This document shows, piece by piece, positions 1 to 53,974 of a stretch of DNA of 53,974 bases (position 1 is its first letter; every line of letters begins with the position of its first letter). The DNA lies in the NCBI GenBank assembly GCA_020850635.1, contig JADZEH010000029.1, forward strand, positions 1 to 53,974, in the 5' to 3' direction. Made by a program: the position numbers and the translations under genes. This stretch comes from Candidatus Doudnabacteria bacterium (GTDB lineage Bacteria > Patescibacteriota > Doudnabacteria > UBA920). Below the pieces are notes generated by a model. It saw nothing but the letters and a program-made list of their open reading frames with translations, ran no database searches and had not been told where the DNA came from.

Positions 1-59
1 CAGACGATATGGAACTTGTTGTCATAGACTGTGTGGCTAGTGCGTCGATATCCTGTCAT
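1..59 (-). CDS. tnpA: IS200/IS605-like transposase TnpA, N-terminal fragment cut by the window edge
   Basis: Reading leftwards from the ATG at 59 gives 19 codons that begin MTGYRRTSHTVYDNKFHIV. This closely resembles the usual TnpA start: a basic YR stretch, then HxVY, then (Y/F)HIVW followed by KYR. TnpA is the HUH-type Y1 transposase that moves IS200/IS605 elements as single-stranded DNA. Its HUH and tyrosine motifs would lie beyond the window, so activity cannot be judged. No clear SD precedes the ATG. The call rests on a short stretch but the pattern is distinctive. Confidence 0.62.
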   Translation of the reverse strand, partial: MTGYRRTSHTVYDNKFHIV

Positions 60-118
60 AGTTCCATTATGCTGAAGCCTTGGACTGAAGTCCAGAGTGT
101 TCCTCTCGGTTTAGAACA
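1..118 (-). mobile_element. Edge of an IS200/IS605-family insertion sequence (partial)
   Basis: The left edge holds the start of a TnpA-like reading frame on the minus strand. Just upstream of it is a small hairpin (TGGAC, loop, GTCCA at 81-94) that reads with a TTCA loop on the minus strand. Subterminal hairpins of this kind are recognised by IS200/IS605 single-strand transposases. The outer boundary is not defined here; about 118, next to the A-run of the pgsA-like terminator, is only a guess. The rest of the element lies outside the window. Confidence 0.55.
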
Positions 119-120
119 TA

Positions 121-156
121 AAAAAACCGACCGCCGAACTAAGTTCGGTGGTCGGT
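121..156 (-). terminator. Intrinsic terminator of the pgsA-like gene
   Basis: A 13-bp stem (127-139 with 143-155, one G-T pair) has a three-base loop and is followed on the minus strand by a run of T (complement of the A-run ending at 126). The gene's stop codon (TAG, 139-141) lies inside the hairpin, so the gene and its terminator overlap. Confidence 0.85.
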
Positions 157-711
157 GCGAGTCTCGATGATCTTTTGGATTCCCGAAAGAACCGCGAAGA
201 CTAGCGCGAAGACCAGCAACGTGTGTCCTGTAATCCTGAGGTCGATGATGTAGAAGCCGAGAGCGAGGCACTCGTAGGCCAGCTTCAGCTTTCCTTCGTC
301 GGTTGATTTCAGTTCTGCCTCAGTTGCGGTTTTCGCACTGAAAACAGCAACTAGAAGGAAAAAAGCCTCGATTAGGACGAGGAGTGTTGCTGCCTCAAGC
401 CACACACGGTCCCAGACCGCAAAGAGCCCAAAAAACACGAAGATTTTGTCGCAGACGGGATCGAGAACCGCTCCTAGTCTGGTGGTCAGTCCAGAGAGTC
501 GAGCAATTATGCCGTCGAGCCCGTCGGTGATGGCTGCGACTACGAAGATCAGGAGCACCAACCAGACGTTGGCGTTGTGGCTGATTAGGTGCCACACCAA
601 CCATCCCAACGGGATTCGCGAGAGCGAGAGCATGTGGGCTGTGAATCGCAGTTTTTCTCCGTTCTTCCAACACCACGCTCTCTGACTCTTTGAGAGACTA
701 AGATGTGTCAT
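139..711 (-). CDS. pgsA: CDP-alcohol phosphatidyltransferase (PgsA-like)
   Basis: This is an integral membrane enzyme that transfers a phosphatidyl group from a CDP-lipid to an alcohol, probably glycerol-3-phosphate as in phosphatidylglycerol synthesis. The family signature D-x2-D-G-x2-A-R-x8-G-x3-D-x3-D is complete (D63, D66, G67, A70, R71, G80, D84, D88), so it should be active; the acceptor alcohol is inferred. Hydrophobic segments lie on both sides of the motif, and 190 residues is normal for the family. The second of two nearby ATGs (711) is chosen because the SD GGAGGTG sits about 7 nt before it. It has its own TTGACC-17-TACTAT promoter and terminator and is richer in G+C than tuf next door, so it belongs to the cassette class described in the summary. 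Confidence 0.87.
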   Translation of the reverse strand: MTHLSLSKSQRAWCWKNGEKLRFTAHMLSLSRIPLGWLVWHLISHNANVWLVLLIFVVAAITDGLDGIIARLSGLTTRLGAVLDPVCDKIFVFFGLFAVWDRVWLEAATLLVLIEAFFLLVAVFSAKTATEAELKSTDEGKLKLAYECLALGFYIIDLRITGHTLLVFALVFAVLSGIQKIIETRTDHRT

Positions 712-759
712 GACATGTCACCTCCGTGGTGTTGTCAGGATTTTGTCTTGCGACTCATC

Positions 760-788
760 ATAGTACGATAAAATTAAGGTTTGGTCAA
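760..788 (-). promoter_or_regulatory. Promoter of the pgsA-like gene
   Basis: On the minus strand, TTGACC (783-788) and TACTAT (760-765) are separated by 17 bp. The leader of about 43 nt carries a strong SD. This promoter is back to back with the tuf promoter, with only 10 bp between the two -35 boxes. Confidence 0.7.
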
Positions 789-798
789 TGAGCGGATC

Positions 799-827
799 TT
801 GACAGACCTCGATAAAAATCTTATAGT
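799..827 (+). promoter_or_regulatory. Promoter of tuf
   Basis: TTGACA (799-804), a 17-bp spacer and TATAGT (822-827) form a near-consensus sigma-70 promoter. The predicted leader is about 177 nt, long for this genome, and contains a small GC-rich hairpin (CCGC-CAAG-GCGG, 907-918). It ends with only a weak AAAGG before the ATG. The rest of 828-1010 shows no gene. Confidence 0.72.
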
Positions 828-1010
828 TCTAAGGCATCGCAATCGAAAGCGAATGTGCTTTTGTATTATCGCGACTGTTTAAAATCATTAATTTTAGCTC
901 TGGATTCCGCCAAGGCGGGTAAAAAGAGATACCCTCGGCTCTGCACCTCCATCGTAATAGATAGAGAGTAGGGGTGAGGGGGTCTCGAGCTAAGAACGAA
1001 AGGCCTCACA

Positions 1011-2198
1011 ATGGCAGAAAAATTTGATCGTTCCAAGACCCACGTAAACGTTGGTACCATTGGTCACGTTGACCATGGAAAGACTACGCTTACTGCGGCG
1101 ATCACCACTGTGCTTGCTAAGACTGGTAACTCAAAGGCAAAAGCCTATGACCAGATTGACAATGCACCAGAAGAAAAGGCTCGTGGTATTACTATTAATA
1201 CCTCTCACGCCGAATACGAATCTGAGAAGCGTCACTACGCTCACGTTGACTGTCCAGGTCACGCCGACTATATCAAGAACATGATTACCGGTGCTGCTCA
1301 GATGGATGGTGCAATTTTGGTAGTTTCCGCCTCTGATGGTCCTATGCCTCAGACTCGTGAACACATCCTCTTGGCCCGCCAAGTTGGTGTACCTCACATT
1401 GTTGTTTTCATGAACAAAGTTGATATGGTTCAGGATGCTGAACTTTTGGACCTTGTTGAAGAAGAAATTCGTGATCTTTTGAACAAATACGAATTCCCTG
1501 GCGATAAAACCCCAATCATTCGTGGTTCTGCGTTGAAAGCTTTGGAAGGCGATCAGTCTGAAATTGGTGAACCAGCTATCTTGAAGCTTGTTGAAGCTTT
1601 GGATACTTTCATCCCAGATCCAGTTCGCGAAACCGACAAACCATTCTTGATGCCAATCGAAGACATCTTCTCTATTGAAGGTCGTGGTACAGTGGTTACC
1701 GGTCGTATTGAACGTGGTGAAATCAACATCAACACTGAAGTTGAAATCGTTGGTATTCGTCCAACCACCAAGACAACCGTTACTGGTATTGAAATGTTCA
1801 ACAAACAGTTGGACAGTGGTGTGGCTGGTGATAACGCTGGTATCTTGCTCCGTGGTACAAAGAAAGATGAAGTCGAGCGCGGTCAAGTTTTGGCCAAGCC
1901 GGGTTCTATTACTCCACACACAGAGTTTGAAGCTGAATGCTATATCTTGAACAAAGATGAAGGTGGACGTCACACTCCATTCTTCAAGGGATACAAACCA
2001 CAGTTCTACGTTCGTACAACCGACGTGACTGGTGAAGTTATCCTTCCTGAAGGTCAAGAAATGGTTATGCCTGGCGATACTGTAAAAATCAACGTTAAGT
2101 TGATCACTCCAGTCGCTTTGGAAGAAAAAGGTAAGTTTGCTATTCGTGAAGGTGGCCGCACCGTTGGTGCCGGAGTGGTGGTCAAAATTACAAAGTAA
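1011..2198 (+). CDS. tuf: Translation elongation factor Tu
   Basis: EF-Tu is a GTPase that delivers aminoacyl-tRNA to the ribosomal A site. At 395 residues it is full length. The P-loop GHVDHGKT is at residues 18-25, and the DCPGH and NKVD guanine-nucleotide motifs follow, with the two beta-barrel domains behind. The start is fixed by the conserved MAEKFDRSK opening. It is a single transcription unit with a strong promoter upstream and a strong terminator directly downstream. Bacterial tuf usually lies in the str operon next to fusA; here it stands alone and is separated from rpsJ by two opposing genes. Confidence 0.99.
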
Positions 2199-2215
2199 AT
2201 CTAGAGATTTGAAAA

Positions 2216-2252
2216 GATCCCGCCCTTTCATGAAAGGGCGGGATCTTTTGTT
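2216..2252 (+). terminator. Intrinsic terminator of tuf
   Basis: A perfect 14-bp GC-rich stem (2216-2229 with 2232-2245) with a minimal loop is followed by TTTTGTTT. Confidence 0.93.
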
Positions 2253-2294
2253 TACACTTCTTTCAAAAAACCACGATTGATTTTCTAAAAGAAG

Positions 2295-2334
2295 GGGACG
2301 ACGGGCACGCAGAGTTGCGTGTTGTTCCGTCGTC
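2295..2334. repeat. Hairpin repeat, copy 1 (downstream of the 65-residue gene)
   Basis: A 40-nt palindromic element with GACGACGG and CCGTCGTC as outer arms and CACGCA and TGCGTG as inner arms. It is nearly identical to the copy at 2653-2692, differing by about one inserted base. Each copy lies just behind a minus-strand gene and could act as a terminator or mRNA-end hairpin for it. Confidence 0.8.
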
Positions 2335-2398
2335 TGGAAGACTACAATTCTTCGTTGATCCGTGGAGCGTTGGTCTCTCCAAAGTACGTTGGTTCCGG

Positions 2399-2596
2399 CT
2401 ACGGGGTCTCGTAGAGAATCGTGATTACGGTCACGACATCGATGATGCGCAGGTCGGTACGCAGGTTGTACGATGTTGAACTCTGAGTCATCGAAATCAC
2501 TCTGTCGACTTCCCCTGAGGCGAGGAAATCGTTGATCTCTGCTGTGATGTCGTCCGCGTCCTTCTGGCCGTTGAATCCGAAGATCTTTATTTTCAT
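2399..2596 (-). CDS. Small protein, 65 residues, Cse60/DUF2758-like in pattern
   Basis: I do not recognise this protein with certainty. It begins MKIKIF, continues with D..I..EIN.FL, and ends in a hydrophobic strand closing with ILYE. That layout resembles the small Cse60/DUF2758-type proteins of unknown role, so this is a pattern resemblance only. The start is well supported by GAGGAGG about 8 nt before the ATG. It lies downstream of the 129-residue gene on the same strand, with copy 2 of the hairpin repeat between them and copy 1 behind it. No promoter of its own is visible, so it is probably transcribed from 3175-3203. It is GC-rich compared with tuf and rpsJ. Confidence 0.7.
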   Translation of the reverse strand: MKIKIFGFNGQKDADDITAEINDFLASGEVDRVISMTQSSTSYNLRTDLRIIDVVTVITILYETP

Positions 2597-2652
2597 CGCT
2601 GACCTCCTCTACAGATTCTCAGAAAGCTAACTTAGTTAGTTCCCTGGGAAAG

Positions 2653-2692
2653 GGGGACGACGGCACGCAGAGTTGCGTGTTGTTCCGTCGTC
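2653..2692. repeat. Hairpin repeat, copy 2 (between the two minus-strand genes)
   Basis: Second copy of the 40-nt palindromic element at 2295-2334, in the same orientation. On the minus strand it is followed by CCCCCTTTCCC, a weak terminator tail that may allow read-through into the 65-residue gene. Beside it, at about 2686-2718, a 15-nt unit containing CCGTGTGTGTTG is repeated in tandem. Confidence 0.8.
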
Positions 2693-2730
2693 CGTGTGTG
2701 TTGCGTCCGTGTGTGTTGCGCGAAGTTGCG

Positions 2731-3120
2731 CTAGTGGACGAAGTGGTTTTCCCACCTGTCCGCGAGAGCTCGCAGTTGAGCCGGTCGTTGCTTCGGATCG
2801 TGGATTTTTCCGGTGGCGATTGCCGACCACATGATCGACTCGAATTTCTCGGCCTCGATCCTGAGCGCGATGGCGACTTCCGAGACGTTGCCCAGCACGA
2901 CCTGATTCATCAGGAGTGTGAATGGGTGGTCGTCGCTCATGAGCGCGCTCTTGTATTCTGGCGACCAGTATTCGATCCTTGCGAGTTCGTACGCCACGTG
3001 GTTGATGTACTCGCTACTGGTGAGGTACTGCACCTCTTCGGTGGGCTTTGCGTGCCCGTCGATATGGATCCGGTCTTCATCCTCCTCCCTTATGATGCTA
3101 AGAGTTTTGATGCGTCCCAT
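2731..3120 (-). CDS. Unknown protein, 129 residues
   Basis: I do not recognise a family. The sequence is soluble and mixed in charge, with an acidic patch (EEDEDR) near residue 13 and a largely helical look after residue 30; there is no signal peptide, membrane segment or cysteine pair. The ATG at 3120 is supported by AAGGAG about 8 nt upstream, which follows a leader of about 48 nt from a consensus promoter. It runs divergently from rpsJ and forms a probable two-gene unit with the 65-residue gene. The plus-strand frame through the same bases is rejected because promoter, SD and codon pattern all favour the minus strand. Confidence 0.78.
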   Translation of the reverse strand: MGRIKTLSIIREEDEDRIHIDGHAKPTEEVQYLTSSEYINHVAYELARIEYWSPEYKSALMSDDHPFTLLMNQVVLGNVSEVAIALRIEAEKFESIMWSAIATGKIHDPKQRPAQLRALADRWENHFVH

Positions 3121-3174
3121 GTCTGTCTCCTTGAGCCGTATTTAATCCCAGCTATGCAAGCCAGAATTTAATCT

Positions 3175-3203
3175 ATTATACGGTATTTATTGATTTTTGT
3201 CAA
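3175..3203 (-). promoter_or_regulatory. Consensus promoter of the two-gene unit between tuf and rpsJ
   Basis: On the minus strand TTGACA (3198-3203), a 17-bp spacer and TATAAT (3175-3180) match the sigma-70 consensus exactly. It is divergent from the rpsJ promoter, with 35 bp between the -35 boxes. Confidence 0.88.
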
Positions 3204-3238
3204 TATTATCAAAATCATCAAAATGTGCCCTAAACCAT

Positions 3239-3267
3239 TTGACAATAGTGGAAAAATCGATTAAAAT
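3239..3267 (+). promoter_or_regulatory. Promoter of the ribosomal protein operon
   Basis: TTGACA (3239-3244), 17 bp and TAAAAT (3262-3267). The leader of about 100 nt to the rpsJ ATG contains GCTAAT/ATTAGC and TTCGG-AGCT/AGCT-CCGAA inverted repeats (about 3278-3328), possible regulatory structure. No SD is visible before rpsJ. Confidence 0.75.
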
Positions 3268-3375
3268 TACGGAAATGGCTAATGTATTTAGATTAGCTGT
3301 ATTTCGGAGCTGTTAAAAAGCTCCCGAAAAGCTTATAGATAAGACAAATTCTTAATTTCCTTGTCAATCTCCACT

Positions 3376-3699
3376 ATGGAAAAGGCCGCAGTACAGCCGA
3401 AAATTCGTATCAAGATTCGCGCCTACGATCACAAGTTGATCGATCAAAGCGCGAAGCAGATTGTTGATACTGCAAAACGAACCGGTGCTCAGATTTCTGG
3501 CCCAGTCCCGTTGCCAACAGAGAAGACCAAGTATACCGTGCTTCGATCCACTTTCGTTCACAAAGACAGTCGCGAACAGTTCGAAATGCGGGTTCATAAG
3601 CGAATGATTGATATTTTGGAAGCAACTCCAAAAACCATCGATTCCTTGACCAACTTGAACCTTCCAGCCGGAGTAGATGTAGAGATTAAGATGTCCTAG
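3376..3699 (+). CDS. rpsJ: 30S ribosomal protein S10
   Basis: S10 is a 30S head protein. The conserved [14 protein letters not shown] opening and the [10 protein letters not shown] loop are clear. The ATG at 3376 is used rather than the upstream TTG because it gives 107 residues, close to the family length. It is the first gene of the ribosomal operon. A long structured gap to rplC (3700-3902) suggests that S10 and the rest of the operon are controlled partly separately. Confidence 0.97.
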
Positions 3700-3735
3700 T
3701 TACAGTTTAGATAAGTTCTGCACTTTTTAGTTAAA

Positions 3736-3843
3736 GAGCCCACAAGGCTCCCAAGTACAGATAACTATCTAACCCGCATAAGTTACAGAAAGCGTTTTCG
3801 TTTTCTTTACCTGATTATGGGCTAGATAATGGCTCGTTTTTTT
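3736..3843 (+). promoter_or_regulatory. Attenuator-like structured element between rpsJ and rplC
   Basis: GAGCC (3736-3740) can pair locally with GGCTC at 3746-3750 or at long range with GGCTC at 3831-3835. The long-range fold encloses a stem made of TATCTA, CCC and ATAA (3766-3781) paired with TTAT, GGG and TAGATA (3815-3828), and an inner GAAA-CG/CG-TTTC hairpin. It is followed at once by G and seven T (3837-3843). Mutually exclusive pairings in front of a T-run are the usual layout of a transcription attenuator. Regulation by a ribosomal protein is inferred. Confidence 0.6.
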
Positions 3844-3902
3844 ATTTCTGAGCGCAACTTCAGTTATTAACCCTGAAGCAATACGCACACACAAGGATAA
3901 TC

Positions 3903-4577
3903 ATGAACTTTACAGTCGCAAAAAAGTTGAATATGTCCACTTACTTCGCTGAAAACGGTGAAGCAATCCCGGTCACTATTCTAAAGGTTTCTCCGATGAC
4001 CATCACTCAGGTGAAAACCAAAGATGGTAAAGATCAGTACAACGCTATTCAAATTGGGGTTGGAAAGTCTATCGGTGGTAGCAAGAATCTCAACAAACCT
4101 CAGACAGGTCATCTTAAGAACAGTGGTAAGTTTTCCTACACCACTGAATTCCGTACTGACGATATTGATGGTTTAGAAGTAGGAAAGCAACTTGATGCTT
4201 CTGGTTTCCAAATTGGTGAACTAGTTAGTGTCATTGGAACAATGAAGGGTCGTGGTTTTGCTGGTGTTATGAAGCGCCATGGCTTCGCTGGATTCCCAGC
4301 TAGTCACGGTCACAACCGTCCTCGTTCTGTTGGTTCCATTGGTCAACGTTATCCGCAGCATGTACGCAAAGGTTTGCGCATGGCCGGCCACATGGGGACT
4401 CAACAAGTTACTGTTCAGAACTTACAGGTTGTAGATGTTGATTTGAACCAGGGTTTACTTATGGTTAAAGGTGCTGTTCCTGGTCACCGTAATGGTATCG
4501 TTAAAGTTGTATCAACTGGTACTGTTAAACCTCTTGTCAAAATTGTTGTTGAAAAGGACGACAAGAAAAAGAAGTAA
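3903..4577 (+). CDS. rplC: 50S ribosomal protein L3
   Basis: L3 is an early-assembly 50S protein near the peptidyl transferase centre. The signature KGRGFAGVMKRHGF and PASHGHNR is present at about residues 115-140, and MAGHMG follows. At 224 residues it is normal in length. The ATG has no SD. The upstream leader carries the attenuator-like element at 3736-3843. Confidence 0.98.
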   Translation: MNFTVAKKLNMSTYFAENGEAIPVTILKVSPMTITQVKTKDGKDQYNAIQIGVGKSIGGSKNLNKPQTGHLKNSGKFSYTTEFRTDDIDGLEVGKQLDASGFQIGELVSVIGTMKGRGFAGVMKRHGFAGFPASHGHNRPRSVGSIGQRYPQHVRKGLRMAGHMGTQQVTVQNLQVVDVDLNQGLLMVKGAVPGHRNGIVKVVSTGTVKPLVKIVVEKDDKKKK

Positions 4578-4598
4578 TTACCTTAATTTCGTTTTTGT

Positions 4599-5291
4599 AT
4601 GAAAATTTCAGTTTACAATCAATTAGCAGAAACAGTTGGCGAAGTTGAGCTTAACGACAAGATCTATGCTGTTAAGCCAACCAAGCATTTGCTTGCCGAA
4701 GCTGTTCGTACCCAACTATCTAACGCTCGTAAGGGTTTGGCTCATACCAAGACCCGCGCAGAAGTTAGTGGTGGTGGTAAGAAGCCTTGGAAGCAAAAGG
4801 GTACAGGTCGTGCTCGTGCTGGTTCGACTCGTGGTCCAATCTGGCGTCATGGTGGCGTCTCATTCGGTCCTCGCTCTGAACGCAACTGGGAATTGAAGAT
4901 CAACAAGAAAGCTAAGACCAAAGCGTTGTTCATGTCACTTTCTGACAAAGCCACTACTGGACACTTAATTGTTGTAGAAAACTTCAAGATTGAACCAAAG
5001 ACGAAAGAATTTGTGAAGATCCACGCCGCATTCGCCAAAGCTGTGAAAGATTTTGGAAAGAACTCTTTGTTCTTAGTACCAACCAAAAACGAAGCAGTTG
5101 TTCGCGCCTCCCGTAACGTTCCTAATGTCAATCAAGCCTTAGCCAATAGTTTAAACATTGTTGATGTCTTGAAAGCCGACACTATTATAGTAACGAAAGA
5201 CAGCTTACCAATTATTGAGAAGACTTACTTAAAGGAAGTTGTGAAGACAGCAACTGCGAAGAAAGCAGTAGCCAAGAAACAAGTAGCTTAA
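4599..5291 (+). CDS. rplD: 50S ribosomal protein L4
   Basis: L4 is a 50S protein whose extended loop lines the exit tunnel; the loop motif GGKKPWKQKGTGRARAGS is intact. In Escherichia coli L4 also represses its own operon by binding the leader, which makes it a candidate effector for the element at 3736-3843 (inference). It has 230 residues with a Lys/Ala-rich tail. The start lacks an SD, and the gap to rplW is 4 nt. Confidence 0.98.
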   Translation: MKISVYNQLAETVGEVELNDKIYAVKPTKHLLAEAVRTQLSNARKGLAHTKTRAEVSGGGKKPWKQKGTGRARAGSTRGPIWRHGGVSFGPRSERNWELKINKKAKTKALFMSLSDKATTGHLIVVENFKIEPKTKEFVKIHAAFAKAVKDFGKNSLFLVPTKNEAVVRASRNVPNVNQALANSLNIVDVLKADTIIVTKDSLPIIEKTYLKEVVKTATAKKAVAKKQVA

Positions 5292-5295
5292 TTTT

Positions 5296-5682
5296 ATGGC
5301 CATTTTTTCCAAAACAACTGAAGAAGAGACTAAGCCTGTCGATGCTGGCGAAATCGAAGTCAAAGCCGACGGCACTGCTGTCGTTTCTGGCAACGGTCGC
5401 AAGCAAGTCATGGTTTTGCCTCGCTTAAGCGAAAAAGCTAACAGCTTAGCCAAGCTTAACCAGTTTGTATTCAAAGTTACTGGTGGTAAGATCAACAAGA
5501 TCGAACTTAAGAAAACTATTGAATCATTCTACGGTGTAAAGATTGCGAACATCAACACAGTTGCTGTAAAAGGAAAGTATCGCCGATACGGTCGCACCTA
5601 CGGAAGAACTTCTGATTTCAAGAAAGCTATCGTTACCTTAACTGCTGATAGTAAACAACCTGATCTCGTAGAGCAAGCCTAA
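5296..5682 (+). CDS. rplW: 50S ribosomal protein L23
   Basis: L23 sits at the tunnel exit and is a docking site for trigger factor and SRP. The core LPRLSEKAN...NQFVFKV...VNTVAVKGK-like region is clear. At 128 residues it carries about 30 extra acidic N-terminal residues compared with the usual 95-100. The ATG at 5296 gives a continuous frame without SD; an internal ATG near residue 39 would remove conserved sequence. Confidence 0.96.
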   Translation: MAIFSKTTEEETKPVDAGEIEVKADGTAVVSGNGRKQVMVLPRLSEKANSLAKLNQFVFKVTGGKINKIELKKTIESFYGVKIANINTVAVKGKYRRYGRTYGRTSDFKKAIVTLTADSKQPDLVEQA

Positions 5683-5704
5683 TTTAAATTTTTGACTGAC
5701 TTAT

Positions 5705-6544
5705 ATGGTTAAACTTTATAAACCAACATCTCCAGGACGACGCATTCACAGCGTGACCGACTACTCCGTGCTTGATAAGCGCGAGAAGACACCAAAAAAT
5801 TTGGTGATGTCGAAGTCACGAAGCGCTGGCCGTAATAACTCTGGTAAGATCACTGTTCGCCATCATGGCGGTGGTGCTCACAAGAAAGTTCGTATTGTGG
5901 ACTTCGATCGTTCCGATCGTCTCGGGATTCCTGGAATCATCAAGACTGTTGAATACGATCCAACCCGCACTGCGTTCATCTCCCTTGTGTCTTACAAAGA
6001 CGGGGTCAAGCGCTACGTCTTAACTGCTGATGGGATGAAAGTCGGCCAGCCAATTATGGCAGGTGAGACTGCAGAAATCCTTCCTGGAAATCGTTTAGCC
6101 TTACAGAATATTCCGATTGGTAGTTTCGTCCACGATATTGAATTGGCTCCTGGTCGTGGTGGGAGATTGGCTCGAAGTGCTGGTAGCTATGCTATCTTGC
6201 AGAACATCGAAGCCGGTTATGCTTTGATCAAAATGCCAAGTGGTGAAATTCGCAAGATCCGCGATACCGCCATGGCCACGGTTGGACAGCTCGCTAATAG
6301 CGACTGGATGAACGTTCGCTTCGGTAAAGCAGGTCGTATGCGCCACATGGGAATTCGTCCAACGGTTCGTGGTAAAGTCATGAACCCGGTAGATCACCCT
6401 CATGGTGGTGGTGAAGGTAGTAACTCCATTGGTTTGAAATATCCAAAGACTCCATGGGGTAAACATGCTTTAGGTGTAAAAACTCGTAAGCCTAAGAAGT
6501 ACAGCGACGGCATGATTCTCAAACGACGTAATAGCAAGAAATAA
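5705..6544 (+). CDS. rplB: 50S ribosomal protein L2
   Basis: L2 is a core 50S protein needed for subunit association and peptidyl transfer. GRNNSGKITVRHHGGGAHK and the C-terminal NPVDHPHGGGEG motif, with its functionally important histidine, are present. The length of 279 residues is normal. The start follows a T-rich, SD-less spacer typical of this operon. Confidence 0.99.
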   Translation: MVKLYKPTSPGRRIHSVTDYSVLDKREKTPKNLVMSKSRSAGRNNSGKITVRHHGGGAHKKVRIVDFDRSDRLGIPGIIKTVEYDPTRTAFISLVSYKDGVKRYVLTADGMKVGQPIMAGETAEILPGNRLALQNIPIGSFVHDIELAPGRGGRLARSAGSYAILQNIEAGYALIKMPSGEIRKIRDTAMATVGQLANSDWMNVRFGKAGRMRHMGIRPTVRGKVMNPVDHPHGGGEGSNSIGLKYPKTPWGKHALGVKTRKPKKYSDGMILKRRNSKK

Positions 6545-6558
6545 TTTTTATTTAACGT

Positions 6559-6876
6559 ATGTCTCGAAGTTCTAAAAAAGGACCATTTATCGACGCTAAC
6601 CTTCTTAAGAAGGTTCAGAACGCCAAAGCCGGTGACAAGATTAAAACCTGGTCACGTTCTTCTGCTATTTCTCCGGAAATGGTTGGAATGACCTTTGAAG
6701 TTCATAACGGTCGCCAGCATATTCCTGTGTTTGTCACAGAAAATATGGTTGGTCACAAGCTCGGTGAATTTTCTCTAACCCGCAAGTTTACTCGTCATGG
6801 TGGTAAGATGGCCAAGGAACAAGCTGCAGCTGCAGCCTCTGCTTCCGCTCCCGCCGCTCCTGCAAAGAAGAAGTAA
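6559..6876 (+). CDS. rpsS: 30S ribosomal protein S19
   Basis: S19 is a 30S head protein that forms a complex with S13. It opens [10 protein letters not shown] and contains the [23 protein letters not shown] core. About 15 Ala/Pro/Lys residues extend the C-terminus, giving 105 residues against the usual 90-95. No SD is visible. Confidence 0.98.
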
Positions 6877-6897
6877 TCTAATTGTTTGACTAAACGT

Positions 6898-7473
6898 ATG
6901 GCACAAGCTACTGAAAAACTGAATACAGCTGAAAAGGCAACCGCTTTGAAAACGGTTACTGCTTACGCGCGTAACTTGCACATTGCTCCACGAAAAGTTC
7001 GTCTCGTGACTAACTTAGTAAATGGCATGCCAGTTGCAACCGCTATCACTCAATTGCAGTTTACTAACAAGAAAGCTGCACCGATGGTGGTAAAGGCAAT
7101 CAAGTCTGCAATCGCTAACGCTGAACATAACTTCTCCATGAAAGCTGATGATCTTTTTATCAAAACAATCACTTGCGACATGGGAGCTGTGATGAAGCGA
7201 TACTTCCCAAGAGCTCGTGGTAGCGCTTTCGTGATCCGTCGTAAGACCAGTCACATTAACGTGACTTTGGAAGAACGACCGGGGACAAAGTTAAAGAAGA
7301 AGCCAACTCTTGCTCCAAAGCAAACTGAAGAGAAAGAGAAGAAAGCAATTGTTCAGCCAGAAGTCTCCAAGCCTGTTCTCAAAGATGAGGCGATGCCAGC
7401 CGAAGTCGGTAAGGCCAGAGAAGTTACGAAGATGAACGATGTTCAGAACAAACGTCGTCCTCAAGCCAAATAA
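6898..7473 (+). CDS. rplV: 50S ribosomal protein L22 with long C-terminal extension
   Basis: L22 contacts all 23S domains and lines the exit tunnel. The core (residues about 20-115) has the RNLHIAPRKVRLV opening and the RAHGSAFVIRRKTSH-like hairpin region. It is followed by about 75 Lys/Glu/Pro-rich, probably disordered residues, so the protein is 191 residues long against about 110 in most bacteria. The ATG at 6898 is chosen over an upstream TTG because it has the ACGTATG context seen at neighbouring starts. The extension is in frame and ends just before rpsC. Confidence 0.95.
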   Translation: MAQATEKLNTAEKATALKTVTAYARNLHIAPRKVRLVTNLVNGMPVATAITQLQFTNKKAAPMVVKAIKSAIANAEHNFSMKADDLFIKTITCDMGAVMKRYFPRARGSAFVIRRKTSHINVTLEERPGTKLKKKPTLAPKQTEEKEKKAIVQPEVSKPVLKDEAMPAEVGKAREVTKMNDVQNKRRPQAK

Positions 7474-7499
7474 TATTTATTAAAGAGTAATTACTTACT

Positions 7500-8183
7500 A
7501 TGGGTCATAAAATTAATCCAACTTCATTCAGACTCAAGATTACAGAAACCTGGAAGTCTCGATGGTTTTCTAAAGCGAACTATGTAGAACAGCTTAAAGA
7601 AGACACTCAGATTCGCGGATATCTTGAAACTCATCTCAAGCGTGCTGGTCTAGCCCGCATTGATATTGAACGTTTGAACGACGGCACAATCACGGTTATC
7701 ATCCGTACTACCAAACCTGGTTTGATTATTGGTAAGGGTGGGGCTGGGATTGAAGAGCTCAAGAAAAAAATCAAGCAGAAGCTTGGTATCAAGAAAGAGC
7801 TTAAAGTTAACATCGAAGAGATTCGAGACGTTAACATGCACGCTCAGGTCATCGCTAACCAGATTGCTGAAAGCCTTGAAAAGCGTGTAGCCTTCCGCCG
7901 TTTGATGAAGCAGACCTTAGAACAAGTAATGCAAGCTGGGGCTAAAGGAATTAAGGTTGGAATCGGTGGCCGTTTGAACGGTGCTGAAATTGCCCGAACT
8001 GAACATTTGTCAGCGGGGAAGATTCCACTTCATACCATGCGTGCTAACATCGACTTCGCTCGAAGTACCGCGTTCACTACTTATGGTACAATCGGTATCA
8101 AAGTCTGGATCTACAAGGGCGATGTGTTCGAAAAGCAGCAAAGCAAAGAACCAGTAAAAGACGCTGCGCCGCAGCAAAGATAA
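7500..8183 (+). CDS. rpsC: 30S ribosomal protein S3
   Basis: S3 lines the mRNA entry channel. The N-terminal MGHKINPTSFRL, the type II KH motif GLIIGKGGAGIEELKKK (about residues 76-92) and the C-terminal GGRLNGAEIAR block are intact. The length of 227 residues is normal. The start has no SD. Confidence 0.98.
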   Translation: MGHKINPTSFRLKITETWKSRWFSKANYVEQLKEDTQIRGYLETHLKRAGLARIDIERLNDGTITVIIRTTKPGLIIGKGGAGIEELKKKIKQKLGIKKELKVNIEEIRDVNMHAQVIANQIAESLEKRVAFRRLMKQTLEQVMQAGAKGIKVGIGGRLNGAEIARTEHLSAGKIPLHTMRANIDFARSTAFTTYGTIGIKVWIYKGDVFEKQQSKEPVKDAAPQQR

Positions 8184-8203
8184 CTATTTAATAACGTACG
8201 AGT

Positions 8204-8617
8204 ATGTTAATTCCTAAGAAACTTAAACATCGCAAGCATCACCGCGGCGATAATACCGGAAAAGCCACTTCAGGCAATGATATTGCTTTTGGTAGCTTTG
8301 CTCTTAAAGCCATGGAAGGAAACTTCGTGACTGCCCGCCAGATTGAATCTGCGCGTCGCGCCATGACCCGTTCTATCCAACGTGGCGGTAAGATCTGGAT
8401 TCGCATTTTCCCTGACAAACCTATGACCGATCACGGTAACGAATCGGTAATGGGTGGTGGTAAGGGTGCGGTTGATCACTTTGTGGCGGTTGTGAAAAAA
8501 GGACGCATCTTGTTTGAGATGGATGGTGTCACTCACGAACAAGCCAAAGAGGCGATGCGACTTGCGAGCCACAAGCTCCCAGTCAAAACTAAGTTTTTAT
8601 CCAAAGAACACGTATAG
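8204..8617 (+). CDS. rplP: 50S ribosomal protein L16
   Basis: L16 shapes the A-site region of the 50S subunit. The opening [15 protein letters not shown] and the [13 protein letters not shown] and [17 protein letters not shown] motifs identify it. It has 137 residues, and the start is SD-less with a GTATG context. Confidence 0.98.
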
Positions 8618-8626
8618 ACTAACGTT

Positions 8627-8809
8627 ATGAAATTTCAGGAATTACTAAATAAATCAGAAGATCAGTTGCGCAAAGAGCTAGCAGTGCTCCGCGCTGAGGT
8701 CGAAAAGCTAACTGTGAAAGTTAGACTGGCTCAGACCAAGAATACCAATGAGCTCCCGGCCAAGCGCCGAGAAGTGGCCCGTATCTTAACCGCACTTCGA
8801 CAGAAGTAA
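8627..8809 (+). CDS. rpmC: 50S ribosomal protein L29
   Basis: L29 is a small two-helix protein near the tunnel exit. The LRKELAVLRAEVEKL pattern and the terminal NTNELPAKRREVARILTALRQK helix match the family. It has 60 residues and lies between rplP and rpsQ as usual. Confidence 0.94.
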   Translation: MKFQELLNKSEDQLRKELAVLRAEVEKLTVKVRLAQTKNTNELPAKRREVARILTALRQK

Positions 8810-8822
8810 TCGTATCCATTGT

Positions 8823-9086
8823 ATGACAAACACTCCTACACAAGAAAATATTGCAAAACGACAACAGCTTACTGGTGTTGTAGTTTCTGACAAGATGGAT
8901 AAGACCGTCGTGGTTAAAGTTGTGAGCAAAAAGCGTCACGAAAAATATCACAAAGCTTACACTGTTTCAAAGAAGTTCAAGGCCCACGATGGAGAGAACC
9001 AGTATCACACTGGGGACAAGGTCGTCATCGAAGCCATCGCCCCTATGAGTCGCGAAAAGAAGTTTCAAGTCATTAAAAAAGTTTAG
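8823..9086 (+). CDS. rpsQ: 30S ribosomal protein S17
   Basis: S17 is an OB-fold primary 16S-binding protein. GVVVSDKMDKTVVVKV and the HDGENQYHTGDKVVIEA block are characteristic. It has 87 residues. The 86-nt gap behind it, unusual in this compact operon, holds a strong stem-loop. Confidence 0.97.
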   Translation: MTNTPTQENIAKRQQLTGVVVSDKMDKTVVVKVVSKKRHEKYHKAYTVSKKFKAHDGENQYHTGDKVVIEAIAPMSREKKFQVIKKV

Positions 9087-9093
9087 CAGTATT

Positions 9094-9155
9094 TAGCTTC
9101 ATTAGCTTGCTTGTCCGGAACAAAGTTGGTCCAGAGAGGTAAGCTAGAGAAGCTA
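9094..9155 (+). promoter_or_regulatory. Long stem-loop between rpsQ and rplN
   Basis: TAGCTTC (9094-9100) pairs with GAAGCTA (9149-9155), and after one A-A mismatch TTAGCTT (9102-9108) pairs with AAGCTAG (9141-9147). The loop is about 32 nt. No T-run follows, so it is not a terminator. It could be an RNA-processing or stability element, or a protein-binding site inside the operon. Confidence 0.6.
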
Positions 9156-9172
9156 GCGCTAATGTCAAACGT

Positions 9173-9544
9173 ATGATTCAAGTTCGATCTTGGTTAAAAG
9201 TTGCAGATAACACCGGTGCCAAAATTGTTGGTGTCTTTAGTGTTAACGGAAAAAACGCTCGTCGTTTTGCTCGCATTGGCGATATCGTCTCATGCTCTGT
9301 TAAACAGTCCGCCCCTCATGGTCAGGTCAAGAAAGGCGATAAAGTTTACGCTGTTATCGTTCGTCTTCGTAAAGAAACTCGTCGCAAAGATGGGTCTTAC
9401 ATCCGCTTTGATGAAAACGCCGCTGTCTTGGTTAACAAAGAAAATGGTGAACCACGCGGAACCCGTATTTTTGGTCCAATCCCGCGCGAACTTCGCGATA
9501 AGGGTTTTAACAAGATTATCTCCCTTGCTCCCGAAGTTATCTAA
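9173..9544 (+). CDS. rplN: 50S ribosomal protein L14
   Basis: L14 contributes to the inter-subunit bridge region. [28 protein letters not shown] and [14 protein letters not shown] are diagnostic. The length of 123 residues is normal. No SD precedes the ATG, which again has an ACGTATG context. Confidence 0.99.
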
Positions 9545-9564
9545 CTCACTTTAAGATTACGATT

Positions 9565-9888
9565 ATGATGAAGAACAAGATGAAAATTAAGAAAGGCGAT
9601 ACCGTGAAAGTTATCAGCGGTAAAGACAAAGGTAAAACCGGATCGGTGATCCGTGTTATTCCTGAAGCTGGCCGTATCGTGGTTGAGAATGTCAACATTC
9701 GCACCAAGTTTGAAAAAGGCCGTACCCCACGTCAGCCTGGTCAGAAAATTTCTGCGCCAGCTCCACTCAACGTCTCGAAAGTGATGTTGATGGATTCAAA
9801 CTCCGGTAAACCAACTCGCGTTGGTTACACTTTCTTAGAGAATGGCACAAAGCAGCGCATTGGTAAATCTAGCGGTAAAGCAGTTTAA
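9565..9888 (+). CDS. rplX: 50S ribosomal protein L24
   Basis: L24 is an assembly-initiation protein with a KOW domain. KIKKGDTVKVISGKDKGKTGSV is the KOW motif. It has 107 residues. The first in-frame ATG is annotated, although the third Met, at residue 6, would fit the family start equally well. Confidence 0.97.
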   Translation: MMKNKMKIKKGDTVKVISGKDKGKTGSVIRVIPEAGRIVVENVNIRTKFEKGRTPRQPGQKISAPAPLNVSKVMLMDSNSGKPTRVGYTFLENGTKQRIGKSSGKAV

Positions 9889-9897
9889 TCTACATAT

Positions 9898-10449
9898 ATG
9901 GAACGATTACGAGAACAATATAATAAAGAATTTGCGCCGAAGCTTGCTGAGGAATTCAAGTACAAGAACGTCATGGAAGTCCCTCGCATCACCAAAGTTG
10001 TACTTAACGTTGGTGTCGGAAAGCTTTCAAAGGATAGCAAGTTCACTGATTTGGTTATCAAAGATTTGACCCAAATCGCTGGACAAGCGCCAGTGAAGAC
10101 GATCGCTCGCAAATCCATCGCTGGTTTTAAACTTCGCGAAGGACAAGTGGTTGGTGTTGTCGCTACCTTACGTGGTGAACGCATGTACGCTTTCCTCGAT
10201 AAGCTCATCAATGTTGCTTTACCTCGAGTTAAAGATTTCCGCGGTATTTCTGATAAAGGTTTTGATGGTCGCGGTAACTTCCATATCGGTTTGCGTGAAC
10301 ATGTGGTTTTCCCAGAAATTTCCAACGAAGCTCTTGAACACACGTTCGGTATGGAAATCTCCATTGTCACCAACGCTGGTAAGGATGAACCCGCATACCG
10401 TTTACTCAAGTTAATGAATTTCCCATTTAGATCAGAAGATAAAGAATAA
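9898..10449 (+). CDS. rplE: 50S ribosomal protein L5
   Basis: L5 binds 5S rRNA in the central protuberance. NVMEVPRITKVVLNVGVG, KSIAGFKLREGQ and the DFRGISDKGFDGRGN region are typical. The length of 183 residues is normal. It ends 3 nt before rpsN. Confidence 0.98.
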   Translation: MERLREQYNKEFAPKLAEEFKYKNVMEVPRITKVVLNVGVGKLSKDSKFTDLVIKDLTQIAGQAPVKTIARKSIAGFKLREGQVVGVVATLRGERMYAFLDKLINVALPRVKDFRGISDKGFDGRGNFHIGLREHVVFPEISNEALEHTFGMEISIVTNAGKDEPAYRLLKLMNFPFRSEDKE

Positions 10450-10452
10450 CCT

Positions 10453-10647
10453 ATGGCTAAAAAGTCTCTCATTGCAAAAGCAGATCGCAGTTTGATAAAA
10501 CCGAAGTACTCTTCGCGAGTGATTCGGCGCTGTTGGAAGTGTGGTCGTAAGGCCGGCTTCATGCGCAAGTTCCAGCTTTGCAGAATTTGCTTTAGAGAAC
10601 TGGCTAGCCGTGGTGAGATTCCTGGTGTTAGCAAAGCCTCATGGTAA
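10453..10647 (+). CDS. rpsN: 30S ribosomal protein S14, zinc-binding type
   Basis: This is the short zinc-ribbon form of S14. CWKC and CRIC supply four cysteine ligands, with the [10 protein letters not shown] core between them. It has 64 residues, against about 60 for the zinc form and about 100 for the zinc-free form. The 84-nt gap to rpsH shows only weak inverted repeats. Confidence 0.97.
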
Positions 10648-10731
10648 CTTTAATCACTTTCATTTTTTCAAGAACCTCTACAGATAACATTTCCAAGTCC
10701 TTAAAACAGGAAACTAGAAATCCACAATCCT

Positions 10732-11124
10732 ATGTATACTGACCCAATCTCAGACATGTTAACCAGAATCCGCAACGCAATTCGAGTCCACAAGACCGAG
10801 TTAGTGATGCCTTACTCCAAGTTCAAGCACAGCCTTGCGACTGTTTTGTTGCAAGAAGGTTTTGTCAGTGGAGTTAACGAGTTACCCGGTCGCATGAAAA
10901 TGCTCCAGGTTAACTTGAAGTACGGTCAGAATGGTGGCTCAGTTATCACAGATTTGAAGCGTGTTAGTAGCCCTGGTCAGCGCATCTATATGCCAGCGAC
11001 CAAGATTCCTCGCACTAATGGTGGTTTCGGGATTACTGTTGTCTCAACTTCAAAAGGTTTGCTCACAGATAAACAGGCGCGCAAGCAGAAGATGGGTGGG
11101 GAAGTCATCTGTCAGATTTGGTAA
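10732..11124 (+). CDS. rpsH: 30S ribosomal protein S8
   Basis: S8 is a primary 16S-binding protein and, in E. coli, the repressor of the spc operon. It opens with DPISDMLTRIRNA and ends with the conserved TDKQARKQKMGGEVICQIW. It has 130 residues and a start without SD. Confidence 0.98.
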   Translation: MYTDPISDMLTRIRNAIRVHKTELVMPYSKFKHSLATVLLQEGFVSGVNELPGRMKMLQVNLKYGQNGGSVITDLKRVSSPGQRIYMPATKIPRTNGGFGITVVSTSKGLLTDKQARKQKMGGEVICQIW

Positions 11125-11177
11125 ATTATTAAGACCTCGTAAGCCTCAGGCTGCAGAAGTCATCAGAAACTATATAT

Positions 11178-11759
11178 ATGTCACGAGTCGGAAAAAAACC
11201 AGTGGTTCTCGAAAAAGGCGTATCAGCCAAGCTTGATACAGGCGTCTTAACCGTGACTGGTCCTAAAGGAAACCTAAGCATTACGCTTCATCCTAAAGTT
11301 AGCGTCGCTGTTACAGAAAGCGAAGTTACCGTTGATGTCGCTCGCAAAGAAGACAAGCGCGAAAAAGCGTTATGGGGTTTAACTCGTTCTTTAATTCAGA
11401 ATATGGCAGACGGTGTGACTAAAGGTTTCTCCAAAGATTTAGATATTGTCGGGGTTGGTTTTAAAGCTGAAGTCAAAGGTCAAACTTTGGTCTTGAACCT
11501 TGGTTTTTCTCACCCTATTAATTTTGAAATTCCCCAGGGTATTGAAGTAAAAGTTGAAAAGAACCCTGCTAAAGCTACAATTCCTCAGTACCAAACTTCC
11601 GTTAACATTGCTGGGATTGATAAGCATATGGTTGGTCAGGTCGCAGCCAACATCCGTGAGCTTAAGAAGCCGGAACCATATAAAGGAAAAGGCATTAAGT
11701 ACAGCGATGAAACTATCTTGCGTAAAGCAGGTAAAGTCGTGAAGGCTGTTGGTAAGTAA
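11178..11759 (+). CDS. rplF: 50S ribosomal protein L6
   Basis: L6 lies near the GTPase-associated centre. MSRVGKKPV, the GVGFKAEVKGQ block and the C-terminal KKPEPYKGKGIKY signature are intact. It has 193 residues, slightly longer than the usual 177-180 because of the tail. Confidence 0.98.
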   Translation: MSRVGKKPVVLEKGVSAKLDTGVLTVTGPKGNLSITLHPKVSVAVTESEVTVDVARKEDKREKALWGLTRSLIQNMADGVTKGFSKDLDIVGVGFKAEVKGQTLVLNLGFSHPINFEIPQGIEVKVEKNPAKATIPQYQTSVNIAGIDKHMVGQVAANIRELKKPEPYKGKGIKYSDETILRKAGKVVKAVGK

Positions 11760-11776
11760 TTGCCTAATATAAACCT

Positions 11777-12133
11777 ATGACACATTTAAAGAAGACTAAA
11801 CGAATCAAGAGAAATATCCGCCACAACCGTGTGCGTAGTGTTGTTAATGGTACCGCAAGTCGTCCACGTTTGTCTGTATTTCGCTCTGCCCAACACCTTT
11901 ATGCTCAGTTAATTGATGATCAGACTGGTACCACTTTAGCCTCAGCCTCAACCCTAGAAGTGAAGAGCAAAGGTAAAAAAACCGATAAGAGTACTGAAGT
12001 TGGGACTGCTCTTGCTGAAAAAGCTAAGGCTAAGAAGATTACTCAAGTTGTGTTTGATCGCGGAGGCTATCGTTATCACGGTCGCGTCAAGGCTCTAGCA
12101 GAAGCTGCTCGTGCTGGCGGACTAGAATTTTAA
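11777..12133 (+). CDS. rplR: 50S ribosomal protein L18
   Basis: L18 binds 5S rRNA together with L5. [37 protein letters not shown] and the terminal GGLEF are diagnostic. It has 118 residues. Confidence 0.98.
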
Positions 12134-12152
12134 TTAATCGTTAAGTTATATT

Positions 12153-12659
12153 ATGGCTATGGAACGAAGACCACGAAAATCTAATAACCGAGATGAGCAA
12201 GGTGCTCGCGAATTCGAACAGAAAGTTGTAGAAGTCTCGCGTGTTACCCGTGTTGTTGCTGGCGGTAAGCGCATGCGTTTTCGCGCCTTAGTCGTTATCG
12301 GTGATAAGAAGGGTCGTATTGGTATGGGTTTGAAAAAAGGACTTGATGTTCAGGAGAGCGTGAACAAAGCCGTAAACCAAGCCAAGAAGAACATGATTAC
12401 CGTACCGATTGTTAACGAAACTATCCCTCACGAAGTGACCATGAAGTACAAAGCCAGCAAGCTGATTATGAAGCCGGCTCGAAGTGGTACTGGTGTTATC
12501 GCTGGCGGAGCTGTTCGTAGCGTTATGGAACTCGCTGGTGTGAAAAATATTATCAGCAAGATGATTGGTAGTTCCAACAAAGTTAACAACATCAAAGCGG
12601 TGTTTAAAGCTTTTGAAACTATGAAGAGCAAGGAAGATCTAGAATCTCTTCGCAAGTAA
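12153..12659 (+). CDS. rpsE: 30S ribosomal protein S5
   Basis: S5 affects decoding accuracy and mRNA unwinding. The N-terminal domain has RVTRVVAGGKRMRFRALVV, followed by the VPIVNETIPHEV region; the GTGVIAGGAVRSVMELAGV loop follows. It has 168 residues. rplO begins 19 nt later with no rpmD (L30) between them, the arrangement known from CPR. Confidence 0.98.
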   Translation: MAMERRPRKSNNRDEQGAREFEQKVVEVSRVTRVVAGGKRMRFRALVVIGDKKGRIGMGLKKGLDVQESVNKAVNQAKKNMITVPIVNETIPHEVTMKYKASKLIMKPARSGTGVIAGGAVRSVMELAGVKNIISKMIGSSNKVNNIKAVFKAFETMKSKEDLESLRK

Positions 12660-12677
12660 TTTCCTCACGGAGCTATT

Positions 12678-13124
12678 ATGATTACATTACACGATTTAAG
12701 AAAGCATCCCAAGTCTACCAAGCGCCGCAAAGTTGTCGGTCGTGGTTTAGGTAGTGGTCACGGTACATATTCGACCCGTGGTGGAAAAGGGCAGACTGCT
12801 CGTAGCGGTCATTCCAAAATGCCTATTGGTTTTGAAGGTGGTCGTCAACCACTTATTCGCCAAGTGCCAAAGAGCCGTGGTTTTTCCAGTTTAACCGCCA
12901 AGTCTATTAGTGTGTCTGTTTCAGAATTGAACGCCTTTTCTGATGGTGACGTTATCAACGTTCAGGCTTTGGTTAAAAAGGGGATTATCTCCGCGGCTAA
13001 TAAAGGTAAGCAACCTACCGTAAAACTTCTAAAGGGTAACTTAAAGCGTAAGCTTGAAGTTCGTGTTCCAGTTTCTAAGGTTGCTAAGGACCAGATTGAA
13101 AAAGCTGGTGGCTCTGTTAAGTAG
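12678..13124 (+). CDS. rplO: 50S ribosomal protein L15
   Basis: L15 is a late-assembly 50S protein. KVVGRGLGSGHGTYSTRGGKGQ and GFEGGRQPLIRQVPKSRGF match the family. It has 148 residues. It is one of very few genes in this operon with an SD-like sequence, CGGAG about 8 nt before the ATG. Confidence 0.98.
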   Translation: MITLHDLRKHPKSTKRRKVVGRGLGSGHGTYSTRGGKGQTARSGHSKMPIGFEGGRQPLIRQVPKSRGFSSLTAKSISVSVSELNAFSDGDVINVQALVKKGIISAANKGKQPTVKLLKGNLKRKLEVRVPVSKVAKDQIEKAGGSVK

Positions 13125-13153
13125 AACTAATTTCTGTTAGACTAATACAAAAC

Positions 13154-14437
13154 ATGAACCAATTCTCCCTCATTTGGAAGACTAAAGATCTTCGTAATAA
13201 AATTTTCATCGTTCTTGGGTTATTGCTCATAACACGTGTTTTGGCTTTTGTCCCAGTTCCAGGTGTTGATGCTTCAGCTTTGAAGTCGTTCTTTGAACAA
13301 AGCCAATTTTTGAATTTGTTGAATATTTTCTCAGGTGGTGGTTTGACTAACTTCTCAATTGCCATGCTTGGTGTAGGGCCGTACATTACGGCTTCGATTA
13401 TCATGCAGTTGTTAACGATTATCGTCCCATCTTTGAGAGATTTACAGAAAGAGAGTGGGGAAGCTGGGCGTGAGAAGATTAACCAATACACTCGTTATCT
13501 AACTATTTTCTTGGCTCCAATCCAGGCTTTTGGCACAATTCGTGTATTGCAGAGCCAGGGTGGTGGTGATATTCTTGCTGCCTTTACTCCGTTCCAATGG
13601 TTTTTAACTCTATTGGCTGTGACCGCTGGAACTATGTTTGTGATGTGGATCGGTGAAATTATCACCGAATACGGCATTGGTAATGGTTTGTCCATGATCA
13701 TTTTTGCTGGTATTGTGGCTCAATTGCCATCGAGCTTGAACTCTTTTGTTCAGTTATACGATCCAAGCAAGCTTCCTATGGTTATTGGTTTTGCTGCCGT
13801 GGCTATAATTGTTGTGGCTGCTGTGGTCTTGGTTTCGGAAGCTCAGCGCAATGTTCCTGTCTCATATGCTAAGCGGCAAAGAGGTGAAAAGTTGTATGGT
13901 GGGGTAAATACTCATTTGCCTTTGCGTTTGAACCAGGCTGGAGTTATTCCGATTATCTTTGCTATTTCAATCATGTTGTTCCCAGCATTGATTGCTCAAT
14001 TCTTTGTAAACGCCAAAACTCCACTTGTAGCGGAGTATGCTAACAAGATCATTACTATATTCAATGGCTCACAAGGTTGGACTTACGGTATTTCATACTT
14101 CCTATTAGTTGTGGTCTTTACATATTTCTATACCGCCGTGGTATTCAATCCTGATGAAGTTGCAGAGAACGTACAACGTAACGGTGGTTTCGTCCCAGGG
14201 TTACGCCCAGGTAAGCAGACCGCGGATTACTTGTACAAAGTTTTGAATCGTATTACTTTACCAGGTTCTGTGTTCCTTGGAGCGATTGCAGTTTTACCTC
14301 TAGTTTTACAAAACTTAACTGGGACTCAAGCGTTAACGCTTGGTGGTACTGGGTTACTCATCGTTGTCTCGGTGGTTATTGAAACGATCAAACAGGTTGA
14401 AGCGCAGATGACCATGCACGACTACGACACTTATTAA
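13154..14437 (+). CDS. secY: Preprotein translocase subunit SecY
   Basis: SecY is the channel of the Sec translocon. The protein has 427 residues with ten predictable membrane segments, the conserved GVGPYITASIIMQL segment near residue 75, and the cytoplasmic loop with PVSYAKRQRG near residue 240. It ends the ribosomal operon. The usual followers adk, map, infA, rpmJ, rpsM, rpsK, rpsD, rpoA and rplQ are not here; a terminator follows directly. Confidence 0.98.
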   Translation: MNQFSLIWKTKDLRNKIFIVLGLLLITRVLAFVPVPGVDASALKSFFEQSQFLNLLNIFSGGGLTNFSIAMLGVGPYITASIIMQLLTIIVPSLRDLQKESGEAGREKINQYTRYLTIFLAPIQAFGTIRVLQSQGGGDILAAFTPFQWFLTLLAVTAGTMFVMWIGEIITEYGIGNGLSMIIFAGIVAQLPSSLNSFVQLYDPSKLPMVIGFAAVAIIVVAAVVLVSEAQRNVPVSYAKRQRGEKLYGGVNTHLPLRLNQAGVIPIIFAISIMLFPALIAQFFVNAKTPLVAEYANKIITIFNGSQGWTYGISYFLLVVVFTYFYTAVVFNPDEVAENVQRNGGFVPGLRPGKQTADYLYKVLNRITLPGSVFLGAIAVLPLVLQNLTGTQALTLGGTGLLIVVSVVIETIKQVEAQMTMHDYDTY

Positions 14438-14447
14438 AACATATTAT

Positions 14448-14476
14448 AAACCGTCCCTTCTTGGGGCGGTTTTTGT
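14448..14476 (+). terminator. Terminator of the ribosomal protein-secY operon
   Basis: AAACCG-T-CCC pairs with GGG-G-CGGTTT around a short loop, followed by TTTTGTTT. Confidence 0.88.
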
Positions 14477-14535
14477 TTATCATCTTTATTGACCTCAGGC
14501 GGAAAATTCGTTATACTTAAGTTTAATATTTTATG

Positions 14536-14550
14536 TGATATACTATAGTT
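14536..14550 (+). promoter_or_regulatory. Extended -10 promoter, predicted leaderless start
   Basis: TGA-TATACT (14536-14544) ends 6 nt before the ATG at 14551. Transcription should therefore begin at or within a base or so of the start codon. No -35 consensus is visible. The 13-nt context GTGATATACTATA recurs at 37124-37136. Confidence 0.68.
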
Positions 14551-14922
14551 ATGACAGGAACAGAACCAAATATTGAAAAAGATATAAATCGTGGTGAGGT
14601 TGGCCATTCTGAAGTTTTCGAAGCAGGTAAAATCGTTGCTGCAGAAACTCTTTCAACTGATCATTTAGAAGATCGAATTACTCCAGATTCAATTCGAGAG
14701 CGTATAGCGAGTTCCGGTGAAGTCGCCACAGATAAGGTTTTACCTGAAATCACGGAGAAGTCGCTGGCTGGGGATGAAGCAGTGAGCTTGTTAACCCCAC
14801 AACAGAAGCTTGAAGATTTTATTGATAAAGGTTTGAGAGCTAAAGGATTCGAAGCTTTTGATATAAACGATGGAGTTAATGCCGCGGTTGAAGAGGAAAA
14901 AAATAGTCAAATCCAGAAATGA
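14551..14922 (+). CDS. Acidic protein of unknown function, 123 residues
   Basis: I do not recognise this protein. It is strongly acidic and probably disordered in its first 90 residues. A short predicted helix follows (LTPQQKLEDFIDKGLRAKGF, about residues 81-100). It has no signal peptide, membrane segment or cysteine. It has AT-rich codons like its neighbours and a predicted leaderless start. Thirty-one bases separate it from the TraG-like ATPase, so the two are probably co-transcribed and may work together. Confidence 0.75.
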   Translation: MTGTEPNIEKDINRGEVGHSEVFEAGKIVAAETLSTDHLEDRITPDSIRERIASSGEVATDKVLPEITEKSLAGDEAVSLLTPQQKLEDFIDKGLRAKGFEAFDINDGVNAAVEEEKNSQIQK

Positions 14923-14953
14923 GTTAGGGTGTAGACACTGAAACCAAAACAAA

Positions 14954-17488
14954 ATGGTATTTGAAACCAATACGATACAAATAGCCTTGTTGGCTTTGGC
15001 AGGACTTGTCGCAGCATTTTTGGCTGTGTTTTTTTATTACGCTCATCGTCATTGGTATAACTCAAAAGTTATTGTTCCTCGTACTTTGAATTGGGTCTTT
15101 TTGGAAATTCAAATGCCTAAAGATAATGTTGATCAGAATGATAAAAATAAAAATGATGAAGAAAAGAAAAATCTCATCGCGGTGGCAGAGCAGTTGTTCA
15201 CTACGCTTTCAGAATCTGGCGGTACTAGCTTTTTTAAACCCAAGGACTACATTAGTTTCGAGATTGCTTGTATAGACAAAAAGATTTCGTTTTACATCAA
15301 TTGTCCCAAGCACATGCAAGAGCTGGTGGAGAAGCAAATTCATGCTCAATATCCTCACGCTTTCATTGAAGAGATTCGTGGTTATAATCCATTCCAAAAA
15401 GGTGGAGCGGTTGACGCCATAGAATTAAAGCAAACTAAAAAATATTTCTATCCAATTCGAACCTATCGCAGTATGGAGACGGATCCGATGAATGCGATTA
15501 CCAACGCGATGTCAAAGTTGGCCGAAGGTGAGGGAGCGGTCGTGCAGTATATCTTAAGTCCAGCAGGGACGTCATGGCAAGCTACTCCACGACGAATTGC
15601 TTTAGAAGTTCAGCAAGGGAAGAATCCGGATAGTGTAGATAGTAATGCGTTCACTAAAGCGTTTAAGGAAATTGGTAAGGGTTTAATTTCTTCGGTTAAT
15701 AATAATCAGCAACAACAGAATAATCGTAATGATCTCACCGGAAGTTACAGTCCGATTAATTTGACGCCGATGCAGCAAGAGATTGTAAAGCGACTCGAAG
15801 AGAAAGCTAGTCGTCCGGGTTACAAAACTAATATTCGCATTGTTACCTCATCGATTAATCCGGGAAGTGAAAAAGTTCATTTGAACAACTTAGTTTCGTC
15901 GTTTTTGCAATACAACATGCCGCCATTCAATGGTTTTAGCATGAAGCGTCGCAACAAAGAAGCGGTGATTAAAGACTTCATTTTCCGTGTCTTTCGTAGT
16001 AGCTTTGGCACAAGGGGTATTTTAAATACTGAAGAGTTGGCGAGCTTGTGGCATTTACCAACGCCATTTTTGGAAACCCCAAACATTAAGTGGTTGATCA
16101 GTAAGAAAGCCCCACCACCTATAAATATGCCAACAGAAGGCATCCGATTAGGTAAAAACGCCTATCGCAATACCGAAACTGAAGTTAGGCAGGCTCGTGA
16201 GGATCGCCGTCGTCACACTTACATTCTGGGACGTACTGGTAGCGGTAAGTCTTATCTCATGGCTAACATGGCGATTCAAGACGTTAAGAATGGTGAAGGC
16301 ATTTGTGTTATTGACCCTCATGGTGATTTAATTGCCGATATTTTAAATCATGTTCCCAAAGAGCGCGCGGAAGATGTCATCTTGTTTGAACCATTTGATA
16401 CTGAACGACCGATTGGGTTGAACATGCTTGAAGTTGATAGCGACGAGCAAAAAGATTTCGCGGTTCAAGAAATGATCTCGATTTTCTACAAGTTGGTTAC
16501 AGACCCAGCGATGCTTGGTCCAATGTTCGAACACAACATGCGTAACGCCATGTTGACTTTGATGGCCGACGATGAACATCCAGGGGCGATTACCGATATT
16601 CCTCGCATTTTTACAGATACTGAATTTCAAAAGTACAAGATTGCTAAATTAAAGGATCCAGTTGTTCGGGCGTTTTGGGAAAAAGAAATGGCTAAGACCA
16701 GTGACTTCCATAAGTCAGAAATGTTGGGCTATTTAATTTCTAAAGTTGGTCGGTTTGTGGAGAACAGTACAATGCGCAACATTGTTGGTCAATCGAAGAG
16801 TGGTTTTAATTTCCGTGAAGTCATGGATACCGGAAAAATTTTGCTCGTGAATTTGTCGAAGGGTCGTGTTGGTGAAATCAACGCCAAACTCCTCGGATTG
16901 ATTTTAGTTAGCAAGATTCAGATGGCCGCCTTGTCACGTGCCGATATTCCCGAAAGTGAACGTAAAGATTTCTATCTCTACGTTGATGAGTTCCAGAACT
17001 TTATTACCGACGCGTTTGCTTCAATTCTTAGCGAAGCTCGTAAGTACAAATTAAACTTGATTATCGCTCATCAGTATTTGGGTCAGCTTCAACAAGCGGC
17101 AGGCGCACAGGGAGCGGGGAGTAGTGATTTGCGTGATGCTGTGTTTGGTAATGCTGGCACGCTCATTACATTTCGAACTGGAGCCGAAGATGCCGAATTC
17201 TTAGCCAAAGAATTTAGTCCAACATTTAATGAGTTTGATTTAGTTAATATCGATCGCTACAATGCGTATATAAAGTTGATGATTAATGGGACAGCGAGTA
17301 AGCCATTTAATATGGCGACGTATCCACTACCTGAAAATGGGACACCAGAGATTGCGACGGCGATAAGGCAGTTGTCGAGATTAAAGTTTGGTCGGCCAAA
17401 AGCTGAAGTAGAAAATGAAATTCAGGAAGCGAGCCAAGTGGCAGATATGATGGCCGCTGGGCCAGCTGCAATCGAAAAAGGGCTTTAA
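14954..17488 (+). CDS. TraG/VirD4-like membrane-anchored secretion or DNA-transfer ATPase
   Basis: At 844 residues this has the layout of type IV coupling or VirB4-related ATPases as found in CPR. There is one N-terminal membrane segment (about residues 8-30), then a domain of roughly 350 residues. The Walker A GRTGSGKS lies at about 424-431, and DPHGDL follows. The Walker B FYLYVDEFQNF is at about 672-682, followed by the LNLIIAHQYLGQL stretch typical of the TraG/TraD C-terminal ATPase core. It probably forms a hexameric pump at the inner membrane. No relaxase, VirB6/8/9/10 or pilin gene lies nearby, so it is not part of a visible conjugation cluster. The substrate is unknown; a role in DNA or protein movement or type IV pilus function is inference. 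Confidence 0.86.
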   Translation: MVFETNTIQIALLALAGLVAAFLAVFFYYAHRHWYNSKVIVPRTLNWVFLEIQMPKDNVDQNDKNKNDEEKKNLIAVAEQLFTTLSESGGTSFFKPKDYISFEIACIDKKISFYINCPKHMQELVEKQIHAQYPHAFIEEIRGYNPFQKGGAVDAIELKQTKKYFYPIRTYRSMETDPMNAITNAMSKLAEGEGAVVQYILSPAGTSWQATPRRIALEVQQGKNPDSVDSNAFTKAFKEIGKGLISSVNNNQQQQNNRNDLTGSYSPINLTPMQQEIVKRLEEKASRPGYKTNIRIVTSSINPGSEKVHLNNLVSSFLQYNMPPFNGFSMKRRNKEAVIKDFIFRVFRSSFGTRGILNTEELASLWHLPTPFLETPNIKWLISKKAPPPINMPTEGIRLGKNAYRNTETEVRQAREDRRRHTYILGRTGSGKSYLMANMAIQDVKNGEGICVIDPHGDLIADILNHVPKERAEDVILFEPFDTERPIGLNMLEVDSDEQKDFAVQEMISIFYKLVTDPAMLGPMFEHNMRNAMLTLMADDEHPGAITDIPRIFTDTEFQKYKIAKLKDPVVRAFWEKEMAKTSDFHKSEMLGYLISKVGRFVENSTMRNIVGQSKSGFNFREVMDTGKILLVNLSKGRVGEINAKLLGLILVSKIQMAALSRADIPESERKDFYLYVDEFQNFITDAFASILSEARKYKLNLIIAHQYLGQLQQAAGAQGAGSSDLRDAVFGNAGTLITFRTGAEDAEFLAKEFSPTFNEFDLVNIDRYNAYIKLMINGTASKPFNMATYPLPENGTPEIATAIRQLSRLKFGRPKAEVENEIQEASQVADMMAAGPAAIEKGL

Positions 17489-17504
17489 TAAAGGAAGTTT
17501 AATT

Positions 17505-17532
17505 AGCGCTCCAATATAATGGGGCGCTTTTA
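17505..17532 (+). terminator. Terminator behind the TraG-like gene
   Basis: AGCGCTCC (17505-17512) pairs with GGGGCGCT (17521-17528), followed by TTT. It lies immediately before the promoter of the MYG1-like gene. Confidence 0.82.
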
Positions 17533-17535
17533 GCA

Positions 17536-17564
17536 TTGACAAAATGGCAAAAATGTGCTAAAAT
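17536..17564 (+). promoter_or_regulatory. Promoter of the MYG1-like gene
   Basis: TTGACA (17536-17541), a 17-bp spacer and TAAAAT (17559-17564). The predicted start is near 17571, exactly at the foot of a long leader hairpin. Confidence 0.82.
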
Positions 17565-17570
17565 GCTTGA

Positions 17571-17628
17571 TAAGCTTATTTCCAGCAAAGTTCGGAAAAC
17601 ATTCTGTATTTTGTCGGAAATAAGCTTA
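17571..17628 (+). promoter_or_regulatory. 5'-terminal leader hairpin of the MYG1-like mRNA
   Basis: TAAGCTTATTTCC (17571-17583) pairs perfectly over 13 bp with GGAAATAAGCTTA (17616-17628) around a 32-nt loop. The hairpin begins at the predicted transcription start. GGAAATAAGCTT recurs in the leader hairpin at 26661-26714. It may protect the 5' end of the mRNA or bind a regulator. Confidence 0.75.
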
Positions 17629-17653
17629 AACTACATCTTCGGGAGGGAAGAAT

Positions 17654-18718
17654 ATGGCTAAGAAGTGCAAGTATCAGATCTGGACGCACACGCGTCCTCA
17701 CGTTGATGAGCTCTTCGCCATACTCCTTCTGTTGGTGTATGGCGAGAAGTGGTTTCCCGGTATTTCTGAAGCAGAGATAATCTTCTTCGACATGGGAGAC
17801 CCGCTTCCTCAGAAACATACCTTCAAGGAATGGTGGTCTAGGGGCGTAGTCATCGTTGGTCTCAAGGCCAAAGATCGCGGCGCCTTCGATGAGCACGCTG
17901 GCCTCGGTGAGAAGAGACTTAGAAAAGACTGTGCGGCGACCTTGGTTGCCAAGCGTCTCAAAGTCGACAAGTATCCCGAGGTTATGCTTCTCCTTGAGAC
18001 CGTTCGCAAGAACGATCTCTACGGAGAAAAAGGTTCCGCTCTTGATCTCTGTAAGATCATGGACGCCAAGTGGCAGTTCATGGACCATGACGAGGTCGTG
18101 GAACAGAGTATGCGGGATCTCCAGTTTCTTTTGATGAGTCAGACGGAGCTCTGGTCCGTGAAGCTCGGGAACATACTGAAGAAATTCAGTCACACCCGGG
18201 TAATCGAGGGCGAATATGGCGAGAAGTACCGGATCGCCATCGTCCACACTGACCACGAGCTTGCTGCCACGCGATTGTTCGAGGACTATGGTCTGATTCG
18301 TGAGAACTTCAGACCGAACGTCATAATCGTTCAAGACCCGAAGACGAAGCAGGTTGGTATTTTTCAGAGGGGTGCAAATCTCGATGAAACGGCCAGACTG
18401 ATTCGCCGAGCGGAAGCTATCGCTCGTGGCCTCAAGCCAGCTTCGGACGAGGTCCTGTCGAAAGAGGAAGAGACTCCTGAGCAAATCTGGTATTACTGGC
18501 ATGGTCAGACCAAGCCAACACCAGATCGAGACAGCGAGTCTGTTCCTATGGGTCTCTTCAATGGAGGGATTCGAGCGAAGATGATTCGCCCCACCTGTTT
18601 GTCTCTGAGGATGATCGAGGAGCTCGTCATCAAGGGGCTTAAAGTCGGCCAGATGTCGCCTGAGGAGCGACGTCAGAAGAAGGCCGCTCGAGCTGCTACC
18701 AGAGCAGCCGCCAGATAG
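17654..18718 (+). CDS. MYG1/DHH-like putative metal-dependent hydrolase
   Basis: The N-terminus THTRPHVDELFAILLL (residues 11-26) and the later FDEHAG (about 78-83) resemble the THxGxFHxDExxA and FDHHQ metal-binding motifs of MYG1-type proteins. Those are DHH-superfamily relatives with reported or predicted phosphoesterase or exonuclease activity. The middle DHH histidine is Glu here, so catalysis cannot be assumed. A C-terminal NGG-(I)-(R)-AK motif near residue 300 resembles the end of the DHH-associated region, and the tail is Arg/Ala-rich. The length of 354 residues fits the family. The start is fixed by GGGAGG about 8 nt upstream. It is GC-rich and monocistronic with its own promoter, leader hairpin and terminator hairpin. 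Family assignment is by motif only. Confidence 0.6.
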   Translation: MAKKCKYQIWTHTRPHVDELFAILLLLVYGEKWFPGISEAEIIFFDMGDPLPQKHTFKEWWSRGVVIVGLKAKDRGAFDEHAGLGEKRLRKDCAATLVAKRLKVDKYPEVMLLLETVRKNDLYGEKGSALDLCKIMDAKWQFMDHDEVVEQSMRDLQFLLMSQTELWSVKLGNILKKFSHTRVIEGEYGEKYRIAIVHTDHELAATRLFEDYGLIRENFRPNVIIVQDPKTKQVGIFQRGANLDETARLIRRAEAIARGLKPASDEVLSKEEETPEQIWYYWHGQTKPTPDRDSESVPMGLFNGGIRAKMIRPTCLSLRMIEELVIKGLKVGQMSPEERRQKKAARAATRAAAR

Positions 18719-18742
18719 TTGTTTCTGTAGTGTTTTGTTCGC

Positions 18743-18772
18743 GAGCCTGAGTTCCCCTCGGAACTCAGGCTC
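18743..18772 (+). terminator. Stable hairpin ending the MYG1-like transcript
   Basis: A perfect 13-bp stem, GAGCCTGAGTTCC (18743-18755) with GGAACTCAGGCTC (18760-18772). The tail is pyrimidine-rich but has no T-run, so termination may be partial or the hairpin may protect the 3' end. Confidence 0.75.
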
Positions 18773-18786
18773 CCATTCTCTCTCTA

Positions 18787-18815
18787 TTGACAAATCAACC
18801 CTTTTCTGATACAAT
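18787..18815 (+). promoter_or_regulatory. Promoter of the 396-residue secreted protein gene
   Basis: TTGACA (18787-18792), 17 bp and TACAAT (18810-18815). The leader of about 140 nt has two hairpins: AGAATA..GAATC paired with GATTC..TATTCT (about 18861-18888), and CCGAC/GTCGG (18901-18917). A strong SD ends it. Confidence 0.82.
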
Positions 18816-18961
18816 AGCTGATCGAAAATAAGGGCTGGGATAATGAGCTAAATCAGGCAGAATATGGAATCTTGATTCTTTATTCTACCGGTTTTGGCTC
18901 CCGACATTCGAAGTCGGCTGTTAAACCATGTGTCTATGTTCGATTATGGAGGATCCTCATC

Positions 18962-20152
18962 ATGAGGAATTTGATGTTCGTCTGCACGATTGTCATCGCG
19001 CTCTGCGTCCCTGTCATGGCCCAGAACGGGCCGCTCGAGGATTATCGCGAGACGGAGGCCGACGTGGCTGCCGATCGCGCGATCGCGATGCAGCAGAACG
19101 GCAACAGTGCCGCGCCTGCGACCACGATTCCGGTGAACCCGGTCCCCGTGACGCCGAAGCCCCAGCCGGATGGCCGGTGGGAGAATGGCGACGGTACGCC
19201 CGGTGGTCCTGTCTACATGGACGGGATTCGCAAGGAGCTTCAGGAGCTCGCTGCCCAGAAGGGTGGTGGTTCCTCGAAGAAGTCATCCAAGTCGTCACGG
19301 CGAACCACCGTCGACAACTCCGCGAAGGATGAAATCCTCGCGGCGATCAAGGCGATTCCGGACGGCTCGTTGAAAGCCGATGACCCGATAGTCATTCAGC
19401 TCGTTGGTGGTATCGCAACCTCCGACGACTTCTCCGAAGAGGAGAAGGCAGAGATTTTCCAACTCCTCCGGGAGAAGGGATTGTCTCGAGCTGACATTGA
19501 CTCGATCGTTCGCAAGGCCGTTCGAGAGGAGGTCAACTCCTCGTGGCTTCTGTGGACTATTCTCGTGGTCTCAATTCTCGGTGCGATCTTCGCCCTTCTC
19601 GCGTTCCTTCGGGGACGCAGGAACAACGGCGATGTCGTCGTGGTTCAGCCCCCGGCTCCTCAGGAGCAGAGGGTGATCCCGCTGCCCGCACCGGTGCCGG
19701 TTCCCGTTGTCGCCCCGCAGCCTGTCGTCGCTCCGCAGCCTGTGGCTCCGCCGGTGATTCTGCCGGTCGTCCAGCCGGAGCAGGCCCCCGTGGCCGCGCC
19801 GACTGGATGCCTCGCCCACGAGGCCGCCGACCGAGTTCGCAACGAGCTCCGCGAGGAGTTCGGTCCCAGGCTCGGACGGATCGAGGACCGGGTTGCCGGT
19901 CATGCCATCCAGCTCAATGCAATGGGCGAGCGCTTCGACGGTGTCGAAGAGGAGATCCGCGGTGTCCGTGAGGACATCAGGGGATCGCACGACGGTCTCG
20001 TTGATCGCCTCGAGGCGATCATGGCGGGAAACACCCGCCGTCGCAACAACCGTCGTAACCGAAGGCCGGTGATCATCGACGCGGATGACATCAATCCGCA
20101 CCGTCCGCCGGCGCCTGACCGCCCGGTCGACGATGGCGATGAGACCACCTAG
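18962..20152 (+). CDS. Secreted or anchored protein with signal peptide, membrane segment and coiled coil
   Basis: I do not recognise a family. Residues 1-19 form a signal peptide (MRNLMFVCTIVIALCVPVMA, cut near AQ). A Pro-rich linker and a Ser/Lys patch follow. Around residues 140-180 there are short helices, then a membrane segment WLLWTILVVSILGAIFALLAF near 185-205. A long Pro/Val/Ala stretch with VAPQPV repeats and a helical, charged C-terminal third follow. The start at 18962 is supported by GGAGG 8 nt upstream and by the signal peptide; a longer frame upstream has no proper start. The gene is clearly GC-rich. The minus-strand gene at 24942-26429 shares this order of parts, suggesting related roles at the cell surface. 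Confidence 0.78.
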   Translation: MRNLMFVCTIVIALCVPVMAQNGPLEDYRETEADVAADRAIAMQQNGNSAAPATTIPVNPVPVTPKPQPDGRWENGDGTPGGPVYMDGIRKELQELAAQKGGGSSKKSSKSSRRTTVDNSAKDEILAAIKAIPDGSLKADDPIVIQLVGGIATSDDFSEEEKAEIFQLLREKGLSRADIDSIVRKAVREEVNSSWLLWTILVVSILGAIFALLAFLRGRRNNGDVVVVQPPAPQEQRVIPLPAPVPVPVVAPQPVVAPQPVAPPVILPVVQPEQAPVAAPTGCLAHEAADRVRNELREEFGPRLGRIEDRVAGHAIQLNAMGERFDGVEEEIRGVREDIRGSHDGLVDRLEAIMAGNTRRRNNRRNRRPVIIDADDINPHRPPAPDRPVDDGDETT

Positions 20153-20214
20153 TACAGGGGTCGCAATCGCAGCAATGCCACCACAGAGTGGCAGCGCAGA
20201 CAGTCACCTCCATA

Positions 20215-20250
20215 TCCCCAGGAACTCACGAGAGTTCTTGGGGATTTTTT
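20215..20250 (+). terminator. Terminator of the secreted protein gene
   Basis: TCCCCAGGAACTC (20215-20227) pairs with GAGTTCTTGGGGA (20232-20244), followed by TTTTTTCTTTT. A smaller GCCAC/GTGGC hairpin lies at 20177-20192. Confidence 0.93.
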
Positions 20251-20271
20251 CTTTTATTTACAGAAAAAGTT

Positions 20272-20280
20272 TGTTATACT
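20272..20280 (+). promoter_or_regulatory. Extended -10 promoter of the repeat protein gene
   Basis: TGT-TATACT (20272-20280), no -35 consensus and an AT-rich leader of about 27 nt without SD. This is the promoter type of the AT-rich gene class. Confidence 0.6.
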
Positions 20281-20313
20281 TTTATAAAGCATTCACATTG
20301 AAACAAATACTAA

Positions 20314-23300
20314 ATGAGATTTAATATCGGCAGTGCGTTTAGAAGGGGAAGAAGGGGTGGATCTGAAGCTCCTCAACCTAGCACAGGGCCAGAAGTTGAG
20401 GAGCCGTCAGTTCCAGAACAACCAGAAGCCGAACCAGTAGAAGCAGAAAATGAAGTTAATCCTCAGCCAGCTGAGGTTGATTCAGTTACAGCACCTGAGA
20501 ACACAGAACCAGCTCCTGAGAATGTTGAGCCAGTTTCAGAAGTAAATCCGGATGAAGCGGCTGAAGAAATCGCTGAAGAGATTGCTCCAGAAGTTGCTCA
20601 AGATTTAGCCTCAACCCCAATTGAGGAGGTTCGTCGGAATATCGCAGCTGCGGGAAATGCAGAAATAACTGTTGAACAAGCTCAGCAAGTGGTTGATACA
20701 GTAGCGACGCCAGAGGGTGAGAACGAGCTTAAAGTTGCCATTCAAAGCCAAGTAAAAAAACGCTGGTCATCCATCGCTAGCGTCGCCGGTGGTATGTTAA
20801 TTGGTGGCGGAACTCGCATGGCTGTTAAAGCAGGGTTGATTACTGTATTTGGTCCAGCGATCTGGACCGCTTTAGGTGCAGGTGCTGCCGCTGGTGCCAT
20901 AGTAGAGGGTGGTCGTCGCATCTACAAAGAAAAGAATAAATTCAATCGACAGGAGATGGTAGATCAATTGCGCGCAGAGACGGACAACACCAAGAAAGCA
21001 GCGCTGATCAATAAAATTCAAGAGTTATACAATGACGCTCGAGTCTCAGGTGATGCCGAGGCAGTTCAGCAACTTGCCGAAATGGCTAGTCAAGCCAAGA
21101 CAGATCTTACTGCCGCAGTAAGAGCTCCTGAATTTGAGAATGAGCCAGAAAAGAAAAAGGTTTTGTTCATTTTGAATGAAGCGAAGTTCAATCGTGAAGA
21201 ATTTCCAAAAGATCAACGCAAGGAAGCCCGTGACTTATTAAAACAAATTGAGTTTTCAGTTGAGAAAAGCAACATTAACTGGAAGACGGTTCTCACCAGG
21301 GGTATATTGAAGGGAGCACTTATGGGATCCATAGGTGCTGCGGCTGGTTATAGTCTTGTTCAGCTTGGAGGTTTTCTTACTGAACAGACTGGGCTTGGTA
21401 GTGGCTTGCAACATATTAAGGAAAATTTAGGAAAATTAGGAGCTGGTAGTAAACCAGGAGAAATTAAAGGGAGCTTAGCCGAACTGGCTGCTAAATTACA
21501 CGAAGAAGTGGGTTCGGGTCCTTCTTATGATGGTCAGGCCGAACAGCTTTCCGCAGATTTACCGAAAAGTCTTGAAGCGGCTCGCAATGGACTTGCGGGT
21601 AAAGATTTTGTAGAAACAGCTGGGCAGTGGTTAGATCAAAAAGGTGGAAGGTTTGCTGAGGGTGCAACTCACGTCTCGCGTGAAGCCTTACGCGATTATC
21701 TGTCTAACTATAATGCACTCACACTAAACGATTCAGAAATGATCAAACTTTCTGATGAGGAATTTGAATATGCCGCCGCTGGTTTAGCAAAACACTTAGT
21801 GAAGCATTCTAGCGCTGAAGTCATGGATAAAGGTGAAGAGATTAAACTGGGTGGAACTACGATTGTTGAATGGATTGAAAAATCAAAAGGTTTGTCTCCA
21901 GCCGAAAGATCTAACTTACAAGAACTATTTAAAACTCACGAACACTTTTTATCAGATAAAACTCGTGCTGCGGGTAAAGATTTTAGTACTTTGTTTGATA
22001 ACCGCAATAATTTCGCGGCTCAGTATTTAGAACAGTTAAAACAGCAAATTGGAGCAGGTAAGGTTTCTTCTTCTGATGGATCGGTTCTAGCCGGTGGTGC
22101 TTTGGAGAGAAATGGGTTGTCTGAAAATCAAGACAGCGCTCCAGTAAACGCTTTTTGGAAAGTTATGGGCGCAGTGCTCGGTGCTGGAGCATTGGGTGGT
22201 GCTTTTGCTTTGTGGCGAGCGAAACAAAGAAATGAAAGAGATTTTGCTCCTGCCGCTCAAGGTCCTCTCTTTCATGGTAATCTTGATAACGCTCCTGCTG
22301 CTGCAGCATCCGAAGCCAGGGCTGCAGGCACGGATTCGGAAACAGCTCCTGTTACTGGAGTTGTTGCTGGTGTCCCGGGTGCGGGACGAGCTGCTTCTGC
22401 TGGGGAAACACCTAACCCTGGTGAGGTTAGTTCAGAGGAGTTGGAACGCATGGCCGAAGTTGAAAAACAAAAAATCGACTTGGTAACCACAAAGCTTGCT
22501 GAGGATTTTGAAGATTTGGATGTAAATGCTGATAGGGGTATTATCCTTAAGTTTGGCGTTCGGTTCAATAAGTTAAAAGATAGCCCAGAAGGCAGACAGC
22601 AAATAGCTAATATTATAGAAGCATTGGACTTGTTTTTAGAATCTTCGCCTCGCAAAGACTCTCTTGAAGGATTGAAGCGCGTCTTAGTTGGTTTAAATCA
22701 ACCAATTTCACCTAGGGGTGATATCATTACTATTCCTTTGGACGGTAGTGTTGAAGAAATTGCTAGTTTATTACAAAGAAAGGTTGTTGAAGCCAAGCAG
22801 GTTCGCGATAGGTTAGCGGGTGATTCTACTGATATTACTGAGCCTGATGCAGAGGATGAACCAATTCCGGATGACGCAGAGGCAGAAAAAGTTCCCCAGA
22901 CTTTAGATGAGCTGAAAGCTAAGCTGAGAGCTCTTGGTCAAAATCTAAAATTCGATCCGCCTAAAAATAGGGATGGCACTAGTATGGAAGTTGGTCCTGA
23001 TGAAGTCGCAAGGCTTTATGCGGTCTTAACTCGTCCCGAAGTTCTTCAAAATTTGAAAGGTCTAGAGGTAATAAATCTTGGTGCAAAAGGTGGAGATTAT
23101 CCTAATGTTAGAAATCAGATCAGTGGGAGAAGTGTTGGTTTTGAAAAGAGTGAAAACATTGAATCGAGATTACCAATTTTAATTCAACGCGCCGCGAAGA
23201 TCCGAAATGGTCAAAAGTTAGAAGCTGGCATTGATGAGGTAATAGAACAGCCAGACGATGCTGGGGACGCTGGAACCGAAACTGAGGACGAGCCGGGTGA

Positions 23301-24537
23301 TGAAGAAAAAGACGGAGAAGATAAAACCGTTGTCTCAGCAGCAACACCTAGAGTAGAAAGAAAAGGGCCAGAAGGATTGAAAGTTAAGTTGGGCGAGGTT
23401 AATCGAGGGCTTGCATCAGAAAATGAACAAGTTAATTCAGTTAGGTCTCTCAATGAAAAATACGGTCCTCACGGTGCGCCAGAGTTTGTTATGCCTAATT
23501 TAAACGAAAGAACAAGAAAAAGACTCGACGTGATTTTTAGTCAAATACCTGACGAAGCTTGGGCCGCTATGACTAAAGCAGGATTTAGAAAGTTAACATT
23601 TTCAACAAAAAAACATAATCCTGATACTCGAACCGGTATATTTTATATCGAAGCTCGTAATGAATATCGACCTGTAGAGCTTTTGCCACGTATCCGTGAA
23701 GCTTTTGCCGAGGTCGGTATCACCTTACCTGATATTGATAACAACTTACGCTCGGTAAAAGGAACGGCAGATACTTCGCAGGGTGAGCAATCTCTAGTTG
23801 AGGCAGGGGCAGAAGAAGCGGAAGTCGACGTAGAAGCTCAGCAAGAACAGCAACGCACAGAAATTATTGAACGTATTAAGCAAAAGTTTCCCAATCTTCC
23901 AAAAATAAAGCATGGGAAGTTTGACCCTGTAATTCTTGAGAATTTCGAAAAAGCTTTGGACGAACTATCTCCTGAGACAGTTGCAATGTTCAAGAAAAGT
24001 GATGGGATAGCTTTGGCTTACGCCAAACCAGGATTTGAACCTAAAGCAAGAGGTGTTAACTATACCTTTGGCGTTGATAAAGCTATTAAGCCTGATGAAT
24101 TTGTAAAGCAAGTTAATGATTTGCTTTCAAAAGCAGGACGAGTTGATGTTGCTAAAGAAAGTTTGCCAAGAGTAGCTAAATCTGAAACTGTTGCATCACC
24201 AGAAGAACCTTTGAGCATGGATAGAATTGAAGAGTTAGATCTTGAAGCTCAGGTGGCATTAGATGATCTTAATAATAAGATTGAAGAGGCTATAAGTATG
24301 GCCAAACCACTAAATAAAGACATTGCTATTTCACCTGAGATTGGCGGAAAAACTTTAGAAATTGAAGAGAGAGGCAATGAATTTATTGTTTTCGCACCAG
24401 AGAAGCTGGTAGAGCTTAAAGGCAAGCAAGAAGAGTTAGCGGCCAGTATCGCTGAACAAAAAGCTGGCGGAACAAGCCAGGACTTAATGGATCGTTTGCA
24501 AGCGCAAGCTCGGGCCATTGAAAAATTACTAAAATAA
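20314..24537 (+). CDS. Giant repeat protein with membrane segments, unknown function (1407 residues)
   Basis: I do not recognise this protein. A Pro/Glu-rich acidic start (to about residue 90) is followed by a helical region with Gly/Ala-rich hydrophobic stretches at about 155-205, 330-355 and 610-635, the last strongly membrane-like and followed by a basic stop (RAKQRNERD). After an acidic linker come four weakly similar modules of about 90-120 residues, at about 720-835, 860-970, 1020-1140 and 1185-1280. Each seems to be helix, LKxLxxIxL-like strand, variable loop, strand and helix, separated by Glu/Asp-rich linkers. The end is a coiled coil. It has AT-rich codons and no SD. Its stop is 6 nt from the 106-residue gene, so the two are co-expressed. 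An inner-membrane or envelope scaffold is a guess from layout only. Confidence 0.82.
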   Translation: MRFNIGSAFRRGRRGGSEAPQPSTGPEVEEPSVPEQPEAEPVEAENEVNPQPAEVDSVTAPENTEPAPENVEPVSEVNPDEAAEEIAEEIAPEVAQDLASTPIEEVRRNIAAAGNAEITVEQAQQVVDTVATPEGENELKVAIQSQVKKRWSSIASVAGGMLIGGGTRMAVKAGLITVFGPAIWTALGAGAAAGAIVEGGRRIYKEKNKFNRQEMVDQLRAETDNTKKAALINKIQELYNDARVSGDAEAVQQLAEMASQAKTDLTAAVRAPEFENEPEKKKVLFILNEAKFNREEFPKDQRKEARDLLKQIEFSVEKSNINWKTVLTRGILKGALMGSIGAAAGYSLVQLGGFLTEQTGLGSGLQHIKENLGKLGAGSKPGEIKGSLAELAAKLHEEVGSGPSYDGQAEQLSADLPKSLEAARNGLAGKDFVETAGQWLDQKGGRFAEGATHVSREALRDYLSNYNALTLNDSEMIKLSDEEFEYAAAGLAKHLVKHSSAEVMDKGEEIKLGGTTIVEWIEKSKGLSPAERSNLQELFKTHEHFLSDKTRAAGKDFSTLFDNRNNFAAQYLEQLKQQIGAGKVSSSDGSVLAGGALERNGLSENQDSAPVNAFWKVMGAVLGAGALGGAFALWRAKQRNERDFAPAAQGPLFHGNLDNAPAAAASEARAAGTDSETAPVTGVVAGVPGAGRAASAGETPNPGEVSSEELERMAEVEKQKIDLVTTKLAEDFEDLDVNADRGIILKFGVRFNKLKDSPEGRQQIANIIEALDLFLESSPRKDSLEGLKRVLVGLNQPISPRGDIITIPLDGSVEEIASLLQRKVVEAKQVRDRLAGDSTDITEPDAEDEPIPDDAEAEKVPQTLDELKAKLRALGQNLKFDPPKNRDGTSMEVGPDEVARLYAVLTRPEVLQNLKGLEVINLGAKGGDYPNVRNQISGRSVGFEKSENIESRLPILIQRAAKIRNGQKLEAGIDEVIEQPDDAGDAGTETEDEPGDEEKDGEDKTVVSAATPRVERKGPEGLKVKLGEVNRGLASENEQVNSVRSLNEKYGPHGAPEFVMPNLNERTRKRLDVIFSQIPDEAWAAMTKAGFRKLTFSTKKHNPDTRTGIFYIEARNEYRPVELLPRIREAFAEVGITLPDIDNNLRSVKGTADTSQGEQSLVEAGAEEAEVDVEAQQEQQRTEIIERIKQKFPNLPKIKHGKFDPVILENFEKALDELSPETVAMFKKSDGIALAYAKPGFEPKARGVNYTFGVDKAIKPDEFVKQVNDLLSKAGRVDVAKESLPRVAKSETVASPEEPLSMDRIEELDLEAQVALDDLNNKIEEAISMAKPLNKDIAISPEIGGKTLEIEERGNEFIVFAPEKLVELKGKQEELAASIAEQKAGGTSQDLMDRLQAQARAIEKLLK

Positions 24538-24543
24538 AAATCA

Positions 24544-24864
24544 ATGAACAAAAAATTTATAGATTTTAATCCGGATGTCCTTCTCAAAGACTTGGGAATC
24601 GGGGACATGCCAGATGAAGACAAGGAAGAAGTCCTTGGGACTTTAATGGCGTATATGCAGAATGTGATTTTTGAAACAGTAGTTTCTAATCTTTCTGATG
24701 AACAACTTAGAGAGTTTAAAGAAAGTGTTGATAAACAACCTGAGGATTTGGAAGAGAAGATTATGAAAATAACGGCTAATGTCCCAGGGTTATCAGAAAA
24801 AATCGAACAAGCTGTTGCCTCAGAATTAGCATCATTTAAAGCAGCTCGGGCTCATTTAAATTAA
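24544..24864 (+). CDS. Small acidic helical protein, 106 residues (DUF5663-like in pattern)
   Basis: No function is known to me. The sequence is acidic and wholly helical: FNPDVLLKDLGI, then a DEDKEEVLGTLMAYMQ helix, a LSDEQLREFKE helix and a C-terminal IEQAVASELASFKAA helix. Small proteins with this pattern (an LSDEQ(L/I)xEF helix pair, as in DUF5663) occur widely in CPR genomes; the match is from memory and should be treated as tentative. It follows the giant repeat protein by 6 nt with no promoter or SD of its own, so it is probably its translational neighbour and perhaps its partner. Confidence 0.78.
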   Translation: MNKKFIDFNPDVLLKDLGIGDMPDEDKEEVLGTLMAYMQNVIFETVVSNLSDEQLREFKESVDKQPEDLEEKIMKITANVPGLSEKIEQAVASELASFKAARAHLN

Positions 24865-24877
24865 ATAGATATAAAAA

Positions 24878-24918
24878 AGAGGCCTCGGACGCGCATGTTT
24901 TGCGCGACTGAGGCCTTT
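24878..24918. terminator. Bidirectional terminator between convergent genes
   Basis: A stem of about 17 bp with one A-A mismatch (24878-24895 with 24901-24918) has A-rich sequence on its left and TTT on its right. It serves the plus-strand 106-residue gene and the minus-strand gene ending at 24942. Confidence 0.88.
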
Positions 24919-24941
24919 GTCGTGACGACTGGAGCTTCGCT

Positions 24942-26429
24942 CTACATGTCGCTACGATAGTTGAATACAACTCCCGGAGGTGGACCGTCCGACTCGGCAG
25001 GCTTGTCTTCCGGCTTTTCCGTCGGGGGAGGTCCTTCGCTTGTCGGAGGAAGCTGGCCAGTTGCCGCCACCCTCTCGCGGACCTTGCGTGTGATTTCGTC
25101 GCTCCTGTCGTCCACCACTTCGACGATGAATGCGTCGTGCTCGTGGTGATGAGGGTGCGGCGTCGGGAATGTGTCCGTCGGGCCTGCTGAGGTGTAGACC
25201 TCGTGGTGCTCGTGACCCTCGTCGATGATCATTGCCTCACCGGTTACGAAGGGAGCGATGGGAGCGTCGTGCCTAACCAGTATGATCGGTTCAGTGTCCG
25301 TCTCGGCGGCTTCGATCGGGGAATCGACTCGCTCGATGATTCCCGTTGGCTGGGCAGGCTCGATCGACGTTGTTGTTGGAGCAGGCGTGATCGCTGCGGT
25401 CAGCTGCACGATGTAGAACGTTGGCTTCTCGCTTTCGGTCGGAGTCGTCTCGACGACCTCTGCGATCGGCTTGGGCTCCGTCACCAGTTCGGGACTGGAC
25501 ATGATCGCGTTCTCGGTCTCGATCTCTTCGGCCGTGGCCGGAACGATCTCTTCAGCACTTGCTGGCGGTTCAGCGGTGGGTGTCCCGGTGTCTTCCGTGG
25601 GCTGTTCGGGCCTCTTCGTCGCAATTGCTGTAGCCATCGAATCTCGCAGCATGAATAGCAGGTGTTGTAATTTGAGTTCGTCGACGTCGTGACGGAAACT
25701 TCCTCGAACCATGATTGTCATGATTAGGAATGCGGCCATGATGGTCATGGCGACCGCGAGTATGAACAGTCCAAGATTCCTGTCTCGGACTCGATCCTTA
25801 GCGATCTTCTGGTTGATCATGGCCGTGTTCTCGTTCATCGATGCTATGACCTGACGGTTGCTCTCGATGACCTCGCGGTTACTGTCGGCGAGTGCCTGTT
25901 CGGCGTCGCTCTTGGCTTTGAGCTCGTTCTTCATGTCGACGAGACTTGCTTCAAGCGCCGCGACCTTCATGATGAATGGAGTCACAGTCTTTCGTACCGT
26001 GTTCCTGACCATCAATCTCACCTCTGCGCCTGAGAACTGTCTCGGCGCGTTGGGGAGAGGAGTTGGTTCGAGCATCTTCGTCGCGTCTTGTACGACGATC
26101 TTCGGGTTCTCGGTCGCTTTCTCTTCGACTGTCGATGTCTCGCTCTGTGTGACCACAGGCTTCGCGTCGTCGGCCTTGGGTGGCGCCAATCCTTCTTGTT
26201 CCATGCTCACGGCTTCTTCAGTCGTCGCAGGCCGTTGATGCTCAACGGTTTGACCCAACTGGTTCTTCCACGTTCGGATTAACCATCGTTGACCGTGGCT
26301 ATCGCGTTCGATCCGAACCTGCTCGGCCTTGATGCCGCCGTTTTGGGTTGCACCAAGAGTCGTTTCCGCGTTCGCGATGACAAGCATCGCAAACAGAAAA
26401 GCGAGGACCAAGGAAAGCTGAGTCTTCAT
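24942..26429 (-). CDS. Signal-peptide protein with single membrane segment and long acidic Pro-rich tail
   Basis: I do not recognise a family. Residues 1-22 (MKTQLSLVLAFLFAMLVIANAE) form a signal peptide. Around 125-200 there is a long helix (VRNTVRKTVTPFIMKVAALEASL and onward) likely to form a coiled coil. A membrane segment LGLFILAVAMTIMAAFLIMTI lies near 217-237, and about 250 residues rich in Pro, Glu, Thr and Ala follow, with a His cluster (HPHHHEH) near 425. The start at 26429 is set by GGGAGGAG close upstream and by the signal peptide; the longer frame has neither. It is GC-rich, with its own TTGACA promoter and a leader of about 137 nt, divergent from the 26794 operon. Confidence 0.78.
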   Translation of the reverse strand: MKTQLSLVLAFLFAMLVIANAETTLGATQNGGIKAEQVRIERDSHGQRWLIRTWKNQLGQTVEHQRPATTEEAVSMEQEGLAPPKADDAKPVVTQSETSTVEEKATENPKIVVQDATKMLEPTPLPNAPRQFSGAEVRLMVRNTVRKTVTPFIMKVAALEASLVDMKNELKAKSDAEQALADSNREVIESNRQVIASMNENTAMINQKIAKDRVRDRNLGLFILAVAMTIMAAFLIMTIMVRGSFRHDVDELKLQHLLFMLRDSMATAIATKRPEQPTEDTGTPTAEPPASAEEIVPATAEEIETENAIMSSPELVTEPKPIAEVVETTPTESEKPTFYIVQLTAAITPAPTTTSIEPAQPTGIIERVDSPIEAAETDTEPIILVRHDAPIAPFVTGEAMIIDEGHEHHEVYTSAGPTDTFPTPHPHHHEHDAFIVEVVDDRSDEITRKVRERVAATGQLPPTSEGPPPTEKPEDKPAESDGPPPGVVFNYRSDM

Positions 26430-26566
26430 GTTCTCCTCCCAGAGAGCCCAGAAAGGGCACAATTTCGAACTGTGGTTGTCTATCGTCATTTTGCATAGCT
26501 ATTATGCAAACTTACGACAGGATCTATAATCACCTAAAAGAGACAAATATAAATCGTGGCACAAGA
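26430..26566 (-). promoter_or_regulatory. Structured leader of the 495-residue gene
   Basis: The minus-strand leader holds TTTGCATA/TATGCAAA (loop of 5), CACA/TTGTG and GCCC/GGGC hairpins in a row before the SD. No known riboswitch is recognised. Confidence 0.5.
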
Positions 26567-26572
26567 TTTAGA

Positions 26573-26601
26573 AATATACCATTTTAATTGAGTTTTGTCA
26601 A
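26573..26601 (-). promoter_or_regulatory. Promoter of the 495-residue gene
   Basis: On the minus strand TTGACA (26596-26601), 17 bp and TATATT (26573-26578). It is divergent from the promoter at 26624, with 22 bp between the -35 boxes. Confidence 0.83.
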
Positions 26602-26623
26602 TAAAACCGCTTGAAATCTTAAC

Positions 26624-26652
26624 TTGACAAAAACCCTATATTTTGTTATAAT
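26624..26652 (+). promoter_or_regulatory. Consensus promoter of the three-gene membrane operon
   Basis: TTGACA (26624-26629), a 17-bp spacer and TATAAT (26647-26652), a perfect sigma-70 consensus. The predicted start is near 26659. Confidence 0.92.
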
Positions 26653-26660
26653 AGAGAGTA

Positions 26661-26714
26661 TTTTCTAGTGGAAATAAGCTTTATACATATATATGGCTTA
26701 TTTTGACTAGAAAA
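26661..26714 (+). promoter_or_regulatory. 5'-terminal leader hairpin of the membrane operon
   Basis: TTTTCTAGT (26661-26669) pairs with ACTAGAAAA (26706-26714). After a 2x2 internal loop AAATAAGC (26672-26679) pairs with GCTTATTT (26696-26703). It begins within a few bases of the predicted start. GGAAATAAGCTT (26670-26681) is identical to 17616-17627 in the MYG1-like leader. Confidence 0.75.
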
Positions 26715-26793
26715 CAGCTTCTATAGGGTTTTCTCGGTCAATGTTCTTTGAAAACTTGCAGTTGTTTTAATTTGTTCGCAAGGAGAGTCTCAA

Positions 26794-27543
26794 ATGCCGA
26801 GACATAATCGTGATAGAGAGAATCGCGAAGGCGAGGACTCGAGACGAGATAACCGTGGCGGGAACAGGGGCGGTAACGTCCAAGTGACTGTCGGGATCGT
26901 CTCGAAGACTGCCAATGGTTTCGTACTCCAGGCTTTCGCTCGCAAGGGTGGGGCTATCAAGGCTGACGAACCAGTAGTCTTTCTCCGAAACGGGGAGCCG
27001 GAAGTCGGGGGAGTCAAGATGACTTCTCGGGCTGATGGTTCTGCCACCTGGAACTACAAGTTTCCTGGTGGTTTCAAAGAGGGTGTGACGGCGACCGTCG
27101 AGGTCGCTGGCGCCGCACCGAAGTCGGTGACGGTCAACCCTCCGCCTGAAGCTTCCGAAGCTTCTGGTCCGAAGAAGATCATTCCGAGGATCGAGGTAGA
27201 GGAGACCGTCCTTTCACCAGAACGAACTGCCGAAGGCCGGTATGCGGGAACGATCTGTGTCTTCAACGAAGACACCGAAGAGTCAATGGCCGCGAACCTC
27301 ACATTTCGAGCTGGTAAGCCAGTTGCTTACCAGTCATTTCGAAACCCCGTCAAGAATGGGGTGATGATCTGGACGGACAAGGTGAGCGCTGGTGGCCACC
27401 TGTTCTTTGACCTTGTGGTCACTGAGCGCACGCAGATTGATATTTTCGTGGACGGTTTCTCGTCCCGGAAATTTCAGTTGAACATCCCGTTCGAGGGCGT
27501 GGCCCAAACGGCTCAGCGCGGCTTCGGTCGCGGATGGAGTTAA
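26794..27543 (+). CDS. Beta-rich protein with Arg/Asp/Asn-rich N-terminus, unknown function
   Basis: I do not recognise this 249-residue protein. The first 27 residues are a low-complexity Arg/Asn/Asp/Gly stretch. Two beta-rich regions follow, about 30-108 (alternating strands with GIVSKTANGFVLQAFARKGG and DGSATWNYKFPGG) and about 125-235, joined by a Pro/Ser linker. The layout suggests two immunoglobulin-like or CNA-like domains, which is inference. There is no signal peptide or membrane segment, so it may stay in the cytoplasm or associate with the two membrane proteins encoded next. The start is set by AAGGAG about 9 nt upstream. Confidence 0.72.
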   Translation: MPRHNRDRENREGEDSRRDNRGGNRGGNVQVTVGIVSKTANGFVLQAFARKGGAIKADEPVVFLRNGEPEVGGVKMTSRADGSATWNYKFPGGFKEGVTATVEVAGAAPKSVTVNPPPEASEASGPKKIIPRIEVEETVLSPERTAEGRYAGTICVFNEDTEESMAANLTFRAGKPVAYQSFRNPVKNGVMIWTDKVSAGGHLFFDLVVTERTQIDIFVDGFSSRKFQLNIPFEGVAQTAQRGFGRGWS

Positions 27544-27547
27544 TGAC

Positions 27548-28255
27548 ATGGTAGGAAGACTCATCTTCGCACTCATCGGCGTGGCCATCTTCCTCAGTTC
27601 GCTTCTGGCGGGCTGGGCGGAGTGGTGGGCGTTGCCGATCTCATTCCTCTTGATCGGGGGGATTGCTTTCGTCGCCTACATCTCGACCGGATTCGGTCGT
27701 GACGTCGAGGCGGCGGAGATGATTTCCGATCTTCTGTTGCCCTTCATGGGCACCAACAATCGTTGGTGGGTTTGTCTCCTCGTGATGACGATCCTTAGCT
27801 GGATCGTGCTCATTGCGGGAGGCTTCGGCCCGCCGACGCTTCTGGAGAGTGTGAACCCTGGTAGCGTGGACTTTTCGGAGTACACGTCGTGGCCCGCGCT
27901 CTGGACTCGCTTGTTCGCAAGTGTGTCCTTGACGTCGATGCTCATCGGGTATTCCTTCTTCGCTCCCGCCGATGAGATTGCGCGAACCGCTCGCGGTTTG
28001 CGTACTCGAGTTGTCGGTGGCACGGAAGTTTCCGTCGGTTCCTCGCTTCCCAGTCGTCTCATGCGACTGTGGTCGCAGAGACGCCGGCAGGCGACCGTGT
28101 TGGCTCCTACTGTTCCTGGGACTCCGCAGGCTCCTCCGCAAGGTGATGGCCAGGGGAGGCTTAGGCAGGAGTTGGGAGTTGAACTTGGGGTTTCGGCTGG
28201 CGTAAAGCTGGCGGAAATGGCGTGGGAAGAGTTTAGAAGGAGGTCGCGCAGATGA
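27548..28255 (+). CDS. Membrane protein of unknown function, 235 residues
   Basis: No family is recognised. Two hydrophobic segments at the N-terminus (about residues 4-22 and 28-45) are followed by a third around 75-92 and a fourth around 125-140. A basic cytoplasmic-type tail of about 95 residues rich in Arg, Pro and Gln comes next. It starts 4 nt after the beta-rich protein, with GGATGGAG upstream as a modest SD. Its stop overlaps the next start in an ATGA, implying translational coupling. Codon use is GC-rich as in the rest of the operon. Confidence 0.76.
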   Translation: MVGRLIFALIGVAIFLSSLLAGWAEWWALPISFLLIGGIAFVAYISTGFGRDVEAAEMISDLLLPFMGTNNRWWVCLLVMTILSWIVLIAGGFGPPTLLESVNPGSVDFSEYTSWPALWTRLFASVSLTSMLIGYSFFAPADEIARTARGLRTRVVGGTEVSVGSSLPSRLMRLWSQRRRQATVLAPTVPGTPQAPPQGDGQGRLRQELGVELGVSAGVKLAEMAWEEFRRRSRR

Positions 28256-29241
28256 ACACTGAAGGGTTAGGTCGGCGACTGTTGTACGTCGTCATCGGGT
28301 TCGTTATCTACGTTATCGCGTTGGGTCTTTCCGGCCTTAGTGACAACGTTGGGATTTACTGCGGTCTGGCGATTTTCTTTTTCGCCACGATCGCTCTGTT
28401 CGGGGATCGGTTCTACGGTCCCAAGGCTCTCACCTTCGTATTCCTGATCCTTATGTTCCCAGTGATTTATTTTCTGGGAGCTGCGGTGTTCGGTAAGTTC
28501 GCCGAGAAGGCTCCGAACGTCGCGAAGGCGACAAACGAGCGGTACACTCACGAGGAGCGCCGCTTGGCGGAGGCAATTCGCCCTGGTGGCGGGAGCTATC
28601 TTGTCGGGAGCCGTGGTCTAGAGTCGGACTTACGGTGCGCCGCCGAAGAGGTTATCGAGACGGAAGTGCTCAATGATCTCACGGTCATCGAGCGTAAGAG
28701 AGGACTCATGTCCGATTCCATGTTTAACGGCTTGGTTTCGGAGGAGAGGGCCTACTTCGACAAGAAGATGGCCGAGGTGGATGCCAAACATCCATCGGTT
28801 CGGTTGCCGGAATTGGTGAGAAAGGAGCGCGAGATTAGCTTTGAAGCGCTTCATGAGATCGCCAAGGCTGATGCTGTCGGCGACGCAGGTGAGAGGCAGA
28901 AGGCCCTCAACAAGCTCGCGGCCAAAACGAAGGAGCTCATCAAGACCTACTCTCAGAGTACGGCCGGGGTGAAATCTCCGTCGTCATCCGCGGCGTCGTG
29001 GTCCTGGCCGAGTCTGCCGAACCATTTCGACACGACGAAGTCGGACAATTTCATCGGGGAGTCCTTATCATGGCTTAGCGAAAGAAAGTTGATGGTGATC
29101 TGTTATGGTATCATCGCTTTCCTCTGTGTGTGGTTCATCTACACCTTGGGCGCAAGGCTAAAGAAGGACTTCGTGAGAGACCTGGCTGGTCTCGTTGTTA
29201 TCACGGTGGTCTTAGTAGTCATCGTTGAGGCAATATACTAG
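28252..29241 (+). CDS. Membrane protein with large soluble loop, 329 residues
   Basis: No family is recognised. Three N-terminal hydrophobic segments (about residues 8-28, 33-47, 58-80) and two at the C-terminus (about 280-297 and 305-327) flank a soluble region of about 190 residues. That region is highly charged and helical and contains only one Cys. The start overlaps the preceding stop (ATGA) and has AAGGAGG 8 nt upstream. It is the last gene of the three-gene operon; a structured segment, an 8-codon ORF and a terminator follow. The operon's products probably form one membrane complex (inference from coupling). Confidence 0.76.
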   Translation: MNTEGLGRRLLYVVIGFVIYVIALGLSGLSDNVGIYCGLAIFFFATIALFGDRFYGPKALTFVFLILMFPVIYFLGAAVFGKFAEKAPNVAKATNERYTHEERRLAEAIRPGGGSYLVGSRGLESDLRCAAEEVIETEVLNDLTVIERKRGLMSDSMFNGLVSEERAYFDKKMAEVDAKHPSVRLPELVRKEREISFEALHEIAKADAVGDAGERQKALNKLAAKTKELIKTYSQSTAGVKSPSSSAASWSWPSLPNHFDTTKSDNFIGESLSWLSERKLMVICYGIIAFLCVWFIYTLGARLKKDFVRDLAGLVVITVVLVVIVEAIY

Positions 29242-29313
29242 AAGGGGGGAATGTTTATCGCCGGAACCCAAGGGTCCTGGCACGACGGCGCCGAGTGCGC
29301 CAAAGGAGCGCTT

Positions 29314-29340
29314 ATGAAAATAACGCTCAACAGTTCATAG
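29314..29340 (+). CDS. Eight-codon ORF with strong SD just before a terminator
   Basis: ATG AAA ATA ACG CTC AAC AGT TCA TAG encodes MKITLNSS. AAAGGAG sits 5 nt upstream (29302-29308), and the 13-nt TGCGCCAAAGGAG is identical to the SD region of the gene at 46964. A GGCGC/GCGCC hairpin overlaps the upstream side, and the operon terminator begins 1 nt after the stop. The position is like that of a regulatory micro-ORF or a remnant gene start; translation is unproven. Confidence 0.35.
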   Translation: MKITLNSS

Positions 29341-29341
29341 T

Positions 29342-29375
29342 GGGGTCGGTGGAAACATCGACCCCCTCTTTTTTA
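29342..29375 (+). terminator. Terminator of the membrane operon
   Basis: GGGGTCGGTG (29342-29351) pairs with CATCGACCCC (29356-29365) around a GAAA tetraloop, followed by CTCTTTTTT. Confidence 0.93.
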
Positions 29376-29447
29376 TCTTTTTTAGCCACATTAGCTTGTA
29401 TAGTATTGTAATATCTTAAAAATCTAGGTTTTTTTGTTTTTGGCGCG

Positions 29448-29516
29448 GAGATTTTAGTGTTCTTAAGAAAACCATCGGAGCGCTAGCGACTGGTTTTAGT
29501 ACAACACCAAAATCTC
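29448..29516 (+). repeat. Dispersed palindromic repeat, copy A
   Basis: The outer arms GAGATTTT/AAAATCTC and GTGTT/AACAC enclose a core with AAAACC/GGTTTT. The core from TTAAGAAAACCATCGGAGCG to CGACTGGTTTTA is nearly identical to the reverse complement of the copy at 34348-34417. The outer arms differ between copies but stay self-complementary. The remaining part of 29376-29609 holds only a promoter. Confidence 0.8.
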
Positions 29517-29535
29517 TATATCAAGAAACATAAGC

Positions 29536-29563
29536 TTGTCAAAATATGAGGATATGCTATACT
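29536..29563 (+). promoter_or_regulatory. Promoter of the 205-residue gene
   Basis: TTGTCA (29536-29541), 16 bp and extended -10 TGC-TATACT (29555-29563), with a leader of about 40 nt without SD. Confidence 0.65.
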
Positions 29564-29609
29564 ATCAGCACTTAATCAAGTTTGCCGAAACAAAAATAAA
29601 ATTGTACGT

Positions 29610-30227
29610 ATGGACAAGATGTCTAATTTAGCGTTGATCATGCAAATGATTGATGCCGCTGAGAAAAATATTCAATCAGCAAAGCAATTAGTTCGCGAGA
29701 TGGGTGGTAGTGCGCCGGTTCGATCGATGGGCACTCCTATGGCTGATCGTATCCAAAACCTTTCAATTTCCGAAGGCGGAAAAGTGATTGAAGGGATGTT
29801 TGATGGTCAGAACATGATTGGTCCCGATGGTAAGCAGTATCCCGTACCAGCCAACTACGCTTCAAAGAGTAAGTTGGTTCATGGCGATATTTTGAAACTT
29901 ACCATTGCTGATGATGGCTCGTTTATTTACAAACAGATTGGTCCAGTGGAACGTCGCAAAATTTTGGGTGTGTTGATGCAAGATGAAAAAGGTGATTACA
30001 AAGTTGTTGCCGATGGTAAGACTTACAAAATTTTGCTTGCATCTTTGACTTACTTTAAAGCTGAAGTTGGTGACGAAATTACGATTGTTGTCCCTCAAGA
30101 TGAAGACACTGAATGGGCTGCAGTTGAACACGTCATTAAAAAAGGTTCAGGCAACGTTGATAAAGAGATGGGTGAAGTATCAACCCCAGCCGCTCGTACT
30201 ATTATTGATGAAGACGAGGAGTTTTAA
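29610..30227 (+). CDS. Conserved-looking protein of unknown function, 205 residues
   Basis: I do not recognise a named family. A short N-terminal helix with MDAAEKNIQSAKQ-like character (about residues 10-28) is followed by two similar beta-rich units at about 55-110 and 115-170. Each has a (V/I)x-DGKxYKxxx-like strand pair and a (V/A)xGDxxxxx turn, suggesting a duplicated small barrel or OB/SH3-like fold. The C-terminus is acidic. It begins its own unit from an extended -10 promoter, and the GtrA-like gene starts 3 nt behind it. The even, soluble composition suggests a housekeeping rather than surface role. Confidence 0.78.
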   Translation: MDKMSNLALIMQMIDAAEKNIQSAKQLVREMGGSAPVRSMGTPMADRIQNLSISEGGKVIEGMFDGQNMIGPDGKQYPVPANYASKSKLVHGDILKLTIADDGSFIYKQIGPVERRKILGVLMQDEKGDYKVVADGKTYKILLASLTYFKAEVGDEITIVVPQDEDTEWAAVEHVIKKGSGNVDKEMGEVSTPAARTIIDEDEEF

Positions 30228-30230
30228 GAC

Positions 30231-30914
30231 ATGGATGCAGTTGTAAACGCACCACAAACTATAATCCCACAGCAATCACGCTTTGAGGGATTGCTTTCAA
30301 AGTATCCGATTATTTACCAGTTACTTCGATTTGGCGCGATTGGCGTAATTAATACCGCGCTCGATTTTATTGTTTTAAATTTTCTATCGAAACTACTTGG
30401 GGTAAATGCTGGTAACGAGCTTGGTGCTTTGAATGTGATTAGCTTTAGTTTAGCTGTAGTCCAGAGCTATTATTGGAACAAATACTGGACTTTTGGTTCG
30501 ACTACGATTTCTTTAGTGACAAACGTTCGCCGTCTAATTTTAGTTGGTGGCGTCGGTTCTATCAGTGTGTTAGCCGTTTTGATCGGCGCGAAATTTTCCG
30601 CCTCACCGATAGTTTACTTCGTCATTCTTTGCGCATTTATTATCGCTCAACTGTCTCTATGGATTGGGTTCAAGTTAACTCACAGCGAACAGACATCCAT
30701 ACAACAAGGTTCAAAACAGTTCTTAATTTTTGTTATTGTTAGTATCGTTGGGTTGCTAATCAATAGCATTTTGGTTTCAGTCTTGTCGACAAACATCCCT
30801 CAAAACGATTTTATCAACTCAGACCTAGCTAAGAACTTAGCGAAGATTGTGGCTACAGGTGCTTCGTTGATTTGGAACTTTATTGGCTACAAACTGTTCG
30901 TGTTTCGTAAGTAA
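30231..30914 (+). CDS. GtrA-family membrane protein with an extra hairpin
   Basis: GtrA-type proteins help flip or hand over polyprenyl-linked sugars for cell-surface glycosylation. RFGAIGVINTALDFIVLNFL (about residues 32-51) and YYWNKYWTFG (about 82-91) are the usual first pair of segments. The typical closing pattern appears at the end as WNFIGYKLFVF. Six membrane segments are visible instead of the family's four, in 227 rather than 120-150 residues, as if one helical hairpin had been duplicated. No glycosyltransferase gene lies beside it. It is co-transcribed with the 205-residue gene. Confidence 0.85.
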   Translation: MDAVVNAPQTIIPQQSRFEGLLSKYPIIYQLLRFGAIGVINTALDFIVLNFLSKLLGVNAGNELGALNVISFSLAVVQSYYWNKYWTFGSTTISLVTNVRRLILVGGVGSISVLAVLIGAKFSASPIVYFVILCAFIIAQLSLWIGFKLTHSEQTSIQQGSKQFLIFVIVSIVGLLINSILVSVLSTNIPQNDFINSDLAKNLAKIVATGASLIWNFIGYKLFVFRK

Positions 30915-30932
30915 TCCTTGTAAATTTTCAAG

Positions 30933-30965
30933 ATGCCTTGGCCTCAAAACCAAGGCATTTTTTGT
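30933..30965 (+). terminator. Terminator of the GtrA unit
   Basis: ATGCCTTGG (30933-30941) pairs with CCAAGGCAT (30950-30958), followed by TTTTTTG. Confidence 0.93.
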
Positions 30966-30997
30966 TTTTCGATGCCTAAAAAATTCTAAAGCCATTA

Positions 30998-31006
30998 TGC
31001 TATACT
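30998..31006 (+). promoter_or_regulatory. Extended -10 promoter of dnaX
   Basis: TGC-TATACT (30998-31006), with a short leader of about 15 nt. Instead of an SD it contains a pyrimidine stretch (TCCTCCCTT). Confidence 0.62.
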
Positions 31007-31027
31007 GATAACATCTAATCCTCCCTT

Positions 31028-32608
31028 ATGGCCGTACTTTATCGAAAATATAGACCGCAAACGTTTGCTGAAGTGCTTGGACAGGAACCTATTGTTCAAA
31101 CGCTAAAAAACGCGATTGCCCATAAGACTCCGGCCCACGCCTACTTATTCACAGGGACTCGTGGGGTGGGCAAAACCACCGTAGCACGTTTAGTGGCTAA
31201 AGCCATTAACTGCTTAAAAGGCAAGAACGGTGAGGCTTGCCTGACTTGTAATATTTGTGTGTCGGTTGCTGGGGGAACGTTCTTAGACATGGTTGAAATT
31301 GATGCTGCCTCTAATACTGGTGTGGAAAATGTCCGAGAGCTCATTGAGCACGTAAAATTCCAACCAACTCAAGGCGCTTACAAGGTGTTTATTATCGATG
31401 AAGTTCACATGCTTTCGAAGCAGGCTTTTAACGCGTTGTTAAAAACGCTAGAAGAACCTCCTGCTCACGTAATCTTTATTTTAGCGACGACCGAAATTCA
31501 CAAAGTCCCAATTACGATCATTTCTCGTACGCAACGTTTTGATTTTGCGTCTTTGTCTCAAGAGATTATCGCAGAGCATCTACGAGCAGTCCTTAAAAAA
31601 GAGAAGCAGAAACTTGCCGACGAATTAGTTGAGATGATCGCGATTCAAGCCGCAGGAAGCGCCCGCGACGCGTTGTCTTTGCTGGATAAAGTTTTGGCGC
31701 TAGGGGAAACGCTCTCTGCTAATGACGCCAAAATATTATTGGGAATTACTGATTTCGAAACTCATGCAGAACTTATTAGTTTAATCTCTTCACGGGATAC
31801 GGCCAATATTCCAGCGTACTTTGATCGTTTGCTCGAACAGGGCACAGATTTTACAGTTTTCAACAAAGACTTCCTTGAATTTTTACGTAAAGCTTTGGTT
31901 ATAAAAATTACTGGGAATAACGTGTTGTCGGGTTTGACCACCGAGCAGTCGATGGCGATGACAGACTTAGTAGAATCTATTTCGGTAAACCAGTTAGTAA
32001 AGTTAGTGCGCTTATTTTTAAAAGCTTACAAAGATGCGACTACGGCAGTCAGTCCAGAACTTCCCATGCTTCTGGCAAGCGTTGAAGCAGCTTTTGTCGA
32101 GCCTGCAGTCTCAGTTGCTCCAATTAAAGCGGCACCAGCGCCTGTAGTTGTGGCCACCATTCAAGATAGTCCAGAGCAACCAAAAGCATCAGAAGCCGTT
32201 TCGGAAATAGTGGTTGCGGCAGTCGAAGCTCCGGTTATGAACACGATTATCTCTGAGGTTCAGGGTGATGCCAGTGCTTTAGACTTAACTTATGAACAAG
32301 TCATCAGTTTTTGGCCAACGGTAATTCAAAAAATTAAAGAAGTAAACAGCCCGCTTTCAACTTTAGTTAAAAATTCACCAGTAGAATCAGTGGGGCAAGG
32401 GGTAATTACTTTGCAAGTGAAGTATCGTTTTCACAAAGAACACTTAGAAAGTACTAAGCATAACGCTTTGCTGAGTTCTATAATTGAAGAGGTGAGTGGG
32501 AAGAGACCTCGGTTGGTCATTATTGTTCGTGCTGAAGATGTGCCACTTAACACCGCCGAAGCCCTGGGTAGTGTTTTGCAAGTTTTTGGTGGTGAGCTCG
32601 TCGAGTAA
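31028..32608 (+). CDS. dnaX: DNA polymerase III subunit gamma/tau (clamp loader)
   Basis: DnaX is the ATPase of the clamp loader that places the sliding clamp on DNA. The opening YRKYRPQTFAEVLGQ, Walker A GTRGVGKTT (residues 43-51), the zinc knuckle with C(x8)CxxCxxC (about residues 62-77), DEVHML and the SRTQRF sensor region are all present. Domain III follows, then an Ala/Val/Pro linker (about 355-410) and a C-terminal domain. At 526 residues it is of tau type, slightly short. No frameshift slippery sequence was found at the linker. Confidence 0.97.
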   Translation: MAVLYRKYRPQTFAEVLGQEPIVQTLKNAIAHKTPAHAYLFTGTRGVGKTTVARLVAKAINCLKGKNGEACLTCNICVSVAGGTFLDMVEIDAASNTGVENVRELIEHVKFQPTQGAYKVFIIDEVHMLSKQAFNALLKTLEEPPAHVIFILATTEIHKVPITIISRTQRFDFASLSQEIIAEHLRAVLKKEKQKLADELVEMIAIQAAGSARDALSLLDKVLALGETLSANDAKILLGITDFETHAELISLISSRDTANIPAYFDRLLEQGTDFTVFNKDFLEFLRKALVIKITGNNVLSGLTTEQSMAMTDLVESISVNQLVKLVRLFLKAYKDATTAVSPELPMLLASVEAAFVEPAVSVAPIKAAPAPVVVATIQDSPEQPKASEAVSEIVVAAVEAPVMNTIISEVQGDASALDLTYEQVISFWPTVIQKIKEVNSPLSTLVKNSPVESVGQGVITLQVKYRFHKEHLESTKHNALLSSIIEEVSGKRPRLVIIVRAEDVPLNTAEALGSVLQVFGGELVE

Positions 32609-32617
32609 AGCCTATCG

Positions 32618-32626
32618 TGGTATAAT
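32618..32626 (+). promoter_or_regulatory. Extended -10 promoter of the 544-residue gene
   Basis: TGG-TATAAT (32618-32626) just behind dnaX, with an A-rich leader of about 53 nt lacking an SD. Confidence 0.6.
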
Positions 32627-32685
32627 AAAACCAAAGAAATTACTAAAAATTGATTTAAACCAATCAATTTTATCGAAACAAAAAA

Positions 32686-34320
32686 ATGTTTTACAATCGA
32701 GAACAAAAAGGGTATTTCGTTGTTACAATGTTGACTATTGTAGTTCTGATAGTCGTCACGTTTTGGCGGCCAACTGGCCTAAGGTTTGGGAACGATAATG
32801 TGGATCGTAGCGTGCAGTCTGTTCAAGAAGAGCGTGACCAGTATAGTGAGTACTTAGCAAGCTTACAAGCTGATTCAGCAGCTAGTAAGGAATTATTGAA
32901 AGAGATTGTTACTGAAGACGCAGTGCGTGCTGAGGTTGAGCTTTTACTTCAAACTGATCAAGATATTCCAACCCCTGATATTCCTACAAGTACTTTGTCG
33001 GTAACTGAACAAACTGGGACCCAGCCACTCACAGATTATTTCACTAAAACTTTTGGAGCAACTTTAGCTCACAATGAACAGGTTAATCAAAGCGTACAAT
33101 CTTTGTTTACGCCAGATACTTCGACCCAGTTAGTCCAATCACTTCGCGCCCGGAACGACAGTTTAGTAAAAGACTTACGAGGTATCGCTGTGCCGAAAGA
33201 AGCTTTAGCTTATCATAAGTCTCAAATTCTGGCCTTTGAGCATTACGGGAACATCTTAGAAGCGGCTGAAGATTTTTCACGCTCTAGTTCTTCAGTGGCG
33301 TGGTCTTCAGTTTATCGAAACTACTCGATTATCAATAATGAAATTGATACAGCGAATGTGCAGTTTGGGGCGTTGAATAATAAATATAAGTTTAGCGAAG
33401 CTATCAGTAATCATTTTGCTCTGACATCGGCGTCTTCGCCTTTTGTGCATAGTGCTGACGCTATTTTTGGTCTCGGTGACTTTACTATTGTTGTTGGAGA
33501 TATTCCTCAAGAAATTTGGCAAGCGATTCGTGAAGCATTAGCGCGATCTTTTGCTCGCTTTGCCATAACAATGCTGGATAAAGTTGTGCAGAGTGTGGAA
33601 GAAAACTTTGCCATTACTAGTCAGCTCTATTATTCCGAAGCCTTGGGACAACTTTACACTAAAGAGTATTTAGCCAAGTATGTTCAAGACCCATTGGATC
33701 AAGAGTTGATTAAGCGTTTCTTGCCACAATATTTCTGCTTACCATCAAATAGGGAAGAGTTAACCAGTATTTTTACTCAAAAAGCTAAAGACTATTTAGG
33801 TTATGATCCCGCTAATCTTGATCCGAGTGACCCTGATTTTTATCTTAAACTCGCAAAGTCAGGAGATTTTCTGGCTTCACCTGATGGACAAGAGTTGTAT
33901 TACCGAGATTTAGCTAGTCAGGCGGGAAGTGCGGCTTCGAGTGCTGCTACTAAGGAAGTTTTGAGTCCTGGGTTAAAGTCACCTCGAGATTTGGTTAATA
34001 ATCAGATTCAGCGAACCATGGCTTCCATCTTTAATACGGAAGCGGCGGCAATTAATGGTTCGATTCAGCTTGGTACGAATAATGTTGAGACGATTGTGGG
34101 TCAGCTTGTGGCTTCGGTCATTGAAAACTTGCTGAATAAGTTTGTGTTTTCTGGAGCAGTAGTTCAAGAACAATCGGCTTGTATCGGCATACCTTTGACC
34201 AAGCCAGTCATTCCAAGTCAGCCTACGGATTATGAATACACACCACCGTCGCAAAACCCTGAAGATTACCTCCCCCCAGTTCCCGATAATCCAGTAGAAG
34301 CCACAACTGGATTTCGATAA
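32686..34320 (+). CDS. Membrane-anchored extracytoplasmic protein of unknown function, 544 residues
   Basis: I do not recognise a family. One N-terminal membrane anchor (about residues 10-28) is followed by a long, mainly helical outer domain rich in Ser, Gln and Ala. The only two cysteines lie far apart (near residues 348 and 500), and the C-terminus is Pro/Tyr-rich (EYTPPSQNPEDYLPPVPDNP). The topology is inside N-terminus, outside body. It lies between dnaX and the HtrA-like protease in AT-rich codon style. A weak dnaX-proximal promoter drives it, and the palindromic repeat copy B behind it probably acts as its terminator. Confidence 0.78.
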   Translation: MFYNREQKGYFVVTMLTIVVLIVVTFWRPTGLRFGNDNVDRSVQSVQEERDQYSEYLASLQADSAASKELLKEIVTEDAVRAEVELLLQTDQDIPTPDIPTSTLSVTEQTGTQPLTDYFTKTFGATLAHNEQVNQSVQSLFTPDTSTQLVQSLRARNDSLVKDLRGIAVPKEALAYHKSQILAFEHYGNILEAAEDFSRSSSSVAWSSVYRNYSIINNEIDTANVQFGALNNKYKFSEAISNHFALTSASSPFVHSADAIFGLGDFTIVVGDIPQEIWQAIREALARSFARFAITMLDKVVQSVEENFAITSQLYYSEALGQLYTKEYLAKYVQDPLDQELIKRFLPQYFCLPSNREELTSIFTQKAKDYLGYDPANLDPSDPDFYLKLAKSGDFLASPDGQELYYRDLASQAGSAASSAATKEVLSPGLKSPRDLVNNQIQRTMASIFNTEAAAINGSIQLGTNNVETIVGQLVASVIENLLNKFVFSGAVVQEQSACIGIPLTKPVIPSQPTDYEYTPPSQNPEDYLPPVPDNPVEATTGFR

Positions 34321-34347
34321 CATAGTCATATTCTACATGCTTTAGGA

Positions 34348-34417
34348 CAGCAAGTTTGTGTTGTATTAAAACCAGTCGCTCCGCTCCGATGGTTTTCTTA
34401 ACAACATAAACTTGTTG
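34348..34417 (-). repeat. Dispersed palindromic repeat, copy B (inverted relative to copy A)
   Basis: CA-GCAAGTTTGTGTTGT pairs with ACAACATAAACTTGTTG over about 17 bp, and AAAACC pairs with GGTTTT inside. The core is nearly the reverse complement of 29462-29507. On the plus strand CCCCTTTTTT follows (34418-34427), so this copy is also an effective terminator for the 544-residue gene. Confidence 0.82.
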
Positions 34418-34428
34418 CCCCTTTTTTA

Positions 34429-34443
34429 TGGTATAATAACGTT
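34429..34443 (+). promoter_or_regulatory. Extended -10 promoter of the HtrA-like gene, predicted leaderless
   Basis: TGG-TATAAT (34429-34437) ends 6 nt before the ATG at 34444, the same spacing as at 14551 and 37140. Confidence 0.7.
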
Positions 34444-35706
34444 ATGGAACACTCAGAAAATACTGAAAATAAAACAGAAATATTGGGTGATAAGATTGCG
34501 ACGGGGACAGAGCCATCATGGACCGTTGTTGCTACTGCGAACAAGCGACTTTTGGCATTAATTGCTCTAGTGGCGATTGTTGCAGGAGCACTTGGCGGTG
34601 CATTTGGTAGTCAATCGTTAATGCGATTCCCTGAGTTGAGAAATTTATCAACGAACCAGCAATTAACTTTGCAAGAGGACTCAGCTATTGTCGATGTGGT
34701 CAAAAAAGCTAGTCCGGCTGTAGTTTCGATTGTGATTTCTCAAGATTTAAACAAACTCCCGGGGTATAGTCTAAATAGCCCTTTTGGTTTTGATCCTTTC
34801 TTTTCTGATCCTTTTCAGCAACCTCAATCAGACGAACCTAATATTCAGCAAGTCGGAGCTGGTAGTGGATTTTTTGTGACTAGCGATGGCTTGATTTTAA
34901 CAAACAAGCATGTTGTTTCAAACGAAGAAGCAAGTTACTCGGTGGTGACCAATGATGGCAAGTCTTATCCCGCTAAGGTAGTTGCGATAGATCCGATCAA
35001 TGATTTAGCGATCGTTAAAATTGAAATTAGTAACGCTCCAATTTTAGAATTAGCTGATTCAAATCAAAATCAAATTGGTCAAAGAGTTGTGGCGATAGGG
35101 AACTCTTTGGGACAGTATCAAAATACCGTGACCAGTGGAATTATTTCTGGGATAGGACGTAGCATTACGGCAGGTGATGGTCAGACTAATGAGCAACTCG
35201 AAGGAGTTATTCAAACTGATGCGGCGATAAATCCTGGAAATTCTGGCGGACCATTATTAAACGCGGCGGGGCAAGTTATCGGGATTAACACAGCGGTTGA
35301 TCGAGGGGGGGAGTCTGTCGGGTTTGCGATTCCAAGTAATGATGCAGTAAAAGCGTTGCAGAGTTTTCAGACTGCGGGACGAATTATGAGACCACAACTT
35401 GGTGTTCGGTATATTATGGTTACTGAAGCCCTTGCTAAAGAACGAGGCCTGGCTCGTGATTATGGCGCGCTCGTTGTGAGTGGTAATCAACCTGGCAATC
35501 CGGCAATCGTTCCAGGGAGCGCTGCAGAACGTGCAGGAATAAAGGAAAAGGATATCATATTAAAAGTTGAAGGAACGCGTATTGGTGAAAACTATACGTT
35601 ATCAAAGTCACTCCGTGAACGTTCAGTAGGAGATGAAGTCCGAATGTTAATTTATCGAGATGGTCAAGAAATTGAAGTGAAGGTAACCTTAGGGGAAAGC
35701 CAGTAA
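34444..35706 (+). CDS. HtrA/DegP-like membrane-anchored serine protease with PDZ domain
   Basis: This is a quality-control protease acting outside the cytoplasmic membrane. One membrane segment (about residues 35-57) anchors a trypsin-like domain. The catalytic triad is visible as H156 (TNKHVVS), D187 (NDLAIV) and the Ser of GNSGGPLL near 266. A PDZ domain occupies about 310-415 (PGSAAERAGIKEKDIILKVEG). At 420 residues with one PDZ it resembles DegS/HtrA of Gram-positive type. ruvX follows after 1 nt and galT 11 nt later, so this is the first gene of a three-gene unit. Confidence 0.95.
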   Translation: MEHSENTENKTEILGDKIATGTEPSWTVVATANKRLLALIALVAIVAGALGGAFGSQSLMRFPELRNLSTNQQLTLQEDSAIVDVVKKASPAVVSIVISQDLNKLPGYSLNSPFGFDPFFSDPFQQPQSDEPNIQQVGAGSGFFVTSDGLILTNKHVVSNEEASYSVVTNDGKSYPAKVVAIDPINDLAIVKIEISNAPILELADSNQNQIGQRVVAIGNSLGQYQNTVTSGIISGIGRSITAGDGQTNEQLEGVIQTDAAINPGNSGGPLLNAAGQVIGINTAVDRGGESVGFAIPSNDAVKALQSFQTAGRIMRPQLGVRYIMVTEALAKERGLARDYGALVVSGNQPGNPAIVPGSAAERAGIKEKDIILKVEGTRIGENYTLSKSLRERSVGDEVRMLIYRDGQEIEVKVTLGESQ

Positions 35707-35707
35707 C

Positions 35708-36088
35708 ATGAAAATAATTGGTATTGATTTTGGAACTAAGCGAGTTGGTCTAGCTATTTCAGATGAAACTCAGACATTTGCTCGCGAATTAACCATTGTA
35801 CCCCCACAAGAAGTTTTTAAGGCTATCGCGGCATTGTGTGATGAGGAAGAGGTTGAAGGCTTTGCTCTTGGTTATCCATTGTCCATGGGCGGGACAATTA
35901 CTCAAAAGACCGAAGAGGTTTTAAAGTTTAAGGAAAATTTAGAAAAACAGTTTAACTTACCAGTAGAGTTAGTTGATGAACGTTTGAGTTCCGTGATGGC
36001 AGGGAATTTACCTGGTGGAAACGAACATGTAGATAGTTTAGCTGCGCAAATTATTTTGCAAACTTATTTAGACAAAAACAAACACTAA
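35708..36088 (+). CDS. ruvX: Putative pre-16S rRNA nuclease / Holliday junction resolvase YqgF
   Basis: This small RNase H-fold nuclease matures the 16S rRNA 5' end and was earlier annotated as a Holliday junction resolvase. GIDFGTKRVGLAIS holds the first catalytic Asp (D7). GYPLSMGG and the DERLSS motif follow, with the final Asp in the HVDSLAAQIILQ helix. The length of 126 residues is somewhat short of the usual 135-150. Confidence 0.93.
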   Translation: MKIIGIDFGTKRVGLAISDETQTFARELTIVPPQEVFKAIAALCDEEEVEGFALGYPLSMGGTITQKTEEVLKFKENLEKQFNLPVELVDERLSSVMAGNLPGGNEHVDSLAAQIILQTYLDKNKH

Positions 36089-36099
36089 TATACAATTTC

Positions 36100-37086
36100 A
36101 TGAGTGAGTTTCGCCAGAACCCAGTGACCAAACAATGGATTTTGTTAGCGCCTGTCAGAGCAAAACGCCCTGAAGATTTTCGCACGCACAGTGTAATGCA
36201 CGGAATGCCAGAAGAAGACCCAGAATGCGTATTTTGTCCGATAAATGACGCTAAAAATACTGAATTATTACGACTGCCCGATAATAAGAATTGGGAGATT
36301 AGGGTTATTCAGAATAAATTTGAAGCGTTAGAACATACAAAAATTTATCGTCATCGTGATTTCTACAATAGTCGAAGTGGTTACGGAAATCACGAAGTGA
36401 TTATTACCAGAAAGCATAATGAACCGGTAGCTCTGCAATCTATTGCCACAGTGGAATTGACTCTTGGGCTGTTTCGAGATCGGATCAAAGAACTTTATCA
36501 AGATCCCTCAATCACTTATGTTCAAGTTTTTCATAATCATGGTCGTGATGCCGGTGCTTCAATTATTCATCCCCATCATCAGTTAATTGCCACACCAATT
36601 ATCCCGCCACACATTCATAGCGAAATTCTCAACACTTACCATCATTATGATATTAATAAGCAATGTATATATTGCGATATCATGAAAGAGGAGTTAGAGC
36701 ATCGCGATCGGATTGTTTACGAAAGTGAAGAGTTTGTGGTTTTGTCACCTTACGCTCCTCGTAAGCCTTTTGAGATGTGGATTATTCCTAAAAAACACAA
36801 AGCTCGTTTTGAGGATATCAGCGCGTCACAGTTGAAGCACTTGTCTTTCGTGCTTAAGGTCACTCTCGGCCAATTGTATACCAAGTTGTCCGACCCGCCT
36901 TTGAATTTTTACATTCATACAATGCCTGCTGTTCGTGATGTTCATACCAAGCACGAAGAAGCGGCGTACCACTGGCATTTAATTGTCTTTCCGCGACTGA
37001 CAATTTGGGCTGGGTTTGAGTATGCAACGGGGATACCCATAAACCCGATGCCGCCCGAAGACGCCGCTAAATTTTTACGGGAATAA
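36100..37086 (+). CDS. galT: Galactose-1-phosphate uridylyltransferase
   Basis: The enzyme exchanges UMP between UDP-glucose and galactose-1-phosphate; in CPR it may act on other sugar-1-phosphates. The nucleotidylated histidine motif HPHHQ is at residues 157-161. CxxC pairs at about 43-46 and 188-191 can hold zinc, and a second HIT-like half has an HWHLIVFPR motif near the C-terminus. At 328 residues it is of normal length. No galK or galE is adjacent; it closes the unit that begins with the HtrA-like gene. Confidence 0.93.
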   Translation: MSEFRQNPVTKQWILLAPVRAKRPEDFRTHSVMHGMPEEDPECVFCPINDAKNTELLRLPDNKNWEIRVIQNKFEALEHTKIYRHRDFYNSRSGYGNHEVIITRKHNEPVALQSIATVELTLGLFRDRIKELYQDPSITYVQVFHNHGRDAGASIIHPHHQLIATPIIPPHIHSEILNTYHHYDINKQCIYCDIMKEELEHRDRIVYESEEFVVLSPYAPRKPFEMWIIPKKHKARFEDISASQLKHLSFVLKVTLGQLYTKLSDPPLNFYIHTMPAVRDVHTKHEEAAYHWHLIVFPRLTIWAGFEYATGIPINPMPPEDAAKFLRE

Positions 37087-37094
37087 GTGAAAAG

Positions 37095-37118
37095 CTCTTT
37101 GCTCGCCAAAGAGTTTTT
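37095..37118 (+). terminator. Terminator behind galT
   Basis: CTCTTTG (37095-37101) pairs with CAAAGAG (37107-37113), followed by TTTTT; a preceding A-run could extend the stem. Confidence 0.8.
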
Positions 37119-37124
37119 AGTACG

Positions 37125-37139
37125 TGATATACTATATTT
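37125..37139 (+). promoter_or_regulatory. Extended -10 promoter of the central carbon operon, predicted leaderless
   Basis: TGA-TATACT (37125-37133) ends 6 nt before the tpi ATG at 37140. The sequence GTGATATACTATA is shared with the promoter at 14535. Confidence 0.72.
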
Positions 37140-37820
37140 ATGAGAAAGTTGATTATTGCTAATTGGAAATTGAACCCCTTAACACTGGCCAGCGCCCAAC
37201 AACTGGCAGCCAGTGTGGGCAGTTCGAAGCATGAGGTGGTTATTTGCCCTCCTTCAGCGTTTTTAGCTCAAATTAAGGTGCCAATTTTGGGTGCTCAGGA
37301 CTGTTTTTGGAAGCTCAAAGGCCCTTTTACAGGGGAAACTTCGCCAGCTCAACTAAAAGATCTTGGGGTACGATATTGCATTATTGGGCATAGCGAACGG
37401 CGAGCCCTCGGGGAAACCGATGATATGGTTGCGGCTAAGCTTCAGGCTTTGCTCGAGCAAGGGATTACCCCAGTGTTGTGTGTTGGTTTTGGCACGACTG
37501 TTGGTGAAGATAAGCTTGATGTAACCGAAGCTTTACGACCACAGCTAGACAGCGCTTTGCGCGATACTGATCCTAAAAAAGTTGTGGTGGCTTATGAACC
37601 AGTCTGGGCGATAGGGACGGGGAAACCGGCAACTTCAGAACATGCTGAGCAAATCGCTTTGTTTATTAAAACAAAGTATGGCATTGAAAAAGTTTTATAC
37701 GGTGGAAGTGTAAACGGCGTGAACGCGCAAGAATTTTTATCACAAAATCATATTGATGGTTTGTTGGTTGGAAGTAACAGTCTTATCCCCGACGAGTTTA
37801 ATAAAATTATAACCTCATAA
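37140..37820 (+). CDS. tpiA: Triosephosphate isomerase
   Basis: It interconverts dihydroxyacetone phosphate and glyceraldehyde-3-phosphate. The catalytic residues are visible as Lys in ANWKLNP (K10), His in IGHSERR and Glu in AYEPVWAIGTGK, with YGGSVN as the phosphate-binding loop. At 226 residues it is about 25 shorter than bacterial norms, near the compact archaeal size. It is the first of eleven tightly spaced genes for lower glycolysis and pentose phosphate interconversion. Confidence 0.96.
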   Translation: MRKLIIANWKLNPLTLASAQQLAASVGSSKHEVVICPPSAFLAQIKVPILGAQDCFWKLKGPFTGETSPAQLKDLGVRYCIIGHSERRALGETDDMVAAKLQALLEQGITPVLCVGFGTTVGEDKLDVTEALRPQLDSALRDTDPKKVVVAYEPVWAIGTGKPATSEHAEQIALFIKTKYGIEKVLYGGSVNGVNAQEFLSQNHIDGLLVGSNSLIPDEFNKIITS

Positions 37821-37822
37821 CT

Positions 37823-38266
37823 ATGATATATATTGGCGCCGATCATGGCGGATACAAACTTAAGGAACGGTTAAAGAAGTTTTTGACCAAAAAAGACTTG
37901 GCTTTTACCGACCTTGGTTCTAAAAAGTTAATTCCTGGAGATGATTATCCCGATTACGCCAAGCTTGTTGGTAACAAAGTTTCGACACGACCAGATTACG
38001 ATGTTGGAATTTTAATTTGTCGTAGTGGTCAGGGTGTGTGCATTGTCGCCAACAAGTTTAATAATGTACGAGCAGCTTTAGTGTGGAGTGAAAAAGAAGC
38101 GGAAATTAGTCGTACCGATGACATGACCAACGTTTTATGTTTACCCGCTGATTATATTTCTGAAAGTTTAGCTGAAAAAATAGTTGAGAAATGGTTGACG
38201 ACTAAGTATTCACGAGACAAGCGTCATATTCGTCGTATTCGTAAAATTAGCTCGTTGGAAAGATAA
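37823..38266 (+). CDS. rpiB: Ribose-5-phosphate isomerase B
   Basis: It interconverts ribose-5-phosphate and ribulose-5-phosphate. The opening GADHGGYKLKE and the active-site cysteine C66 in LICRSGQGVCI match the RpiB/LacAB family, as does the DDMTNVLCLPADYI block. It has 147 residues. Two bases separate it from tpiA and two from rpe. Confidence 0.94.
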   Translation: MIYIGADHGGYKLKERLKKFLTKKDLAFTDLGSKKLIPGDDYPDYAKLVGNKVSTRPDYDVGILICRSGQGVCIVANKFNNVRAALVWSEKEAEISRTDDMTNVLCLPADYISESLAEKIVEKWLTTKYSRDKRHIRRIRKISSLER

Positions 38267-38268
38267 CG

Positions 38269-38928
38269 ATGGCGATTATTGTTCCGGCGATTTTAGAAGC
38301 CGACAAAGAAAAATTAGAAAGTAAGCTGTTTGCAGCAAGTCGTATTTCTGGTGTGACTACAATGCAAATTGATTTTTGTGATGGCAGTTTCGTCGAAGGA
38401 AAAACAGTGCCAATCAAAGAAGTTGATGTCTTAAACCCAGCGTTCACTTGGGAAGCGCATTTAATGGTTGAGGAGCCAGTAGACTTTTTAGATTATCAAA
38501 TGGTTGGATTTAAGCGCTTAGTCGTTCATTATGAGTCTTTTAGTTCAGAGAAGCAGCTTGAAGAGGCGATCGATCAAATTACTAAACTCGGTATGGAGGT
38601 TTCGATTGCTCTAAATCCAGAAACTCCAGTCTCAACTTTGCGCTATTTTACTGATATCATTAAGCAATTTACACTTTTATCGGTCAACCCTGGCAAGCAA
38701 GGCAATCCTTTTATTGAGGACAGTGTTGAGCGCGTTAAAGAATTGAGAAGGCTCGCTCCACATGCTATAATTGAGGTAGATGGTGGCGTAAACGTAACAC
38801 ACGCACCAGTACTATCAGAAGCGGGAGCAGATATGCTCGCCGTTGGTTCGGTGTTGTTCGATTCTGACTCAGTACAAGAAAGTTATGACGCTTTAGTGAG
38901 TGCGGCAACGCATATTTTGCCAACTTGA
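38269..38928 (+). CDS. rpe: Ribulose-phosphate 3-epimerase
   Basis: It interconverts ribulose-5-phosphate and xylulose-5-phosphate in a TIM barrel. DFCDGSFV, EAHLMVEEP, LSVNPGKQGN and IEVDGGVN are the expected motifs. The first metal-binding His, in the usual H-x-D-x-M-D-G, is Gln here (MQIDFCDG), while the second His (AHLMV) and both Asp are kept. The 219 residues are typical. The family call is firm but metal use may differ. Confidence 0.92.
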   Translation: MAIIVPAILEADKEKLESKLFAASRISGVTTMQIDFCDGSFVEGKTVPIKEVDVLNPAFTWEAHLMVEEPVDFLDYQMVGFKRLVVHYESFSSEKQLEEAIDQITKLGMEVSIALNPETPVSTLRYFTDIIKQFTLLSVNPGKQGNPFIEDSVERVKELRRLAPHAIIEVDGGVNVTHAPVLSEAGADMLAVGSVLFDSDSVQESYDALVSAATHILPT

Positions 38929-38935
38929 AACAAAA

Positions 38936-39817
38936 ATGATCAAACTCACATTAGAAGAACTTAAGTACAAAGCCAATGATATCCGGAAGGATATTATTGA
39001 AATGTTACTTGAGGCAAAAAGTGGGCATAGTGCTGGCCCTTTGGACATGGCTGATGTATTTGCAGCCTTGTATTTTTATGTGATGAATCATGATCCTAAG
39101 AACCCCCAATGGGCTGAACGGGATCGTTTTGTTTTGTCGGCTGGCCATATTGCGCCAGTCTTGTACGCGACATTAGCTGAGGCTGGGTATTTTCCGAAAG
39201 AAGAGCTAAAAACTTTACGAAAACTTGGAACCAGACTTCATGGTCATCCGCATCGAGGAGCGTTACCTGGCATCGAGACTTCTAGTGGTCCGTTGGCTCA
39301 GGGAACAAGCCAAGCCATTGGTATGGCTTTAGCTTTACGCATGGATCACAGTCGTAGCCGGGTGTTTTGTGTCACTGGCGATGGAGAATTAAATGAAGGT
39401 CAGTGCTGGGAAGCCTTTATGTTTGCGGGAAAAAACAAACTCCATAACTTAACGTTCATTGTAGATCGGAATAATATTCAAATTGATGGCTATACCGAAG
39501 ATGTTATGCCACTGGAACCGCTCCGTGATAAGTTTGAAGCATTTAACTTCCATGTCATTGAAGTTGATGGTCATAACGTTCGCGCGATTATTGACGCTTG
39601 CAACGAAGCGAAAGCTGTGTTTGAAAAACCAACGGTGATTATCGCTCACACTATTGCTGGTAAGGGTGTGGATTTTATGGAAGGGCGTTTCGAGTGGCAT
39701 GGTATTCCACCAGGGGCTCAAGATGTTTCTGGGGCGCCAGATAAAAAAGAACAGGGACGAATTGCGATTGAAGAAATTCGGACACTACGTGGTCAGATTA
39801 AAGGCGAACACGAATAA
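38936..39817 (+). CDS. tktA: Transketolase, N-terminal (thiamine diphosphate-binding) subunit
   Basis: Transketolase moves two-carbon units between sugar phosphates. This half carries the pyrophosphate-binding domain: SGHSAGPLDMADVFAALYF, GHGHPHRGALP-like histidines, GDGELNEGQCWEAFMFA and the cofactor Mg site with DRNNIQIDG. The ATG at 38936 is preferred because the upstream extension runs into rpe. The 293 residues plus the next gene make one complete enzyme; split transketolases are common in CPR and archaea. Confidence 0.95.
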   Translation: MIKLTLEELKYKANDIRKDIIEMLLEAKSGHSAGPLDMADVFAALYFYVMNHDPKNPQWAERDRFVLSAGHIAPVLYATLAEAGYFPKEELKTLRKLGTRLHGHPHRGALPGIETSSGPLAQGTSQAIGMALALRMDHSRSRVFCVTGDGELNEGQCWEAFMFAGKNKLHNLTFIVDRNNIQIDGYTEDVMPLEPLRDKFEAFNFHVIEVDGHNVRAIIDACNEAKAVFEKPTVIIAHTIAGKGVDFMEGRFEWHGIPPGAQDVSGAPDKKEQGRIAIEEIRTLRGQIKGEHE

Positions 39818-39820
39818 TTT

Positions 39821-40798
39821 ATGCAAGACTTACATTTAAATCCAAATATTGGCTCAGAGAATATAGAGCAAGAACCAACTCGCAAAGGTTATGGTGAGGG
39901 CGTGGTTGAGTTTGGTGCGAGTGACGAGCGAGTTATGGTTTTGACTGGCGACTTAGCAGGTTCGACTCAGGTTCTTGAGTTTGGGAAAAAATTTCCGAAT
40001 CGGTTTGTGGAAGTTGGTATTGCTGAGCAGAATATGATGGGCATTGCCGCAGGGCTCGCTTTGTCGGGCAAAGTTCCTTTTGTTTCAAGTTACGCTACAT
40101 TTTCGCCGGGCCGGAGCTGGGATCAGCTACGCGTCTCAGTGTGTTATAGCGAAGCTAATGTTAAAGTTGCTGGTGCTCATACGGGTATTTCAGTTGGACC
40201 AGATGGGGCAACACATCAAGCACTGGAAGACATCGCGATTACCCGAGTCTTACCTAATTTAACTGTGGTTGTACCTTGTGATTATATTCAAACCAAGCAA
40301 GCCACGATTGCTCTTGGAAAAATGGTTGGGCCAGCGTACTTCCGATTTGCTCGCGAGAAAACTTCAATTATGACCACAGTTAAAACGCCATTTGAAATTG
40401 GTAAAGCTCAAATTTTTCGAGAGGGTACCGATGTTGTAATTATTGGTTCAGGCCCAGTATTATATAATGGCTTACTGGCAGCAATTGAACTTGAGAAAGA
40501 AGGAATTAGTGTGATGGTGGTGAACAATCACACTATCAAACCGATAGATAGCGAGACTATAATTGCTGCTGCGAAAAAATGTGGCGCAGTCGTAACTTTA
40601 GAAGAGCATCAGATAATGGGTGGAGCTGGTTCTGCAGTCGCTGAAGTTTTAGCCCAAAATTATCCAGTGCCGATTGAAATGGTGGGAGTGATTGATCATT
40701 TTGGGGAAAGCGGTGAACCAAACGAATTAATTGAAAAATATGGTATGGGTAAAGATAGCGTCATTATAGCGATTAACAAAGTATTATCTCGAAAGTAA
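39821..40798 (+). CDS. tktB: Transketolase, C-terminal subunit
   Basis: The second half of the split transketolase, with the pyrimidine-binding and C-terminal domains. VEVGIAEQNMMGIAAGLALSG holds the catalytic Glu that activates thiamine diphosphate. GRSWDQLRVSVCYSEANVK, GATHQALEDIA and YFRFARE follow. It has 325 residues and starts 3 nt behind the N-terminal gene. Confidence 0.95.
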   Translation: MQDLHLNPNIGSENIEQEPTRKGYGEGVVEFGASDERVMVLTGDLAGSTQVLEFGKKFPNRFVEVGIAEQNMMGIAAGLALSGKVPFVSSYATFSPGRSWDQLRVSVCYSEANVKVAGAHTGISVGPDGATHQALEDIAITRVLPNLTVVVPCDYIQTKQATIALGKMVGPAYFRFAREKTSIMTTVKTPFEIGKAQIFREGTDVVIIGSGPVLYNGLLAAIELEKEGISVMVVNNHTIKPIDSETIIAAAKKCGAVVTLEEHQIMGGAGSAVAEVLAQNYPVPIEMVGVIDHFGESGEPNELIEKYGMGKDSVIIAINKVLSRK

Positions 40799-40802
40799 AT
40801 TT

Positions 40803-41825
40803 ATGAAATACAAGTACGACATAATTTCCATAGGAGACGCCACAATTGATACGTTTTTGTTTATTCATGACGTAGAGATTAAAAATATCAAAGGTCAGAA
40901 GAAAGCTTTGCTTAACTGGGGTGATAAGTTGCCGGTTGATGAATTGTATCGAACTGTGGCTGGTAACGCCGCCAATAATGCGGTTGGTTCAAGTCGACTT
41001 GGTTTGAAAACTGCCTTTTATACGGTTTTAGCGCATGACACGGGTGGTCGTGAAATTATGCATAAAATGCGTAAAGAAAAAGTGGCTGATGATTACATTA
41101 CCATTGATGATAAGCACGGGACGAACGCTTCTACAGTGATTAGTTTTGAAGGTGAACGAACAATTTTAGTTTATCATGAGCATCGCAGCTACAAATTACC
41201 AAAGTTTGCCCCAAGTAAATGGGTTTACTTAACGAGCATGGGTGAGGGCTTTGAAAAGATTCATAAAGATTTAATAAAGTATATCGATCATAATAAAGTT
41301 AAAGTTGGGTTTAATCCGGGAACGTATCAGTTACGTAAAGGGGTTACGGTAAATCGAGAAATTCTAAAGCGCACTGAAGTTTTGTCTTTGAATAAAGAAG
41401 AAGCAATTTCGTGGGTAGGGGAAACAGATGATATGGAAGAACTCTGCAAACGGTTGCGACAGTTGGGGCCCAAAGCCGTAGCAATAACAGATGGTCGCAA
41501 GGGTGCTTATAGTCATAGTGACGAAGGTTTTTTCTATATCCCAGAGTTTCCTGGTCCTCGCATTGAGGCCACAGGAGCAGGTGATAGTTTTACCTCCGCC
41601 TATATTTCTGCCTTAGTCTTGGGGAAAAAGCATCAGCAAGCGTTGCAGTGGGGACCAGTTAATGCTGGTAATGTTGTACAGCACATTGGTCCAATGGAAG
41701 GGTTGCTCTCTCGAGCTCAAATTGAAACCCGATTGAAGAAAATGAAATCTTGGGTGCCTATTGAAATTACCAATGAAGCTACCAAAAAACGCGTAGCGGC
41801 CATTGTCGCTAAAAAAATAGATTAA
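40803..41825 (+). CDS. PfkB-family sugar kinase
   Basis: This ribokinase-fold kinase phosphorylates a sugar or nucleoside. GNAANNAVGSSRLGLKTAFY near residue 57 and the catalytic anion-hole motif GAGDSFTSAYISALVLG near 260 are clear. It has 340 residues. Its place between transketolase and class II aldolase suggests that it supplies a sugar phosphate to this pathway, perhaps as the missing phosphofructokinase or as ribokinase; the substrate cannot be told from sequence. Confidence 0.9.
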   Translation: MKYKYDIISIGDATIDTFLFIHDVEIKNIKGQKKALLNWGDKLPVDELYRTVAGNAANNAVGSSRLGLKTAFYTVLAHDTGGREIMHKMRKEKVADDYITIDDKHGTNASTVISFEGERTILVYHEHRSYKLPKFAPSKWVYLTSMGEGFEKIHKDLIKYIDHNKVKVGFNPGTYQLRKGVTVNREILKRTEVLSLNKEEAISWVGETDDMEELCKRLRQLGPKAVAITDGRKGAYSHSDEGFFYIPEFPGPRIEATGAGDSFTSAYISALVLGKKHQQALQWGPVNAGNVVQHIGPMEGLLSRAQIETRLKKMKSWVPIEITNEATKKRVAAIVAKKID

Positions 41826-41832
41826 TTTATAG

Positions 41833-42705
41833 ATGCTCACTCATATCAAAGAATTATTTCAGGGTGATGTCGTGGGTAAGTTTGCTTACCCGGCTTTTAA
41901 CACAATCAATCTTGAAACGACTTTGGGAATTATTGCTGCAGCAGAAGAAGTTGGTGTGCCAATAATTTTAGAAACTAGTGAAGGAGCGATTAAGTATGCG
42001 GGATTAACAACTATGTTTGAAATGATGGCCACTTTAGCGGTTAAAGCTAAGGTTCCCATAGCTTTGCACATGGATCACGGTAAAGATGTAGAGCAGTTAA
42101 AACAAGGCATTGAGTTGGGTTATTCAAGCGCGATGATTGATCACTCTCAATCAACTTTTGAAGACAACGTCCGTGATACCAAAGAACTAGTTGAATTTGC
42201 TCATGCTGAGGGTGCTTGGGTGCAAGGTGAAATTGGTAAAATTCGTGGCACTGAGGATTGGGTTTCGGTAAGCGAAGCCGGAGCGCTCCTTACAGACCCA
42301 GAAGAGGCCGAACTTTATGTGGAAGCCACAAAAGTTGATACTTTAGCGTGTTCATTCGGTACCGTGCATGGTATCATTAAGATGAACGGTGAAGCAGAAG
42401 CGCATGTTGATGTTAATAGGATTAAGGAAGTGTATGATCGTGTAAAGCTTCCGTTAGTGCTTCATGGAGCCAGTGGTGTTCCTGAGGAAGTAATAGCGCA
42501 AGCTATTGCTAATGGAATTGCTATTATCAACATCGATACAGAATTACGCATTGCTTATTCTAAAGCACTAAGACAGTCACTTTTAGATCAACCACAGGAA
42601 GTTGATCCACGAAAAATAATGAAACCAGTTATTGAAGCTGTGAAGAACGCGGCGATCATCAAACTTAAACAATTTAAAACTCAAAAGATAGTTAGTCTTA
42701 ATTAA
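41833..42705 (+). CDS. fba: Class II fructose-bisphosphate aldolase family protein
   Basis: It cleaves fructose-1,6-bisphosphate, or a related ketose bisphosphate, with a divalent metal. The zinc ligands are visible in LHMDHGKD, GTVHG and LHGASG. AMIDHS replaces the usual MIDGS, so the substrate could be tagatose-type or another bisphosphate. It has 290 residues. It stands between the PfkB kinase and a small membrane protein. Confidence 0.92.
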   Translation: MLTHIKELFQGDVVGKFAYPAFNTINLETTLGIIAAAEEVGVPIILETSEGAIKYAGLTTMFEMMATLAVKAKVPIALHMDHGKDVEQLKQGIELGYSSAMIDHSQSTFEDNVRDTKELVEFAHAEGAWVQGEIGKIRGTEDWVSVSEAGALLTDPEEAELYVEATKVDTLACSFGTVHGIIKMNGEAEAHVDVNRIKEVYDRVKLPLVLHGASGVPEEVIAQAIANGIAIINIDTELRIAYSKALRQSLLDQPQEVDPRKIMKPVIEAVKNAAIIKLKQFKTQKIVSLN

Positions 42706-42713
42706 AAATAGAA

Positions 42714-42950
42714 ATGGGATCTTATATTGGGGGGAGTCAATTGAAAGATAAAAACGTGTGGCTGAGAATGTTTCTCTTTGTGTTTGCAGGAATTATGACA
42801 TTCGCGGTTTTAATTTCATGGCGCAGTCAGCTTATTTCCGCTTCTGAGTATGTTGAGTTCCCGACCAAGCGGGTAAAAAAAGTGGAGAAAAAACCAAAGA
42901 TGATTGAGGCCACAGAAACACTTAAAACAGAAATCGAAGTCGCTCAGTAA
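42714..42950 (+). CDS. Small single-span membrane protein, 78 residues
   Basis: I do not recognise this protein. Residues about 17-37 (VWLRMFLFVFAGIMTFAVLI) form one membrane segment. A basic stretch (KRVKKVEKKPK) and an acidic end follow. It lies between fba and gap without its own signals. Its presence in a glycolytic operon suggests membrane tethering of an enzyme or an unrelated hitch-hiker; nothing in the sequence decides this. Confidence 0.68.
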   Translation: MGSYIGGSQLKDKNVWLRMFLFVFAGIMTFAVLISWRSQLISASEYVEFPTKRVKKVEKKPKMIEATETLKTEIEVAQ

Positions 42951-42974
42951 CGCCAACATTAAACACAAAAATTT

Positions 42975-44015
42975 ATGGATACAAATACAAACACAACAGT
43001 ACGCATGGCCATTAATGGTTTCGGTCGCATAGGCCGACAAGCTTTTAAAATTGCTTTAGAAAAGCCAGAAATCGAGGTGGTGGCGATTAATGACTTAACT
43101 AGTCCGGAAGTTTTGGCTCAGTTGTTGCGCTTAGATAGTAACTATGGTCGCTATGGTCATAAGGTTACGTTTGACGAACAACATATCATTGTCGATGGTA
43201 AAGCTTATCCTGTGTTTGCGGAAAAAGAACCAGAAAAGCTACCGTGGGGTGCAATGCATGTCGATGTTGTGGCAGAATGCACAGGTCGTTTTACTGATAG
43301 CGAGAAAGCAAGGGCGCATATTAAAGCTGGCGCGCGTAAAGTTATTATTTCTGCTCCAGCAAAAGATGAAGGTCAAACAAAAACTTTTGTGCTTGGTGTC
43401 AACGAGCAAAGTTATGCTGGCGAGCCAATAATTAGCAACGCTTCTTGTACCACAAATTGTATTACACCGGTAACCGCGATTTTACACGGTGTGTTTGGAG
43501 TAGAAAAAATTATGATGACCACGATTCATAGTTATACCGCCGAGCAGAACTTAGTCGATGGTCCGCCTCCTGGGGGACACAGTAACGATTTGCGACGCGC
43601 CCGCGCGGCCGCTGTAAACATTGTGCCTACAACAACTGGCGCCGCGATTTCTGCGACTCAAGCAATCCCAGAGCTTAAAGGTTTGTTTAATGGGTTATCA
43701 ATCCGTGTGCCGACGCCAGTAGGGAGTTTGTCAGATTTTTCGGTCTTACTTAAAAAGAATGTGACAATAGAAGAAGTGAATAAAGCTTTCACAGATGCCG
43801 CGGAAAATCCTTTATACAAAGGACGACTGGTGACGACAACCGATCCTTTGGTCTCATCTGATATTGTTGGTAATCCGGCTTCAGCTATTGTTGATCTATC
43901 TTTAACTCAAGTTGTTGATGGTAATTTTGTTAAAGTTATTGCCTGGTATGACAACGAGTTTGGTTATTCAAATCGCTTAGTCGAGCAAGTGATTCTTGTT
44001 GGGAAGTATGCCTAA
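42975..44015 (+). CDS. gap: Glyceraldehyde-3-phosphate dehydrogenase, type I
   Basis: It oxidises glyceraldehyde-3-phosphate with NAD(P) and phosphate. The Rossmann motif INGFGRIGR is at about residues 12-20. The catalytic Cys is C158 in SNASCTTNC, and the catalytic His lies in TIHSYT. NIVPTTTGAA and WYDNEFGYSNR complete the picture. It has 346 residues. The ND pair after the first strand (AINDL) fits NAD preference. Confidence 0.97.
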   Translation: MDTNTNTTVRMAINGFGRIGRQAFKIALEKPEIEVVAINDLTSPEVLAQLLRLDSNYGRYGHKVTFDEQHIIVDGKAYPVFAEKEPEKLPWGAMHVDVVAECTGRFTDSEKARAHIKAGARKVIISAPAKDEGQTKTFVLGVNEQSYAGEPIISNASCTTNCITPVTAILHGVFGVEKIMMTTIHSYTAEQNLVDGPPPGGHSNDLRRARAAAVNIVPTTTGAAISATQAIPELKGLFNGLSIRVPTPVGSLSDFSVLLKKNVTIEEVNKAFTDAAENPLYKGRLVTTTDPLVSSDIVGNPASAIVDLSLTQVVDGNFVKVIAWYDNEFGYSNRLVEQVILVGKYA

Positions 44016-44018
44016 ATT

Positions 44019-45242
44019 ATGGCGATAAAAACCATCAAAACTGCAAACATCAAAAATAAAACGGTACTACTGCGAGTTGATGTTAATGAACCAATTGAGA
44101 ATGGGAAATTGCTTGATGATTTTCGCATTCAAAAAATCATTCCGACAATAGAATTTTTACGGAAGCAGAAGTGTAAAATTATAATTGTGGGTCATTTGGG
44201 TCGTCCAGAAGGGCGATGGACTAAAGAGTTGAGCTTGAGACCAGTGGCTCATCGAATCGCTGAACTGTTAAATTATAAGTTTGTTGAAACAACTACGCAC
44301 TTGCCTCATTATCCAATTGCTCATGTAGTTTTGTATGGAGGGAAAATAACTGAACCAGAAACCAAGGTAGCTTTAGACGCTGCTTCTAGTAAAGATATAA
44401 TAATTTTAGAAAACATTCGTTATTACAAAGGTGAGGAAGAAAACAGTTTGGTGTTCGCTAAAAAACTAGCATCGCTTGCTGATATCTATGTTAATGAAGC
44501 GTTTGCGGTTAGTCATCGGAAAGAGGCATCGGTTGTGGCGATTACAAAGTATCTTCCATCTTACGCTGGCTTGTTGTTAAATGAAGAGTTGCGATGGCTG
44601 GGGCTGGTTATAAAAGCCCCCAAGCACCCTTTTGTCTTGATGATGGGCGGTTTAAAAATCTCTGAAAAAGCTCATACTCTTGAGAATCTTGGTAAGCATG
44701 TCGATACAATTTTATTGGGTGGAGGTATTGCCAACAGTTTGTTAGCGGAACGTGGTTATGAAATTGGGGCAACACCAATTGAAACTGAAGCTAAGGCTGT
44801 GGCGAAACGATTATTGCGAAACTATAAAAACAAAATTCAATTACCAGTTGATTTAGTTGTGGCGAATAAAAAAATGGACAGCGGTTCAATTCGAGTTTCA
44901 GACGCACACGGCGTAAAAAAAACCGAGTTGATTTTAGATATTGGCCCAAAAACTATTTTGCAATATAGTCGGGCTTTGAAAAAAGCGAAAACAATTGTCT
45001 GGAATGGACCAATGGGATATTTTGAGCATAAACCATTTCACACGGGAACGATGTCTTTGGCTCGAATTGTTGGTGGGGTGGGTAAAGGCCGTTGTTTTAG
45101 TGTGGTTGGTGGCGGTGAGACCGTGGATGCACTTCGCTTGGCCAGGCAGGAACATTTTGTTGATCATGTTTCAACTGGTGGTGGCGCGATGCTAGAACTT
45201 TTAGCAGGCAAAGCATTGCTCGGGGTCGAAGCTCTTAAATAG
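44019..45242 (+). CDS. pgk: Phosphoglycerate kinase
   Basis: It makes ATP from 1,3-bisphosphoglycerate. LLRVDVNEPIENGKLLDDFRI shows the substrate site, GHLGRPEG the hinge, LLENIRYYKGEEEN and YVNEAFAVSHR further conserved blocks, and WNGPMGYFE and GGGETVDAL the nucleotide end. The usual RVDFNVP is RVDVNEP here. The length of 407 residues is normal. The next gene, gpmI, begins 11 nt later. Confidence 0.97.
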   Translation: MAIKTIKTANIKNKTVLLRVDVNEPIENGKLLDDFRIQKIIPTIEFLRKQKCKIIIVGHLGRPEGRWTKELSLRPVAHRIAELLNYKFVETTTHLPHYPIAHVVLYGGKITEPETKVALDAASSKDIIILENIRYYKGEEENSLVFAKKLASLADIYVNEAFAVSHRKEASVVAITKYLPSYAGLLLNEELRWLGLVIKAPKHPFVLMMGGLKISEKAHTLENLGKHVDTILLGGGIANSLLAERGYEIGATPIETEAKAVAKRLLRNYKNKIQLPVDLVVANKKMDSGSIRVSDAHGVKKTELILDIGPKTILQYSRALKKAKTIVWNGPMGYFEHKPFHTGTMSLARIVGGVGKGRCFSVVGGGETVDALRLARQEHFVDHVSTGGGAMLELLAGKALLGVEALK

Positions 45243-45253
45243 GAGAATAAACA

Positions 45254-46870
45254 GTGCCAAACAAACAATATAAAAAAGTTGTACTCGTGGTCATGGATGG
45301 TTTTGGCGTGGCGACACACAGTCACGGGAACGCTATTAGTTTGGCCAAGCCCAGTATCATTGATGGCATTATTAATAATTTTCCTAGTTTGACACTGCAA
45401 GCTTCAGGGCCAGTAGTCGGACTGCCTTGGGGTGAAATGGGCAACTCCGAAGTTGGTCATTTAAACATGGGCGCTGGTCGTATTGTTGGTCAGGATTTAC
45501 CTCGCATTACCTTAGCCATTTCAGATCGAAGTTTTTTTAAAAATCAAGAATTTAACAACGCCATTGAACACACTCAAAAGCATGATTCTCGCTTGCATTT
45601 AATCGGGATGATTAGTGACGGAGGAGTTCACAGTTTTAATCAGCATTTATATGCTTTATTGGGTCTAGCGCAAGAAAAAGGGGTGAGCGAAGTTTATATT
45701 CACATGTTTACCGATGGTCGAGATACGGCTCAGAAAGTAGCCTTAGATCAGCTTACTAAATTAAAACAGCAAATCGATACAATTGGTATCAAAGCTAAAA
45801 TCGCCACAATTACTGGTCGTTTTTACGCTATGGATCGTGGTCGTCATTGGGATCAAACTGAATCAACGTATCAAGCGATTGTTAACGGAATTGGAGAAGA
45901 AGCAGCAAGCCCTGAGGAGTGCATTCAGCAAAATTATGATCATCAAATTTTTGATGAAATGATTAAGCCTACGGTTATCACTGAAACTGACGCCAGTGTT
46001 GGTAGTAAAAACCCTACTGTGACCGTACGTGATAACGACGCGATAATTTTCTTTAATTTCAGATCGGATCGCATGATTCAATTGGTCCAAGCGTTTGCTC
46101 AACCTGAGATGATGGAGATTCAGAGTAAGCATCAGCAACTACAAAATTTATATCTTGTCACCATGACACAGTATGCTACTGATTTACCAGTGCATATTGC
46201 CTTCCCTGCAGCGAATTTAAGTAATAACGTGGCAGAGGTAGTGTCCAAACAAAAGTTAACTCAGTTTCATATTGCAGAAAGTGAGAAATACGCCCACGTT
46301 ACCTCTTTCTTTAACGGGGGAGTGAGTCAGGAATTACCCGGTGAAGAACGTCTGATTATCACCAGCCCAAACAACACTAAAAATTATGTAGATCATCCGC
46401 AAATGTCCGCGGAAGAATTAACTACAACTTTAGTTGATAAGATTGTTAATGTGAATCACGCTTTGTACGTAGCAAACTTTGCCAACCCTGATATGGCTGG
46501 TCATACTGGAAATTTAACCGCCGCCATTGCCGCGATTCAATGTGTTGAGAAAATGCTCAAGCAGATTATGGATGCTGTGCTTCGTGTTGACGGCGCATTA
46601 ATTATTACCGGTGATCATGGTAATGTTGAACAAATGATTGATATTCACACAGGTGATGTGAACAAAGATCACAGTACAAATCCCGTACCGTTTATTTTAG
46701 TCGCCAAAGAATTTAAATTACAAAAGCCGAAAGAAGGTGGGTATTTGTCACTCGCCGCGCAAGTTCCAAGCGGGGTGATTAGTGATATCGCCCCAACAAT
46801 TTTAGATTTGTTAGACATTCCGAAGCCTAAGGAGATGACGAGTGTAAGTTTGCTTCAGTTTTTGAAATAA
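45254..46870 (+). CDS. gpmI: 2,3-bisphosphoglycerate-independent phosphoglycerate mutase
   Basis: It converts 3- to 2-phosphoglycerate with two manganese ions. VVMDGFGVA opens the alkaline-phosphatase-like domain. The nucleophile Ser is in GNSEVGHLNMGAGR (about S65), and DGRDTAQ and the TGDHGNVEQM metal site are intact. It has 538 residues. It starts at GTG with AGGAG 8 nt upstream, one of very few SD sites in the AT-rich class. It ends the carbon operon; no clear terminator was found behind it. Confidence 0.96.
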   Translation: MPNKQYKKVVLVVMDGFGVATHSHGNAISLAKPSIIDGIINNFPSLTLQASGPVVGLPWGEMGNSEVGHLNMGAGRIVGQDLPRITLAISDRSFFKNQEFNNAIEHTQKHDSRLHLIGMISDGGVHSFNQHLYALLGLAQEKGVSEVYIHMFTDGRDTAQKVALDQLTKLKQQIDTIGIKAKIATITGRFYAMDRGRHWDQTESTYQAIVNGIGEEAASPEECIQQNYDHQIFDEMIKPTVITETDASVGSKNPTVTVRDNDAIIFFNFRSDRMIQLVQAFAQPEMMEIQSKHQQLQNLYLVTMTQYATDLPVHIAFPAANLSNNVAEVVSKQKLTQFHIAESEKYAHVTSFFNGGVSQELPGEERLIITSPNNTKNYVDHPQMSAEELTTTLVDKIVNVNHALYVANFANPDMAGHTGNLTAAIAAIQCVEKMLKQIMDAVLRVDGALIITGDHGNVEQMIDIHTGDVNKDHSTNPVPFILVAKEFKLQKPKEGGYLSLAAQVPSGVISDIAPTILDLLDIPKPKEMTSVSLLQFLK

Positions 46871-46888
46871 GATTAGGTTTTTGACGCA

Positions 46889-46917
46889 TTGACTGCACTT
46901 TTTTGAGGGTGTATGAT
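46889..46917 (+). promoter_or_regulatory. Promoter of the 139-residue membrane protein gene
   Basis: TTGACT (46889-46894), 17 bp and TATGAT (46912-46917), with a leader of about 40 nt ending in AAAGGAGG. Confidence 0.78.
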
Positions 46918-46963
46918 TACAAATCATCGCCAATACAGCTGATATGCGCCAAAGGAGGGCCAT

Positions 46964-47383
46964 ATGAACAATGACAGGCTAAGTTTCATTGACTGGGAGT
47001 TCTGGGCTTTCGGTTCGGTCTATGGTTTCCTCGTTTTGGTTGGTTTTCTCATTTTTACAGACAGTGCCTTTGGCGTCTGGGAGTATGGGATCCCGGCCAT
47101 CTTTCTGGCTTTCGCTGTGTTCATGCTCGCGATCTCATCCGCTAGACACAAACGCAACAAGCGTTGGCTTGACGAGTTCAATTCTAACTACGCTGGGTCA
47201 TTGGACCTGGACGTGGTTGTTGCGGTAACCAATCGTGTCTGCACGATGCATCGAGGCTGCCCACGGAAGGTCATGTTCAGATTAGTGGCTGAAGCGCTTT
47301 ACAATCGAGCGCGGAACGTGCCACCAGTCAATACCTTTCACAAATGGGCCATCAACGCTTACGAGGAGTTGTATGGCGAGTAG
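46964..47383 (+). CDS. Small membrane protein of unknown function, 139 residues
   Basis: I do not recognise a family. Two hydrophobic segments (about residues 12-32 and 38-58) form a hairpin, followed by a basic stop (RHKRNKRW). A soluble domain of about 80 residues with two Cys (VCTMHRGC) and a mixed helical pattern follows. The ATG is supported by AAAGGAGG about 5 nt upstream. It is GC-rich and monocistronic, with its own promoter and terminator, and sits between the carbon operon and the convergent histidine phosphatase. Confidence 0.75.
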   Translation: MNNDRLSFIDWEFWAFGSVYGFLVLVGFLIFTDSAFGVWEYGIPAIFLAFAVFMLAISSARHKRNKRWLDEFNSNYAGSLDLDVVVAVTNRVCTMHRGCPRKVMFRLVAEALYNRARNVPPVNTFHKWAINAYEELYGE

Positions 47384-47416
47384 GGTTAGTTGTCGGACCA
47401 AGCTACAGGGGCTTTT

Positions 47417-47446
47417 TCGAGCGCTTCACGGTGCTCGATTTTTTTA
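47417..47446 (+). terminator. Terminator of the 139-residue gene
   Basis: TCGAGC (47417-47422) pairs with GCTCGA (47433-47438), followed by TTTTTTT. Confidence 0.85.
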
Positions 47447-47459
47447 TGACAAATTTGTA

Positions 47460-47489
47460 TAAAAAAACGACCAAGTTTCCTAGGTCGTA
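47460..47489 (-). terminator. Terminator of the histidine phosphatase gene
   Basis: On the minus strand ACGACC (complement of 47483-47488) pairs with GGTCGT (complement of 47467-47472), followed by a run of T (47460-47466). Confidence 0.8.
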
Positions 47490-47513
47490 AGCTTGGTGTC
47501 TTGGTCTGTGATC

Positions 47514-48014
47514 TCAGTTGAGGTAGCTGACTTTGAGCCCGCTCTTTTCGAGATCAAGAACCACTGCTTCAGCGTAGTTCAGCTCTCGTTCCAGAAATTC
47601 GCCCACTTCCCAACTGTAGTTAACCTCGTGACCCAGCTCGCGGGCGACGTTTGTGCACAGTTGCTCTACTTGGCCAGCGTGATGCACGATGATCACGACT
47701 GAAGCTTCGTGTCTTTCTGCTTCGTCTGTGATGAAGTCCGGAGCATCTCCTCGAGGTTTACATGAGCTTGGATCGAGTAAGTCAGGATGTGTCACAATCG
47801 TCAACTCATCACAGCACATGGCAATGATGAGGGCCGTCATGTAGGCCTCAAGCCTGGGCGAGCATAGCACGAGCGCTTTTTGGCCAAGGAGCTGCATCGC
47901 GAGAATGAGTCCCAAAGTCTTGGCCTTTTCGTAGCCAGGTTCGAGAATCAAACGCAAGCCTCCGGCGGCATCTTCGGGGATACTGTGTCTTACTCCGATT
48001 ATTCGTGAAATCAT
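47514..48014 (-). CDS. Histidine phosphatase superfamily protein (SixA/phosphoglycerate mutase-like)
   Basis: The motifs of the superfamily appear in order. GVRHS carries the phospho-accepting His (H10) with R9. CSPRLEAYMTALIIA (about residues 51-65) corresponds to SSPLxRAxQTA with its Arg, and IVHHAGQV (about 109-116) corresponds to VTHGG with the second His. At 166 residues it is close to the SixA and small phosphatase size. The substrate, a phosphoprotein or small phosphate ester, is unknown. The start at 48014 is set by AAAGGAGG 8 nt upstream; an upstream ATG lies before the SD. The gene is GC-rich, with a TTGACA-17-TATGCT promoter and a short leader of about 23 nt. Confidence 0.76.
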   Translation of the reverse strand: MISRIIGVRHSIPEDAAGGLRLILEPGYEKAKTLGLILAMQLLGQKALVLCSPRLEAYMTALIIAMCCDELTIVTHPDLLDPSSCKPRGDAPDFITDEAERHEASVVIIVHHAGQVEQLCTNVARELGHEVNYSWEVGEFLERELNYAEAVVLDLEKSGLKVSYLN

Positions 48015-48043
48015 CTGGAAATCCTCCTTTTTACCGACCAATC

Positions 48044-48072
48044 AGCATATATTTTTATATCGTTATTGTCAA
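48044..48072 (-). promoter_or_regulatory. Promoter of the histidine phosphatase gene
   Basis: On the minus strand TTGACA (48067-48072), 17 bp and TATGCT (48044-48049). It is divergent from recJ. Confidence 0.8.
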
Positions 48073-48090
48073 TAACTTTATGGTACTTAT

Positions 48091-48118
48091 TTGAGCTAAA
48101 ACTAAACCGTGTTAGGAT
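48091..48118 (+). promoter_or_regulatory. Probable promoter of recJ
   Basis: TTGAGC (48091-48096), 16 bp and extended -10 TGT-TAGGAT (48110-48118), ending 7 nt before the ATG, so the mRNA may be leaderless. Confidence 0.5.
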
Positions 48119-48125
48119 AGGGAAT

Positions 48126-49853
48126 ATGCCAAAACAATGGAAACTAAAACCAACTGTTCCTGACGAAATCCTCCAGCGTTATCCAGAACTTAATCCACTC
48201 GTGGTTCAGCTTCTATTTAATCTCGGATTAACTGAGGAATCTGACGTCGAACGTTTTATGGCGCCTGAGTATGAGAATCAACACGATCCGTTCATCTTTC
48301 ACGATATGCAAAAGGCTTGTGAGAGAATTTGGGAAGCTGTGTTCAACGAAGAAAAAATTTGTATTTATGGTGATTATGATGCGGACGCGGTTACGGCCAA
48401 CGCTGTACTTCAACAAACTTTCCGATACTTAGGAGTGTCAGTTGTGAGTTACATTCCCGATCGGTTTACCGAAGGGTATGGTCTTAATATAGAAGCATTT
48501 GAAAAAATCAAAGCTGATGGCACTACGGTGGTTATCACTGTTGATTGCGGAACTAACTCTGTTGATGTTGCTGAATTTTGCGAAGCTAACGGAATCGATT
48601 TAATTATTACGGATCATCACGAAATTACAGGCGAGACTCCTCAAAGTTTTGCTTTGATCAATCCTAAAAATCCCGCCGACATTTACCCTGACAACCAAAT
48701 TACAGGTGTGGGTGTGGCGTACAAACTAGCTCAAGCTTTGCTTGGTCATCGGGAGAACGTGGTGACAATCAAACAGATTGAAGATGAGAAATATGTGGCC
48801 GGTTGGGACAAATGGTTGCTTGATTTGGTTTCCATAGGAACAGTGGCTGACTGTCATTCGTTGCTTGGTGAAAATCGGATTTTAGTCTCATTGGGTTTAA
48901 AGGTGATGATGAAAAGTAAATGGCTAGGTTTGCGCCAATTGCTTGTCACAGCTGACGTAGATTTACGAGCTACACCACCCGATGCTCGCATGTTGGGATT
49001 TGTCGTGGCGCCACGAATCAACGCTGCTGGTCGTTTAGAGCACGCTGATATTGCTTTAGAGCTGTTATTATCAGAAGATCCAGCCAAAGCCCAGGAACTG
49101 GCCGCTGCTCTTGAGCAAATCAATAAACGTCGCCAAGACATTACCATGCGCGCTGTCTCCGAAGCGCAAGAACAGGTTGCTCAAATTGTGGATCGCAAAG
49201 TCCTTTTGCTGACTAATCAGGAGTGGCCAAAAGGTGTGGTGGGTTTAATCGCGGGCCGTTTGGCCGAGCAGTATAAAAAACCAGTACTGATTTTAGAGCG
49301 TGGCGAGGTTGAATCAACTGGCTCAGCCCGCACTGGTAATAATTTTAATATTGTCGAAGCTCTAAAATCAGCGAGTCATTTGCTTGTTAAGTTTGGTGGG
49401 CACAAACAGGCTGCTGGTTTAACCGTGCGCACTGAGCATATTGAGGTGCTTTACGAAGCTCTCCTAAATTATGCCGAGCAAACCCAGTTTGAAAATGAAG
49501 AACCGGTTTTGGAAATAGACACAGTGCTCAAAGAAACTGACGTCACCTTAGCCACTCACGAGCAAGTCAGTGTGTTTGAGCCTTTCGGAATTGGTAATCC
49601 TAAGCCTGTCTTTATGATCGAAGGCACGCGTGTGGTAAGCACAAGAACTGTAGGAAAAGAACAACAACACTTACAAATGACTTTAGCAATTGGTAACGTA
49701 CTCATTGATTCAATTGCGTTTAGTATGGGTTATCTCGCAAACAAATTAGATAGCAATGCTATAATAGATGTAGCGGTGGAGCTCCTGTCGGATGAGTGGG
49801 GTGGGACGCGCAAACTTAAATTAAGAATAATAGACGTAAAAATACATGACTAA
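48126..49853 (+). CDS. recJ: Single-stranded-DNA-specific exonuclease RecJ
   Basis: RecJ degrades single-stranded DNA 5' to 3' in recombination and repair. GDYDADAVTA (about residues 82-91) and the DHH motif in ITDHHE (about 163-165) form the metal centre; APRINAAGRL and the DHHA1 signature GSARTGNNFNIVEAL with GGHKQAAGL follow, then an OB-like end. It has 575 residues from the ATG at 48126; an upstream TTG start is unsupported. The usual GVT after DYDAD is AVT here. It overlaps rnhA by 8 nt. Confidence 0.95.
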   Translation: MPKQWKLKPTVPDEILQRYPELNPLVVQLLFNLGLTEESDVERFMAPEYENQHDPFIFHDMQKACERIWEAVFNEEKICIYGDYDADAVTANAVLQQTFRYLGVSVVSYIPDRFTEGYGLNIEAFEKIKADGTTVVITVDCGTNSVDVAEFCEANGIDLIITDHHEITGETPQSFALINPKNPADIYPDNQITGVGVAYKLAQALLGHRENVVTIKQIEDEKYVAGWDKWLLDLVSIGTVADCHSLLGENRILVSLGLKVMMKSKWLGLRQLLVTADVDLRATPPDARMLGFVVAPRINAAGRLEHADIALELLLSEDPAKAQELAAALEQINKRRQDITMRAVSEAQEQVAQIVDRKVLLLTNQEWPKGVVGLIAGRLAEQYKKPVLILERGEVESTGSARTGNNFNIVEALKSASHLLVKFGGHKQAAGLTVRTEHIEVLYEALLNYAEQTQFENEEPVLEIDTVLKETDVTLATHEQVSVFEPFGIGNPKPVFMIEGTRVVSTRTVGKEQQHLQMTLAIGNVLIDSIAFSMGYLANKLDSNAIIDVAVELLSDEWGGTRKLKLRIIDVKIHD

Positions 49854-50250
49854 AATTGTGGTATTAAATACTGATGGTGGGGCACGTGGTAACCCTGGTC
49901 CTGCTGGTACTGGTGTGGTGATAAAAGACGAATCTGGGGCGATTCTTTACGCGGTAGGGGAATATATAGGTGAAGCCACAAATAATGTCGCTGAATACAA
50001 AGCGCTAATTCGAGCTTTAGAACAGGCTCATAAATTGGGTGCCACCGAAGTTCGGGTGAACATGGATTCAGAGTTAATTGTGAAGCAGATGCTTGGCCAG
50101 TATAAAATTAAAGAACCAACGTTACAGCAGTTGGCTGGTGAAGTTATAAAACTTCGAAATAATTTTGAGAAAGTCAGTTTTACTCACGTACGGCGAGAAC
50201 TCAACAAAGAAGCGGACTTGCTAGTCAATGAAGCTATAGACGTGGCATAA
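49846..50250 (+). CDS. rnhA: Ribonuclease HI family protein
   Basis: It cleaves RNA in RNA-DNA hybrids. The DEDD residues are visible: D10 (LNTDGGARGNPG), Glu in NNVAEYKAL, Asp in VNMDSELIV and Asp in NKEADLLVN. At 134 residues it lacks the basic handle region, as in many short bacterial RNase H proteins. It overlaps the recJ end, so recJ and rnhA are co-translated. Confidence 0.94.
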   Translation: MTKIVVLNTDGGARGNPGPAGTGVVIKDESGAILYAVGEYIGEATNNVAEYKALIRALEQAHKLGATEVRVNMDSELIVKQMLGQYKIKEPTLQQLAGEVIKLRNNFEKVSFTHVRRELNKEADLLVNEAIDVA

Positions 50251-50257
50251 AAAATCA

Positions 50258-50283
50258 GACATCACCGCGGGGTGATGTCTTTT
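50258..50283. terminator. Bidirectional terminator behind rnhA
   Basis: GACATCACC (50258-50266) pairs with GGTGATGTC (50271-50279). T follows on the right and an A-run precedes on the left, so it works for rnhA and for a possible minus-strand gene at 50306-50521. Confidence 0.9.
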
Positions 50284-50305
50284 CGAATGACTGGCGTGGT
50301 TGGAG

Positions 50306-50521
50306 TTAGACTCGGCAACAGCTATTGCGCAGGATGAATGCATGGCGGCGCGTGCGTCCGCGGCGTCCGTGATATTGGTCTTTTCCGCCTTTGTGGCGAG
50401 CCGTGTTGTCAACATGCTCGGGCCATGGACAGCCGCGTCCAAGGTTCTGGCGTTGGAGCTCAAGCGTTCCAAGGGCGCCGAGAAGTGTGCATAGAGCGAT
50501 CAACTCCGATCTCTGGATCAT
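50306..50521 (-). CDS. Possible small GC-rich gene, 71 residues (or frameshifted remnant)
   Basis: The ATG at 50521 has GGAGGA about 10 nt upstream, the hallmark of the GC-rich gene class. The frame runs 71 residues and starts with a hydrophobic MIQRSELIALCTLLGALGTLE. After that the in-frame product becomes Arg/His-rich and unlike a folded protein, while the next frame (to 50221) reads as a more ordinary Ala/Thr/Asn-rich sequence. A single-base frameshift near 50460-50475 could explain this. TTGACT-17-CAATCT upstream on the minus strand is only a weak promoter. No other gene is seen in 50284-50593. Confidence 0.35.
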   Translation of the reverse strand: MIQRSELIALCTLLGALGTLELQRQNLGRGCPWPEHVDNTARHKGGKDQYHGRRGRTRRHAFILRNSCCRV

Positions 50522-50593
50522 GATGTGGAATCCTCCGGAAGATTGATTCAACGAAAAATCTAAGTCAAGTTTAGCACAGACTTTCCGGTTTGC

Positions 50594-51886
50594 CTAGCGT
50601 ATCTGAAGTTCTTCAAGCTTACCACTGCTGAGCACAAACAGTTTCTTGATCGCATCCTTTGAGAGGATTTTAGTGATTTGAGTAGCGGATTTGAGACGGT
50701 AGTTATTTTGATGATCACGGCGATCAAGTTCTAAGGCTTGAAGATAACCGTCTTGGCCATAGAACGCGTAACCAATAGAATTGTTTAGAAAGGGTGCGTC
50801 GTAAGTTAGACTGCTTCGGCTAATAAGTTCGAGTCCCGATCCGACTGTATAGCGGTGGAGTTCTGAAGGTGAGATCAAAAGAATGCTGTTGTCATCGGGG
50901 TTGTAACTCCATTGTGTGACTCCTTCAGCAAGTTTGTTTAATTCAGTTCCAACCACGTATGCAGTATTATCACCTAAAATAAAGATCTCTTTTTGTTTTG
51001 TGACGATTATTTGACTGGTTGTAAAAGCTGGAGTTTGGGTTAGGACTCTGGCAGTTAAGGGGTCACCGTTACGACTAAAAGTGATTAGTTCATTACCTGT
51101 GGGAGTTTTACGCAAAGCATAAATGGTGGTTTCGATTGTGGTTACAGCCGTAATGTCGTTGGCTATTGTTTGCTGGGTGTTAGTTACAAAATCGATGCTA
51201 CTTAAGAGTCCTGTTTGGGTATTAAAAGCCAGGAGTTCGCTAGTTGCAGAAAATTGAAGTTCTGTGTATGGAGTGATGAAGTTTGTAATATCTGTGAGTT
51301 GTTTTGTGTTTAAATCTAAAATCAAACGGGTAATTCCTTCGCCGTAGATAAGTAGAGTATTTCGATTTGGGGATAGGGTTATAGACTTAGCATTAGTTGG
51401 AATTGGGATTACTGTAGAAGCGCTTTGTGCATCTGGAGCAATAACAATTTTATTGTCGGAAAGATAGATTAAACCATCTCGATAAAAATCAAAATCAATT
51501 ACGTTATTGTCAGCCCAAACAGTTGTCTTGGGATCGCTTTTCAGGAGAGTGACGTAAGGGATGATTCCGGCGACCCAAGTAACTTTTCCGGACTTTAACT
51601 CTAGTCGTTTAGTCCATTTAAAATACCCTTCTTTTTGTAAAGAGATCTCATGTTCGCCGGGGCTGATAAACTTAACACGATCTGGGGAAGTTCCAGATAA
51701 AACGTCGTCAATATAAATTTCGACATCCTCTGGTTCAGTGTTCGCCACTAAAATACCCGTTTTTACGTAACGGTTTTCATCAAAGTCATATTTAATCCCG
51801 CTAAGGTAGAGGATAAATAAGGGAGCGGTGATTAGGAAAAAGATAAACCCAAAAGCAATAAGGAAATAGCGTGTGCGTCGTTTCAT
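50594..51886 (-). CDS. PEGA-domain membrane-anchored protein
   Basis: One N-terminal membrane segment (about residues 8-28) is followed by a PEGA domain (about 45-98: GILVANTEPEDVEIYIDD, then SPGEHEISLQKEGYFKW). About 320 residues follow in regularly spaced beta-rich units that look like a degenerate beta-propeller (repeated hydrophobic strands with D/N turns). PEGA domains occur in surface proteins of many bacteria, where they are thought to contact the envelope. It has 430 residues and AT-rich codons. It is divergent from murA; an extended -10 (TGA-TATAAC) lies only a few bases before the ATG, again suggesting a leaderless mRNA. Confidence 0.84.
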   Translation of the reverse strand: MKRRTRYFLIAFGFIFFLITAPLFILYLSGIKYDFDENRYVKTGILVANTEPEDVEIYIDDVLSGTSPDRVKFISPGEHEISLQKEGYFKWTKRLELKSGKVTWVAGIIPYVTLLKSDPKTTVWADNNVIDFDFYRDGLIYLSDNKIVIAPDAQSASTVIPIPTNAKSITLSPNRNTLLIYGEGITRLILDLNTKQLTDITNFITPYTELQFSATSELLAFNTQTGLLSSIDFVTNTQQTIANDITAVTTIETTIYALRKTPTGNELITFSRNGDPLTARVLTQTPAFTTSQIIVTKQKEIFILGDNTAYVVGTELNKLAEGVTQWSYNPDDNSILLISPSELHRYTVGSGLELISRSSLTYDAPFLNNSIGYAFYGQDGYLQALELDRRDHQNNYRLKSATQITKILSKDAIKKLFVLSSGKLEELQIR

Positions 51887-51934
51887 ACGTGTTATATCAT
51901 ATAGTGTAGCGTACTTTTACGCCCCTAACAATAA

Positions 51935-51943
51935 TGGTATACT
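51935..51943 (+). promoter_or_regulatory. Extended -10 promoter of murA
   Basis: TGG-TATACT (51935-51943) gives a leader of about 36 nt to the ATG at 51986. A GTG at 51947 lies in frame but too close to the -10 box to be the likely start. Confidence 0.65.
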
Positions 51944-51985
51944 AGAGTGACTTACAGCCTAGACTATCTAAAAATACCTACAAAA

Positions 51986-53245
51986 ATGGCAAAATTCGTA
52001 ATTCAGGGTGGACAGACTTTGTCTGGAGAAATTCGTGTTAGTGGTGCCAAAAATGCGGCCTTAAAAGCATTGCCTGCAAGTTTACTACTTGATGGTATTA
52101 CAACTCTGACTAACGTCCCTCATATTGAAGACGTTAATCGCATGGTTGAACTGATGCGTGATTTAGGCGCAACTGTGACAAATGAAGGCTCAACATATAC
52201 GGTTGATCCCTCGACAGTTAATCGTGATGAATTAAACCCTCAATTACACCAAAAACTTCGTTCTTCAATTTTGCTTGCTGGTCCTATGCTTCACCGAACG
52301 GGAAAGATTGTTTTTCCTGAACCCGGTGGTTGTGTTTTGGGAAAACGTCCTATCGATTATTTCTTATCAGGGTATGAGGCTTTTGGGGTGCGCATTGAAA
52401 ATCGCAGTGACGGTTATACTTTGTTTGCTGAGAATATTCATCCTGCAAAAATTGTTTTCCCTCGAATTAGCCACACTGCAACTGAAGCCATGATGATGTT
52501 CGCGGCTCGTGTACCTGGCACCACAACCCTTATAAACTGTGCTATGGAACCAGAAGTTGGTGCCTTGGCTGGTTTCCTAAACACTTGTGGCGCAAAAATT
52601 AGTGGAGCAGGTACACCAACTATTATTATTGAAGGCGCTGAAAAATTGACGGCTGGTACTTATGAGACTATTCCAGACCGAATTGAGGCGGGAACGTTCG
52701 CTATTTTAGGAGCAGCAACTCAGTCTAAAATAAAAGTTACCGGGATTAATCCTGCTCATTCTGAAATTCTATGGGAATTATTCCATAAAGCTAATATCAA
52801 CTTCGAACTCGGTGAAGATTACGTACAGATGCTCCCAAGTCCAGATATAAAAGCAATTACAAAAGACATTGTCACTCATGAATATCCTGGGTTTCCTACG
52901 GACTTACAAGCGCCGATGACTGTGTTGATGACTCAGGCTCATGGGAGTTCACTCGTTTTTGAAACTATTTACGATGGTCGTTTGTTTTACACGGACTCAC
53001 TAATTAGCATGGGCGCGGATATTCTAATGTGTGATCCTCATCGAATTCTTGTCACTGGTCCTACGGCGCTAGCAGGAAAAAAGTTAGTCAGTCCTGATAT
53101 TCGTGCTGGAATCGCGCTGGTCATTGCGGCTTTGGTGGCAAAAGGCCAAAGTGAAATCGATAACATTTATCTTATCAACCGTGGTTATGAAAGTATTGTC
53201 GAACGTTTATCTGGTTTAGGCGCAGACATCAAAGAACTGGAATAG
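51986..53245 (+). CDS. murA: UDP-N-acetylglucosamine 1-carboxyvinyltransferase
   Basis: MurA commits UDP-GlcNAc to peptidoglycan synthesis by adding enolpyruvate. The start motif SGAKNAALK contains K22 and N23, and the catalytic loop Cys is C116 in PEPGGCVLGKRPID, the fosfomycin target. HTATEAMMMFAARVPGTT and the C-terminal RAGIALVIAALVAKG and YLINRGYESIVERLSGLGA are normal. The 419 residues fit. Together with mreB next door it indicates a cell with a peptidoglycan wall and controlled shape. Confidence 0.96.
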   Translation: MAKFVIQGGQTLSGEIRVSGAKNAALKALPASLLLDGITTLTNVPHIEDVNRMVELMRDLGATVTNEGSTYTVDPSTVNRDELNPQLHQKLRSSILLAGPMLHRTGKIVFPEPGGCVLGKRPIDYFLSGYEAFGVRIENRSDGYTLFAENIHPAKIVFPRISHTATEAMMMFAARVPGTTTLINCAMEPEVGALAGFLNTCGAKISGAGTPTIIIEGAEKLTAGTYETIPDRIEAGTFAILGAATQSKIKVTGINPAHSEILWELFHKANINFELGEDYVQMLPSPDIKAITKDIVTHEYPGFPTDLQAPMTVLMTQAHGSSLVFETIYDGRLFYTDSLISMGADILMCDPHRILVTGPTALAGKKLVSPDIRAGIALVIAALVAKGQSEIDNIYLINRGYESIVERLSGLGADIKELE

Positions 53246-53262
53246 TTAATGAAAATTATTGT

Positions 53263-53974
53263 ATGTTTCAAAGTAAAATCGGAATTGATTTAGGCACGGC
53301 TAACACTCTTGTTCATGTTCCCAAAAAGGGCGTAGTCATAAATGAGCCAACTGTGGTTGCCATTGCGATTGATGACAACAAGGTTTTAGCTGTGGGCCAA
53401 GAAGCCAAAGATATGCTTGGTCGTACCCCAGAAACAATTGTGGCGAGTCGTCCTATGAAAGACGGAGTGATCGCCGACTATCGAGTAACGGAAGCCATGC
53501 TTCGCTATTTTATTAACAAAGCTTTAGGTAACGTTCGTTTTTTTCGCCCTGAGGTCTTAATTAGTGTCCCTGGGGGGATTACTTCTACCGAACGACGCGC
53601 GGTTATTGATGCCGCTCGTGCTGCTGGGGCCAAGAACGCTTACGTAATTAAAGAGACTGTCGCTGCGGCGATTGGTGCGGGTATTCCAATTGCTTCGGCA
53701 AGTGGTAATTTAGTTATCGATATTGGTGGGGGAACAACCGACGTTGCCGTGTTAAGTTTGGGTGGAATTGTGACCTCAACTTCGGTTCGTGTGGCGGGTA
53801 ACAAACTCGACCAAGCGATTATTGAATACATTCGTAAAAAACATGGCTTGGTGGTTGGGGATCGCACTGCTGAGGAAATCAAAATTACAATTGGGAGTGC
53901 GGTTCAGCTTAATGAAGAAGAGGTTATGGAAATTCGTGGACGTGATATGGTCAGTGGTTTGCCTAAAACTGTAA
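53263..53974 (+). CDS. mreB: Rod shape-determining protein MreB (3' end beyond the window)
   Basis: MreB is the actin-like filament protein that organises wall synthesis. The frame opens MFQSKIGIDLGTANTLVHVP at 53263, with the phosphate-1 motif. EPTVVAIAID, RPMKDGVIADY, SVPGGITSTERRAV, the KETVAAAIGAGIPI stretch and the phosphate-2 motif DIGGGTTDVAVLSLGG follow. The 237 residues seen are about two thirds of the usual 340. It starts 17 nt after murA without an SD, so it is probably co-transcribed with murA. Confidence 0.95.
   Translation, partial: MFQSKIGIDLGTANTLVHVPKKGVVINEPTVVAIAIDDNKVLAVGQEAKDMLGRTPETIVASRPMKDGVIADYRVTEAMLRYFINKALGNVRFFRPEVLISVPGGITSTERRAVIDAARAAGAKNAYVIKETVAAAIGAGIPIASASGNLVIDIGGGTTDVAVLSLGGIVTSTSVRVAGNKLDQAIIEYIRKKHGLVVGDRTAEEIKITIGSAVQLNEEEVMEIRGRDMVSGLPKTV

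Follow-up and report, generated by a model that had tools for sequence, protein, structure and literature searches.

The DNA analysed (hereafter the window) is a stretch of 53,974 nucleotides from a Candidatus Doudnabacteria bacterium, the genome of which amounts to 0.87 Mb in 38 contigs. The window carries an S10 gene cluster where the genes rpsJ (ribosomal protein S10, 3376-3699), rplC (L3, 3903-4577) and rplD (L4, 4599-5291) are all located on the plus strand, rplD being followed by the remaining cluster, which runs on to secY. In the set of sequences fetched for comparison, the best named match of the S10 protein is found on a Candidatus Uhrbacteria contig (73%). This match, the small size of the genomes and the long 23S rRNA genes of relatives (see below) agree with a placement in the CPR (Patescibacteria). 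A promoter-like sequence TTGACA-17-TAAAAT (3239-3267, plus strand, 11/12 matches) is localized upstream of rpsJ and probably represents the start of the transcript that reaches the element described below. Such a sequence also precedes rpsJ in most relatives of the families f1, f2, f3 and f5. In family f4, rpsJ is situated directly behind tuf and thus the element heads the rplC part of the cluster. Between tuf and rpsJ, the window also contains an ORF of 129 amino acids with no assigned function (2731-3120, minus strand), before which stands a perfect TTGACA-17-TATAAT.

The gap between rpsJ and rplC (3700-3902) contains a covarying RNA switch, all parts of which are on the plus strand. The first part is a receptor-like hairpin, named P1 (3707-3772), which displays covariation in the relatives. 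Its lower stem is formed by the strand S1 (TTAGATA, 3707-3713) and by the positions 3766-3772 (TATCTAA), which together constitute a perfect inverted repeat of 7 bp. P1 also includes the two conserved strands of the core, GUUCUG (3715-3720) and AGAUAAC (3759-3765, with a two-base bulge at 3762-3763), and a tip hairpin GAGCC-cacaa-GGCTC (3736-3750). The strand S2 (TATCTAACCC, 3766-3775) is shared, as it is the partner either of S1 in P1 or of the strand S3 (GGGCTAGATA, 3819-3828). Indeed, S1 and the motif TAGATA within S3 are near copies, both complementary to S2. S3 also provides the 5' arm and the loop of an intrinsic terminator (3817-3843), composed of the stem-loop 3817-3837 and of the T-run 3837-3843. 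A local hairpin between S2 and S3 (3781-3812), the sequence of which is not conserved, fits both states. The helix 3766-3775:3819-3828 was assigned as the antiterminator because it blocks the compact terminator 3817-3837 and stops 8 nt short of the T-run. In the predicted structures, the antiterminator excludes both P1 and the terminator, which together represent one state.

An earlier note on this DNA, made from the sequence without database searches, had described an attenuator-like switch at this place. The letters are as it claimed, with GAGCC at 3736-3740, GGCTC at 3746-3750 and at 3831-3835, G at 3836 and T at 3837-3843. Two mutually exclusive folds do exist and are supported by the comparison with relatives, but they are not those that the note had named: its "large nested hairpin", taken for the terminator, is really the antiterminator helix, and the competitor of this helix is the S1:S2 repeat, not the proximal GAGCC:GGCTC pairing, which forms the tip of P1. 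Folded freely, 3701-3843 adopts P1 with the terminator at -34.3 kcal/mol, and the antiterminator state is close in energy with -31.2 kcal/mol. In 21 relatives the predicted minimum is sometimes the one state and sometimes the other, with a difference of mostly a few kcal/mol (some of the rows being distorted by the alignment). In the region, 17 terminator-like sites were counted versus 13.0 expected. The signal of the single sequence is modest (folding z = -1.97); it is the comparison with relatives that makes the case.

The class comprises 49 genomes of one order and five families, in which 43 rpsJ-rplC gaps are readable. All 43 gaps are long (89 to 453 nt), whereas the gap is shorter than 140 nt in most of the other bacteria of the comparison set. 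The P1 core, searched with a descriptor, is found in 38 of the 43 gaps, in all five families, and in none of 13 long control gaps; in 100 shuffled sets, it is found 0.7 times on average and three times at most. This descriptor was drafted after the sequences had been seen, so that its fixed letters are constant in part by construction; this does not hold for the complementarity of the lower stem, where the sequence was left free. The covariance model R1 matches the switch site in 24 genomes (E <= 1.2e-6), including two genomes outside the training set (G014 and G033). Elsewhere in the order, R1 has a second match in genome G003 (32.9 bits, E 0.013), which was rejected as spurious since it is located within coding sequence and on the other strand, and two weak matches with E above 0.3, of which the one in genome G011 is the switch site too. 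R1 does not reach the families f2 and f3, and with stricter filters it has no match at E 0.05 outside the class in the phylum sample.

The multi-alignment A1 was composed of 21 sequences from the families f1, f4 and f5. Without guidance, RNAalifold predicts P1 and the terminator from A1, and 19 of the 26 predicted pairs display compensatory changes. The consensus P1 consists of a lower stem, an internal loop, the core GUUCY/RGA-NA-AC with its two-base bulge, and a variable tip helix. When the named pairs of P1 and the terminator are counted in A1, 95.8% of the cells are paired, and nine pairs (21 cells) are doubly changed; all five measures exceed those of 500 shuffles (0/500) and of slid controls. 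The inner pairs of the tip hairpin covary as well, one of them being G-C in 15 sequences and C-G in five. The earlier note had proposed to look for covariation in the rpsJ-rplC gaps of relatives: it is found for the proximal GAGCC:GGCTC pairing, but the distal one is not conserved (32.9% of cells paired versus a shuffle mean of 31.8%). For the antiterminator S2:S3, 84.1% of the cells are paired and the covariation score is reached by two of 500 shuffles, only some of the measures exceeding the shuffles. This count is conservative, since the automatic alignment places some rows, including that of the window, one base out of register at S3 or at the terminator.

An alignment-free test was also realized, in which the strands of each species were compared with strands exchanged between species (the kinship of the species being ignored). 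The own strands pair better for S2:S3 (z = -6.6, 0/10,000), for S1:S2 (z = -3.9, 2/10,000; weak inside f1 alone, with 300/10,000) and for the terminator arms (z = -8.4, 0/10,000). A terminator hairpin rich in G+C, with the T-run directly behind it, is conserved in the relatives and was located in all 43 gaps, and a conserved and covarying helix that competes with it is present. The switch is a structured RNA, supported by covariation, that consistently stands upstream of ribosomal-protein genes.

The link between P1 and the terminator differs within the class. In the families f1 and f5 and in L118, L025 and L030, the pairing at the terminator involves the 3' strand of the lower P1 stem. In ten genomes of f2, it is the 5' strand of the core with the loop (GAUCC...) that pairs with GGGAUC at the terminator, and here again P1 and the antiterminator are mutually exclusive. 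The swap test gave 302/5,000 in f2, where the sequences vary too little for the test to be strong. Both wirings predict that termination is possible as long as P1 is intact, and read-through once P1 is opened. It seems rather probable to us, from the sequences compared, that these elements represent a new, class-wide ribosomal-protein leader of a CPR lineage, which lies inside the operon and sets S10 apart, and in which the link from the receptor hairpin to the terminator has been rewired (f1, f5 and some others versus most of f2) while the logic was kept. The family also provides a series made by nature, with a single conserved receptor hairpin that is connected to terminators by two or more routes. 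In genus g5 (L004 and L011), the shared-strand switch is kept (TAGATG / CATCTA / GATGGG) and the core is altered (CCUUC / GAUAACC), so that the receptor possibly exists in a naturally varied form there.

The terminator ends at most 22 nt before the start of rplC in 17 genomes, and 59 nt separate the T-run from rplC in the window. In these 17 genomes a promoter would not fit behind the terminator, so that rplC can be expressed only via read-through. A search for promoter-like sites within 3700-3902 found none. The structures, their mutual exclusion, the covariation, the class-wide conservation and the lack of promoter room in many relatives are all evident in the sequences. We consider with fairly good confidence that the element acts in cis as a transcription attenuator on rplC and the subsequent genes. 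Most likely it is a ribosomal-protein leader of the S10 cluster under autogenous control, with L4 or L3 as the probable regulator. The attenuator reading of the earlier note finds support in the covariation, in the class-wide conservation and in the short distance between the terminator and rplC in many relatives; the partners that it named and the part that it took for the terminator had to be replaced.

In the proposed mechanism, RNA polymerase would transcribe rpsJ, after which P1 would form. When the regulator is scarce, the emerging S3 would displace S1 from S2, the antiterminator would form and transcription would continue through rplC, rplD and the subsequent genes. A regulator, probably a ribosomal protein encoded downstream and present in excess (L4 or L3), would bind P1 and hold it; with S2 occupied, S3 would fold into the terminator and transcription would stop after rpsJ. 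The holding of P1 would thus favour termination and constitute a negative feedback. The gene rpsJ, being upstream of the switch, is beyond the control by termination, and rplC would be the first gene under this control. The position of the switch behind rpsJ makes sense because rpsJ mostly has its own promoter-like sequence or, in f4, follows tuf. Three points are inferred: a ligand would bind at P1, its binding would favour termination, and this ligand would be L4 or L3. The core of P1 is the natural candidate for the binding site, since it is near-invariant and partly unpaired. Control by L4 or L3, which the earlier note had regarded as logical, appears plausible. L4 is the regulator of the S10 operon in E. 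coli, and L3 and L4 both act early in the assembly of the 50S subunit (PMC10931766). L3 is encoded by the first gene that follows the switch, and the ligand may also be another product of the operon. One element appears to command the transcription of the S10 cluster behind rpsJ. To our knowledge, little is known on how the parts of the ribosome are balanced in reduced, mostly uncultured bacteria of this kind, and an in-vitro test of the switch would require DNA but no culture of the host.

A fixed partial terminator after rpsJ would set a constant ratio between S10 and the later proteins free of any ligand, P1 and the antiterminator only tuning the speed of folding. The site inside the operon, with rplC reached by read-through, agrees with such a terminator, and internal terminators that set ratios in ribosomal-protein operons have been reported in an archaeon (PMC10450193). 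However, a fixed terminator has no need for a covarying lower stem of 6 bp, for a near-invariant bulged core and for a strand shared by two helices across five families, and we regard it as an unlikely explanation. An attenuator could also respond to another signal, i.e. a metabolite, a tRNA or the stalling of a ribosome. Riboswitches employ the same logic, with a receptor hairpin and a mutually exclusive antiterminator, but the core of P1 is small, the helix of its tip varies freely and the element is found only before ribosomal-protein genes. Moreover, none of the riboswitch or T-box models of Rfam is matched, and a casual inspection of the gaps revealed no short reading frame that is conserved, so that we judge such a signal improbable. 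A terminator that simply ends an rpsJ transcript, rplC having a promoter of its own, would be in line with the promoter-like sequence of rpsJ and with the 59 nt available in the window; the distance in the 17 relatives, too short for a promoter, and the gap of the window, where no promoter-like site was found, make it very improbable. Finally, the version of the earlier note, in which the distal pairing GAGCC (3736):GGCTC (3831) closes the terminator and the proximal one is the antiterminator, is hardly credible: the letters are complementary and the closing stem would adjoin the T-run, but the pairing is at the level of shuffles, the forced fold (-30.3 kcal/mol) is weaker than both other states and the aligned relatives display a compact local terminator instead.

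The preferred reading, an autogenous attenuator behind rpsJ, was compared with known systems. In the window and in seven relatives, no Rfam family reached its gathering score and no sensible weak match was detected. As the earlier note had pointed out, the place differs from that of the S10 leader of E. coli, which stands before rpsJ (PMC10931766). This leader also contains a conditional intrinsic terminator on the same cluster, with a regulator that is presumably encoded within the cluster, but its structure is unrelated as far as described (Rfam gives no match here, an Rfam model for that leader not being confirmed). In addition, L4 of E. coli was described as stabilising a NusA-dependent paused complex (PMC10931766), whereas the switch of the window displays an evident mutually exclusive antiterminator. 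Other likenesses concern the place or the kind of control. The rplJL leader of Bacillus subtilis, bound by L10(L12)4, exerts autogenous attenuation via the leader structure but concerns another operon, protein and lineage (PMC4538822). A candidate r-leader of L4 in Archaeoglobi is predicted directly upstream of rplC-rplD but is archaeal and borderline according to its authors, and a candidate of L2 in Alphaproteobacteria is predicted within the S10 cluster and not at its start, but before rplB and in another lineage (PMC7247131). These two belong to the 20 r-leaders that the survey of 2020 added to 35 earlier ones, and its main text contains no mention of rpsJ or Patescibacteria (PMC7247131). 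The usual definition of an r-leader refers to a 5' UTR at the start of an operon, whereas the present switch lies between rpsJ and rplC; in E. coli, intergenic regulatory sites have been described for both S7 and S8 (PMC2704228). In the open literature, no report of a switch between rpsJ and rplC was found (subscription papers were mostly outside the search), and the switch is probably new.

Mimicry of the rRNA site of the protein is common in r-leaders but is not required. A pattern scan of the 23S rRNA of relatives for a mimic of the P1 core gave only loose and scattered matches, none of them convincing. One of these, GGAAATC...GATCC (permuted, in two relatives), was taken as chance since GATCC at this position presumably pairs elsewhere, judging from the 23S rRNA of E. 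coli. The 23S rRNA genes of L147, L148, L149 and L132 span 3.4 to 4.6 kb versus 2.9 kb for the model, and the 23S rRNA of the host itself was matched in pieces at one contig end, which suggests insertions or introns in these genes.

Some observations concern the rest of the cluster. In the 5' UTR of rpsJ (3268-3375 in the window), several f1 relatives display TATTGCAAGTG followed by a hairpin of the form AAGGC...GCCTTATTTTAG, and GGAGCT...AGCTCC is present at about 3306-3324 of the window; this region may hold a second structured element in family f1. A strong terminator-like hairpin (14448-14472, 10 pairs followed by TTGTTT) is found directly behind secY and likely marks the end of the rpsJ-secY transcription unit, or else an additional control point. 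Finally, in family f2, a gene named by eye as glycerophosphodiester phosphodiesterase-like is situated between rplC and rplD and nearly overlaps rplD (L025:2190-2867; L028:840-1433, minus strand).
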